The position numbers and the translations under genes were made by a program. DNA of 64,000 nt from Tubulanus polymorphus (Eukaryota > Nemertea > Palaeonemertea > Tubulaniformes > Tubulanidae), in the NCBI RefSeq assembly GCF_964204645.1, contig NC_134035.1, positions 4,836,501-4,900,500 on the forward strand, read 5' to 3'. Positions 1 through 64,000 of this stretch are shown here, one piece after another. Below the pieces are notes generated by a model. It was not told where the DNA came from and made no database searches. It saw only the letters and a program-made list of their open reading frames with translations. Positions within the stretch are counted from its first letter, which is position 1. Every line of letters begins with the position of its first letter.

Positions 1-140
1 TTTCCTATTTTCACAGAGGTTAAGGAGGGTTATTTGCAGTTTAAGCCTGCGTTAAAATCTTTTGAATATCTTTCCTGACGACTGATCTGTACCCGCTTGA
101 GTTTGAGATTACGCGCAAAAGGGGTCTCTTTAATTTAATA
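1..140. other. Non-repetitive left edge
   Basis: Short AT-rich stretch before the first recognisable satellite monomer. I see no coding signal in it. Confidence 0.4.
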
Positions 141-3100
141 CAAAATCTTCAGAATGATATGAAGCCTCATGAATCTGGATCTTTCAACCCATCTCTTGAA
201 AATGAGTTCAGTACACCCCACCCATAAATAACAATTCAATACCGCATCTTCAGGACGATATGCAGCCACAAAATTCTGGATCTTTCTACTGAACTATTGA
301 AACTTAGTTTAGTACACCCTACACATATAGGACAATTGAAATCAGCATCTTCAGGAAGATATTAAGTCCCAAAATTCGGGATCTTTCGACCAATCTATTG
401 AAAATTAGTTCAGTACATCCTACCCATATATGACAATTCAATACTGCATCTTCAGGACGATATGAAGCCCAAAATTCTGGATGTTTCGACCAATCTATTG
501 TTTTCAGTTCATTACACCCTTCCCATAAAGGACAATTGAATTAAGCATCTTCAGGACGATATGAAGTCACAAAATTCTGGATCTTTCAACCAATCTACTG
601 GAAATCAGTTCAGTAATCAAATACATCATTTTCAGGACCATATGTATAGCGAGAAAATCCAGATCTTTTGACCCATCTTTTGAAAATGAGCTCAGTACAC
701 CATACCCATATATGACAATTCAAAAAAGCATCTTCAGGACGATATGAAGCCACAAATTCTGGATCATTCGACCAATCTATTGAAAATTAGTTCAGAACAC
801 GCTACACATATAGGACAATTTAATACAGCATCTTCAGGACGATATGAAGCCACAAAATTCTGGATCTTTCAACCAATTTATTGGAAATCAGTTCAGTAAT
901 CACATACCCGATCTATTGCAATTGAATACAACATCTTCTAGACCCCTTGTAGCCACAAAATTCTGGATCATCCAACCGTTCTCTTGATAATCAGTTCAGT
1001 ACAACCCATAGCATCTATAAAGATTAAATACATCATTTTCAGGACCATATGTAGTGAGAAAATCCAGATCTTTCGACCCATCCAATGGAATTTAGTTCAG
1101 TACACCCTACCCATATGTGGGTAATTCAATACAGCATCTTCAGGACGATATGAAACCACAAATTCTGGATCTTTCGACCAGTCTTTTGAAAATCAGTTCA
1201 GAACACGCTACACATATAGGAGAATTTAATACAACATCTTGAGGACGACATGAAGCCACAAATTCTGGATATTTCTTCCAATCTATTGAAACTTAGTTCA
1301 GTACACCCTACCCATATATGACAATTTAATACAACATCTACAGGACGATATGAAGCCCAAAATTCTGGATGTTTCTACCAATCTAATGAAAATCAGTTCA
1401 GTACACCCTACCCATATAGGAAAATTTAAAACAGCATCTTGAGGACAATATGAAGCCCCAAAATTCTGGATGTTTCGACCAATCTAATGAAAATAAGTTC
1501 AGTACACCATCCTCATATATGACAATTCAAAACAGCATCTTCTGCATGATATAAAGACACAAATTCAGGATCTTTCGACCAATCTCTTAAAAATTGGTTC
1601 AGTACACCCTACCCATATATGACAATTCAATACTGCATCCTCAGGACGATATAAAGTCCCAAAATTCTGGATCTTTCGACCAATCTATTGAAAATCAGTT
1701 CAGAACACTCTACACATAAAGGACAATTGAATTCAGCATCTTCAGGACGATATGAAGCCACAAAATTCTTGATCTTTCAACCAATCTATTGAAACTAAGT
1801 TCAGTACACCCTACCCATATATGACATTTTAATACAGCATCTTCAGGACGATATGAAGCCCAAAAATCTGGATGTTTCGACCAATCTATTGAAAATCAGT
1901 TCAGTACACCCTACCCATTTATGACAATTTAATACAGCATCTTCAGGATGAAACGAAGCCCCAAAATTCTAGATATTTCGACCAATCTCTTGAAAATCAG
2001 TTCAGTACACCCTACCCATATTTGACAATTCAATACTGCATCCTCAGGACAATATAAAGTCCCAAAATTCTGGATCTTTCGACCAATCTGTTGAAAATCA
2101 GTTCAGTACACCATCCCCATATATGACAATTCAAAACAGCATCTTCTGCATGATATAAAGACACAAATTCAGGATCTTTCGACCAATCTCTTAAAAATTG
2201 GTTCAGTACACCCTACCCATATATGACAATTCAATACTGCATCCTCAGGACGATATAAAGTCCCAAAATTCTGGATCTTTCGACCAATCTATTGAAAATC
2301 AGTTCAGAACACTCTACACATAAAGGACAATTGAATTCAGCATCTTCAAGACGATATGAAGCCACAAAATTCTTGATCTTTCGACCAATGTATTGAAAAT
2401 CAGTTCAGTACACCCTACCCATTTATGACAATTTAATACAGCATCTTCAGGATGAAACGAAGCCACAAAATTCTTGATCTTTCGACCAATGTATTGAAAA
2501 TCAGTTCAGTACACCCTACCCATATTTGACAATTCAATACGGCATCTTCAGGACGATATGAAGCCACAAAATTCGGGATTTTTCAACGCATCTATTGGAA
2601 ATCAGTTCAATAAACACCTAACCAATCGATTGCAATTGAATACGACATGTTCCAGACTGTATGTAGCCACAAAATTCTGGATCATCCAACCGTTCTCTTG
2701 ATAATCAGTTCAGTCAACCCATAGCATCTATAAAGATTAAATACATCATTTTCAGGACCATATGTAGCGAGAAAATCCAGATCTTTCGAACCATCTCTTG
2801 AAAATGAGTTCAGTACACCTTACCCATAAATGACAATTCAAAACAGCTTCTTCAGGACGATATAAAACCCCAAAATTCTCGATGTTTCGACCCATCTATT
2901 GAAAATTTGTTCAGTTCATCCAACCCATATATGTCAATTTAATACAACATCATCAGGACGATATGAAGCCCCCAAAATTCTGGATATTTCGACCAATCTC
3001 CTGAGAATTAGTTCAGTACACCCTACCCATATATGACAATTCAATACTGCATCTTCAGGATGATATGAAGCCCCAAACTCTGGATCTTTCGACCAATCTC

Positions 3101-6100
3101 TTAAAAATCAGTTCAGCCTACCCATACATCATCCCTACCCATACATCATTTTCAGGACCATATGTAGTGAGAAAATCCAGATCTTTCGACCCATCCATTG
3201 GAATTTAGTTCAGTACACCCTACCCATATGTGGGTAATTCAATACAGCATCTTCAGGACGATATGAAACCACAAATTCTGGATCTTTCGACCAGTCTTTT
3301 GAAAATCAGTTCAGAACACGCTACACATATAGGAGAATTTAATACAACATCTTGAGGACGACATGAAGCCACAAATTCTGGATATTTCTTCCAATCTATT
3401 GAAACTTAGTTCAGTATACCCTACCCATATATGACAATTTAATACAACATCTACAGGACGATATGAAGCCCAAAATTCTGGATGTTTCTACCAATCTAAT
3501 GAAAATCAGTTCAGTACACCCTACCCATATAGGAAAATTTAAAACAGCATCTTGAGGACAATATGAAGCCCCAAAATTCTGGATGTTTCGACCAATCTAA
3601 TGAAAATAAGTTCAGTACACCATCCCCATATATGACAATTCAAAACAGCATCTTCTGCATGATATAAAGACACAAATTCAGGATCTTTCGACCAATCTCT
3701 TAAAAATTGGTTCAGTACAACCTACCCATATATGACAATTCAATACTGCATCCTCAGGACGATATAAAGTCCCAAAATTCTGGATCTTTCGACCAATCTG
3801 TTGAAAATCAGTTCAGTACACCATCCCCATATATGACAATTCAAAACAGCATCTTCAGGACGATATGAAGCCACAAATTCTGGATCATTCGACCAATCTA
3901 TTGAAAATTAGTTCAGAACACGCTACACATATAGGACAATTTAATACAGCATCTTCAGGACGATATGAAGCCACAAAATTCCGGATCTTTCAACCAATTT
4001 ATTGGAAATCAGTTCAGTAATCACATACCCGATCTATTGCAATTGAATACAACATCTTCTAGACCCCTTGTAGGCCACAAAATTCTGGATCATCCAACCG
4101 TTCTCTTGATAATCAGTTCAGTACAACCCATAGCATCTATACAGATTAAATACATCATTTTCAGGACCATATGTAGTGAGAAAATCCAGATCTTTCGACC
4201 CATCCAATGGAATTTAGTTCAGTACACCCTACCCATATGTGGGTAATTCAATACAGCATCTTCAGGACGATATGAAACCACAAATTCTGGATCTTTCGAC
4301 CAGTCTTTTGAAAATCAGTTCAGAACACGCTACACATATAGGAGAATTTAATACAACATCTTGAGGACGACATGAAGCCACAAATTCTGGATATTTCTTC
4401 CAATCTATTGAAACTTAGTTCAGTATACCCTACCCATATATGACAATTTAATACAACATCTACAGGACGATATGAAGCCCAAAATTCTGGATGTTTCTAC
4501 CAATCTAATGAAAATCAGTTCAGTACACCCTACCCATATAGGAAAATTTAAAACAGCATCTTGAGGACAATATGAAGCCCCAAAATTCTGGATGTTTCGA
4601 CCAATCTAATGAAAATAAGTTCAGTACACCATCCCCATATATGACAATTCAAAACAGCATCTTCTGCATGATATAAAGACACAAATTCAGGATCTTTCGA
4701 CCAATCTCTTAAAAATTGGTTCAGTACAACCTACCCATATATGACAATTCAATACTGCATCCTCAGGACGATATAAAGTCCCAAAATTCTGGATCTTTCG
4801 ACCAATCTGTTGAAAATCAGTTCAGTACACCATCCCCATATATGACAATTCAAAACAGCATCTTCTGCATGATATAAAGACACAAATTCAGGATCTTTCG
4901 ACCAATCTCTTAAAAATTGGTTCAGTACACCCTACCCATATATGACAATTCAATACTGCATCCTCAGGATGATATAACGTCCCAAAATTCTGGATCTTTC
5001 GACCAATCTATTGAAAATCAGTTCAGAACACTCTACACATAAAGGACAATTGAATTCAGCATCTTCAAGACGATATGAAGCCACAAAATTCTTGATCTTT
5101 CAACCAATCTATTGAAACTAAGTTCAGTACACCCTACCCATATATGACATTTTAATACAGCATCTTCAGGACGATATGAAGCCCAAAAATCTGGATGTTT
5201 TCGACCAATCTATTGAAAATCAGTTCAGTACACCCTACCCATTTATGACAATTTAATACAGCATCTTCGGGATGAAACGAAGCCCCAAAATTCTAGATAT
5301 TTCGACCAATCTCTTGAAAATCAGTTCAGTACACCCTACCCATATTTGACAATTCAATACTGCATCCTCAGGACAATATAAAGTCCCAAAATTCTGGACC
5401 TTTCGACCAATCTGTTGAAAATCAGTTCAGTACACCATCCCCATATATGACAATTCAAAACAGCATCTTCTGCATGATATAAAGACACAAATTCAGGATC
5501 TTTCGACCAATCTCTTAAAAATTGGTTCAGTACACCCTACCCATATATGACAATTCAATACTGCATCCTCAGGACGATATAAAGTCCCAAAATTCTGGAT
5601 CTTTCGACCAATCTATTGAAAATCAGTTCAGAACACTCTACACATAAAGGACAATTGAATTCAGCATCTTCAAGACGATATGAAGCCCCAGAAATCTAGA
5701 TCTTTCGTCCAATCTATTGAAAATCAGTTCAGCACACCCTACCCATATAGGACAATTGAATTCAGCATCTTCAGGACGATATGAAGCCACAAAATTCTGG
5801 ATGTTTTGACAAATCTATTGAAAATCAGTTAAGTACATCCTTCCCATATTTGACAATTCAATACAGGATCTTCAGGACGATATGAAGCCCAAAATTCTGG
5901 ATGTTTTGACCAATCTCTTGAAAATCAGTTCAGTACATCCTACCCATATTTGACAATTCAATACGGCATCTTCAGGACGATATGATGCCCAAAATTCTGG
6001 ATGTTTTGACCAATCTCTTGAAAATCAGTTCAGTACATCCTACCCATATTTGACAATTCAATACAGCATCTTCAGGACGATATGAAGCCCAAAATTCTGG

Positions 6101-7804
6101 ATGTTTTGACCAATCTCTTGAAAATCAGTTCAGTACATCCTACCCATATTTGACAATTCAATACGGCATCTTCAGGACGATATGAAGCCACAAAATTCTG
6201 GATCTTTCAACACATCTATTGGAAATCAGTTCAATAAACACCTACCCGATCGATTGCAATTGAATACGACATGTTCCAGACTGTATGTAGCCACAAAATT
6301 CTGGATCATCCAACCGTTCTCTTGATAACCAGTTCAGTCAACCCATAGCATGTATAAAGATTAAATACATCATTTTCAGGACCATATGTAGCGAGAAAAT
6401 CCAGATCTTTCGACCCATCTCTTGAAAATGAGTTCAGTACACCCCACCCATAAATGACAATTCAAAACAGCATCTTCAGGACGATATAAAACCCCAAAAT
6501 TCTCGATGTTTTGACCCATCTATTGAAAATTAGTTCAGTACATCCTACCCATATATGACAATTTAATACAACATCATAAGGACGATATGAAGCCCCAAAA
6601 TTCTGGATATTTCGACCAATCTCTTGAAAATTAGTTCAGTACACCCTACCCATATGTGAAAATTCAATACTGCATCTTCAGGACGATATGAAGCCCCAAA
6701 ATTCTGGATCTTTCAACGTTTCTATGTGAAATCAGTTCAGTTAACACTTACTCGATCTATTACAACTGAATACAACATCTTCTAGACCGTATGTAGCCAC
6801 AAAATTCCGGATCATCCAACTGTTCTCTTCATAATCAGTTCAGTACAATCCATAGCATCTATAAAGATTAAATACATCATTTCATAACCATATGTAGCAA
6901 GAAAATGCAGATCTTTCAACCAATCCATGGAAAATTAGTTCAGTATACCCTAACGATTATATACGACAAATAAATACGGCATCTTCAGGACGACATGAAA
7001 CCCCAAAATTCTGGATGTTTCGACCAATCTATTGAAAATCAGATCAGTACACTCTTCCCATATAGAAAATTGAATACAGCATCATCAGGATGATATGAAG
7101 CCCCAAAATTCTGGTTCTTTCTACATAACTATTGAAAATCAGTTCAGTACACCCTCCCCATATAGGACAATTGAATACAGTATCTATACAGGACGATATG
7201 AAGGCCCAAAAATCTAAATCTCTCGACCAATCTATTGAAACTTAGTTCAGTACACCCTACCCATATATGACAATTAAATACAGCATCTTCAGGACGATAT
7301 GAAGCCCAAAATTCTGGATGTTTCGACCAATCTATTGAAAATCAGTTCAGTACACCCTACCCATATATGACAATTAAATAGAGCATCTTCAGGACGATAT
7401 GAAGCCCAAAATTCTGGATGTTTCGACCAATCTGTTGAAAATCAGTTCAGTACATCCTACCCATATTTGACAATTCAATACAGCATCTTCAGGATGATAT
7501 GAAGCCCCAAAATTCTGGATCTTTCGACGCATCTATCAAAAAATTAGTTCAGTACATCCTACCCATACAGGACAATTCAAAACAGCATCTTCAGGACGAT
7601 ATGAAGCCCCAAAATTCTCCATGTTTCGACCAATCTATTGAAAATCAGTTCAGTACACCCTACACATATAGGACAATTGAATATGAGGCCCCAAAATTCT
7701 GGATGTTTCGATCAATCTATTGAAACTTAGTCCAGTACACCCTACCCATATATGACAATTCAATACAGCATCTTCAGGATGATATGATGCCCCAAAATTC
7801 TGGA
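141..7804. repeat. ~100-bp tandem satellite, block 1
   Basis: Tandem monomers of about 100-101 bp are recognised by the recurring words cagcatcttcaggacgatat, aaaattctggatctttcgac and aaaatcagttcagtacaccc. The unit length was measured between successive ccatatatga words at 7261 and 7361. Monomers vary (cgacc/caacg, Cccaaa/Cacaaa). A divergent three-monomer block recurs, marked by atcatccaaccgttctcttg and catcattttcaggaccatat (for example near 840-1080, 2560-2810, 3960-4200 and 6180-6420). Reading frames inside it are short and unrelated between monomers, so it is non-coding. The same satellite continues after the insert at 7805. Confidence 0.95.
725..5680. repeat. Higher-order duplication inside the satellite
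   Basis: Blocks of many monomers are nearly identical at long range. 725-1545 matches 3847-4667 at an offset of 3121, changing to 3122 after one extra G at about 4074. 1561-2350 matches 4884-5675 at an offset of about 3323, a further 201 bp or two monomers. 3146-3853 matches 4155-4862 at an offset of 1009, about ten monomers. Neighbouring monomers differ much more than these distant copies do, so multi-monomer units were duplicated as blocks. Confidence 0.85.
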
Positions 7805-8465
7805 CGTATCGGCCCCACTCCGCGCGGTTGCACCACAGCGCGGGATTTACGCGAAGCAGCAAACACAAACATGGCCACTCTCTCAATTTTCAATGATAGA
7901 AATCGTGTGTGCATTTCAATTATTTCGGCTGTTAGGGTTTTAAGGCACACTATAAGTTGATGATGTGATATGGCGATGTTAATTAATGATAATTATGCAG
8001 TGAAGCTAGTCACGAACGGTGCCGATTGAGTGTACAGCTGCCAAAAACACTGAAATGTGCGTAGTAGCGTAACTATTTGCAGTGAATTGCAGACGAAACA
8101 TGAAGCCTTAACGGCCGTTTAAAAAAAAATTATACCAATCGCAATTGTAAAATAAAAATGAGATAGAACCTAAGTTAAAATTCTGGCCATTTCTAAAATG
8201 TTATTACTAATTTTTAGTCAGTGCCGAACGTTTAGTTTTCCAACAATAATGAGGGGTGGTAGGTAGTCATGCAATTCAAGTCAACATTTATTACACGTTA
8301 CTTCCGTGTTGTTGAAAATCTCGCGAGTCCTGGACCAAACCCCATTGAACAATGTGATCTGTGTGCTGGCCATAAATGCACACAGATCACACTACACTAC
8401 CCATTACACACTCCAGTACCCACAGCTTTCATATATCCATCCAAATATTTAGAGTGTCTTTCTTC
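7805..8465. mobile_element. 661-bp unidentified insertion in the satellite
   Basis: The satellite monomer is interrupted at ...aaaattctgga and resumes at ctggatctttcaacg. CTGGA is present on both sides (7800-7804 and 8466-8470), a 5-bp duplication. The insert has no obvious terminal inverted repeats, no TG...CA ends and no convincing reading frame. It contains a GC-rich start and a perfect hairpin with 14-bp arms at 8353-8366 and 8378-8391 and an 11-nt loop. It may be a non-autonomous element, but its class cannot be assigned from sequence alone. Confidence 0.55.
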
Positions 8466-9780
8466 CTGGATCTTTCAACGTTTCTATGTGAAATCAGTTC
8501 AGTAAACACTTACTCGATCTATTGCAATTGAATATACGACATCTTCTAGACCGTATGTAGCCACAAAATTCCGGATCATCCAACTGTTCTCTTCATAATC
8601 AGGACGATATGAAGCCACAAATTCTGGATCTTTCGACCAATCTCTTAAAAATTAGTTCAGTACACCCTACACATATGTGACAATTCAATACTGCATCTTC
8701 AGGACGATATAAAGTCCCAAAATTCTGGATGTTTCGACCAATCTGTTGAAAATCAGTTCTGTACACCCTACCCATAAAGGACAATTGAATACAGCATCTT
8801 CAGGACGATATGGAGCCACAAAATTCGGGATCTTTCAACGCATCTATTGGAAATCAGTTCAATAAACACCTACCCAATCTTTTTTACAATTGAATACGAC
8901 ATCTTCTAGACCGTATGTAGCCACAAAATTCTGGATCATCCAACTGTTCTCTTCATAATCAGTTCAGTACAACCCATAGCATCTATAAAGATTAAATACA
9001 TCATTTTCAGGACCATATGTAGCGAGAAAATCCAGATCTTTCGACCCATCTCTTGAAAATGAGTTCAGTACACCCTACCCATGAATGACAATTCAAAACA
9101 GCATCTTCAGGACGATATGAAGCCCCAAAATTCTGGATGTTTCGACCAATCTATTGAAAATCAGTTCAGTACATCCTACCCATATAGGACAATTGAGTAC
9201 GGCATCTTCAGGACGATATGAAGCCACAAATTCTGGATCTTTCGACCAATCTCTTAAAAATTAGTTCAGTACACCCTACAGCTATATATGACAATTCAAT
9301 ACTCTGCGCCCTCCAGGACGATATAAACCCCCAAAATTCTGGATGTTTTGACCAATCTGTTGAAAATCAGTTCAGTCCACCCTACACATATAGCACAATT
9401 TGAATTCAGCATTTTCAGGACGATGAAGCCCCAAAAATCTAGATGTTTCGACCAATCTATTTAAACTTAGTTCAGTACACCACCCATATATGACAATTTA
9501 ATACGGCATCTTCAGGACGATATGATGCCTCAAAATTCTGGATCTTTCAACGTTTCTATGTGAAATCAGTTCAGTAAACACTTACTCGATCTATTGCAAT
9601 TGAATACGACATCTTCTAGACTGTATGTAGCCACAAAATTCCGGATCATCCAACTGTTCTCTTCATAATCAGTTCAGTACAACCCATAGCATCTATAAAG
9701 ATTAAATACATCATTTCAGGACCATATGTAGCGAGAAAATGCAGATCTTTCAACCAATCTATGGAAAATTAGTTCAGTAC
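8466..9780. repeat. ~100-bp satellite, block 2
   Basis: Continuation of the same monomer family. It again carries the divergent marker monomers (gaccatatgtagcgagaaaa near 9010 and 9720). Confidence 0.95.
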
Positions 9781-10192
9781 AATTCAATTCAATTCAATTC
9801 AATACTTTATTACAACTTAAAAGTTTTACAGTAAAACATACAAGTATATAATGCAATAAAGGAGAAAAAGGACAATTAATTTTAAAGAGTAGAAAATTAC
9901 AATTTAAAATAGACAGGATAACACATTTGCGGAACAAGCATGATTTAGAGGACACACTCCGGGGCTCAGTCATGAGAAAACTGGAAGAAGCATATGTATA
10001 CTACCAGGGAGGTGGGAGTGAAAAACCAAGTAGAGGGTTCACTCCCACCTCCCAGGCATATCTAACAAAAAACCCTGTTTCTTTTGTCTGTTATTTGTTG
10101 TATATAGTTACAGAAAAGGTTACAGATCTCAAAGTCGTTACCATAGGACATCAGGAGAATAAAAAGTTCATCCTCGGAAAAATTTTCGAAAA
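9781..10192 (-). mobile_element. LINE 3'-end-like fragment inserted in the satellite
   Basis: The satellite word agttcagtac|accctaacc is split by about 410 bp. The left junction starts with repeated AATTC pentamers followed by aatactttatt. On the minus strand this reads AATAAAGTATTGAATTGAATT, which resembles the repeated 3' tail of non-LTR retrotransposons. No reverse-transcriptase motifs are visible, so this would be a short 5'-truncated copy. It contains a perfect 16-bp-arm hairpin (10007-10022 / 10038-10053) with a 15-nt loop. Almost no target duplication can be seen. A 97-codon open frame at 9927 resembles nothing and runs into the satellite. Confidence 0.5.
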
Positions 10193-13100
10193 CACCCTAA
10201 CCATTATATACGACAAATAAATACGGCATCTGAGGACGACATGAAGCCCCAAAATTCTGGATGTTTCGACCAATCTATTGAAAATCAGTTCATAAACCCT
10301 ACCCATATAAGACAATTCAATACAGCATCTTCAGGACGATATGAAGCCCCAAAATTCTGCATGTTTCGACCAATCTATTGAAAATCAGTTCAATACACCC
10401 TACACATATAGGACAATTGAATTCGGCATCTTCAGGACGATATGAAGCCCCAAAATTCTGCATGTTTCGACCACTATTGAAAATTAGTTCAGTGCACCCT
10501 ACCCATATATGACAATTCAATACAGCATCTTCAGGACGATATGAAGCCCCAAAATTCTGGATCTTTCAACGCATCTATCAAAAAATTAGTTCAATACACC
10601 CTACCCTTATATGACAATTTAATACAGCATCTTCAGGACGATATGATGCCCCAAAATTCTGGATCTTTCAACGTATCTATGTGAAATCAGTTCAGTAAAC
10701 ACTTACTCCATCTATTGCAATTGAATACGACATCTTCTAGACCTTATGAAGCCACAAAATTCCGGATCATCCAACTGTTCTCTTCATAATCAGTTCAGTA
10801 CAACCCATAGCATCTATAAAGATTAAATACATCATTTCAGGACCATATGTAGCGAGAAAATGCAGATCTTTCAACCAATCTATGGAAAATTAGTTCAGTA
10901 TACCCTAACCATTATATACGACAAATAAATACGGCATCATCAGGACGACATGAAGCCCCAAAATTCTGGATGTTTCGACCAATCTATTGAAAATCAGTTC
11001 AGAACATCCTACACATAAAGCACAATTTGAATTCAGCATCTTCAGGATGATATGAAATGACAATATTCTGGATGTTTCGACAAATCTATTGAAAATCAGT
11101 TCAGTACACCCTACCGATATTTGGCAATTAAATACAGCATCTTCAGGACGATATGAAGCCCAAAATTCTGGATGTTTCGACCAATCTATTGAAAATCAGT
11201 CCAGTACATCCTACCCATATAGGATAATTGAGTACGGCATCTTCAGATCGATATGAAGTCCCAAAAATCTAGATCTTTAGTCCAATCTATCGAAAATCAG
11301 TTCACAAACCCTACCCATATAGGACAATTGAATTCAGCATCTTCAGGACGATATGAAGCCACAAAATTCGGGATCTTTCAACGCATCTATTGGAAATAAG
11401 TTCAGTACATCCTACCCATATTTGACAATTAAATACAGCATCTTCAGGACAATATGAAGTCCCAAAATTCCGGATCTTTCAACGCATCTATTGGAAATGA
11501 GTTCAATAAACACCTACCCGATCATTTGCAATTGAATACGACATGTTCCAGACTGTATGTAGCCACAAAATTCTGGATCAACCGACCGTTTTCTTGATAA
11601 TCAGTTCAGTACAACCCATAGCATCTATAAAGATTAAATACATCATTTTCAGGACCATATGTAGCGAGAAAATCCAGATGTTTCGACCCATCTATTAAAA
11701 ATTAGTTCAGTACACCCTACCCATATATGACAATTCAATACAGCGTCTTCAGGACGATATGAAGCCCCAAAATTCTGGACTTTTCAACGCATCTATCAAA
11801 AAATTAGTTCAGTACACCCTACCCATATAGGACAATTCAAAACAGCATCTTCAGGACGATATGAAGCCCAAAAATTCTGCATTTTTTGACCAATCTATTG
11901 AAAATCAGTTCAGTACACCCTACACATATAGGACAGTTGAATTCGGCATCCTCAGGATGATATGAGGCCCCAAAATTCTTGATGTTTCGACCAATCTATT
12001 GAAACTTAGTTCAGTACACCCTACCCATATATGACAATTTAATACAGCATCTTCAGGACGATATGATGCCCCAAAATTCTGGTTCTTTCAACGTATCTAT
12101 GTGAAATCAGTTCAGTAAACACTTACTCGATCGATTGCATTTGAATACGACATCTTCTATGTAGCCACAAAATTCCGGATCATCCAACTGTTCTCTTCAT
12201 AATCAGTTCAGTACAACCCATAGCATCTATAAAGATTAAATACATCATTTCAGGACCATATGTAGCGAGAAAATGCAGATCTTTCAACCAATCTATGGAA
12301 AATTAGTTCAGTACACCCTAACCATTATATACGACAAATAAATACGGCATCATCAGGACGACATGAAGCCCCAAATTTCTGGTTCTTTCTACATATCTAT
12401 TGAAAATCAGTTCAGTACATCCTACCCATATAGGGTAATTGAGTACGGCATCTTCAGGACGATATGAAGCCACAAATTCTGGATCTTTCCACCAATCTCT
12501 TAAAAATTAGTTCAGTACACCCTACCCATATGTGACAATTCAATGCTGCATCATCATGACGATATAAAGTCCCAAAATTCTGGATGTTTCGACCAATCTG
12601 TTGAAAATTAGTTCAGCACACCCTACACATAAAGGACATTGTGAATTCAGCATCTTCAGGACGATATGAAGCCACAAAATTCCGGATCTTTCAATCCATC
12701 TATTGGAAATCGGTTCAATAAACACCTACCTGATCGATTGCAATTGAATACGACATGTTCCAGACTGTATGTAGCCACAAAATTCTGGATCATCCAACCG
12801 TTCTCTTGATAATCAGTTCAGTACAACCCATAGCATCTATTAAGATTAAATTACATCATTTTCAGGACCATATGTAGCGAGAAAATGAAGATCTTTCGAC
12901 CCATCTCTTGAAAATGAGTTCAGTACACCCTACCCATAAATGACAATTTAATACAACATCTTCAGGACGATATGAAGCCCCAAAATTCTGGATGTTTTTA
13001 CCAATCTATTGAAAATCAGTTCGGTACACCCTACCCATATAGGATAATTGAGTACGGCACAGGACGATATGAAGCCACAAATTCTGGATCTTTCGACCAA

Positions 13101-13660
13101 TCTCTTAAAAATTAGTTCAGTACACCCTACCCATATATGACAATTCCATACAGCATCTTCAGGATGATATGAAGCCCCAAAATTCTGGTGCTTTCTACTT
13201 ATCTATTGAAAATCAGTTCAGTACACCCTCCCCATATTGGACAATTGAATACAGTATCACAGGACGATATGAAGCCCCAAAAATCTAAATCTTTCGACCA
13301 ATCTATTGAAAATCAGTTCAGTACACCCTCCCCATAAAGGACAATTGAATACAGCATCTTCAGGACCATACAAAGCCCCAAAATTATGGATCTTTTGACC
13401 AATCTTTTGGACGATATGAAGCCACAAATTCTGGATCTTTCGACCAATCTCTTAGTTCAGTACACCCTACCCTTATATGACAATTCAATACTGCATCTTC
13501 AGGACGATATAAAGTCCAAAAATTCTGGATCTTTCGACCGATGTACTGAAAATCAGTTCAGTACACCCTAAGGACAATTGAATTCAGCATCCTCAGGACA
13601 ACATGAAGCCACAAAATTCCGGATCTTTCAATGCATCTATTGGAAATCAGTTCACTGATA
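10193..13660. repeat. ~100-bp satellite, block 3
   Basis: Same monomer family, with the marker block recurring near 10660-10890, 11460-11690, 12080-12290 and 12660-12900. The array stops in mid-monomer after ggaaatcagttca at about 13653 and unique DNA begins. Confidence 0.95.
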
Positions 13661-13724
13661 AGGAATGAATCATCCTCAGGTTAAAGTCAATAGTAGTCTA
13701 GGCCTATATAGCAGCCAGTCTATA

Positions 13725-13940
13725 TAACTGACCCAACACACGCTCCCATTTCTTTCCACAATTTGGTTCAGTACACAGAATTGCAAACAGCCCTGTCCAG
13801 AAAGGTTAAATCTATTCTATACTTGGTACTCATTCTTCTTGAAATTTCGGATATTTCGAAGCGCGATAATTCCCCTTGCCGGCCTTCATCATAGATTTCG
13901 GGGTTGCGCGCGATCGTTCACGTGAAACTCGACTCACCTA
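13725..13940 (-). pseudogene. Broken copy of harmonin exon 16 and its intron edge
   Basis: About 215 bp matches 29100-29330, which is the 3' part of harmonin exon 16 plus about 120 bp of the following intron (shared words include tttctttccacaatttggtt and cagtacacagaattgcaaac). Orientation is the same as the parent. The exon's donor, GTGAGT on the minus strand at 29217-29222, reads ATGAGT in the copy, so the splice site is lost. The copied coding part is also altered and lacks the exon's 5' half. It lies about 15 kb from the parent exon and just outside the satellite. Confidence 0.75.
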
Positions 13941-14249
13941 TAATAAGATGTGGCTAAACAGGGTTTACGAATTCTCAGCAAAATAGCATTCTTCATAGTA
14001 ATAACGCCAAGTTTTATCCTGGGCCCAGTGTCGTAAAACCAGTTTAAGCTTAAAACGGTTATGTTTGAATTGTTGAACACGTTGAAAATATTGAAAGTAA
14101 CCAATAGCAATTACACCAAAAATTAGAGTTAAACTTAAACGTGAAACTGTACCCTGATAACGACTTAGCTGAGTTTGACTCTAGAGAATAAACATTAAAG
14201 CCAAGTTGCATATTTGAACAATGTCCTGTCGCGCTCCACTATATAACTG
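13941..14249. other. Unique spacer
   Basis: AT-rich DNA with no reading frame, repeat or RNA signal that I can recognise. Confidence 0.4.
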
Positions 14250-14860
14250 GAACCATGACCGTGACCGGGACGTGATTAGCCTATGCATTCTGTACATGAG
14301 TCAGTTATATATCGGATGTTATACGAGACACACGTGCAGTTTTGTATAGATTTAGGATATCGACTCTGCGAGAAAATACATTAGATTTTTGAAATACACT
14401 ATCTGGAACTCACAAATTCAGACTTTCAAAAAAACCATTGTTCGTATCTGGACGCTGCAACGATCTTGTAGAGCGGATTCAAAATATTCACTTCGGAGCT
14501 GCAAGAACGTACGCAGGTTTTTGAAACGGGAATTCGCTACTCGACTTTCTCGAGTTCATATCGTTCGCATCTGGATAAACTACAGCAATCAGTGTTAGAG
14601 CCGATGATATCGTAGAATGAAGTGTCGATTTCATTGAAGATTGTAACGCTAAGAAATCTGTTTGGAATAAACTTGTGTAATATCAGGATATGATAAGCTT
14701 TTGGACAATGATTATCGGATTGATAAAATGTGACCGCTAATTGATTAAACCGTTGGTGAGACATTCTTATACTCTTAATTAGTGAGGTAATTGATTAAGT
14801 TGCATTCCTGTTTGTTCTTTGATAAATTATTCCCGTATGATTATGCCATTGAAAATGAAT
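14250..14860 (+). repeat. Left arm of an imperfect inverted repeat
   Basis: This segment matches the reverse complement of about 16780-17300. Colinear shared blocks include gaccgtgaccgg..acgtga, catctggataaactacagca, cgctaagaaatctgt and ggaataaacttgtg, and finally a cctgtttgtt.tttg block. Identity is moderate, so the repeat is old. Translated remnants on both arms share a short YRS.LDKLQ.SVL pattern with stops, which suggests a decayed coding ancestor that I cannot identify. Confidence 0.65.
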
Positions 14861-15049
14861 AAATTGATGTCTATATTTGATATTGTTTGTTATTGTTTTA
14901 TTCATTCCACTCTTATTGTGAGAATTAATGGTCTATTGGTGACTCGGGGGGCTTCGATCATAGGTTCGTGTAGAGACTCTGATGGTAAGACGATGAAGAA
15001 TAGGCTACACATTGCCCTGGCAGGTTAGGAATGAAGGCCCGTCACCCTG

Positions 15050-16300
15050 GGAATAACTCCTTTATGCCCTGGCAAGCGAGTATAGGTCCGGTCCCGCATT
15101 TAGGCTGTCTTCCTAGGGTGAAATTGGCCTTTTTTGCCCTGGCAAGCGAGTATAGGTCCGGTCCCGCATTTAGGCTGCCTTTCCTAGGGGGAAATTGGCC
15201 TTTTTGGCTCCTTTTTGCCCTGGCAAGCGAGTATAGGTCCGGTCCCGCATTCAGGCTGCCTTTCCTAGGGTGAAATTGGCCTTTTTGGCTCCTTTTTGCC
15301 CTGGCAAGCGAGTATAGGTCCGGTCCCGCATTCAGGCTGCCTTTCCTAGGGTGAAATTGGCCTTTTTGGCTCCTCTTTGCCCTGGCAAGCGAGTATAGGT
15401 CCGGTCCCGCATTCAGGCTGCCTTTCCTAGGGTGAAATTGGCCTTTTTGGCTCCTTTTTGCCCTGGCAAGCGAGTATAGGTCCGGTCCCGCATTTAGGCT
15501 GCCTTTCCTAGGGTGAAATTGGCCTTTTTGGCTCCTCTTTGCCCTGGCAAGCGAGTATAGGTCCGGTCCCGCATTCAGGCTGCCTTTCCTAGGGTGAAAT
15601 TGGCCTTTTTGGCTCCTTTTTGCCCTGGCAAGCGAGTATAGGTCCGGTCCCGCATTTAGGCTGCCTTTCCTAGGGTGAAATTGGCCTTTTTGGCTCCTTT
15701 TTGCCCTGGCAAGCGAGTATAGGTCCGGTCCCGCATTCAGGCTGCCTTTCCTAGGGTGAAATTGGCCTTTTTGGCTCCTCTTTGCCCTGGCAAGCGAGTA
15801 TAGGTCCGGTCCCGCATTCAGGCTGCCTTTCCTAGGGGGAAATTGGCCTTTTTGGCTCCTTTTTGCCCTGGCAAGCGAGTATAGGTCCGGTCCCGCATTC
15901 AGGCTGCCTTTCCTAGGGTGAAATTGGCCTTTTTGGCTCCTCTTTGCCCTGGCAAGCGAGTATAGGTCCGGTCCCGCATTCAGGCTGCCTTTCCTAGGGG
16001 GAAATTGGCCTTTTTGGCTCCTTTTTGCCCTGGCAAGCGAGTATAGGTCCGGTCCCGCATTTAGGCTGCCTTTCCTAGGGTGAAATTGGCCTTTTTGGCT
16101 CCTTTTTGCCCTGGCAAGCGAGTATAGGTCCGGTCCCGCATTCAGGCTGCCTTTCCTAGGGTGAAATTGGCCTTTTTGCGCTGGCAAGCGAGTATAGGTC
16201 CGGTCCCGCATTTAGGCTGCCTTTCCTAGGGAGAAATTGGCCTTTTTTGGCTCCTTTTTGCCCTGGCAAGCGAGTATAGGTCCGTTCTTGCGTCTAGGCT
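15050..16300. repeat. 81-bp minisatellite, about 15 copies
   Basis: The unit contains gccctggcaagcgagtatag, gtccggtcccgcattcaggc and tgcctttcctaggg. The word gagtataggtccgg recurs at 15229, 15310, 15391, 15472 and so on, every 81 bp. The first spacing (15078 to 15148) and one near the right end are only 70 bp. Because 81 is divisible by three, one minus-strand frame stays open for 389 codons as a 27-residue repeat. The 70-bp units shift the frame at the edges, there is no splice or start context, and no homology is recognised. I treat it as non-coding. Each unit carries a CCTAGG site. Confidence 0.9.
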
Positions 16301-16579
16301 GTTGTCCGTGCCCACCCTGGAGAAGGGGTGGCTCCTGCTCGATTTTGCACTGGCAAGTGAAGATTAATCCTGCGACAATGGGTATGGGTCAAACGAGTAA
16401 TTCTCACAAGAAATGAATAGAACAATAACGACAACGAAATACTAATTCAAAATATTGATTATGATATATTTATGTTTATTCTTAAATGGTCAATCATAAA
16501 TGAATGAATAAAGGAAGACAAACAGAGGAATCAGACTCACCTCTCAGTTTCAATATCATAAAATAAATCAATCTTTAGA
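16301..16579. other. Spacer right of the minisatellite
   Basis: Decayed edge of the array (gaaggggtggctcc...) followed by AT-rich unique sequence. No gene seen. Confidence 0.4.
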
Positions 16580-17300
16580 AAATATACAATATCTCATTAA
16601 CGTTCTTTATGATTATCGATTGCACTTGATAATTATTCCAATCACTGAGTATCAGCTTATTATATCCCGATATTACACAAGTTCAAATCATATCATCCAT
16701 TCATACACTGATTGCTGCAGTTTTATCCAGATGTGATTGATGGGATTTTGACTTTCGACTTAATACCAGGTGACTAGTGTTTTTCTGAATACAGGAATCA
16801 TTTTACAAACAACAAACAAGAATCCACTTAACAACCGCGGTTTGAAAATAAATTATCAATCTCGCTCGTAATGTAACGTAAGTCATTGTTTCATCTCAAA
16901 GCGATCGCGTTTGATTATTATTCCGATGAACACGCGCATTGTCCGATACACCATCTGATTATTATGTTCCGATATTGCACAAGTTTATTCCTTACAGATT
17001 TCTAAGCGTCACCATCTTCACCGAAATCGAGCATTCATTCGCCGATGATTCTACGATAAGAGTTAGGACTGATCGTTGCAGTTTATCCAGCTGTGAACGA
17101 TAAGTTGATAGTTCAGATGAACGCGAATTCCAATAAAGAATTCCATATTCTTTAGTTGCAGCTCCTTTGAGCAAATATTTCGGAATCTCTACAAATAAAC
17201 CGTAAGCCTATGTGAGCCGTGAGACATTATACCTGATGCATGTACACGATGTATATCTGGTCACGTTCCGGTCACGGTCACGGTTAATCTAACCGTACGC
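16580..17300 (-). repeat. Right arm of the inverted repeat, with a partial second copy
   Basis: The reverse complement of 16780-17300 aligns with 14250-14860. A second, shorter copy in the same minus orientation lies at about 16580-16760 (catctggataaaactgcagc and acttgtgtaatatcgggata on the minus strand). The right side therefore has one full and one partial copy. A 60-codon minus-strand frame at 16992-17174 is the best preserved remnant of the coding-like segment. Confidence 0.6.
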
Positions 17301-18036
17301 GACGCTAAGATCAAATCATGCGAGTTGTATACCTCTGAACTGAAAAATATCATACAATTTGTAGACACATAAAATCAAACAAATCTGCATTAATCTAATA
17401 ACAATACAACAATACAATACACGGGTTGGATTCATGCAGTTGATGATAACGATCAATTCTAAAAACTTAAAACTCAATTACTGTTATCCATTTCGAACTC
17501 TACCTGATTTTTTCAGCATTTGTTCACTTTTATCAAAGTCATCTACTGCTAGCGTTCCCCATGAATTGTTTAGCACATTTAAATGACAGCGTGCTGATGA
17601 GCCGCTACGTTTGTTTATATAGTCTTCAGTCAGAATTGTGCAATTATTTTTCTGATTTTGTGTGTTGTTCTCGGGGTCAGAGGTCTATGTCTCGTAATAG
17701 ATTAGAGGGATAGTTTCTGGTCGCGAAATCCATATCCTTATCCCTAATTAATGATGCGGAATGGCATTTCGTGTTCATATATTCCCGCTGGGCCAAATAA
17801 AGAGAATAAAAGAAAAAACTCAGATTATCTGAGACACTCTGCGGACAAGATTCGGATGAAGTGGGCATTTGAGTCTGGCCTATTCTTGACCGAGGGTTGT
17901 GGATAACGGGATTACATTTGCATTGCTGAAGTAGATGTACTTAACATGGACTCTAAAAGAAGAGTCTACGATTCGAATTAAAAGAGCATCGGACCACTAT
18001 TTGGGCCCAGCCTACTCGAATGGTCCAGAGTCTCCA
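17301..18036. other. Unique spacer
   Basis: No supported gene. Short open frames only. Confidence 0.4.
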
Positions 18037-19200
18037 TCCCTTCTATAACAAAGTTTGATCCGGTGCAGATGGTAGAGATGGTGGTGATGGTGATGCCGGA
18101 GAAGGTGATGGTGCAGAAAGAGGAGACGATGGTGATGATGGCAGTGATGCTGTGGGTGAAAATGGTAGCGATGCCAGATGTAGTGGTGATGCTGGTAATG
18201 GAAATAGTGGGGATGATGAGTGGTAGCGATGCTGGTGATTATGTTGATGCTGGAGGTGATGGTGATACTGGAGTAAATGGTGGTGATGCTGGTCAAGGTG
18301 ATGATGGTGGTGAGGCTGGAAGTGATGGTGGTGAGGATACTGGAAAAGGTGATGACGGAAATGAGACTGGAAGTCATGGTGGTGAGGTTGCTGGAGAAGG
18401 TGATGGTGTTGATGATGATGATGATGATGATGATGGAGCATCCCTTCTATTACAAAGCTTGATCCAGTGCAGATAGTAGAGATGGTGGTGATGGTGATGC
18501 TGGGGAAAGTGACGGTGGAGACAGTGGGGATGATGGTAGTGATGCTAGGGGTTGCTGGAGGTGATGATGGCAGTGATGCTGGAGAAGAGGTGATGGTGAT
18601 AGTCGAGATGGTGTTGATGGTTGTGATGGTGATGCTGGAGGTGATGGTGCAGATAGAGATGATGGTGGAGACGGTGGTGATGCTGGTGGAAATAGTGACG
18701 CTGATGGCGATAGAGAAACGGTGGTGATGATGGCAGTGATGCTGGAGGTGATGGTGATAGTCAAGATGGTGTTGATGGTTGTGATGGTGATGCTGGAGGT
18801 GATGGTGCAGATAGAGATGATGGTGGAGACGGTGGTGATGCTGGTGGAAATAGTGACGCTGATGGCGATAGAGAAACAGTGGTGATGATGGCAGGTGAAA
18901 ATGGTAGCGATGCTAGATGTAGTGGTGATGCTGGTGATGGAGATAGTGGGGATGATGAGTGGTAGCGATGCTGGAGGTGATTATGTTGATGCCGGAGGTG
19001 ATGGTGATGCTGGAGTAAATGGTGGTGATGCTGGTCAAGGTGATGATGGTGGTGAGGCTGGAAGTCATGGTGGTGAGGATACTGGAAAAGGTGATGACGG
19101 AAATGAGACTGGAAGTCATGGTGGTGAGGGCACTGGAGAAGGTGATAGTGTTGATGCTGGAGAAAGTGATGGTGGTGGTGGTGATGATGATGACAAACTG
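18037..19200 (+). repeat. GAT/GGT-rich degenerate tandem repeat with open frames
   Basis: Degenerate triplet-like repeats of ggtgatgctggaggtgatgg type. Longer duplications lie on top: catcccttctat.acaaag at 18037 and 18440 (403 bp apart), gttgatggttgtgatggtga at 18613 and 18771 (158 bp apart), and a third related block from about 18895. On the plus strand two frames encode Gly/Asp/Glu-rich peptides (GGDAGQGDDGGEAGS type): one at 18063-18476, and one at 18895-19347 that ends in about 50 ordinary residues. The minus strand gives His-rich frames. All six frames stay partly open because the repeat is triplet-based. A short acidic protein is possible but there is no splice, start or homology support. 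Confidence 0.7.
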
Positions 19201-19753
19201 GACACCAACTTAACACCTAGTTTGAAATGCGTTCTGGCGGCAATAAGAGATCATACTGTCTTGATTGTTTATATTATGTCAGCGGCATCCATTCAAATAA
19301 AAAAGAATTGTTTCTTATGTAATAATGGTGATATTTTCATTCATTAAAGCGGTCTATTACATCATAAAAATCCATTGTTCGATATTGAACAATTGAATAG
19401 AATTTCATAAGTCACGGCCATTCTCTATACAGGTTCCAGATAAACAGCAGAGCGATCTAGGAATAGGTAAGATCGAAATCACAGATGTTAACATGAAATC
19501 TAGATGAATTGAGAAATTATATTTCGATGATACATTTCAATTGATTATTGAATTCAATTGATGATGAAATGAATAGAATGGGTGATGTGGTATGGGTGAT
19601 GAAACAATAGATGATAAGCAGATCTTTTTCAAGCAATTTCCATGAGGAATATTGAGGATTCATCTATGTCAGGAGGACAGAGATTAAGACATCTTGTGAA
19701 ATTGATTTTGTGAAGTTGTCTATACATATATTAACATATACTGGTACATATAT
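19201..19753. other. Spacer with no recognised feature
   Basis: AT-rich DNA after the triplet repeat. Only the tail of the open frame ending at 19347 is notable. Confidence 0.35.
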
Positions 19754-19911
19754 GGATCATTCATTTATTACGTACGCAGGAAATTTGACTTTTTCAACCT
19801 CCCCCTCTGTACGCAAAATCGGCCATTCTTTCATATACTTTAAGCATTACAGTACTCAATAGCGCTGAGCCCTCCCCCTCCCCTAATGCGTACGTAATAA
19901 ATGAATGATCC
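19754..19911. mobile_element. MITE with 24-bp perfect terminal inverted repeats
   Basis: The left end, ggatcattcatttattacgt plus acgc (19754-19777), is repeated exactly in reverse complement at 19888-19911. The interior is about 110 bp and non-coding. The superfamily is not assignable and I cannot fix the target duplication. Confidence 0.75.
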
Positions 19912-19974
19912 CATAATCAAAATAAGTAACATATGTTTAAAAAGTATGGTAAAATGGACGAAAATATGGGACGG

Positions 19975-20640
19975 ATTTTCATCAGATCTTCAACAGTAAA
20001 ATACGGAGATTTAAAGCGTATTGAGTCGAGAAGAAAAACGATATCCGTGTATGATGAATAAACGCGAGAGATCCCACAATTACGCAGCTAAAAAGAGAAA
20101 CGTTGAAGGATGTACGCCTGATGATGGCTAATAGTCTTTAGCCAAAACATTGTGCAAATATATATATACTCTTCAATTCAAATTTTCTCTTGGCTGAATT
20201 ATTGTGGGATTTCTTCAAAGTATATTCTTTCACCAAACAGTTCGGTTCATCTCCTAAGTTGAAACTTGGAATGTTACGGAACAATCTACAATCAGATCTT
20301 CAACAGCAAAATACAGAGATTCAAAGTATATTCTTTCACCAAACAGTTGAGTTCATCTTCTAAGTTGAAACTTGGAATGTTACGGAACAATCTACAATCA
20401 GATCTTCAACAGCAAAATACAGAGATTCAAAGTATATTCTTTCACCAAACAGTTCAGTTCATCTTCTAAGTTGAAACTTGGAATGTTACGGAACAATCTA
20501 CAATCAGATCTTCAACAGCAAAATACAGAGATTCAAAGCATATTCTTTCACCGAAAAAGTTCGGTTCATCTCCTCAAGTTGAAATATGGAATGTTACGGT
20601 ACAATCTACGATATATGCCTCCTCTCCTCACAGTTCGATA
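19975..20640. repeat. 106-bp tandem repeat, about 4-5 copies, interrupted
   Basis: The unit contains ttggaatgttacggaacaat and cagatcttcaacagcaaaat. tatattctttcacc recurs at 20221, 20327, 20433 and 20539 (106-bp steps, the last slightly changed). A further partial unit at 19975-20022 is separated from the rest by the fold-back-like element at 20023-20213. 106 is not a multiple of three, so the short peptides in each frame are not a continuous repeat protein. Confidence 0.85.
20023..20213. mobile_element. Fold-back element copy inserted in the 106-bp array
   Basis: It contains acgcctgatgatggctaata then gtctttagccaaaac (20118-20148), the same core as the palindrome at 29506-29765, and ends with ttattgtgggatttct as that element does. 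It splits one 106-bp unit: left flank tttaaagcgta and right flank ttcaaagtata are diverged versions of the same 11 bp, consistent with an old target duplication. One arm is reduced, so this copy is not a full palindrome. Confidence 0.6.
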
Positions 20641-20803
20641 TAAAGGTTAATTTTGAATGCGCGTGATTCGAGTCCTATTCGACGATCATATAAACGAAAT
20701 CGGCAAATCAGCGTCCCCGTGATCACCATCGACGTCATCTGCTGCGAACTGATTCTTCCGTTCGTCGTACGCGCGTTCCTCTCGTGCGATCAACTCGTCC
20801 AAA

Positions 20804-23800
20804 TCAGAAATAGGTACTGAAATATACGAGCGTAAATTGAATCAATTTTATGTATTATATACAGTAGCAATGACTGCAAGCAAGAAAACGAAGGTTCATA
20901 AGGAAGGACCGGTCTTAGTTGCTCCGTGTGGATAAGAGGGTTGTGGGTTCGAAGCCATGCTATTTGATCAGGACACGTCAGTGTTACCCGAACCACTGAT
21001 CTAACAACATACGTTGTACGTGGATTTAATCAATCTGATTGAAGAGTTTTTCACAGTACTGGAAATAAAATAAAAACCTAATAGGCCTTTCCCTTCAATA
21101 AGCTAGGTGAGTATCTAGATAGTTAGAGGAGTTTTTGTCATGCCATATCAGACGACGCCGAATACGATAAAGTGATCTAGATGATGACAACTTTCTCGGA
21201 GGTCGGTCATCGCCTGAAACCGGGAGAAGATTCACAAGTCGACTAAAACGAAGTACCGAGTGTGTAACGAGGGTGTGATGATTCATGCAAAGCGGGGGCA
21301 GTAGAAGCGAAGATATATCGTATAAACAACGAATTTACCCCGATTGATAGTGAGGCAACATCGGGAATAAAATCAATCGAATATTCAGACAATATTTAAT
21401 TGTGATTCCATTTTTTTCATGCAATCATTGCAGTGACAAATTCTAAATACCGCCGGTAGTAGTCGTCCGGCACCGAAGGAATAATTTCACATAAATGGAT
21501 GTGGCTACACATTTATACACTGTAAATGAGGTTGGCCTGGCTTTTTTCAAAGCAGTTTAAAAAACTTCAACTCCGATTGCAATGGACACAGACTTTCTAA
21601 CATCACCCCTCATACTTAAATACTGTACAATGCAGAGGTTGGCCAAAAATTCAACCGTAGAACTGGACCTGACGCACAAGGCGTACACACAGGGATAATT
21701 GAATGATAAAATACACTCACTTAAACCCTTTTCACTTTAAACACTTTTTCTATCCGAATCTGTCAATTGTCACTTATTTCAATATCAAAGAATGAAAAGC
21801 TACGGTGATACATTTCAAAACATCCCCCGCCGAAGGTCGAGTTCATAATGAAAAAAAAAAAATCTAATAATAAAATTGAATGCGATAATCTGCGCGTTTG
21901 CCCAGCTTACAAAACTGCTCTGAAACTACACCGACCCATCCAATGCGGACCCGTGGTTTGCATTTGATGACTACGCTTCAAGTGAATGAAATTGTAAAAA
22001 TACAGTCGTATTCAACATTGTCATGCGTAGTTCACATGCATTTCATTATTTCTAGCCGTGAAATTCATTTAATACTATACTCACTCATGTAATCAGGCCG
22101 CGTGCTTTAATAATCAATAATAATAACGTACTCGATATTAAAAACAAACATTTTCACGTAATGAAAAAAAAATTTGCTTATTAACGCAATAGGAAGATGC
22201 ATGCTATCTCATGATTTAGAGAATATACTCGTTGATGGACACATTCACTCCACCCAAGAGTTCCCTCAGGGTGGCCACTTTCCACCTGTTTACGAATCCC
22301 CTGAGGTTTCCCAGATTTTTCCACGTGATTACACAAAATAATTTTTAGGTTCAAAGTTCATTTTCCATTGAATCACGTACTGGTATTGATAAAGAAACAC
22401 GCGGTCAATAGCATTATCGGAATTCCCTGGGTTTTCCAGGTTATTGGTAAAATTTGTCAAATTCCGTGGGTTTTCGCTGATTTTTTTTATTCCCTGAGTT
22501 TTCCAGGTCAGTGGCCACCCTGTTCCAAATTTGACAACCTCCAAACTGTACCACAACTGAGTTCCACTATGGAACTAACTGATGAAATATCTAACATGAA
22601 ACTAATCGTGATCAGTTAGATTGGTTCCATTGAATTGAGACCAGTTTTATGCATCTCCCTTTGATTGCTGCGCCCAGTCACTACCAAAGTCCAAAAATGA
22701 TCTTAGATCTTAAGAATCAAGTTGTATGCTATGATACAACTGAAATGTGCTCGGACTGGTTTAAAAAGTCTTGACTGCAACTGGCTGCTGGGCGTTGTAG
22801 GGATACTTACCTAATAAAGCACAACACTAAACGAGAATCATAAAGAATAGTTTACCGGTAAATCATATTCACAGATTTTGACAAAATTTGATCACAGTTT
22901 TGAGTAAATATAATGCTTAATCATTTTCTCTGATGATGAAGTCTAGTCAAAACTCCGAAGCCGTCAGAAAATGAATGTTTTAATCATCAACTGTTGGTTT
23001 TACTCATCAACTCTTGAATACCGAGATTAATATCAGTCTACTAGTCATAATGCTAAACATCTGGTTATTCTCTAAGGTTAAATCTTACATGATTGAAATG
23101 AGACGGATAGACGATGCGAAAAGTTCAGAAACATACATGTACATGGCTAAATCAATTTAAAAAGAAAATTCATAAACAGACAGCGATGAAAATGATAGCA
23201 AACATTACGATATCTGACAGACATTTGAACGGTAGTAATGACGATTTCAAATAATGATCGAATCAACTGATTAAACTTTACCTAAATTACATATACGACA
23301 ATGGATACAAGCTGAAATAAAATAATCATTTTCGATGACTATTCTAGACATTTCGCAAGCTAATTTCGACGTCGATGATACGTCGACGGGAGTTAGGAGT
23401 GTAAATATTTGAAACTATTTCCAGATGAATATCATTAACCCTTTCAGTGCATCTACACAGCAGTGCGGTGTATAAATTGGGTACTTTGCTAGTACACCGC
23501 ATCATGGTGTATTGACGTTATAAGTACACATGTAATTTTTATCTCTATTGAAAGTTTGCAGCACATGTCAAACATAGTTGAATATCAGTCACTAATGATA
23601 CATCGCGCTGCGGTGTAGATGCACTATAGCGGTCTGACGGTTATTCAACACTGGACTGGAATTTTTCTGAATTTTCATTTATCTCCAGCACTTTCAGGTA
23701 TTAATAAGTCAGCACTGAAAGGGTTAAGAGAAACCCTCAACATCAATTCAAACAACACTGTGATTGTTTTCTCTTTTTTTCTGCCCAAATGTAAGAAAAG

Positions 23801-26800
23801 AAAAACAATAACAGTTGTTTGAATTGATGTTGTGCGCTTTTCATAATGATAGGGGTTAGGTGTACTTTCATATATATTACCAGTAACGTTTTTCATTCTA
23901 CTTACATTTCGTCCTCGTAGTTTTTCGGCGGTGCCTTCGCGATGACTACTTGTATATTTTCCTATTTCAAAAAAAAGGTTGACACTTACTCTATTCTTTC
24001 CATAGATCCCCCATGACATCATATCGCCTAGTACAGACAGTGTCCCTACAGATCAGTTATTCCTGGATATAAGGAGATTTCAAGGAGAAAATTTTAAATT
24101 TCGAGGAAGTGTCTGCATCACTTTCATGTCCTAATTACATAGACTTCTCCTAAATTGGTACTACTTTTCTGGTTTGGTTGTTTTGTAACCAAATCTTTAA
24201 CCTTAAGACTAACTAAACTCAGTTTCTAATTTGGTAATTGCCAAATTGGGTAAAAAAAGTCCTGGCCCCAACTGTACCGATTTAGGCGTAGTTTTCTGTA
24301 CAATTACAAATATTTCTAATTGCCTTTTTCTCAAATTGAAGGAGTTTTGGGCATTTTGCTCGAATAAAAGGAGTTTCAAGCACAGGTGTTTTTAAGGAAT
24401 CGAGGAATCCTAGGGATCCCGAGTGATTTTGGTGGCTGTTCCCGTAAATTCCTCACTGACATCGAAAATAAGCTACGGACTTCAGGATGGATTGATACTA
24501 TAAACCGTGGGAAACTAAATAACATTTTGAGCTCGACTTACTGTGGCCTTCTTACTAGCTTCTTTCAGTATGTTCTGAGCTTGAGCCAGAGTGATGTCTA
24601 ATAAACTCGATTTATCGACGATCATCAATTGATCACCTTTATGAATCCCACCTGAAAAATGAGGAAAAAAAAACAACATATTCTGTAGTGATCGAGATGA
24701 AGCGAGGGAAACGCACTGGGAAAATTCATGCAAATAATGATTTCACTTTCCATGGTTTCATACACTGAGTTCTGCTTTACCCCTTCAGTGCTGACTAATT
24801 AATGCCTAAAACTGCTGGAAATAATAATTTGAACATTTTCAAAGATTCCACATCAGTGTGTTGAATAATGGGCATACCACTATAGTACGTCTACACAGCG
24901 GTGCGGTGTATCGCTAGTCACTAATATTTAACTACGTTTGATAGATGCTGCCATCAGTGTACAAGCAAAGTCCACCAGAGTAGACACAGTGAAAGGGTTA
25001 ATTCAGATCAGTTTAATATAGATTTTGAATTAATTCAGATATCATTCATACCCCATACATTACATACATAAGTGTATGTTAGATATGACTTTATACCGGA
25101 TTAGATCAATAATCGCATTGATTTCATTGGTCGAAAATCATCTGAATTAAGTGGGTTTGACTGTATGTATAAATGTTACTATCAGTTAATTCGAAAAATA
25201 GAAAAAAGCTTTTTTGCAATTTTACAGTTTATCCGGTGAAGTGGTGAGATGCTACAACTTACCGTGTCGATCGACAGCGCCACCAGGGAATATATCAGAA
25301 ACGATGATCTTTCCTGCTAACGGTGAGTCAGTGCCACCTTCGATAGCGATATCTAATGGAAAATCCTAGAATAGAGTCAAAATTCAAAATATTTTAAAAT
25401 CACTTTATGGATCCGTAATGTGGAACAAAACATCATTGGATAGACAGTTCAATAAACTACACAGGAAAGTTGAGAGACAAAAAAAACCCAAATAAATATA
25501 ACAGAGTGAATTATATGAAAGATAAGTGGATCAATACAGCGGTATAAAACTATTTACAGTGAACCCCTGATATACTACCCTCCCACTTACTGCCACTCCC
25601 ACCTACTGCCAGTTTTTCTCAATGTACATCTCAATACAAATACATAGTAAAACACCTCCGATATACCACCATACACTCTACACCGCCAAAATCGTTCTGC
25701 ACCAATGTGGGTGGTATATCGGGGCTTGAACGTAGTTCGGTTTAGAATTAGACTTCTATTTCACTATTGATTACCACAAACTCACTTTATCAATGGTCAA
25801 TAACGCTATCGTTCGTCCGGCAATTTGCTGCGGCGTGAATAATTTCGACGCATCGAAGTTTTCTTCTTTCATCTCGTCTGCCAATTTAACGTCTTCGATA
25901 ATCGTGCACCTTCAAAAAACCAGTGGAGAATTCCAGTGAATTATACAGTAATGAATAATAAAAATAATAATAGGAATTTAATAGGAACTTTTTAACGAAT
26001 TGATCAAACACCGACTAGAAGACAGGTCAAGCTTGTGTCAAGTTCGGGGGCCTAAAATCTAGTAAAGTGAATATGAAATAATTTTGACTACGTAAAAAAC
26101 TGACTGTAAGTAAATCACGCCATCTAGCGGTGACGTGTCACATTATATAGTACAGGCACTAATGAGTAAAAGGCAAAAACCCAAAATATCCCCACATGTA
26201 TAGTACGGCTATAAATTAGCCATTGTCGCTGTACATGATGGTCAATATAAGGGCTATAACAAAACCAATGCTACTTTGGTTCATCTCTGATAGTGCCCGA
26301 AACCAAATGCATTATTCAGAGAAAGTAAAACATGAAAAAATTGATACAACTGATTTACAACATTCTCTCTAATGAAAAATCTAACAAGTTTATAGGCAAG
26401 AAAATCATACACTCCTTTTCATAAATGTCAAGAGGGATTTATAATGAAAATTTCTAAATGCCTGATAACACAAAAAAGAATGGGAGGGCATTTAATTAAA
26501 CTCGAGCAAATAATAAGGCCTTATCGTCAGTTTTGTTAGTCAAAAATGAATAAGGCAGATGAACAAACATTCATTACAATATATACGGAGAGTTGAAGCG
26601 GTTAAGAGCGTCTCACCACAGCCCCACGTTCAGTTGTCAAAGCCACATCAACTTAAGAAGGTAAGATTTTTGAAAAACGGATCATCACACACGCATCTGG
26701 TTCTTTACAACTTAACAGTAACGTTTTATTGTGGTACTAATAGCTGCTGCGCATTGAATTAGAAATCTAGATTTTTATATCATTTTTTAATGGGGAAATT

Positions 26801-29800
26801 CCAAAAATAAAACTTTTAAGTTATTTTTCTAAGGGAGAGATGACTGGTACACAGTTACAGATATAGGCTAGGGGTAGTAATACCAATATCACTTCTCTCC
26901 AGGAAGAGATGACTGATAAACAGTTACAGATATAGGCTAGGGGTAATAATACCAATATCACTTCTCTCCAGGAAGAGATGACTGATAAACAGTTACAGAT
27001 ATAGGCTAGGGGTAATAATACCAATATCACTTCTCTCCAGGGAGAGATGACTGATACACAGTTACAGATATAGGCTATGGGTAATGATACCAATATCACT
27101 TCTCTCCAAGGAGAGACGACTGATAAACAGTTACAGATATAGGGTCGGGGTAATAATACCAATATCACTTCTCTCCAGGAAGAGATGACTGATAAACAGT
27201 TACAGATATAGGCTAGGGGTAATAATACCAATATCACTTCTCTCCAGGAAGAGATGACTGATAAACAATTACAGATATAGGCTAGGGGTAATAATACCAA
27301 TATCACTTCTCTCCAGGAAGAGATGACTGATAAACAGTTACAGATATAGGGTCGGGGTAATAATACCAATATCACTTCTCTCCAGGAAGAGATGACTGAT
27401 AAACAGTTACAGATATAGGCTAGGGGTAATAATACCAATATCACTTCTCTCCAGGAAGAGATGACTGATAAACAGTTACAGATATAGGCTAGGGGTAATA
27501 ATACCAATATCACTTCTCTCCAGGGAGAGATGACTGATACACAGTTACAGATATAGGCTATGGGTAATAATACCAATATCACTTCTCTCCAGGTAGAGAT
27601 GACTGATATACAGTTACAGATATAGGCTCGTGGTAATAATACCAATATCACTTCTCTCCAAGGAGAGACGACTGATATACAGTTACAGATATAGGCTCGT
27701 GGTAATGATACCAATATCACTTCTCTCCAGGTAGAGATGACTGATATACAGTTACAGATATAGGCTCGTGGTAATAATACCAATATCACTTCTCACCAGG
27801 GTGAGATGACTGATGCACAGTTACAGTCTCAATAATTAGCTGATGTTAAGATCGCCAAAGGGGTCCATCGCTTAATTTTATTGTTATTAAGCAAAACTGA
27901 CATCTAAAATACTCTTGGAAATACAATTCATCCGTTCTACTTTCAGCAACATCATGTTAAGAACAATCGCTTGGGTCGTATTTTTCGTAGCCGTCGTTTA
28001 CATGGTTACCGGACAAAACTCGACGATGGCGCCAGGCGGAAACACCGGTGTGGCCGGCGGAAACACCGGTGTGGCCGGCGGAAACACCGGTATGGACAAC
28101 GGAAACTCGACCAGCGGAGGAAACTCAACCGAGAGCGCTGAATCATCCTCATCTTCATCGTCGTCGTCATCTTCGGAAGAGGATTCCGGTTCGTCGTCCG
28201 AAGAATCCTTCGATACTTCAAACAGCACTGGTAAGTGTACTTTAAACTCGGGGCCTTATGTTTTACTCATCAAAAACTGATTTGATTTCGTCGTTGATTC
28301 AGTTTAGTTATCGATTCAAGTTTAACACTGACTAATTCTAACTGTAACACACGATTGTGGAACCGAAACCTTGACCAATTTTTTAAGATAGATTAATGGG
28401 CATTCATTGAGTCTATATGCATCGGTGAGGGAGAGGCTAGAAATTTGTCAATTCTATGCATAATGCTTAGAATTGGATGGTTGCATACATTGGTGATTTG
28501 AAAATCAGCAATATAGTTATTGAGTTTAGATACTTTAATCTGAATGAACCATTACGACACAAATGACCATAAAGCCTTTTACTAACAATACTAACGATAT
28601 TATATTCATTCCAGACACTGGAAATTCAACATCTGCCAACTCAACTGTTGTCAGGAGGAAGAGACAATTGGAGGTGAGTTTTTTTTAATAGAATCTCAAT
28701 TAGGAATGCTCTCAGCTTGACTGTTTAGCAGAAAATTTCGTTTTAACTGATAGATCCTTATATCCAATATAAAATCCATCCATTCGGAGAAACCTGTTAC
28801 TATAAATGAACTTCAAGGCACCAGGAAATCTGTTTGTTATGAAGTCATCAATGAACATTTAAGAAAATATCTTTTTCCGATTCCTTTTTTCAGATCTAAA
28901 CGCAGCCGATATTTCTTTCCAAATCTAAAATATTTCCCGATTGAAGATGAGGAAAAAGTTGAAAAAATATTAAATTGTGATTTCTATCATTCAAAAGCAA
29001 CTTATTGTCTTTTCACTGAAGTTTCGTTCAGGATTTTTATGTTCATCACGATGAAAGACTTTCGCTAAGGAATGGATCAACCACAGGTTAGATTCAGAAT
29101 TACTTTATACAACTGACCTAACACAGGTTCAATCCCATTTCTTTCCACAATTTGGTTCAGTACACAGAATTGCAAACAGCCCTGTTTGGAAAGGTTAAAT
29201 CTATTCTATACTCGGTACTCACTCTTCTTGGAATTTCGGAGATTTCGAACCGCGATAATTCCCCTTGCTGGCCTTCATCATAGATTTCAGCGGTTGCGCG
29301 CGAGGGTTCACGTTGACGATAACTCTCGATTCGAGTTGAGACGTTTCCGGTGACTGTGGGCGCGGCATCGAGGAAGACGCGGGAACGCCAGAGGAGGAGG
29401 AGGAGGATGGATTCAGAACGTGCGGTATATGATGAACCGGCTCGGTGGCACCATGAGTCTGAAAACATAAAACGCAAAATTCACAAACAACAAAACAGTT
29501 CCATAACAAGAGAAATCCCACAATAAGTTCAGCCAAAACGAGAAACTTGAATAGAAGAGTTATATATATTTGCGCAACGTTTCGGCTAAAGACTATTAGC
29601 CATCATCAGGCGTACTCAGTACGCCTGATGATGGCTAATAGTCTTTAGCCGAAACGTTGCGCAAATATATATAACTCTTCTATTCAAGTTTCTCGTTTTG
29701 GCTGAACTTATTGTGGGATTTCTCTTGTTATCTTCTTACACGGATATTGTGTATCTTCTCGTCTCAAAACAGTTCCATAGTTCTACAGTAAGAAAATTTG

Positions 29801-32800
29801 ACTCTTTGCAGTCAAATAATTCAATGGAAATCGACTAATTTCATCGACTCAACATCTTGCAGTCAAATTACAGGGCTGGCAGATGCAAGTTGACATTGGC
29901 CTGGCTGATGATACAATTTTTTTAATGGGTGCATTTCAAAGGCTATTGAGACCATTATAGTTTTCCGGTATCATGATTCAGGATTCACTATTGAGTCAAT
30001 TTGTTGATGAATGTTACAGATCATAATGATTTAGACGCAGAATAGTAGATCAAATACGTTTTCATCAATGGGCGCAGGCCAAAAACCTTCAGGAACAGTC
30101 ATCATCGGCAAAATTATTGGCCTTGCCAAAACCGCCCCAGCTACGCCAGCCCTGAATTAACTGACAACTGTGGAATATCTATAAAACATTCTCCCATTAA
30201 AATAAATGTACATGCAGCGACCTAAAGGAAAAGAAACAATGACTCTAACACAAAAGAATGAGGATACTTCAGAGCACGACTTACACAATAAGAATCACTA
30301 CAAAATTCAACATAAAAGTGCTTGTTTTCATCAAAAACCTAGCGACGATTTGACATGCTGTGCATAAAAAACACAACTAAAACACAACAGACGTACAACA
30401 CGATATCACCATACAGTACTGACCCCTGGTGGTGTTAAGTGTTTATAATACATAGATTCGCGTTGCGCTTCTTCGGCTATTTGTTGGTATCGTTGCAGAC
30501 GGACTTGTTGTTCGCGTTCGGCGCTGATCTCCTGAACGTGTTGCACGACGTTCTTCATTTCCTCCTCTTTCTGCAGACGTTTTATTTTCAACATCTGACT
30601 GTCCTGACGTTTCAATCCGTACGGCTGTCGCAAATAGCCACAAAATAGGCGTTTAATCAACAAACCGACTATCTCAGATACATCACAAAATTGTAGAGAG
30701 AATCCCACAATAACAGTGAAAAACAGTCCGAAAATGTAACTTATTATTGTAGGATTCTCTCTACATTATCGTCTCAACACAGATATAGTGTTTTATCAAT
30801 CGTGATATCACAAAATTGCAATACATGTACAATCACATTTCATAATTCTAACAACGAGAAAGTTATTCTAACACAAATCAGCATTGACATGTGCAGATTG
30901 AAGAACTCGCGTTTGTACAATTTCCAGCTATGAAATTTTACGAAGATATAATACAGACAACCTATATAGAGCCACAGTAGGACGGAAATTATTAAGACTT
31001 TCATTTTCAGATTGATAAAGTGTCATAACAATAATCTCAATCCATTTTATGACAATATCTCTTACTTGATGAGGCTGAACTGAAATCACCTCATCAGGTG
31101 AGATATACTAAAGTTAGCAGTGCATGCACTTCGTAAGCCAAATGTTAACTTGATTCAAACATTATCAATCTAAACATTTAGTACCCATCCTATTGTGGTT
31201 CTATAAATCATTCCAATCTCCACCAAAAGTCTATTATTTACATACCTTCCTTCTGATTTCTTGCTCCCGCATCAGTTCTTCAGCTTCCTTCGCTAGAAAC
31301 ATAAAAATAAGAAGATACCGTCCATAAAGAATATCAAATTTTCAGAAGAAATCCCTCACTAAATCAGCAACTTATTTCAACCTATGATCAATACCTATTT
31401 TCTCCTGCTCTCGTTCTTGCTCTTCGATGCTGATGCGCATGAGTTCGTCTTGAAGTTCACGGGCGTTGCGTTCTAAAATTCGAAAGGTTTGAAATTAACT
31501 AAAAATTGACGCAATTTCGAATACAGAAGTAGTACGATGTAACAATATATGTTTGCCGTTCAGAAAAATATCAATTAAATGAACCATGTTAGAAGCTAAC
31601 AGCAATGTTCCATTAACTCTTAGAATACCTGGTACCCGTTCATCTAGCGATAGCATATGTTTCACATATATTTTCTATTTAGTTTGAATGTTATTCTAAA
31701 ATATGTTTGTATAAAATGAGATTGAACTAGTGCGTTTTTAAGCTGTGACATTTTTCGGCAATTTTTTTCACTTGGAGCGAGCAATTGGCGGTTTTCTGAA
31801 AGTATTAACAGTGGTGTTGGAACCGTAGCGACTGCAGCGGCAAGAGCCATGGCAATAATTTACTGTTTTTTTTTTTTCTCTAGAATGTTTTTGATGAAAT
31901 TGATATTTATTCGCCACGGCAATATGAGAACCTGTCAAAAATCGGCCATTGGCCGTGGCAATCAAAAATTGCTTCCAATTGCTGCCTGATTAAACTTGTA
32001 AGATGATCAGAATGATGACTAAAGTGCCAGTAATTTCTTACAGGTCTCCTTGAAGAATTATTCACCACAATCGTGAACAAAAATTCCCGAACGCAATGTC
32101 TCGACTTTTAAGGAAGTGTAAATAAGTGTATAAATTCATCGAGGTCACAAAGTTATCGAAGCTCTAGAAGTAAAATGCTGCTACATATCGAGATTGAATA
32201 AAAAAGTGTCGATTATTTTGTTATAGAAAAAACAAACAACTGTATCGTGAGTTCTACGCCGTATCGAGCTACTTTCAGATACCTGACACTGGTTTCTTTA
32301 ATATAGACTTGGTAGGTCTAGCAGCCCTTATCGCTGGACAAAGTGAGAAAGAAATGTTTCGTGTGAAATGAACAAACCGCAAATTGTGACATTTTTTTCA
32401 AAATTTACGTTCGAAACCGTCGTGACAAACAGTCGTACCTTCTTCCTCTTTTCTTATCCTCTCATTTTCTTCTTTCTCTAAACGTTTTCGTCGTTCTTCC
32501 TCTTCGAGTTTTTTGCGTATTTGTTCGCGTTCCTGTTCGCGTTGTCGTTCGAGCGCGGCGGCTCGTCGACGTTTCTCTTCTTGTTCCGTCTGCTGTCTGA
32601 GTTTGGCTTCGGCTTCGTCTTTCTGTCTGCGTTCTTCAGCTAACACTTTGCTTAAAAAAAATACACACGTGCCAGAGAGAGAGGTGTAGACAGACCAGAC
32701 TAACTAGGATCTCTGATTGTAGTAGTTTTCACAAAAAATGAGAATAATTTGACATAAAAACATTCTGCTTTTGAGGGTCTTTTAATATTTTTGGTACTTT

Positions 32801-35800
32801 TGGTAATTGAGCTCTTGAAAAGAGTTGAAACCCTCATAAAGAAGTCGTAGTGTGGATCTGCATAGGTGAGATAGAGCTTGGATAGGCAGAATTTCTGCCC
32901 CAACCACAGAAACAGACCCTGGCAGGTGATCCTAACGTGAACAAAACCAAAAAATCACACGTGCTTTTCTCCAAAGATCGCTTCAATAACACTCCAGGCA
33001 AAAACGAAAAACAAAATATCTTAGAAATAGCAAAACAACTGCATCACATAAAAGCAAAGCTGATTTCCACATATCCTTACAAATTGATGCTTTAGTTACA
33101 AACATATCCTAAATAAAACGAGACGAATAGTACTTTATAGGTTAACTAGTTTATTAGATGCACGAGCTTTCGCTACTAATGTATAGTAGCTTCATCTCTC
33201 ATTCACCCGATGGAGCTACTATACATTAGTAGCGAAAGGTCGTGCATTTAATAAACTAATGTCTATTTCAACCTGACTTGAGAGCATTCCGGGTGGCCTA
33301 GCTCGCTCATTTTTGGTAGTACATACCTGATAAAGGTCTTATTAGGACCAGAAAGGACAGGCAGTCAACCTAAATCATCATTTTTTAATCCATTTGAAAC
33401 TGTATTGAAGGATATCCAAAAAGTCTTCACTGAAAGGGGTTAAATGAAGAGAAGTGACTCCATTATTTTAAAGTTTAACAATATGTTTCAATGCCTACGT
33501 ATCAAATTTCAGTTGGTAGGCATGGAAACATATTGTTTAACTTTCAAATCATGGAGTCTCTTTTCTCTCAGGAACCCCTCTCAATGAAGACTTTTTGGAT
33601 ATCCTTCAATACAGTTTCAAATGGATTAAAAAATGATGATTTAGGTTGACTGCCTGTCCTTTCTGGTCCTAATAAGACCTTTATCAGGTATGTACTACCA
33701 AAAATGAGCGAGCTAGGCCACCCGGAATGCTCTCAAGTCAGGTTGAAATAGACATTAGTTAACCTATAAAGTACTATTCATCTCATATTTATTCTACACC
33801 TGGTTAACATGGCTCCTCCACGAAACATATCTTGTTGCAGTAGTCATCGATCGTAATTACAGTATATAAGATATATTGAAAAATAAATGATAGCTCTACA
33901 TGAGCATAATCAGATACTTGAGTTATGATATATAAAATAATATATGATAATCAAGTTATTTGGTAAGAAAAACCTTAAAAAGATTGTTTCAAGAAACATC
34001 TTCTTACCGAATCAATTCAATACTGAAAAGCACAAAAAAAGAGTATAAAATTGTATAGAATGTCTTTCCATTGAATTCATCCTCACCATACATTTCCATA
34101 TACTGATACATAACCTATATCAGCATGTAACTGGCACAAACATGTCTGTTTATGACTGCAGTGAACTGATGTAAATCTCAGCATAGAGTTAACGAATAAA
34201 ACCCACAGTTACTTCTGTAAAAACAGGTTATTGCCTTGAGGTTCAAACTAAACCTCATCATCATAGGAACAAAAGAATAAACTGTTTTTACTGAAGTAAC
34301 GGTGGGTTTTATTATGTATGTTTATCTGAGGCATACATGTAAGGCAGACATGTACATGTAGTTGAGGCAAACATAAACATGTTGTATCTGAGGCATTCAT
34401 AAACATGTATCTGAGGCTTACATGAACAGGTATCTTAGGCAGACATGTACATGTAGTTGAGGCAAACATGAACATGTATCTGAGGCATTCGAACATGTAT
34501 GTGAGGCATTCGAACATGTATCTGAGGCTTACATGAACAGGTATCTTAGGCAGACATGTACATTAGTTGAGGCAAACATGAACATGTATCTGAGGCATAC
34601 ATGTACATGTAGTTGAGGCAAACATGAATATGTATCTGAGGCATTCATGAACATGTATCTGGGGCAGACATTAACGTGTATCTGAGGCATTCATGAACAT
34701 GTATCTGGGGCAGACATAAACGTATATCTGAGGCAGACATGAACATGTATTTCAGGCTCAAGACAGTAACATATCGTGTACCTTTCTTTGTCGTTTTTTT
34801 CACGTAATTCTTTCTCTTTAAGAAGCGTCATCTGCTGTAATCGAAACGATTTTTCATCATCGGGATTCATCCCCGGGTGCAGACGGGGGCAAAACAAATC
34901 AGAACCCTGAAGCGATATACATAAACTATGTTTTAATAATTACTCCTACAGTAAGAGACCAGAAACTTTTGGACGTAACAAAATTTCAAATCAATATCTT
35001 ATCGAACACTTACGGCGCCTTTTCTGATGGTTATCGTAAGTTGACAACTGCTCTTCAACGCGACTACGGCTTCCGAATGAGATATATTTAGAAAACTCGT
35101 TCCGTTGACGTCGACGATCTGATCTCCAACTTGTATTCCGGATTCTTCGGCGAGACTTCCGACTCGTATCGACTGTATGAATATACCGGGTTTATGAACC
35201 GGACCGCTGCATATACTGCATTACAAACAACATAGAAGATTCATAGAGTAGCTGTCTTGTTAATCGGGTTCAGAATAAATAACAAGACAAGTAGCACTAT
35301 ATAGATTAACTACTTATTTGACGCACAAGCTTCACCTGATGAAGCTTCTATACATTAGCTTGAGCGTCAAATAAATACCGTAGTTAACCTATAAAGTGCT
35401 ACTTGTCTCGTTATCTTAACAACATAGAAGACAGAGTTATTGAATGGTTGATGATTTCACAATTCATTTTCCGACATTTTTGACTAGATTTCATCATCAG
35501 AAAAACGAAAATAACATAATAATGGTAGACAGTGTATACCATTACTTTATATCGATACACTGTCCACCATTACACTACATACCATTATACACTTTACCAT
35601 TATACTGTTTACCGTATTGTTATTTTCATTTCTCTGATTCTAAGATCAATACAACTCATAGAAGGCACCTTATCAAAGGTACACAAATTTTTTATCAGCG
35701 GTACTGTGCAAGGCACCACTCAATAGGGTGTCATTGTCTCTAGCGCCACCATGGATAAATTTCTCAAAAGCTGATTTAACGTTAACCAGTGGATAACTGA

Positions 35801-38800
35801 CATAGTGGCGACATATTTGTCACCATGGCATTCAGTTGGTCAAAAATTGTGATGAGTTAACTGGTGGATAAGATACCATAGTGACCACTGAAATTGCACG
35901 GTGACTATCGTGTTTGGCCCTGATGGTTAACTTTTGAACAACTAGATATGGAACCTATATTGACCGCGTGACGGATGAATATACCCCCGGTAATTTTATT
36001 TACATACCTACATCCAAAACTGTCGGATCCAGCCATATTCACGAACAGTTTAACCTCGTGGTTTTCGTTTTCTACACCGTCCAATACGTGTTGCTGCCAT
36101 CAAAACGAAAATACGACGATAATGAATGTAGATAGCACGATGATAAATACGTAGTCAAACCCCGATATACCGCCCACAGAACAATGCAGAACGGTGCAGA
36201 ACGATTTTGGTGGTATAGAGAGTATGGCAGTATATCGGGAGCGTTTTACCATGTATTTGTATAGGGATATACATTGAGAAAACCTGGCGATATGCGGGGA
36301 TGGCGGTATATGGGAGGGTGGTATAACAGGGGTTGACTTAATATTTCAATGTTTCTGTATCTCTTACCAGTAATTTCGAGGAGTCCAAATAATCGACGTA
36401 TTTCCATGAGACAGGATCGGCAGCAGTACTGAAATCAAGTGACACCTTGATGTAAACTGTGGACAGATGGATACATGTTAACTAATCATAAACCCAGAGT
36501 ACTTACTCTCTGACCGGAATCATTCCAACACCTGAAAATAGAATTCGCAATTTCGTTAGCTCAGTTTTGAAAGCGCAGAATTCATGATTTTCAGACCGGG
36601 ATTCGGGCGAAGGCTTACGTCTAACTTTCAGGATGATTTCGCTGCGAGATTTAATCAGATTGAGAACCTCCTCGTGAATGGCCTGATCGATCGTGAATCC
36701 GTTCACTCGAACTATCTGATCCCCGACCTGAAAACGCAAGCATACAAAAATACAATACAAACCTTAATGTTGACCAAAACACTAAAAATGTCCATAAACC
36801 GTATCTTACTCAAGCGGATGCAAAAACCCACATTCATAATAAGAATCAGCCCATCTAGTTGGTTATTGAAAAATTGAAATAAACATGCTGAATATAGGCA
36901 GAAGTATTCAGCCTGAAACATTAGATCCATAGGCCTATACATAAACCTGTTGTTTTACTGATTGTACCATTTTAAGAATCTGCTTTTAGTCTAAGACAAT
37001 TGAAAAGTAACTCACACGCAGGCCTTTCAGTGCAGCTTGAGAATCAGGCAGTACATGCGATACAAATATACCAACACCATGCTCCAATCCTACAAAATAC
37101 TCCAACAAATCGATGAAATGAAATCATTCAAGAAGCAGACCTACAACTATTACTATACATACCACCACGAACTGCGAATCCTAAACTTTCGGTCGGGCTA
37201 CGGCGTAAACGAATGACTCTGAGTTTCTCGCTGGGTTTCGGCGGCGCCAAGCGGTCGTATTCGATCTGATGTTTCAACGGTATCAGCGGCCTGAAACACG
37301 ATTTAAACGAATAAATCGTAATATTCCAAACACCACCACGATAAGTAAACGTTGAATAGAAACGCAACTAAAATAGATGTATCTTCCTCAAGAACTCCTT
37401 GGAACAATAACATTCCAAGGATAAATACGGTCATTCCTCATTGCCTCTCTTTACCCAGTAGAAAAAGTATACCTCGCCTGATAGCACTGAAAGATAGTTC
37501 AAACAAGTTGAAATATCATTTTTGGTATGGTACCATTATAGAAATGTGACACAGTAAGATCAAAATTGGAATTTCAGCAATAATTACTGGTAGTACTTAT
37601 TCTCTTTGACCATGTATTCCCCATAACCTCGCTAATACCAAATACTGCACTGGTACTTGGACCATCGATGGAATTATGTTTTACCTCGACCAGGATTCGG
37701 GCCAGACCTCCTCATCTTCGACCTTATACCTACGCACCCAACAGTCTATCCGAGACAGATTTATTAATCAAAGCTGTCTTCCGAATTCGTAAATAGAATT
37801 CCAAAATGCACGGAACGAATCCTGAATCTATATCGAATCTATAAACGATGAATACCGAATTTCATTATCCTTCGTAATTGTTCTAGCTGTGAATCCGCAT
37901 TCTGCGAGCATAAGACAAAGTGGAAAAGTATTCCATTCAATCCGATAGAGATTTGAGGAGAATTGAACACAAACGTACACGCAGAAATCCGGCACTATCA
38001 ACTGTTGCCTACTCATGCACGTAAACTCTCTCTCTCTCTAGTTACCAGCTACTATCCCCTGATATTAATTATGAATATTGTGATGTAATGAAGACAAATA
38101 AAAGATTACGGAATCGTTAATAATTCAAACGCCTAACATCAATTCTTTTTCAAATCACAGCTATTTCTGTTCAGTTCAGTTCCACAGCTCTGTGACCATC
38201 GAGTTAAAATGGAATTGTATCGAAGCGGGTTTCTTGCAAGAGGCTGAACCTGTTGCATCACTTGCGAATTAATTAGATTAGTCCATTTCGGGTTTTTTTG
38301 TCAAAAGGTCTCGACGAGTGATGATACATACTATACTTCGTGGGCTCCCTACAGATCAGTCATTCCAGAATTCAAAGACTTTTCAAGGAGTTTTCAAGGT
38401 GAACATTTCAAAAAGTGTATGCATCACTTTCATATCCCAATTACTGCAGACTCCTCCTAAATCGGTACTGTTTATCTTAGTAAACTACAGTATTCAATTC
38501 GGTAGAATCCATGTGTATAATAACTAGGCCTAAAACCTAAAATTTTCTAATTGCCAATTTCTCAAAACTCTAGCAGATTTCAAGGACTTTTGGGCATTTT
38601 GCTCAAGTTCAAAGATATTCAAGGACCTTGAAAAATATTTTTGGTTTAGAAGGAGTTTTCAAGGAATCAAGGAGTCATAGGGACCCAGACTTGGTAAAAA
38701 AGAGGCAGTTTCGATAATTTACACACGGGACAAAAACTTAACCTGGGTTTTACGAATTGAGAGGCAAAATCTGCGTTCAACGTATTGTACAAAATGCAAT

Positions 38801-41800
38801 TCCGATATTGCAGAAGACACTGGCAAACTACGTGTGCACCAGAGATCGCACGAGTAGCCAGACTCACACACGTGAGACCTCACAGTTCAAGTAAACGCTT
38901 ATACAGATAAAATGCTTGCGAAATCATGTTAAATTTATTGGATCGATAACGCAAGGTGAAGCAATTAATTGAGTTACTATTTATTTATTCATTCTGTTTA
39001 CCTATAATAAAACACACATCCCGCAAATTAATCCTGCTAGGCCGCGAGCGCTGCTATACGCGTCCCAACAAGATCCCTGGATCTATGAACAATAACTCGT
39101 ATTGGGTAAACGATGAAATCTCACGAAACGCGTAACGGACAATGAATTCATACCTGATATCGTCGTAAAGCTGCATTTTGATCGGATTATCGATAACATC
39201 GCGTAACTGAGCGATCAAAGCCTGCAGATCTAACGTACTGAAAATAGAAATCAACCAGACTTCGAGTCTTAAAGAAAAATACATTTTACTTAGAACTCAC
39301 AACTGTGGAACTAGGTCCAGTTGCACAGTCGTGACTTAAGTCCAGAAGTGGTCTTAAATCTTAAGACTGGTCTTAAGTTGTTAGATTGGCTATAGAACTA
39401 AGTTGGTCTTAGACTGGTCTTAAGTCTAAGCCATGACTATGCAACCGGCCACAGGAGCCAGTTGCTCAAAGGTTTGTGAAAGATAAGCAACGGATAAATA
39501 CCATAGTAAAACAATGGACTTTTGATAGTTACTACGTCACCTATCCGCTGGTTAACTCTAACCAACTTTTGAGCAACTGGTCCCAGAACTCGAAAAATCC
39601 GGATCCAGTTTCACAATTGTGAGTATAAGAGTAACCTCACGAGATAAATCTTAACTCGAAACCGTGGAACTAGGTTCAGAACTCAAAATCTGGATCTAGT
39701 TTCACAATTGAGAGTTAGAGTAACCTCTCCAGTCAAATCTTAACTCACAACAGTGAAACTAGGTCCAGAACAAAGTTCCACCTCTAACCTATAGCCTATT
39801 GAGCAAATATCTTGTCGTCAGTTGTTCGGAAACTAATGAAATTATGGCATCGAGAAATGAATATGCTTCATGGATTGCTCCGATGATTACTATCCGATGG
39901 TTAGGGTTTATTCTACTTAATTCTCGGATCAAAAAATTACAAATAATCTTGAAGGTCAGGGTAAACCCAAAAGCATGTTACATTCCTTCTTCAATTTTAC
40001 CATTGGGTCTTATCTGTGTACAGCGTAGAATAAACTGCATGTAATAAATATGCAGTAAAAGTTTGAAAGAACTAAGAAATTGTACGCGTTGATTACAATT
40101 TTGGAAGTACAACTAGGGCTGAAATGAAAATCCTGACATAGATGGATGCATCATGATTTTGGGAAGGAAAAAAGTTTTCTTACGTTACCTTTGATAACGT
40201 CTGAGAACAGCGTATAAAACTTCGCGATCCGGTTCGTCAGGAAGCACATTCTGCACCTGTGTCAAATAAAAATATCACGATTAACTTCATGACTTTATTC
40301 GATCTCTCTGGTCCTTTAAAATCCTGCCTGAGAAGCACGCTTTTCCACATGCCAGTACTGTTATCAATCGCCGTGTTCGGAAAATTTAGCTCTGTCTAAA
40401 AAATGACCACCTTCCCCTCAAATCAACATACTAGTATACGTAAACCAGAAAACAACTCTCTCTTTTCCTGCTATTCGTCGCTATATTTACCTTAGTCATG
40501 ATATTTGTCCTTAATCGAACTATCCTATCATCCCAACTTGTGTTAAAATACGTCCAATCCATTGCTGAACCCAGTTTTTATACATATCAAGTTTTTTTTT
40601 CAAGTAATCTCAACGCGGGGCTATGAATTTAGTGGAATTAATCGGAAGCACAAATTTTTTTAAACTATATTGCTGCCTAATTTTTAAGTTTTGCAATAGG
40701 AAATTAAATTATTTTTCAATGAAAAATAAGTTATATTGTAAACTCTAATTCAAACACTATTTCTACATCCGATGATGAGTAAGTTACATATACAAAATCC
40801 TCCTGTTTCAGTTCACACAGATTTGAACGTTTTTAAATCTTAAACTCTTAAGGTGAACGCATTGTCATGAAGAGATGAATAACATGGAAACATTGCAGCG
40901 AAATTGTTACCGCTCTGAGCAAATAATCTCGAGATCGTGAATAATTAAATGCGCGCAGCAACAAGTTGATCATTAATAGGTTTGATTACCTGTCTATATG
41001 CGTGGTATCTAATTACACTTTAACGTCGCCGGGGAGGCATACGCAGGAAATCTATCAGAGGGTGAATTAGCGACCAGCTTATCACCTTACGGTCACAGTA
41101 GACTGCAGTTTGACCTTAATGGGTATACTTTATAGTGAAACATTAATTAATTAACAACTAACCACCCGTTCTAGTCATTCGAATTAAAAGACCTACAGGA
41201 TCAGGTATGTTCTCCAAACCAAGCTCAGCCAAGAACTGATGTCCTTTTTAAAACAGGTTGAAATCGACATTTGGTGAATAGCGTTTTAACACATTTGAAT
41301 CTGGGATTGTGACTATAGTATAGGCAGACTTTCAGCCAGTATTACAACAGTCAAAATGAATTACATGCATTTTTAAAAGGTTTGACCTGAAAAAAATACC
41401 GACTTGCCAATGTCTACGAGATATGTGAAAATACGAATAAAAGAAGTTGACTGCCACCACTAGAAGAACACAATTTCGCACATGCTCACCACTTCAAAAT
41501 AATTGCCCCTTAACTCTTTCAGTGCGGACTAATTAATACCCTATAGTGCTGGAGATAATTTGAAAATTTTGAATCCACCCTAATGTGTTGATTAACGGGA
41601 ATACCACTATAGTGCGTCTACACTGCGGCGCAGTGTATCGATAGTTACTGATATTTCACTATTTGACAGGTACTGCCATCTTTCAAGAGAGATAATTACT
41701 AATTACATCAATGCACCGCAGTGCGGTGTACTAGCAAAATCCATCACTGATTTATACACCGCACTGCAGCGTAGACGTACTGAAAGGATTAAGGGCTACC

Positions 41801-42348
41801 AATAGAAAAGCGCTAAGTTTTCTATGCTTTGGATACCGCTGCTGAAAAGTAGCGCTACTTATGAAACTCGACATAAGGCCTAGGCCTAGTTGATGTCATA
41901 GCCTATGCTATTATAAATACTATGTGATATATTTGAAATTACAAAATATATATTCAAATTTGATGTAGCGAAAATCTTAGCAAAATCTGACACATATCGC
42001 TACTTTTCAACTGCAAGGTCCCTTATAACTTGACAGAATGAAGCCAAGAAATGATTGAAGCCAAGCCAAGACTTATCGGCATAACACATGTTTTCCTGTC
42101 CAGACCTGTGGTCTAATTAAGGTTGAAAAGACCTATTCTTACTACGATGCAAATGAAAGGCTGTGAGGCCATGTCAACTCCCTCCAAAATGTACTAACTT
42201 GACTCCAAGACCAAATGTCCAAAATTCAACTACTAAAACTACTTAGTACTAGCCCTCCTCGGACTGCTGCCTATTTACATTATTTTTAGCGACGAAATAA
42301 ATAACCTACCTTGGTGTTGAATTCCTTAGCCACACGACGCTCCATCAT
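20804..42348 (-). CDS. USH1C: Harmonin (USH1C-type PDZ scaffold), 21 exons, 726 aa
   Basis: PDZ scaffold that in vertebrates organises stereocilia and microvillar tip links. Exons in order: 42310-42348, 40189-40256, 39154-39237, 37163-37290, 37016-37089, 36619-36727, 36507-36531, 36368-36428, 36008-36093, 35014-35215, 34782-34906, 32439-32650, 31395-31472, 31246-31292, 30424-30624, 29223-29458, 25786-25909, 25263-25365, 24542-24651, 23906-23961, 20804-20816. All junctions are GT-AG and in phase. Domains: harmonin-N (about 1-75, [14 protein letters not shown]), PDZ1 (about 85-170, [19 protein letters not shown]), PDZ2 (about 200-290, [18 protein letters not shown]), Glu/Arg-rich coiled coil (about 295-515), Ser/Pro linker (514-591), PDZ3 (about 610-720, [29 protein letters not shown]). 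It ends DEITYF, close to the DELTFF end of human harmonin. The start is [10 protein letters not shown], as in the family. If exon 20 is not spliced the protein ends DEM at a TAA at 23902. Introns are packed with MITEs and minisatellites. Confidence 0.95.
20905..21085 (+). mobile_element. Possible tRNA-derived SINE fragment
   Basis: gttgtgggttcgaagcc at about 20939-20955 resembles a Pol III B box (GGTTCGANNCC) preceded by a poorly conserved A-box region. A complete tRNA cannot be folded by eye and there is no 3' tail. Weak call. Confidence 0.3.
21086..22266. other. Harmonin intron 20 (part), no feature recognised
   Basis: AT-rich intronic DNA of the last, ~3.1-kb harmonin intron. No exon or clear repeat seen. 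Confidence 0.4.
22267..22522. mobile_element. MITE with TIR CAGGGTGGCCACT
   Basis: The perfect 13-bp inverted repeat CAGGGTGGCCACT lies at 22267-22279 and 22510-22522. The interior carries internal copies of ccctgggttttccagg-like words. Non-coding, about 256 bp. The superfamily is uncertain because no clean target duplication was found. Confidence 0.65.
22925..23035 (+). mobile_element. Fold-back/Penelope-like fragment
   Basis: ctgatgatgaagtctagtca followed by aaaactccgaag starts at 22930, then the direct word atcatcaactgttggtttta. The same combination recurs near 53852-53935 and 55171-55243, which defines a dispersed family. The core resembles CTGATGA-N-stem-GAAA with a degraded GAAA. Confidence 0.45.
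23435..23727. mobile_element. piggyBac-like MITE (TTAA duplication)
   Basis: TTAA flanks inverted ends CCCTTTCAGTGC / GCACTGAAAGGG. TTAA target sites with CCC-starting ends are the hallmark of the piggyBac superfamily. The interior is non-coding and includes inner repeats cagtgcggtgtata / tacaccgcat. Related copies lie at 24777-25002, 41510-41792 and 46768-47270. Confidence 0.75.
24039..24421. repeat. Dispersed MITE-like repeat, copy 1
   Basis: It shares blocks with 38338-38695 in the same orientation: tccctacagatcagt.attcc at the start, catcactttcat.tccta-like words, ggcattttgctc, and aaggaatcgaggaatccta near the end. Ends gtccctacag / ctagggatcc are roughly inverted. No coding content. Confidence 0.55.
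24777..25002. mobile_element. piggyBac-like MITE, diverged copy
   Basis: Ends TTTAccccttcagtgctgac and cagtgaaagggTTAA, with the interior word gcggtgcggtgtatcg shared with the other copies. The left TTAA has mutated to TTTA. Confidence 0.6.
25557..25732. mobile_element. pogo/mariner-like MITE, copy 1
   Basis: The left end cagtgaacccctgatatac mirrors the right end gtggtatatcggggcttgaa. The interior (aatgtacat..ctcaatacaa, caccgccaaaatcgttctgc) matches the reverse complement of the copy at 36153-36338. CAGT(C/G)AACCCC ends and TA-rich flanks are typical of pogo/Tigger-derived MITEs. Confidence 0.65.
26821..27830. repeat. 69-bp minisatellite derived from a SINE segment, 14 copies
   Basis: The unit contains cttctctccaggaagagatg, actgataaacagttacagat and ataggctaggggtaataata. 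atatagg at 26861 and 26930 gives the 69-bp step. The unit matches part of the tRNA-SINE at 46807-47146 (ctctccccagggagagatga...gggggtaataataccaa at about 46998-47067). 69 is a multiple of three, so the minus strand stays open for 322 codons of a hydrophobic 23-residue repeat. I regard that as a by-product. It lies in harmonin intron 16. Confidence 0.9.
27954..28899 (+). CDS. Small secreted Ser/Asn-rich acidic protein nested in a harmonin intron
   Basis: Coding exons 27954-28230, 28615-28673 and 28894-28899 join in phase to 113 codons. A 5' UTR acceptor (tttctttcag type) precedes the first coding exon at 27947. The protein starts with a hydrophobic signal peptide ([20 protein letters not shown]), then three GGNTGVA-like repeats encoded by 21-bp repeats, several N-x-S/T glycosylation sites, a run of 11 Ser followed by [11 protein letters not shown], and a C-terminal RRKRQLEI with a furin-like site. 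Exon 3 encodes only Ile and the stop. ATTAAA at 28969 could be the polyadenylation signal. It lies opposite in strand to, and wholly within, harmonin intron 16. No family is recognised. A matrix or mucus glycoprotein is a guess from composition. Low sequence complexity leaves some doubt. Confidence 0.65.
29506..29765. mobile_element. Perfect-palindrome fold-back element with 14-bp TSD
   Basis: Arms 29503-29616 and 29618-29731 are exact reverse complements (114 bp) around a single C. A 34-bp tail (29732-29765) follows on the right only. The 14-bp direct repeat aaaacagttccata flanks the unit (29492-29505 and 29766-29779). Each arm carries CTGATGA-T-GGCTAA-tagtct-TTAGCC-GAAAC (29625-29655 on the plus strand), a hammerhead-like core with a 6-bp stem. 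No coding. The layout of inverted repeats plus a one-sided tail and variable target duplication resembles Penelope-like retroelement termini. It sits in harmonin intron 15, about 45 bp upstream of exon 16. Confidence 0.85.
30694..30806. mobile_element. Short fold-back element with 12-bp TSD
   Basis: The hairpin ends tagagagaatcccacaataa and ttattattgtaggattctctc are near-perfect inverted repeats, followed on the right by a tail containing tatcgtctcaacac. It is flanked by the 12-bp direct repeat atcacaaaattg (30682-30693 and 30807-30818). End and tail words match the element at 29506-29765, so it is a shortened family member. Confidence 0.75.
33109..33822. mobile_element. Large nested palindrome (fold-back element) in harmonin intron 11
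   Basis: Outer arms: 33262-33505 mirrors about 33523-33765 (for example gacttgagagcattccgggt / acccggaatgctctcaagtc), with a short loop near 33506-33522. The outermost words acgaatagtactttatagg and cctataaagtactattcat also pair. The left arm is split by a second hairpin of about 110 bp at roughly 33150-33260 (gctactatacattagtagcg in both its halves). The 9-bp word aaacatatc occurs just outside each end (33100-33108, 33823-33831) and may be the target duplication. No coding. Confidence 0.75.
34195..34313. mobile_element. Fold-back element, degenerate
   Basis: The inverted ends aataaaacccacagttactt and aagtaacggtgggttttatt pair. The interior minus strand reads tgatgatgaggtttagtttg then aacctc, a decayed version of the CTGATGA-stem core seen in the other elements. 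Confidence 0.6.
34320..34757. repeat. ~23-bp minisatellite beside harmonin exon 11
   Basis: Irregular repeats of the type gaacatgtatctgaggcagacat with variants gtagttgaggcaaacat and cttacatgaacaggtatctt. The array ends about 25 bp from the exon 11 donor. The Cys/His-rich minus-strand frames inside it are by-products. Confidence 0.85.
35240..35417. mobile_element. Fold-back element with 14-bp TSD
   Basis: The arms acaagacaagtagcac and gtgctacttgtctcg pair and enclose inverted copies of gcacaagcttcacc / agcttgagcg. The element is flanked by the 14-bp direct repeat aacaacatagaaga (35226-35239, 35418-35431). The unpaired tail is on the left (35240-35280), so this copy is in the opposite orientation to the one at 29506. 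Contains cacctgatgaagcttc, a diverged core. Confidence 0.75.
35418..36007. other. Harmonin intron 9 segment with simple repeats
   Basis: Contains the duplicated word 14-mer of the neighbouring element, then repeated accattacact / accattatacac words (35530-35620) flanked by tcatcatcagaaaa...tttctctgat, possibly another decayed hairpin. At 35775-35900 lie ttaaccagtggataactgac and ttaactggtggataag, related to the ccagttgctc MITE family. Confidence 0.4.
36153..36338. mobile_element. pogo/mariner-like MITE, copy 2
   Basis: agtcaaaccccgatatacc and ggtataacaggggttgact form 19-bp imperfect inverted ends next to TA. The interior is the reverse complement of the copy at 25557-25732. Lies in harmonin intron 8. 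Confidence 0.7.
37291..39153. other. Harmonin intron 3
   Basis: No exon seen. Contains the second copy of the dispersed repeat (38338-38695; tccctacagatcagtcattc ... aggagtcatagggaccc) matching 24039-24421. Confidence 0.5.
39293..39780. mobile_element. Cluster of palindromic MITEs
   Basis: At least two hairpins abut: 39317-39450 (ccagttgcacagtcgtgact ... ccatgactatgcaaccgg) and 39458-39580 (ccagttgctcaaaggttt ... cttttgagcaactgg). They are bracketed by repeated tggaactaggt.cagaactc words (39310, 39670, 39760). Related hairpins occur at 47947-48235 and 56875-56992. Confidence 0.65.
41510..41792. mobile_element. piggyBac-like MITE
   Basis: TTAA at both ends, with inverted ends ctctttcagtgcgg and acgtactgaaagga. 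Inner repeats caccgcagtgcggtgtact match the copies at 23435 and 24777. In harmonin intron 1. Confidence 0.7.
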
Positions 42349-42973
42349 CACTTCGAAATGCGGGTTATTCACAGTTTTACAGCGCTAAAATTTGACATTA
42401 TTTGTTGTTATTTACAGTTTGGGCGCACAACGGGAAACCCGGAAATGAAAACCTTAGGGAATCCCCTGTCCGCGATCGGGATTTCGTCAATTCAATTGAA
42501 TTTATTTCTAAAGATTCTTAGACTGAAACTGATAAATACAATTCAATAAGTATGTTAAAGTGATAAAAAACTTTGACATATTCAAATGAAATTTAAATTA
42601 GAGTAGTTTTGAAGCCTTGCACGCGCAGAAAACCCGGAAAGGGAATTGCTGGAATTCCCCTTTTGTAGCGGGGATTCCACAAGTGCAATTTATTTATTTT
42701 CAAGCGAGAACGGTGCATTTTAATTTCTAACACGAATCAATCACGTTTTGTAAAGAACGAATTACTCTTGAAATGAAATTAAGATAAATCAAAATGAAAT
42801 TTGACTTTTCAGTTTTCGCACGCGCAGGAAACCCGGAAATGAAAATCGTGGAATTCCCCTTGGACATTCTTCCGGGTGGTCTATTCTAGATATTTCGTCG
42901 ACGCGCGTGAATACGGTCGCACGCTCCTACCAATTTCTCTCCGATATCCACCGATCTCTTCGAACGAGCGAAA
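42349..42973. promoter_or_regulatory. Divergent promoter between harmonin and FKBP, with three ~197-bp repeats
   Basis: Only 625 bp separates the two start codons. Three direct repeats are centred on aaacccggaaa at 42435, 42630 and 42829 (195 and 199 bp apart). Each has an upstream cgc(g)ca block and a downstream ggaattcccctt-like block. Copies 2 and 3 share cacgcgcag.aaacccggaa. CCGGAA matches the core of ETS-family sites, which are common in TATA-less bidirectional promoters. That factor assignment is inference. Confidence 0.7.
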
Positions 42974-45900
42974 ATGACGTCCACGGCACCCGCCGCTGAT
43001 ATCGACGCCGCTTACAAACCCTTCAAAGGCGACGATTTCGACGACGAAGTGAACGATCCGTTGAAGGAACCCGAACGAGCTCCTCCCGGCGAACCGGAGG
43101 ATATTTCCACCGATCAGGACGGCGGACTCGTCAAACAGGTTTTACGGATAGGATGGGGCGAATCGCCGTTGTCCGGTGATAAAGTTCGCGTTCATTATTT
43201 GGGAACATTTTTAGACGGCACGAAATTCGACTCGAGCTACGACCGAAATGAGTTCTTCGAATTTGAATTGGGGAAAGGTACGTGTGACCTATATTACGTC
43301 CTTTTCATATTAAGATGGCCTTTTTGGAATTTTATCAAATTCTGTGAAACTTTCAGTTTCTAAGACGAAAATCATTTTGCCCTTATCTCCAAACAGTGAT
43401 TTAATCCAATTTGGCCGCCTTAATATGCATGAGGCGTACTGTATTATGTGTATTAATGATGAACAATAAAGTAAGCCAACAATTCAACATTTAACATGTC
43501 TACTTATAGGTCAGGTTATTAAAGCCTGGGACATCGGCGTTCCAACCATGAAACGAAACGAAAAAGCCAAGTTCGTCTGCAAACCCGAATACGCTTACGG
43601 GGAACACGGCAGCGGAAAAATACCGCCGCACGCTACGTTAGTTTTCGAAATCGAGTTGAAAGATTGGACGAGTGAAGATATCTCGCCGAAAGGCAGCGAA
43701 GGATTGATTTACAGGCGAACTCTTCGTAAGGGTGAAGGTTACAAGATGCCCAACGATGGTGGTGTAGTGGAAGGTAATATTTCTGATTGCGTTTGAAGTA
43801 GTATTTATTTAACACTTTTTTAAAATCAATTTTTATACTGGCATGCATTAGTTTCGACTGTAGTTTTACTGAAACCTAGAAACTGTACTCCTTCAGACAG
43901 TCTGTAGCCTGTAACCATTCCCTGTCAGACATGATTCCACCCTTTCAGATTTTCACCATTTTAGTGTTAAGCGTGGACGATCAGTTTATGAAAGTATGCT
44001 GATGAAATATGGAATGTCTGGTGTTTGTAGTTCATTTTCAATTAAAATGTCTTAGGTGAAATTCGGGGTCCAGTTTCATAGACTGGTATCATCTTTAACC
44101 TAGGGGCCCGTTTTGTAGACTGGTATTAACTTTAACCCAGGGCTTAACTCAGTTGCAAATGAATTGAGTTAGCCCCTGGGGTAAAGTTAGTACTAGTCTA
44201 TAAAATGGGGCCCTGGACGCATGTGAAGTATGGATGATCAGTTTATGCTGATAGTGAGGTTGTACAGGGTGCGGGCTGCAGACTGAATCCATATCTGTGT
44301 TAAATTCTAAACCTAATCTAATCCTTCTCTGGAAGGGTATCAGGACAATTCCCCCCCCCCCCCGAATGAAATCTTTTTAATGTTGAAGTAACACAGATAT
44401 TTACTTCAAATTAATTACACAAAGTGAACTAATACTAGCTTATTACTCAAGGACTGCTTTAAAATTTTTGATCTGCACACAACATCAGTAATTCTATATC
44501 TTATAAATCTATATTCAATAATATACAAATGAATTTCTAAGTAAAGTATTTAGGTGGTGTTAATCCAAATGATAATCAAAAAGGATTTTATTCGGGGGGG
44601 GGGGGCAATTGTCCTAGAATCCTCTGGAAGTTAGGGCAATAACCTTGCACTCAAGTACAGCCTTCTGGCTTACCCATTGTCCTTTCCAAATTATCTGATG
44701 CTGTATTTATGAAATTTATTGTAAAAGGGAGATAAGTGAAGAAATTTTATTCTAACAGTGCACATCGTCGGCCATTACGATAAAAAACAATTCGACGATC
44801 GCGAAGTGAAATTCGTCGTCGGCGAAGGCAGCGAATCGGGAATCATCGACGGAATCGAACACGCCGTGAAGAAGTTCAAGCAGGGTGAGAAATCGCGGCT
44901 GAAAATCAAATCGAAACTAGCGTTCGGTAAAGATGGCAAAGAGGAATGGGGAATCCCGGCAGATGCGGATATCGAATACGACGTCGAGTTGAAGAATTTT
45001 GAGCGTGTACGTATGATTTAATGGTTTGGCTGATCGTGATGCTTAGAATCCCTAAAAACCTTTGAGTCGGAGTTTTTGAAAAACTGTATTCTTCTTTTAT
45101 AGGCTAAAGAAGGTTGGGAAATGGACGCAGAAGAGAAACTTGACCAGTCGCAAATAGTTAAAGACAAAGGAACGAATTATTTCAAGGTCAGTTAAATACG
45201 TGAAATTCAGTTGATCGAAGAAAGTGTTTCGTAAAATGTGCCTTACTCAGTTACTGTAAATATTTTTGATTGAGTTATAAAGGAATACTGAGTTCGGGAC
45301 TCGGTTCAAGTATTGTCAAATTTATACCGAGAATTGGCGAAATTAAACCACAAATTTCAGCTATTTTGAATTGAAGGCTAGTTCCTCTTTATTTTTATGC
45401 AAAAAAAAACAACAATTACGAGTTGAAGTTTTGGAAACGTCCAATATCGATTTGTAGATTTTCTTTAATTGAATTAAAACGGTAACTTTAAATCTTATTT
45501 TATTTGTAACTTCGAAGGATGGAAAATATAAATTAGCGGTGAAACAATACAAGCAAGTGATCGATTATCTGGAGGAGAAACAGGATCATGAGTTTAACGG
45601 GGACGATGAGAAAACTCGCCGCTCGAAACTCATGTCGGCGGCGTATTTCAACATGAGTTTATGTTACATCAAAGTAAAGAACTGGTTCGAGGCTTACCGA
45701 GCGGCCGACCGCGGACTCGACCTCGATAAGAATAACGAGAAGGGCCTCTATCGTCGTGGTTTGGTGAGTAGCGAGCGAATATAGATATGTTTCATTTAAG
45801 GTGTGAGAAAGGAATGGCTGGTATCTGATCCATAAAGCCACAACAGAATCTCAAGTTAAACAAAATTGATCCTTGAAAATAGTATATATGTCTTTGTACG

Positions 45901-48900
45901 ATACTGGAACATACTGTGGAACCTCGTTACGACGAACTCGGACACAACGATTCATCGGATATAACAAATATAGAACTTTGTCCCAAGTCAGATAATCTAA
46001 TTAATTACATGCTGGATATGAAGAACTATGGGTTACAACGAGCATGTTTTCTGGTCCCGTGAAGCTCGTTGTAACGAGGTTCCACTGTGTATACTATTTT
46101 CAAGGATGAATTTTGTTTTAGTTGTGATTCTGTTGAGGCTTTATAGATCAGTCGACTCTACTGGTTGTAGTGTCAGGTCTAGTTAGGCTTAAGTTGTGTA
46201 TCCATAATCGGTGCACTAGGCTGATGTAGATAACTCCTTACGAGTCATTGCTAGGAGTCACTTCTCACCCTGTAGAACCACTAATCTGAAATCAGGTTCT
46301 TGTAAGTGCAGTAGACTGCTTACATCTTAAGTTAGCCTATGGAAATTCAATTGCTATACAATTGAAATTAGGTTCTTAAATTTTTTGTTGACAATCAGCT
46401 GATAAATTCTAGTTAAGAGGCACCCGAAGTTAGACTGTGGAAATTTAATTGATATTCAATAGAAATCAGGTTCTTAAGATTTTACTTTACATTAAGCCGA
46501 TAAATTCTAGTTAAGAAGAGCCCGTCTTTGATGCGCGTGCGCTTTTCATTTCAGGCTCGTTACGAATTACGCGATTTCGACGAAGCTGAGAGGGATTTGA
46601 AACGCGTTCTCGAAATCGACCCGAAGAACAAAGCCGCGCATAATCAACTGATACTGTGTCGACAGAAAATCAAAACGGAGAGGGAGGTGGCGAAAAAGAA
46701 ATACTTCGGCATGTTCGATAAGTTCGCTAAGATCGACGAAAAGGTACGAGATAAAAGATTTCTATTACCTCAAGTCTTTCAGTGCTGTCTTAAAAGTGTC
46801 CCTAAAGCGTGGAGCAGTATGGCCGAGTGATTGGAGTGCTCGGCTCTGGGAAGCCAGGTCGTGGGTTCGAAACCCCGTACATTGCCGTAGTGTCCTCGGG
46901 CAAGACACTTATCCTCATCGCCTCTCTCCACCCAGGAGTAAATGGGTACCTGGTCTGATGGATGACTCCTGAGCGCCTAGCAGCTGCTCGGATGTTACCT
47001 CTCCCCAGGGAGAGATGACTGATACATGGAATAGAGTTATAGGCTGGGGGTAATAATACCAAGTTTGGAGCGCATTTGAACAAGACTCTAGTTTGGATAC
47101 TTGCGCTATGTAAATGTCAATTATTATTATTATTATTATTATTATAAAGTGCTGGAGATAATTTGAAACTTTAAAAAGAATTCCACCCCAGTGTTCAATA
47201 ACAGGCATAGCACTTTCATCGCCAATTTATACACTGCACTGCGGTGTAGATGTGCTGGTAGGGTTGAAAACGAACGCTATGAGATGGGAAAACACACGAC
47301 ATACCGGTACATAGTCTTAATGTTTCTAGCAGAATGCTTAACCATTTTCATGGTACAGTCAAATTCGAGACGGTCATTTGGTCGATGACTTACCAGTATC
47401 CAAATGACGATTTACGCTTAGTAAATTGAATTGGGAAATTACAAACTGGAATTCAAAAAATGAAAAACGACTTCAGTAATGTGTTGATATTACTGAGACT
47501 TGGGTTCGGCAGTATTTATTTGAAAGATAAACTTGAAATACGTAAATGAGAAAGATATCAGCATTTGATCATTCATTATTTACTACAAAGAAATCCGTGT
47601 AATTGCTGCCGCGTTTTGATGAACTGATTTTTGATTCATCTCTAAACAGAAAGCAAAAGAGAACAAACAAAACGGCGACGGTATGAAAAAGATCGAGGAT
47701 TGGAAGAACGAAGAGGCAGACGGAATGATCTCGCTCGAACAGGAAGCCGAAGCGTTCGGCGAAGAGATTAACGTCGTGAAAGAAGAGAAGAAGGATAGAA
47801 GTGAGAAGATGGATGCGACCGAGATGCCCACGGATCACCCCGGTAAATAGACATTACTTTCATTTCGGTATATTTCATGTGCTTTGCTAAAATCTCCACA
47901 AACAACAAGAAAAAAAGCTCGAGGTTATTCTGACTATGTAAACCCAGGGGCCTGTTCCATAGTCGAGACTTACGACCAAAAGTGGTCTTAAATCTTAAAT
48001 CTGGTCTTGAGTTGATAGATTGGCTATATAACCAAGATGGTCTTAGACTGTCTTGAGTCTAAGCCCTGTCTATGTGGAACCAGCCCCAGGGCTCAGTTGC
48101 ACGGTTATGACTTAAAAAAGGTCTTGAATCTTACACAAATGGTCTTAGATTGTGATATTGGCTACGAAAGCTAATTAGTTTAGTCTAGACCAGTTTCGAA
48201 TCTCTAAGTCTTTACTCAGTAACTAACCCCAGGAGTCCGAGTTCGTAGATCTAGACCTAGTATTGATAACAAAAAGTAAATGGCTACGATGATGAACGTT
48301 ATTGTAGCTATCCCCGACGACTTGACGGGCAGCCCGCTCGAGTGCCCTCATCTCGCTATGGTCGACGCCATGAAGAAGGCGTACGAAGACAAACAGAAAA
48401 TCGATAAAATCAAAGCGGAAAAATCGAATAAAGGTACAACGACGAGTAGTAACGATTGCGGTCAACGGCGCTTGTCCTTTGAAACAAGCGAATGTTAATT
48501 CTGCAAGTATTCGAAAAACATTTGTTACGTATTAGGTACTGCATAGGTAAGCGTCTCTTAGCATACGTTGTGATCGGTGTATTGTATGCCTCGTAAAAAG
48601 GACAAGCACTTGACCCCCATATCGTCATTACATGTGCAAGTTTGAGCATAAAACATGCATGTCTATTACGTATATTTATGATGCTTCACTCGTCTTGTTG
48701 TTTAATGTAAATAAAATAGCATGATTTGTTTATTCTTTCTCACAAAGATATGTTGGATTTTTTCATACACATATTTTACTCCCGACCCTGTGAGTAAGCG
48801 TCGCACTAGCAACTACAGACGTAGTCATCGACATACACATAGACATACACAGAGTGGTATTGATTACTGTTATCGCGAATATTGATGTCGTTTTCTCGCG

Positions 48901-50806
48901 CCGAGTCGAAGCAAGACAAGAATTGATCAGTTATTGATCTGCGCGCTCTGTCACAGAACTAGCACTCATTAAGACATCGCGTCGTTAGCAGTAATTACTA
49001 ATTATTTGTCGTCTGCCACTATGCACGGTAATATTGATTTATTCGTAATACCGATGGTCATTTCGTAATGTATATTACGCAGATAAGGCGAAAAAAGAGA
49101 GGGAAGAAAAAGAGAAAAAGTTTGAAGAAGCTCAATCAGCCCATCCCCATATAGAAGGTATCCAGTGATAGCGAATAGTAAATTTTTGATTTAGTTTTGA
49201 TTAAAAAGAGAATATGAAATCCTAATCATTGAAATTAAAAGTACAGACGGTTCTTAGAATGAGCAATGTAGCTGACGAATTTTGTTTTAAGTACCAACCG
49301 ATACGGACGGTAACCCGATATTAGAATGCCCTCATCTGGCGATGGTCGATGCGATGAAAAAAGCGTATGAAGATAAACAAAAACAAGAAGAGGAGACGAA
49401 ACAAAAGAAAATGGCCGCAGCAGAGGAGGCAGCAAAAGGTACAAATGAACCAAAATTATGGAGAATATATGGAGAATAAAGAATCCATTCGGTTCATCGA
49501 GTTGACTTTGTTTTAAATCAATGAAGTTGACCCTGTTTTATAGAAAAAGCTCTGAAAAAAGAACGAGAAGAAGCTCAGAAGCGACTGAGCGAAGCCCGGT
49601 CGGCCCATCCCGATATCGAAGGTATATCACGAATCATAGCTGTAGTTGGTATCGAGAAACTTTGTTGCCGCAGAGAATTGAGTTTGACGCGATTTAACTT
49701 TTGAAAATTTGAATTAAAGTACCGACTGACACTGATGGTAACCCGATATTAGAATGCCCTCATCTGGCGATGGTTGACGCGATGAAAAAGGCGTATGAAG
49801 ATAAATTAAAACAAGAGGAGGAGACAAAACGAAAGAAATTGGCTGCTGCAGAAGATGCTAAAGGTATCGAAGATGGTCTTCACTTGTTGAGGATGCAGAA
49901 ATCTTGCATTTTTGTGTCACGGTGTGTTTCTGACCTTTGTTGATGTTTTCCCATTACATTCTTGTGTAGAAAAAGCTTTGTTAAGGAAAATGGAAGCTCA
50001 GAAGAGACTGAATGAGGCTCAGAACGCCCATCCTAATATCGAAGGTACTTTCATAGTAGCCATAGTCTTTCACGTAGCGCGAGATTTAGATGCAGATATC
50101 TTACGTTTTCGAGTGATATACTTATCGTACATGTACATAATTTGAATTGAAGTGCCCAGCGACACGGACGGTAACCCGATATTAGAATGCCCTCATCTGG
50201 CGATGGTTGACGCGATGAAAAAGGCGTATGAAGACAAACAAAAACAAGACCGGCAAAAATTACAACTCGCGCAAGACGAGAAATGCAGCAGAGAAGGTAG
50301 CATTTGCAGTAGATAGTTGAGAATTAGAAATCGCACAGATTCGTGTCGCAGTAGAGAGTACAGCACTGAGTTAATAGCAGTTATGGAATTGAGATCGTGG
50401 TCGATTCTAGGCCCCGAAACGGTCGAAGATTTGAGCTTAAAATGACGCGGAAGTTGAAGAAAAGTTTGTGGAATTCCATTCCACTACAGGATAAGAGACA
50501 TATTATCCACTTTAGGATGATAAGAGACTTATTCAAGCACTGATTTCAAAGACCTATTTTAATGCTAGACATAGAATTTACCCATTTATATACTTGTAGC
50601 TGTGTTTTATTGCTGTTGTTGCCCTGCATTCATTTACGATTATATATAACGATGTTTTCTTTCACATTTGCAGGTCATTTCTTACTAAAAACTAAATTTC
50701 ATTAAAATTGAATGGACTGATTAATCGATAAAGTCATAGCAAAGATTGCACTGATGATAAGTTTGCAAAATTTTTCGTTTCAGAGACCGAAGCCAATAAA
50801 GTGTGA
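42974..50806 (+). CDS. FKBP51/52-type immunophilin with repeat-exon C-terminal tail, 15 exons, 779 aa
   Basis: Peptidyl-prolyl isomerase and Hsp90 co-chaperone family (FKBP4/5). Exons: 42974-43277, 43510-43773, 44759-45006, 45103-45186, 45518-45763, 46555-46743, 47650-47842, 48308-48433, 49083-49157, 49292-49438, 49544-49621, 49720-49863, 49970-50044, 50153-50296, 50784-50806. FK1 (about 50-160) keeps [34 protein letters not shown] and FEIEL, so it should be catalytic. FK2 (about 170-275) has IEHAV where the active-site Trp lies, so it is probably inactive. Three TPRs follow (about 285-445, [30 protein letters not shown]). Vertebrate members are about 460 aa and end soon after this point. Here residues 510-772 are extra: four A exons ([18 protein letters not shown]) alternate with three B exons (charged helix ending AHPxIEG), all bounded by phase-1 introns. 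The final exon gives ETEANKV, like the VETEA end of human FKBP4. Confidence 0.95.
44103..44213. mobile_element. Palindromic MITE in FKBP intron 2
   Basis: ggggcccgttttgtagactg and cagtctataaaatggggccc-type ends (the latter as ctagtctataaaatggggccc) pair over most of the length around gttgcaaatgaat. 111 bp, non-coding. Confidence 0.7.
44326..44635. mobile_element. Inverted repeat with homopolymer C/G tracts in FKBP intron 2
   Basis: Left arm ctctggaagg..caggacaatt followed by a C run of about 15 and cgaatgaaatcttttt. Right arm is aaaaaggattttattc followed by a G run of about 11, then caattgtcctagaatcctct. The arms are reverse complements apart from run length, with about 190 bp between them. 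This is a MITE-like element, or a repeat whose ends contain poly-C. Confidence 0.65.
45832..46150. mobile_element. Mariner/pogo-like MITE inside an older palindrome (FKBP intron 5)
   Basis: Inner element 45914-46088 has ends ctgtggaacctcgttacgac and gttgtaacgaggttccactg, typical of Tc1/mariner-pogo MITEs. Outer arms (about 45832-45900 and 46090-46150) pair: aaattgatccttgaaaatag / ctattttcaaggatgaattt and acaacagaatct / gattctgttgagg. Confidence 0.65.
46768..47270. mobile_element. piggyBac-like MITE split by a SINE
   Basis: ctttcagtgctgtcttaaa on the left, and aaagtgctggagataatttg ... tgcactgcggtgtagatgtg on the right, match the MITE family at 41510-41792. The SINE at 46807-47146 sits between them. 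Left taaagcg and right taaagtg may be its target duplication. The outer TTAA has decayed. Confidence 0.55.
46807..47146 (+). mobile_element. tRNA-derived SINE
   Basis: The A box tggccgagtgattgg (46820-46834) and B box gggttcgaaaccc (46863-46875) form a Ser/Leu-tRNA-like head. A central domain (gtgtcctcgggcaagacact, aggagtaaatgggtacctgg) resembles the conserved cores of animal SINEs. Next comes the segment that was amplified at 26821-27830, then gcgctatgtaaatgtcaatt and an (ATT)n tail. Length about 340 bp. It lies in FKBP intron 6 in sense orientation. Confidence 0.85.
47947..48235. mobile_element. Two adjacent palindromic MITEs in FKBP intron 7
   Basis: 47947-48087 pairs ggggcctgttccatagtc with tatgtggaaccagcccc and contains agtggtcttaaatcttaaat and tgatagattggctatataac. 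48091-48235 repeats the theme (gctcagttgcacggttatga ... actcagtaactaacccc). Same family as 39317-39450. The next exon begins only about 70 bp downstream. Confidence 0.6.
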
Positions 50807-51858
50807 AAATCTACGATGCGAGATTGTCGTCAAGGACAACGCAGCAGACGCGCTGATCTCAATATGAAATGATTAAATGTAGCTAAAAGGTTCAAAACGG
50901 GAGATGAAAAAACGTTTCTTCACTTGAGCAGCTAAACTACTGCGGGTGACTGCATTTAAACGGTCAGTATGATATGCAAAAAGTTAAAAAATATGGTGCA
51001 GTTACAGAAATGTTGAATCCAGTTTCGCAGACTGTAAGTTGAAATATGAACCTTTCATTGTTTAGGCCTACACTCTCGACGATTATAGATTGAAATTTTA
51101 CTCTTTTGGAAACGTAATCGGTAATTTTAACGTTGACTGTGGAACTGGTGCTAGGAATGAAATATAACATTGTTGCATGCATCTCATATAGCGCGGTATT
51201 ATATGAAACATTTTGTTTATGTCGTCAGTTGGCATTCATATTGATAATCTATGTGCAGTTGACTAACTATCTGTAAAGCATTTATCAGCGATAGTAGACA
51301 TGTAGTTCATTATTCTGTAAAAGCATTTAAAAAAAGAACCAGCTCTACAGTCGTACGAGTTCAAAAATTACGCAATAGTTTTCACGGCCGTCAATGAAAG
51401 ATTTTGAATTTCACTCAGATAAGACTTGAGTATTTGATGTTTTGTTATTTTAAGAAATGAACCGATTTCTAAAAATTTCAAAATTATGCAGGTTATAAGT
51501 AGTTGATGAAGATGCTTACAAAACGTTTTCCGCCACCCACCTCCTCCCGACAAAATTTCGCCAAATTTTTTGGCAGTAAATCGGTTTTTCATCATTTTGT
51601 AATTTTCGCATTTTTCGTTACGCGAAAGATAACTACATTCCTCGTAATGCGTGAATATTCGGTCATGAATAGTTTGTAGTTTGTTTATAAGTTTAAGCCT
51701 ATGTATATATATTATCTATGAAGAATAATTGTTTGTGTTGTACCATAATTGTTCTGAAGGCCACGAAAATAATCCTAAAATTTAACTTACCGATATTTTA
51801 CATTCTTATATCGTATTCTCCATGTCGAGTACTTCGCTGTACGTCTGGTATCGTCTGA

Positions 51859-51864
51859 AATAAA
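51859..51864 (+). terminator. Candidate FKBP polyadenylation signal AATAAA
   Basis: First good plus-strand AATAAA found after the FKBP stop, about 1.05 kb downstream. No cleavage-site evidence beyond the hexamer. Confidence 0.35.
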
Positions 51865-52760
51865 CCAAATTGTTCTTCAACTTGAATCGAAATTCAGTTT
51901 TTGTTTGTTGTCAGTTTTACTGTAATGGACTCTTTGATCTTGGCGAATTCAAAACTATACAGGTTGAGGAACTGTCTGGTCATGTCGGAAGTGTGAAGCC
52001 CAGGCTTTGTTAGCCACGCTCTTGAGGAAACCAGTCCAGAACCCACACTCGAATGGCAGGCACGTTATACATGTTGCAGTCATAATAAGGATTTGCCCGA
52101 TAATATTGTTAGGATGATTATAAAGATAGGTGCCCAGTTGAGAGTTGCATGCACAAGTACCTTTTACCAAGGAAGTATTACACTTCCCTGCTTTTACAGA
52201 AGACATACGTAGTTAAGGGCTCTGTAGAATCTTGCTGCTGTGAAGCATTTATCAGGCCCCAAGGCTGCCATTTACAGTCAAATTCAAATTACTAAGTGTA
52301 AACATGATAACCATCCAAACTATGAGGACTTGAATAAGTTTGACTTCATAGTGTGCAATGCCTATACATAGAACTTGTTACATGGAATCATGCCCGAGGA
52401 CTATTTTTTCACTTAAGAGCATGTTACAAGAACGTCACTAAGATGTTTTGCCATCATCAAATCTTATCAAAATTCTGTAGCCATCCAGCATCATACTCAT
52501 CTACAAGATAACATACGCAACAATGCTTTTAACCCCAGCTTGTCAACTGGACACGCTGTTCCTTGTCAAGTCATCAAAATCATATATCCCCAACCCATTT
52601 TCCAGGGGATTATGAAATACTGGTAGCCGTCTAGTCGGACACCTTACACTGTATCAAATATCAGCCTTCCACTATAGGTCAGACAGCCTCAAATAGCATT
52701 CTAACAGATTTAAACTCCTCGAATAAACGAACAATGTCTCGATTTTGATGATAAAACCAA

Positions 52761-52766
52761 TTTATT
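52761..52766 (-). terminator. Candidate ethanolamine kinase polyadenylation signal
   Basis: TTTATT on the plus strand (AATAAA on minus), about 670 bp beyond the ethanolamine kinase stop. Hexamer only. Confidence 0.35.
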
Positions 52767-53433
52767 CACGAAAAATTAACAACTAAAGTCATGGATGTGT
52801 GCATTAAATATTTGTTCCCAAAAAATCATTGTCGATTACATCACAGTTAAAATACGAGGGGTTTATATTCTACAGTAAAAAGCGCTTTTAATATGTTCCC
52901 AGCTCCACAGTCCTGCGATAACATTTGACTTTTAGCGTTAAATAATTGAAAATAAACTAATGAGACAAATCTAAAAATAAATTTCATTAAAAGCCTTTTC
53001 TATAAGCTATAAGTGGAATTATTAAGAATATAAAATGGTAGAATATTAGAAAAGTGTGAAAATTAGTATAGATGGATACTTAAGTGTGAGCATTGCCGAA
53101 AAATAATAGCGTACAATTGAACGAATCAGAAATCAGTTTCAAGAAGTAGACCATATTTCACGCAGAATTTAGCACCAACATTTATGCGTCGAAACAAAGA
53201 AGGATATCATGAATCAAAAATAATTTAAACAACCAACGAATAAGTATAAACTCTTCCATCCAATATAATCATCGGCCATAGAAATATGGCGTCGACACGG
53301 GCTTCCCCGATAGTAACTCTGTATACATTCGTACACGTAAGGAAGTCGAAAATGTGACCGTCAGCTTTCTGAGAGTCACGCGCGGACGGCTGATAGTCGA
53401 CAGTTCGCAGATCTCTCTATCGTAGATTCTCGC

Positions 53434-56400
53434 CTAAACCCGATTTACCAATATACATTCATTCTTCTCTCTGAAATACTCGTTGAACCTCACGACGGCG
53501 TAGCTGAAAATATATGCACATACATACGTTATGCCGACTAATTCTTACGATAAACGTGGATCGATGCTCAGAAGTGAAGAACGCTATTTTCTTTACTCAC
53601 TCGAGGAAATCGAAGTCGAGTGTGGAATGAGCCGCCTGAATCACCGCCCACATTCCCCAGAATAAGTGAGCCATCTAGAAATATAGATAAACTAATGATT
53701 AATGCGTGCAATATAACCACATTTGTCTACGAGGACAGGGGTTCATATTGTGACAGAGTCTCCTGACACTGTCAGCTTCGAATCCCTGTGAGGGAGGATG
53801 GGTCTACTAAGACAGGGGCTCGTCACTCAGTCTCCTGTTATTTTTGTTTCTCTGATGATGGAAGTTTAATCAAAACTACGAAACTATCAGAAAATAAATA
53901 GTTTTTAGTCATCAACTGTTGGTTTTACTTGTCAACAAAGTTCCCTGAAGCAATTGGCTTAAAATTCCTACGATGGAGAATAGGTCTGGGACAGTCTCAC
54001 GATGCCATCAACTTCAAATCCCAGTGAGGGAGAATGGGTTTATTAGGACAGTGGCTTGTCACAGAGTCTCACGATGCAATCAGCATCAAATCCCAGTGAT
54101 GGATAATAAGTCTACTATGGCAGTCTCACTATGCCATGAACTTCAAATCCCTGTGAAGGAGAATGTGTTTACTAGGAGTCTCATGATGCCATCAATTTTA
54201 AATCCCTGTGAGGGAGAATGTGTTTACTAGGAGAGTCCCATGATGCCATCAACTTCAAATCCCTGAGGGAGAATGGGTCTACTAGAATAGTGACTTGTCT
54301 CCTGCGACGGATCCCTGTTGTAAGGATGTACCCATGCAAAGTGAAGGGTCAATACTTACAAGCATAAAAACTTGTACTTGTTCATACAGAGTTTCCACTA
54401 ACTCCTCAGTGATCGGCGCATCCGACCTGCCTTCTATGTCATGTTTGTACTCGAGATATTTGCGCAACCACGGCAATTGCTCGTCTTTTTTCGGCAACTT
54501 GTCATAGTCGACGACGTCGAGTCCTGAAATATGTGTGGAAAAACGTAAGCCAGAGTTCACTGATGTTCTTCAGGAATCGAGGGCATCCCGCATTCAAACG
54601 AAGGATTAAAATTCACGCTACCCCCTTCCTAATAGCTACCAACAATTAAAAGCTTGGTTCCAAATCAATTAATGCTTTTAGATTCTGGCTTAATGAGACA
54701 ATGATAACGTTTTGAGTTAATTTTGGGCATCTTGAATAAAATGAAAATTTATTTAATTCGCTTATACACCACCCTTGCTTATCCGCTGAAATTTCAGAGG
54801 CCCTGATAGTGGAGTATAACCGAGTGTTGATGGGTATTGTAAGGACATCTTTCAACATACCTGCCCATTCACAAAAGTGATTACCGATATCATAACCGTA
54901 GTAATTAAATGCGGCATATTCGTAATCAATAAAATACGTTCGATCTGCAAAACAAATAATACGAAAAAAGTTGTTACTGGTAGCTTTCAGCTGCAAATTA
55001 AAAGCATATCTTGACTAGTACACTGAATAAACACAGTATTTCAGAGTTAATGGATAAAACCCACAGTTGATGATATAACAGTTTTATTCTGACACTTTTT
55101 ACGTTTTAATTAAACTTCATCATCAGAGAAATGGAAAAAACAGGGTTTTTTTCGACTTTTTTTCATTTCTCTGATGATGAAGTTTAGTCAAAACTTCGAA
55201 ACTGTCAGAATAGATTGTTAAATCATCAGTTACTGTGGGGTTTGCTCATCTTATTTCATACTCACCGTCTTTTTTGTTGTAAACCATATTTTTCAGTAGT
55301 AGATCGTTGTGTGAGAAAACGGGCGATGCTCCGAATGATTCGACGACATCGCGTAATTGTCGTAATTCCGTCTCTAGTTTCGCGACGCTCGGCACCTCAT
55401 TGACAAATCTAAAATGACAAAAAAATGGAAACTTAAAATGATTTTATTCAAAACCTAAGAGTAAGTTTTAGGTAGGTTTCGATTGAACATACGCTGTACA
55501 TATTAACTGAACTTTAGAAGAAAAGTTCGAAATTTGGTATGTTCTCAGTTTTCTGTTAAGATATGATTGGGTTGTTAACGGCGCGTTTTAAGTACGATGG
55601 TTGAATCGACCTGAGCCGGGATAACTGAGCTCAAAAACTAGTTCGGAAAAAATCTAGCTCACTAGCTGTCACTCCAGCAGCACTACAGAAGATACATACA
55701 ATATCTTCAACATATAATATCTTCAAGCATGCTGTCCTCATATATGCCTATCTATACCACTGAAGGAGCAATCAAGCTAATTATTATAGCTTATCAATAA
55801 CTATGAGATCTCACTTGAAAACTAATCAATTATATTGAATTAATTGCTTTTTGTTTCTGCGTTTGCGAAAGTACTTAGTGATATTCAAACGGGAGGTATA
55901 CCGTACACAATACAGCCGATAAAAATGCATTCGACATTTCAAATATCAATTTCGATCCACTGTTCTCACTGAGCAAACGTGGTACAGCTGTCACCAGTTA
56001 CTAATAAAAACCACCAGTGTTTCCAGCATTCAACGATTCATCAAACAAATGAAACCCACTCGACGACATACTCCGAATACTGGTGATGAAATTAATCATT
56101 CTTTCGCTATATTACGATGTAGAATGTATGGTAATTATAGTTGAAACAAAGGCCAATACTATAGGTTTTTAGCATTTTAACCTACTTAAGAATGTCACAT
56201 ATGGCACAACTATATAGTTTTCATATTTATATATTTTTCATTTTTTTTTTAGTAATAATAAACCTCTCAGTAATGTACGGTAATCTATCGTCTAAATTCA
56301 TATCGTACCTGTTGTTTTTGTCTGGATCGTCAAAGCTTTTCGGGCGCAGTGCCAAGTATTTTTTCAAAGTGTTGAAATAGGACGACTCGCACGGCCGGCC

Positions 56401-58399
56401 GTTCGTATTCGGTATATCTGAGTATTTGATACTGTGGATAAGCGCCATTTCTCGGGCAATCAATCTACCAAAAAAGAAAAATAGATTTAAGACATAAATC
56501 GCTGCTGCGGGTTTATATTGCGAATGCGGCATCACGTCATAAAGCCAGTTTTAAATCTCTGCTAGGTAGGAAGATGGCAGAATCGCACGATGTGTCATCA
56601 GTTGGTATTCCTGCTAGGGGGATGGATCCATGAGGGCGGAGGTTTGTACCGTGGCGGTGCCTTATAGCGCCACCAGGTACAAGAAAAATCAGCATTTATA
56701 ATTCATATTTCAGCACTAGTCTGAAGAATACCAGACGATATGACATTATGACCCCAGAACACTTGCTTTCAGCACAAACCATTCGTCTAACCCTAGCATT
56801 TCTAGTGTCACTTGGCCCAAAAGAAGACCGTAGGTACACAAAAGGTTACGTTCGAAAGACATACCAACCGGGGGCCAGTTGCTTCAAGTTGATTTGATAA
56901 CTGGTGAATAAATACCATAGTTACAATGAACATTCAATTGCCACTGTGTCAACTATCCACTGTTTAACTCTAACCAACTTTTGAGCAACTGGACCATCAA
57001 AAGTTGGAAAATCTGTCCGTTATAACAAATGGTTCTTATGGTTCTCATATAAGAACTATTTGTTATAAGTACTGACAGATTTTCTGAAATGGGAGGAAAT
57101 TACATGATGTACATCGGAACCTCTTTGCAGACACTCCCGCAGACAAAAACAGTCTGTTTAATTCGAACTGATATTTCATTTTATCAGTGAGAAATGAATG
57201 ATTTGACATTACGTGCATTGTCAACATAATATATAGGCTAGTCCTCTTATTGTAGAGTATTATCATAAACATATCACGGAGTATTAACATATCACGGCCT
57301 AAAATTGTGAAAATCAAATGTACCCAGTAATTGAAATAGAATAATTGTAATTGCCGAGAAGATAATACGTTCTATTATACTCGTACATACATTATGTATA
57401 TACGATATCATTAATATCGACTATAAATATAAAACGACTCGGGTCTGGACAATAGAGAACTATTCAGTAACATATGGATCCCTAAGCATTATTGATCTAA
57501 ATGAACTTTCCAGAGACAGACAGAGACCTGGATGAAAATATAGAACGATTTGAATTGTGCATCCACTTAAACCTGGAGGACATGTATTTGGTTTGATCAG
57601 AGGAGTAAAAGTGGTATAGCTGTATTTCATTCTGATACTGATAGCAGACTCAATCCAACAAACCCCATTCATCAAAGTTATAATTCGATGATTTCAAATG
57701 TTTTAGAGTCAAAACTATGGTTCTGTTTTTCCTCAAAGGCTCTAAAAGACTATTTGACCTAATTCTTGAATATTATAGAATTCCCGGGCATCGGCCTAAT
57801 GTAGATTACTTATTTCAAATCAATTGGGACATGTGATTTATTTTCGAGAAATCTAATCTAGAAAATTGAATTTTAGTTGATTCAGTAAACCTTGATTCTG
57901 TCCCTCAGACATGACTGGGAAAAAAACTAAATCATTTTCTGCTACAAATAAGGACCTGCAAAATTTTTCTAGAGGTAATAAGACAAATTTGTCGGGTCTT
58001 TTTTTTGTCCGAGTTAGGCTAGGTTTACCATATTTTAGGGAAAGCCAGATTGGACTTTCTATTGGCAATGGTTAAGAAATGATTCCAATTGCGAAGAGTA
58101 ACAAATTAAAGTCCAAATCTCCAGCGGCCATATTGAACTTACCCGGACACGTGAGGGTCTCGTACGATCACGTCGTCAGTCACCGAGCCATGGATGAATC
58201 CGTAAGCGAGTCCGTTATTGTATACGCAGTATAGCGGTTTCGCGGCGCCGATCGAATTCAACAGCCTCATGTTCATCTGTTCGGCCTGCCGGTCGATAAT
58301 CAGTTCAGTTTTCTTGCCGTAAATTCGAATCAGGACGACGTCGTCGAACGCCCCGACGTAACATCCAATCAGCTTATTCGTGATTCCATCGGTAAAAAC
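53434..58399 (-). CDS. ETNK1: Ethanolamine kinase, 5'-incomplete, 7 exons seen (315 aa)
   Basis: Cytosolic kinase that phosphorylates ethanolamine in the CDP-ethanolamine route to phosphatidylethanolamine. Exons: 58143-58399, 56309-56464, 55266-55408, 54861-54944, 54360-54523, 53601-53674, 53434-53503. All are in phase. Family signatures run in order: FTDGITNKLIGCYVG with RIYGKKTELIIDR (nucleotide-binding part), LIAREMALIHSI, the Brenner motif FSHNDLLLKNMVYN (catalytic HxDxxxxN), IDYEYAAFNYYGYDIGNHFCEW (choline/ethanolamine kinase motif with the metal-binding Asp), HLFWGMWAVIQAAHSTLDFDF and YAVVRFNEYF. Ethanolamine rather than choline kinase is inferred from DGITNKL and NGLAYGFIHG. ETNK1 and ETNK2 cannot be told apart here. 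The N-terminal exon(s) are absent between 58400 and 64000, so they probably lie beyond the right edge. The transposase gene at 59751-63090 would then be inside this gene's first intron. Confidence 0.95.
53745..54302. repeat. ~65-70-bp minisatellite in an ethanolamine kinase intron
   Basis: Repeats of atgccatcaacttcaaatcc ... ctgtgagggagaatgggt ... ctactaggacagt type, five to seven irregular copies. About 110 bp of a fold-back-family fragment (ctgatgatggaagtttaatc at 53852, then cgaaac and catcaactgttggttttact) interrupts the array at roughly 53830-53945. Confidence 0.75.
55056..55243. mobile_element. Fold-back element with intact hammerhead-like core
   Basis: The left half is an imperfect reverse complement of the right half: aaaacccacagttgatgat / tcatcagttactgtggggttt and aaacttcatcatcagagaaa / tttctctgatgatgaagttt. 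The right arm reads CTGATGA-T-GAAGTTT-agtca-AAACTTC-GAAAC (55171-55202), a 7-bp stem between the two conserved blocks. In an ethanolamine kinase intron, with no clear target duplication. Confidence 0.7.
56875..56992. mobile_element. Palindromic MITE (ccagttgc family)
   Basis: ccagttgcttcaagttgatt pairs with the right end aaccaacttttgagcaactgg. The interior (gaataaataccatagttaca) is shared with 39458-39580. Confidence 0.6.
57003..57082. repeat. 80-bp hairpin
   Basis: aaatctgtccgttataacaa atggttcttat pairs with ataagaactatttgttataa and gacagatttt around a 9-nt loop. Short MITE-like palindrome in an ethanolamine kinase intron. Confidence 0.6.
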
Positions 58400-58407
58400 C
58401 TGAATAT

Positions 58408-58410
58408 GAA

Positions 58411-58441
<31 letters not shown>
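58408..58441. repeat. (AAT)n microsatellite with retroelement-like flank
   Basis: About 11 AAT units next to the acceptor of the 58143-58399 exon. On the minus strand the following sequence (tgtgctatataagaaaacat then ATT repeats) resembles the end of the SINE at 47146, so a minus-strand LINE/SINE tail of uncertain length (to about 58730) is likely. Confidence 0.6.
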
Positions 58442-58741
58442 TGTTTTCTTATATAGCACAGATCTAAGAAATAATCACAATACAGAAAATTGTTAAAATT
58501 ACATAAGTTAGGTATACATGCATAATAAAACAATACATAGTAGGTTTTAAGAGTAGGTTTGGCTAAAAAGGTATGTCTTAAGATTACGTTTAAAAATATC
58601 AACAGACACACTTTCAGAGATATTGGAAGTTTGTTCCAGAGGATTGAGGACTAATACATTTAAAAGATCGACTGCCGTACGAAAACCATTCATAGTGAAT
58701 CCATCAAATGACGTAGCGAAGTGTTTTATATATTTATATTT

Positions 58742-59002
58742 ATATATATTATGTTTATCTATTTATTATTGGAAATAATTCTCTGAAAGTTAGGTGCACT
58801 TGTATAGTATTCGGAATAATTACTAGGCCTACAGTGCATGCTACCCCTCATATAGGCTCATTTTTTGCAATCATTGCAGCTCTAATTTGATCGGATGCGT
58901 TTTAATAAATGTGCTTATAAACCTACAGTCTGGTTAGGGCCTACATATTTCGTAGTGACTGCAGTTTGGTGTCCCTATAGGGCCTAATGGTTAGGGTAAC
59001 TC
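58742..59002. other. Spacer
   Basis: AT-rich DNA with no recognised exon or element. Confidence 0.35.
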
Positions 59003-59453
59003 ACTGTAATTTCGGAAGACCACATAAGTTCGGAAGTTTTCTTCTACGGCCTCTCCGCGGTCGCGGAGAGGGAATACCTATTTGGACTAGCTTAAATTTG
59101 AAAAAGGGGGAGTAGGTTGGTATTTCCTGGGAATTCCACGGGAATCCGCGCCATTTTGATGACGTAGTACGCATTTCTTTCTGGCACACGAAATCAGCGC
59201 GGCAAATCGCTAAAGTCGGTCACGTAAGTACACTATTGATTCGACCCGCTTTTACGGCATTTCGTGGCAGCCGATACGTAAACACTGCCGCGAAGTTCTA
59301 GGAAGCCGATAGTTTGTTTATAAACATTCATTTACTATCGGAATACGCTCATTGTTACATAAACGTCGATTTTCAAAAACTCAAACGCCTACACATAATT
59401 TCGGAAATCCCATACCCAGCTTTCACGGCTCCTCCACGTAATTTCGGAAGTTC
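59003..59453 (+). promoter_or_regulatory. Repeated CxTAATTTCGGAA motifs upstream of the transposase gene
   Basis: Four direct copies of a 13-16-bp word: cactgtaatttcggaag (59003), ccacataagttcggaag (59019), cacataatttcggaaat (59392) and ccacgtaatttcggaagttc (59434). One inverted copy, catttccgaacttacgtg, lies at about 63979 on the other side of the gene. The arrangement suits subterminal transposase-binding sites or one end of the element. It could also be part of a promoter. Confidence 0.5.
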
Positions 59454-59750
59454 CGAAATAATGTATAATTGTTATTGCGTATGTTTACACAGCTGTTTTT
59501 CCTAGAAATGAACGATTCTATTTCTAATTCAAAACAACAAACAACTTTTTTAGATTAAAATTGAATTTATTTAAGCTTAGGCCTATAATTAGTTGGACCT
59601 TGTGGCTAATGACTGTAGCAGCCTAATAAAATTAAAACAAATTGAAAAACTACCACAAATTGAAGGTCTTAACCCTAAGCTGTTTTATCGGCCCGAGGAC
59701 AGTGCCCTTTCTCTGTAAGCATTAATTTAAAATTTGGTTTTATTTCCAGG

Positions 59751-62700
59751 ATGCCAAAGGTTTATTGCAAATGGTCAGAAGACCAAATGACCAACGCGAT
59801 TGAATCAGTGAAATCTGGCTCTTCGATATTGAGAGCAGCCAGTGAGTTTTCTGTACCAAAATCAACTCTGCATGATAGAGTTAGTGGAAAAATCTGTCAT
59901 GCAACAGCAAAATTAGGCAGGCCGACCCATCTCAGCATGGTGGATGAGACAAAACTTGCAGACTTTGCAAAGAACCGAGCTGATTTGGGGTATGGGTTTT
60001 CGAAAAGTAATTTTCTGAGGTATGCTGGTGATTTGGCACTCAAACGCGGCAAACCATTCCAGGAGGTATGTCTATTGACTTGTGATCTGTTAATTCTCAG
60101 CTTGGTATGTAGGCCTATAAGTTAAAAAAACCTATATATATATACCGGTATTTATATCTGTAGGTTGTTCCTAGTGACCAGTTTTGGGCTGGCTTTAAAG
60201 CCAGACACCCAAGCGTATCGTTGCGAAAGCCAGAGGGCACTGCTGCTGTTAGGCACCAGTGCATGAACGTGAAAAAAGTAGGCAGCTATTTCAAGGCCAT
60301 CCAGAGTGCATTGGCTGGTATTCAGCCAATGTACATCTGGAACCTTGACGAAACCGGGGTTCAGTTGACCCACGTACCAGGGAAAATCGTAGCAAGGTAG
60401 GGCAAATTGATGATTTTTGATGTAACGAACTGGCCAATTACACTGATCTTATTACAACTACATTCTTATTGTTAATATATCATCTAGAAACAGAGTTTAA
60501 TTTTACAATTCTCTGCTGATACCTTAATGAATAGGCCTACTTGGTTTTTTCAGAAAAGGAAGCAAGTACGTTCAGTCACGGATTAGCGGAAACCGGGAGA
60601 CGATTACTGTTATGGCGTGTGGTAATGCCTCAGGGCAAATGCTGGCACCACACGTCATATTCAAAGGAAAAACTGTCGCTTCGCTGCAATCGGTGGATTC
60701 GATAAATGCTCCGGCTGGAACAACTCTGTCAGTTTCAGAAACAGGGTGGACTAAACAGGTATTTATTAAAACAACAAAAATATTAAACAATTATTTGAAA
60801 TCCACCATATTCTAACCATTAAATGTATTTTATCTTTGAATTTTCTAGGGTATTGCCACACTTTGGTTTCGAGAAAGCTTCCTTCCGGCAATCGGACAAA
60901 CACGTCCACAAATATTAATTTCAGATGGCCATAATAGTCACAACTTCCTAGAACTAGTCGAATTAGCCAGACAGAACGAAATCACTCTAGTTGAGTTGCC
61001 AGAGCATACATCACACTGGCTGCAACCCCTAGATAGGTAACACCACAATCCTTTTCTTAACTCTTTGTAGTATATTCTAGCAATAATATTAATGGTTTAT
61101 TTTTACATAAACAGAACGTGTTTCAAGACTTTAAAGTCTAGCTGGAACCGCTTATGTCAAGAATTCTCCAATGATTACCCGGGGAGAGTGATAAACAAAA
61201 GCTGCTTCTTCGAAATATTTCGCAAGGCTTGGCAGAGCATTTCACCAGATATGCTTATCAATGGTTTCAGGTCTTGCGGAATATTTCCTTTCAACCCGTA
61301 TGCCATACCAAACGAGGCGTACTTACCGTCTACAACAACTGTTCGCGATATAGTGAGTTATACATTCATATATGTATTGTATCGGCTAAAATGTCCTCAT
61401 ATATAAGTGACTAGCATTTATTTATATTCAGATATCAGATCCTGCTTCATTATTGCCAATACAATCATTTGAATTGAATCAAAATCCACCAAGCGAGGTA
61501 ACATATTACAATTATGCAATTTTGCAATAGAATTTGAAAAATTTACGTTTTTCTTGATGAATTTTGTTCCATAGTTACACTAATAACAGTTGACGATAGC
61601 GTTATGATTGCTTTAACAAACTTTTAGAATTACTTCTGTGTTTCAGCATTTTTCTGTCCTTGGAGAGCTGCTACATGCAAGATATCCTTTTAAAAACCTG
61701 AATAAACCTGAATAAATTTGCAAGAAACTGAAATGAATTCAATTCAAAATATTTTATTTTAACTTTTGAAAATTAGTGAAAGATACTTATACTGTTTGAT
61801 ATTTTTTTCAGGCTCTACCGGTGAACAATTCTCGTTCTTATAGTACTGCGCTACAGACGTTGGAGTCGGTTATCTCACCTGAAATGAAAATACAATTTGA
61901 ACGTCAATACAATGAGGGATATGATGTCGCGGGAGATTCCCTGTATGAGGCATGGAAATCCCTGAAATCAAACGAAATTAACATTCATTCCAACATTTTC
62001 AACAATTCATCATCGCCAGGTGAGACTCAAATGAAATGGGTCTGTTTGATTCAACTAATTGTTAGAACGTGAAATTACCTTTCTAATCTCATTTTCAAGC
62101 TGACTCGGACAAGGATGTTTTAAAATATCCGATTGTGGAAAGTCGTCGCTCGAAAAATCGCACAGAAGATTCGAAACGATATTTCATCCTCACAGCAGAT
62201 GATGCCTATGCGAAAGCTCTCGAGAAAAATCGGAAAAAAGAAGAGAAAGAAAACAAGAAATTAGAACGACAAGAGAGAAATAAGAAATGTGCAACAAGTG
62301 TAAGTTTCAGGGACAACCTCCGGTCGAGTTGTGAGTTCATTCATTTCCCGGTACATGGTGATGATTCTTGACCTGCTAGGTACTTAGTCTATAAATATTT
62401 CAGGCGTCCTCAAGACCAGTGGAGTCTCCTGTCGAGGAAAAAAAAAACGAAAATCGTGTAGTTGAGGTAGGCCTATGAAAATTAAACATTTAATGAAATA
62501 AGGTTTTTTGGAATTTAAAATTGAGAAGGGCTACAATGTGTATCTGAATTTCAGGATCCTGTGAGTGTGCCTGAAACAAGTGGCGTGAACTTGATTCACG
62601 AGATCAATATAAGGTAAATTACTACATGCTTAGCTTAAAAACATGTAATAGGCCTACCTGGTTAATAGTGATGAATAATCTATCATTACTGGGTAATTAT

Positions 62701-63090
62701 CATTGTAGTGAAGGTTCATATGTAGCCCTATACCAAGAGGGCCAGAAAGGCAGAAAGCACCTTTACTTCGGAGTGGTATGTTTCATCGGCTAAATTTTAA
62801 CTGAAAAAAAGGAGAAATAGAATTCATGTACGGATAGTTATATATTCAACTATTTGCAGATTCTGGAAATATCGAATGACGGAGAAACAATGTCGGTGCA
62901 ATTTTTGGAACAATATTGCAATAAAAATCTGTTCGTTTGGCCGGACGTGGAGCTCATAGAAGATCATCCGGTTGAAAATATTGTAAACAGCTTGGAACCA
63001 CCAGAAGTAGTGAACACAAGGATTCAGATGGTTTTCCGGGCTGCCGAATTTGTGAAAAGTTGCGATTTATTTGCTTGCATATGTACATAA
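59751..63090 (+). CDS. Pogo/Tigger-type DDE transposase gene, 12 exons, 690 aa, intact
   Basis: Cut-and-paste transposase family (HTH_psq + CENP-B-type HTH + DDE_1), or a gene domesticated from it. Exons: 59751-60065, 60164-60396, 60554-60758, 60849-61036, 61115-61352, 61432-61497, 61812-62019, 62100-62299, 62404-62466, 62555-62613, 62709-62775, 62860-63090. The phase closes with no stop. N-terminal HTH about 5-50 ([32 protein letters not shown]). The DDE domain carries the expected acids in [18 protein letters not shown] and HWLQPLDR (a D-D-D form), followed by [11 protein letters not shown]. Next comes a Lys/Glu-rich coil (exon 8), then a C-terminal module, [20 protein letters not shown]...FVWPD, of a kind I recall from some animal transposase-like proteins. 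Pogo-family transposases usually have few or no introns, so 12 short exons are unusual. A 5' non-coding exon is likely, because the ATG lies 1 bp inside an acceptor (tttccag|gATG). Plus strand, opposite to ethanolamine kinase. Confidence 0.9.
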
Positions 63091-63831
63091 ATGTTTTACT
63101 GTAGGCCTACTGTTGATAATATATGCACGTATTTGTTGTTAAGAAAAAATTATTTAAATCATTAAAGTTATTTCTGTTATTGGCTACGATTATGTATTAT
63201 CTCTTTATTCTACAGTCGTAAGATGTTTTATAATATTTATTAGCCTACCGGCACCAGTAGGCCTATTTAGTTGTGCAATAAAAATGTGCTGTTGTTAGTG
63301 TTTTGCCTTTAATAGACCTACATACATTCTCAGTTTTCCATTTTATTACCTTCTTATCTAACGGTCCTCCTTTCAGGTGTGATGAATTTTAGGATCAATT
63401 TCCCAAGCCAAACATTCTTCGTGTTTGCATGATTAAGCAGTCATCTCCCGTCACTTACAGTCTAGGCCACCGTTTGATTTCCAACGTGACAACCATGTAG
63501 TTTGTATGACAGTTAAGATACAGTTTTGGTATCTAAAGCTTAGGTGTGAAAGATAACGGTACATCATCTATCTAATCCATCAAAATCCACGTGGAAACAC
63601 CGTAATCTGGCAATCTTCCAAATCATTTCCGGGTTTGACTTCTGGGCACATCTATTCGTCGCATTGGGGACGGTGGGTAGCGTAAAGCCGAGGGAATATC
63701 GAAAATGAAAACCGGCTCGTGATTTTTCTGAAACGCGCATGGAAATTCGAATTTTTTATGTTATAAGCCATCTAATAGGCAATATATATTAAATATTAAA
63801 CAAAATGCGATCTATGTTTTGTCTTAATTAC
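63091..63831. other. Transposase 3' flank
   Basis: No coding signal seen beyond the candidate polyadenylation site. Unique AT-rich DNA. Confidence 0.4.
63277..63282 (+). terminator. Candidate polyadenylation signal of the transposase gene
   Basis: AATAAA 187 bp after the stop codon, followed by a GT-rich stretch (gtgctgttgttagtgttttg), the usual layout of a polyadenylation site. Confidence 0.6.
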
Positions 63832-64000
63832 CTAGACGAAAAACTCCCTCCAACGGCCATTTGTGCGGTTTGTGATGCTACCATCCCTAACAAATTGGTA
63901 TAACCCATATCCCCCATAAACAACATGGTATCGCCCGTTTTCAATAGCATACAAGCTGCGTTTAAATCGGCGTACAGAGCATTTCCGAACTTACGTGTTA
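63832..64000 (-). CDS. Possible exon of an unrecognised gene, running off the right edge
   Basis: The minus strand is open for about 55 codons from the window edge to a donor (TCTAG|GTAATT). The peptide includes RKFGNALYADLNAACMLLKT and, further on, LFMGDMGYTNLLGMVAS. It looks protein-like but I recognise no family, and its end phase does not fit the first visible ethanolamine kinase exon. Its start overlaps the inverted TTCGGAA word discussed with the transposase, so it may instead be a chance frame in an element end. Confidence 0.35.

Follow-up and report, generated by a model that had tools for sequence, protein, structure and literature searches.

A tandemly duplicated A-B exon array in the tail of an FKBP4/5-type co-chaperone gene of Tubulanus polymorphus, a candidate set of docking heads on single-helix shafts

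The DNA analysed here, the window, is a stretch of 64,000 nt from Tubulanus polymorphus (GCF_964204645.1, NC_134035.1:4,836,501-4,900,500, forward strand), and all coordinates given below are window positions. By our results, the locus is the one gene for an FKBP4/5-type Hsp90 co-chaperone that we saw in this spiralian genome; its model runs from 42974 to 50806 on the plus strand and comprises 15 exons and 779 amino acids, with a frame that is open throughout and GT-AG borders at 14 of 14 introns. Past exon 7, the tail is laid out as A1 B1 A2 B2 A3 B3 A4, followed by a short last exon. The parts of the gene are:

42974..43277, plus strand: exon 1, coding part (ATG at 42974; start of FK1)
43510..43773, plus strand: exon 2 (end of FK1, start of FK2)
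44759..45006, plus strand: exon 3 (FK2)
45103..45186, plus strand: exon 4 (start of the TPR domain)
45518..45763, plus strand: exon 5 (TPR, with the clamp residues)
46555..46743, plus strand: exon 6 (TPR and helix-7 extension; role of helix 7 from the portion of PMC10716051 drawn on here)
47650..47842, plus strand: exon 7 (acidic linker ending in PTDHP, phase-1 donor)
48308..48433, plus strand: exon A1, 126 nt, the oldest A copy
49083..49157, plus strand: exon B1, 75 nt, charged helix shaft
49292..49438, plus strand: exon A2, 147 nt
49544..49621, plus strand: exon B2, 78 nt
49720..49863, plus strand: exon A3, 144 nt
49970..50044, plus strand: exon B3, 75 nt
50153..50296, plus strand: exon A4, 144 nt, with an A-type head, a divergent 3' part and no B partner
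50784..50806, plus strand: last coding exon (ETEANKV and stop)

Read through into its intron, exon 7 continues with GK and then a stop. That this is an FKBP co-chaperone gene, as a preliminary description made from the letters of the DNA had proposed, is borne out by the FKBP and TPR families and by the alignment to FKBP52. Pfam finds FKBP_C in two stretches and TPR models, which gives the two FKBP domains and then TPR of an FKBP4/5 protein; the identity to human FKBP52 is 47.5% over 425 aligned residues, and the best match among the solved FKBP52/51 chains has an E of 9e-123 (alignment to FKBP52 over query residues 37-467). At the positions taken to be those of the FK1 pocket and of the TPR carboxylate clamp, the residues are identical in 10/10 and 4/4 cases, respectively. 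In helix 7, whose hydrophobic residues enter a cleft of Hsp90 (positions from the portion of PMC10716051 drawn on here), Y411, M414 and F415 are identical (3/5), with L418 replaced by F and L410 by K, and we count most of these helix-7 residues as conserved. The likeness to FKBP4/FKBP5 (FKBP52/FKBP51) includes the FK1-FK2-TPR order, the pocket, the clamp and the helix-7 residues, and the protein would bind Hsp90 in the usual way, through the TPR clamp and helix 7.

The difference lies in the tail. Counted from the Met of helix 7, human FKBP52 (M414) has 46 residues left to its terminus and the protein here (M435) has 345, in agreement with the earlier claim of a tail far longer than in vertebrates. 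The A/B array accounts for ~270 of these ~345 residues, the extra ones encoded past exon 7 and before the last exon, and it is without counterpart in the matched FKBP51/52 chains. The human terminus reads VETEA and the one found here ETEANKV, with ETEA in common near the end.

The four A and three B exons proposed in the preliminary description were found where it had placed them, all with GT-AG borders, and each of the seven is entered in phase 1 and has a length divisible by three. With all seven symmetric in phase 1, the frame survives the skipping of any A or B exon, as had been claimed. A-to-A spacing is 984, 428 and 433 bp, the last two values being those given before. The central idea, that the tail consists of in-frame exons duplicated in tandem, is upheld: as in other tandem exon duplications, we find homologous, symmetric neighbouring exons in one frame, although here an alternating A-B pair is repeated, with an unpaired final A, and the introns no longer align. 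Three details require correction. The G in the proposed B ending AHPxIEG is read-through into the donor, the spliced junction being AHPxIE-V, and the intron end tttgaatt(a/g)aag, thought to be shared, holds for A3 and A4 (1 of 14 bases differs) but not for A2, which differs from each of them at 4 of 14 bases. A4 is like A2 and A3 only over its first ~92 nt, the following 43 nt having 27-28 differences when compared ungapped.

The A repeat is far above chance. In a search with the A2 peptide against the whole 268-Mb assembly, four matches were obtained at E<=1, all of them at this gene (5.6e-26 to 1.0e-9), and matches to the A and B exons were found nowhere else in the assembly, since the scored candidates (4/4 and 7/7) sit in this gene. 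Nothing in Pfam or PDB matches the A/B tail above cut-off. Pfam gave 0 families for the single exons A1, A2, A3 and A4, PDB searched by sequence gave a best E of 0.07 for the tail and 0.62 for the A profile, Foldseek gave 0 matches between the A model and PDB, NCBIfam returned a single match of 18.6 bits against a cut-off of 124, and Rfam gave 0 matches over the window. The 270-aa tail scores against PF24341 (OB fold of DEPS-1) with an E of 5.4e-6, but its 26.3 bits fall short of the cut-off (27) and no single stretch passes; an A2-B2-A3 piece reaches an E of only 0.028. We take this as small chance scores summed across the repeats, as single A exons match nothing. ATP synthase subunit d (mitochondrial) appears with a Pfam E of 0.029 and a PDB E of 1.6 (AMVDAFKKQYEA), values that are not significant and that we keep as a lead. 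An EF-hand, a ubiquitin-interacting motif and a heme CP motif, judged by eye alone, were rejected for want of canonical spacing or of a family match. The A alignment gave 200 pattern stretches in a contig collection and 47 in viral contigs, 0 of them confirmed in either case, in collections that hold no animal genomes and are therefore silent on animal lineages. In the literature searched, which leaves most subscription papers outside, we found no paper on a tandem repeat or exon duplication in FKBP52 or on exon duplication in FKBP4, and the A-head peptide strings occur in no paper.

The head of the A exons (18 residues) is invariant across the four copies, and L11-K29 are fixed in all of them. 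Between A1 and A2, 20 codons hold 10 silent changes at 10.2 silent sites and 0 replacements at 49.8 sites, a contrast with p ~2e-8 if changes are placed at random. Since the head is invariant though silent sites between A1 and the other copies are near saturation, the A head is under strong protein-level selection. Whole-exon dS among A2-A4 is 0.90-0.96, with lower values (0.22-0.54) in the 20-codon core, and these three copies share an identical stretch of 38 nt (permutation p 0.004 for all sites and 0.031 for third positions), which hints at gene conversion or constraint within the exon. When nine intron pairs of neighbouring units were compared with 300 shuffles each, 21-251 of the 300 were as good and no pair stood out, intron likeness beyond shuffles being limited to ~14 nt before the A3 and A4 acceptors. 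Since the introns are like shuffles and whole-exon dS is ~0.9, the last A copies are not recent, and the recent duplication of a ~430-bp block is not supported in the form proposed, although the identical 38-nt core leaves conversion possible; the greater age of the first pair is supported. Amplification of an ancestral DHPTDTE-like stretch fared no better, as 231, 247, 481 and 669 of 1000 shuffles equalled the score of the FKBP52 tail piece against the four units. Descent of the unit from exon 7 looked promising by eye (DGMKK-to-DHP against DAMKK-to-AHP) and was rejected when shuffles erased the signal: 97-723 of 1000 were as good as exon 7 against the four units in local alignment and 100-435 of 1000 in semi-global alignment. 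We propose that the array, which starts past exon 7 and is followed by the final exon, may have grown by stepwise duplication of a phase-1 exon pair.

The biological repeat is best read as A plus B, one module of 67-75 residues with a turn, a conserved head and a charged shaft. A turn of 13 residues is followed by a helical head of 17 residues and then by a salt-bridged shaft, which spans the A/B intron and ends in SAHPxIE; the charged fraction is 0.38-0.46 per unit, as joined from its exons. The three shafts hold 14, 12 and 9 attractive i,i+4 pairs against shuffle means of 7.2, 6.6 and 5.3, counts reached by 2, 8 and 44 of 1000 shuffles (the shafts are related and their tests therefore not independent of one another; the third is weak), and repulsive i,i+4 charge pairs number 2 per shaft. 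By this shuffle comparison the shafts have the excess of opposite charges at i,i+4, with few hydrophobics, that is expected of SAH domains. AlphaFold2, run on A2 alone with the four A rows, predicts a helix over residues 14-48 (mean pLDDT 79.3, pTM 0.39), and the A head is only modestly amphipathic (moment <=0.31), a point against the docking role proposed below. Similarly to SAH (ER/K) domains, for example that of INCENP, the shafts are rich in K, E, R and Q, with an i,i+4 excess and a low hydrophobic moment; in contrast to them, they are short (36-44 residues) and interrupted by turns and conserved heads, and the monomer is a prediction here.

What could be the role of such a tail? SAH domains act as connectors and springs, INCENP being among the examples, in the excerpts of the literature drawn on here, and the charged fraction of each unit together with the salt-bridge excess would suit a plain spacer, in which charged single alpha-helices set the reach or the solubility, the head being retained merely as a helix cap. 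A cap would not require L11-K29 to be fixed in 4/4 copies, with zero replacements against saturated silent change, and we regard a plain spacer as rather unlikely. We propose instead, with a probability of about 0.5 for the explanation as a whole, that the gene encodes a co-chaperone with duplicated A-B modules, helix shafts and four docking heads. The tail, presumably transcribed in full, would hold four identical heads out on semi-rigid, probably monomeric single-helix shafts; close to the Hsp90-FKBP complex, the heads may gather several copies of one partner, be it a client, a protein of the cytoskeleton or a regulator, and the number of heads per protein could be set by splicing. That the array is lineage-specific and splice-adjustable, with up to four new constrained heads on single-helix arms bringing several partner copies to each Hsp90-FKBP complex, is put forward tentatively, as a possible but doubtful extension. 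FKBP51 and FKBP52 are key Hsp90 partners and drug targets whose short stretch past helix 7 is poorly understood; a constrained module in four copies is a natural experiment on recruitment by a co-chaperone tail, and the 18-residue head is a defined bait for a partner search.

The seven exons, all symmetric in phase 1, could also serve as mutually exclusive or cassette exons, with one or few A exons per mRNA and short-tailed isoforms in place of a four-headed array, and the part of PMC9013439 drawn on here ties the duplication of exons in tandem to a mutually exclusive choice among them. Against such a choice, the introns of the array are 98-649 nt long and present no evident steric bar, the inverted repeats are short (15-23 nt, 74-84% complementary) without a clear docking-selector pattern, the A exons are separated by B exons, and isoforms with near-identical heads would differ little; we consider this explanation unlikely, and less likely than an array of docking heads to account for the tail.

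The heads might themselves be extra elements for binding Hsp90 or Hsp70, mimicking the helix-7 extension or an STI1/DP domain. By eye, the KKAY of A is similar to the KKKY found in helix 7 of this gene, and C-terminal sequences outside the TPR domain reportedly affect Hsp90 binding, as the title of a 2003 study by Cheung-Flynn has it. The A exons, again by eye, are without equivalents of the hydrophobic M414 and F415, Pfam gave no STI1 match, and the 8 matches of the STI1-HOP_DP profile in the genome include none at this gene, which makes this reading very improbable. Least probable of all is that the tail stands outside the FKBP protein, as a short gene of its own or the product of an internal promoter, with ATG 48280 as its start: this ATG follows a stop and is in frame with A1, but the phase-1 donor of exon 7 fits A1 in frame, the intron stretch that would be coding ahead of A1 is without a counterpart in the repeats, and ETEANKV against human VETEA looks as if the A/B block had been inserted into an old FKBP tail. 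As for the transcripts of the gene, the tail may be included only in part or never, and the first AATAAA past the stop, on the same strand, lies at 51859.

We propose that a multivalent docking array, encoded by two kinds of alternating exon, extends the product of this gene, an otherwise ordinary Hsp90 co-chaperone:

42974-50806 (+): FKBP4/5-type gene
48308, 49292, 49720 and 50153 (+): exons A1 to A4, each coding for a conserved head
49083, 49544 and 49970 (+): exons B1 to B3, which would complete a charged helical shaft running across the A/B intron and ending SAHPxIE

In the gene model, 15 coding exons form a single plus-strand gene with GT-AG borders at all 14 introns, no interruption of the frame and a product of 779 residues. 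The preliminary description had called it an FKBP co-chaperone gene, and this is borne out by two FKBP_C stretches and a TPR (Pfam), by the top phmmer hits among solved chains, human FKBP52 and FKBP51, and by 47.5% identity to human FKBP52 (202 of 425 aligned residues). At the positions that we take to form the FK1 pocket and the TPR clamp, 10/10 and 4/4 residues, respectively, are identical to human FKBP52. Three of five helix-7 positions are identical as well, the others being an L to F and an L to K change. According to PMC10716051, these helix-7 residues are received by the Hsp90 dimer cleft, and in FKBP51 changing two of them abolishes binding. Since pocket, clamp and most helix-7 positions are kept, the parts for catalysis and Hsp90 binding look intact. 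Of 12 matches to the FKBP-TPR part in the whole assembly (268 Mb, 77 contigs), six are exons of this gene and the other six are fragments elsewhere (33-58% identity), and therefore no second FKBP4/5-type gene was seen with this query.

Downstream of exon 7 the order is A1, B1, A2, B2, A3, B3, A4 and a short last exon. The array exons are in frame, as had been claimed, with 7/7 lengths divisible by three and 7/7 phase-1 starts; the B exons, previously read as ending AHPxIEG, give AHPxIE followed by V after splicing. Unspliced read-through beyond exon 7 would add GK and then a stop. Because the last exon codes for (E)TEANKV, resembling the QVETEA C-terminus of human FKBP52 (checked against PDB chains), the array seems to be an insertion that separates exon 7 from the old last exon, although four shared letters are weak evidence.

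Residues L11-K29 of the A peptide are invariant in all four copies. Over 20 codons from ECPHL, A1 and A2 show 10 changes across 10.2 silent sites against none across 49.8 replacement sites (p about 2e-8 if changes fell at random), and the A1-A3 and A1-A4 comparisons are similar. Silent changes close to saturation with replacements at zero would not be expected in pseudo-exons and indicate strong selection on the protein.

A recent duplication of a ~430-bp pair had been suggested. The duplications appear not to be recent, because whole-exon dS is 0.90-0.96 among A2, A3 and A4 and 1.04 between B2 and B3, and none of nine intron pairs scored above 300 mononucleotide shuffles per pair in local comparison (21 to 251 shuffles scored equally high). 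The only intron remnant, found by eye, is the likeness of the 14 nt just upstream of the acceptors of A3 and A4. The greater age of the first pair, A1-B1, does stand. A contrary signal is the lower dS of the 20-codon core in the pairs among A2-A4 (0.53, 0.54 and 0.22). A second one is a stretch of 38 nt (49310-49347 and its A3 and A4 counterparts) that is the same in A2-A4, silent sites included, whereas silent sites outside it have changed (permutation test: p 0.004 with all sites, 0.031 with third positions); this hints at gene conversion or an RNA-level element. The 5' parts of the three exons are equally close in all pairs, while the 3' part of A2 differs from that of A3 at 7/43 positions and that of A4 from both at 27-28/43 (ungapped). 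Either conversion or unequal exchange, if limited to the head, would fit, as would a constraint at the RNA level, for instance a splicing enhancer. Sequence comparison did not support exon 7 as source of the repeat unit, nor the FKBP52 DHPTDTE stretch previously put forward as the amplified ancestor.

AlphaFold2, from an alignment of the four A rows only, models the A peptide as a short turn with two bridge residues and a helix at 14-48 (mean pLDDT 79.3, pTM 0.39), which would run on through B to SAHP once A and B are joined. The three shafts hold 14, 12 and 9 opposite-charge i,i+4 pairs against shuffle means of 7.2, 6.6 and 5.3 (reached by 2, 8 and 44 of 1000 shuffles) and just 2 like-charge pairs each, and the hydrophobic moment of the shaft is low, while that of the head does not exceed 0.31. 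From this salt-bridge excess, the few like-charge pairs and the low moment, the shafts bear the signature of a single alpha-helix, not of a coiled coil. PMC4571873 describes such a helix in INCENP, where it acts as a leash and binds microtubules. As the head is fixed in four copies and the shafts vary, the simplest account is a binding function of the head, to which a higher copy number would add avidity or reach. The whole array would be translated, its shafts would be monomeric and splicing would tune the number of heads.

No Pfam family exceeded its cut-off in the tail; the strongest score, an OB-fold model from DEPS-1 (26.3 bits, cut-off 27), vanishes for single repeats and is taken as weak chance scores adding up along the array. 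No solved chain matched the tail by sequence at E < 0.07, Foldseek gave no structural relatives, the repeat was not found elsewhere in the assembly, and the prokaryote and viral collections gave no match, as expected.

Other features seen in the window, those at 46811-47145, 27891-28280, 59679-60125 and 61071-61406 by eye, are:

46811-47145, inside intron 6: SINE-like, with a tRNA-like head, box-B-like GGTTCGAAACCC and an ATT-repeat tail
15042-16211 (-) and 26821-27792 (-): long open frames encoding short peptides repeated in tandem (GSLNAGPDLYSLARAKRSQKGQFHPRK and a 23-letter type), probably minisatellites
27891-28280 (+): open frame, perhaps for a matrix or secreted protein, that begins like a signal peptide and goes on with GGNTGVAGG repeats and a region rich in Ser and Glu
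59679-60125 and 61071-61406 (+): open frames resembling pogo/jerky-type transposase pieces, covering the helix-turn-helix and C-terminal part

A homeodomain query gave 15 matches in the assembly at E<=1e-12, ten of which lie in one run on one strand of contig C6 (5318228-5634747). These ten presumably correspond to Hox1, Hox2, Hox3, Hox4, Scr, Lox5, Antp, Lox4, Lox2 and Post2, judged by their signatures (the Lox5-like homeodomain is followed by KLNGP); they form an orderly cluster of spiralian type, which suggests that the animal is a spiralian (lophotrochozoan).
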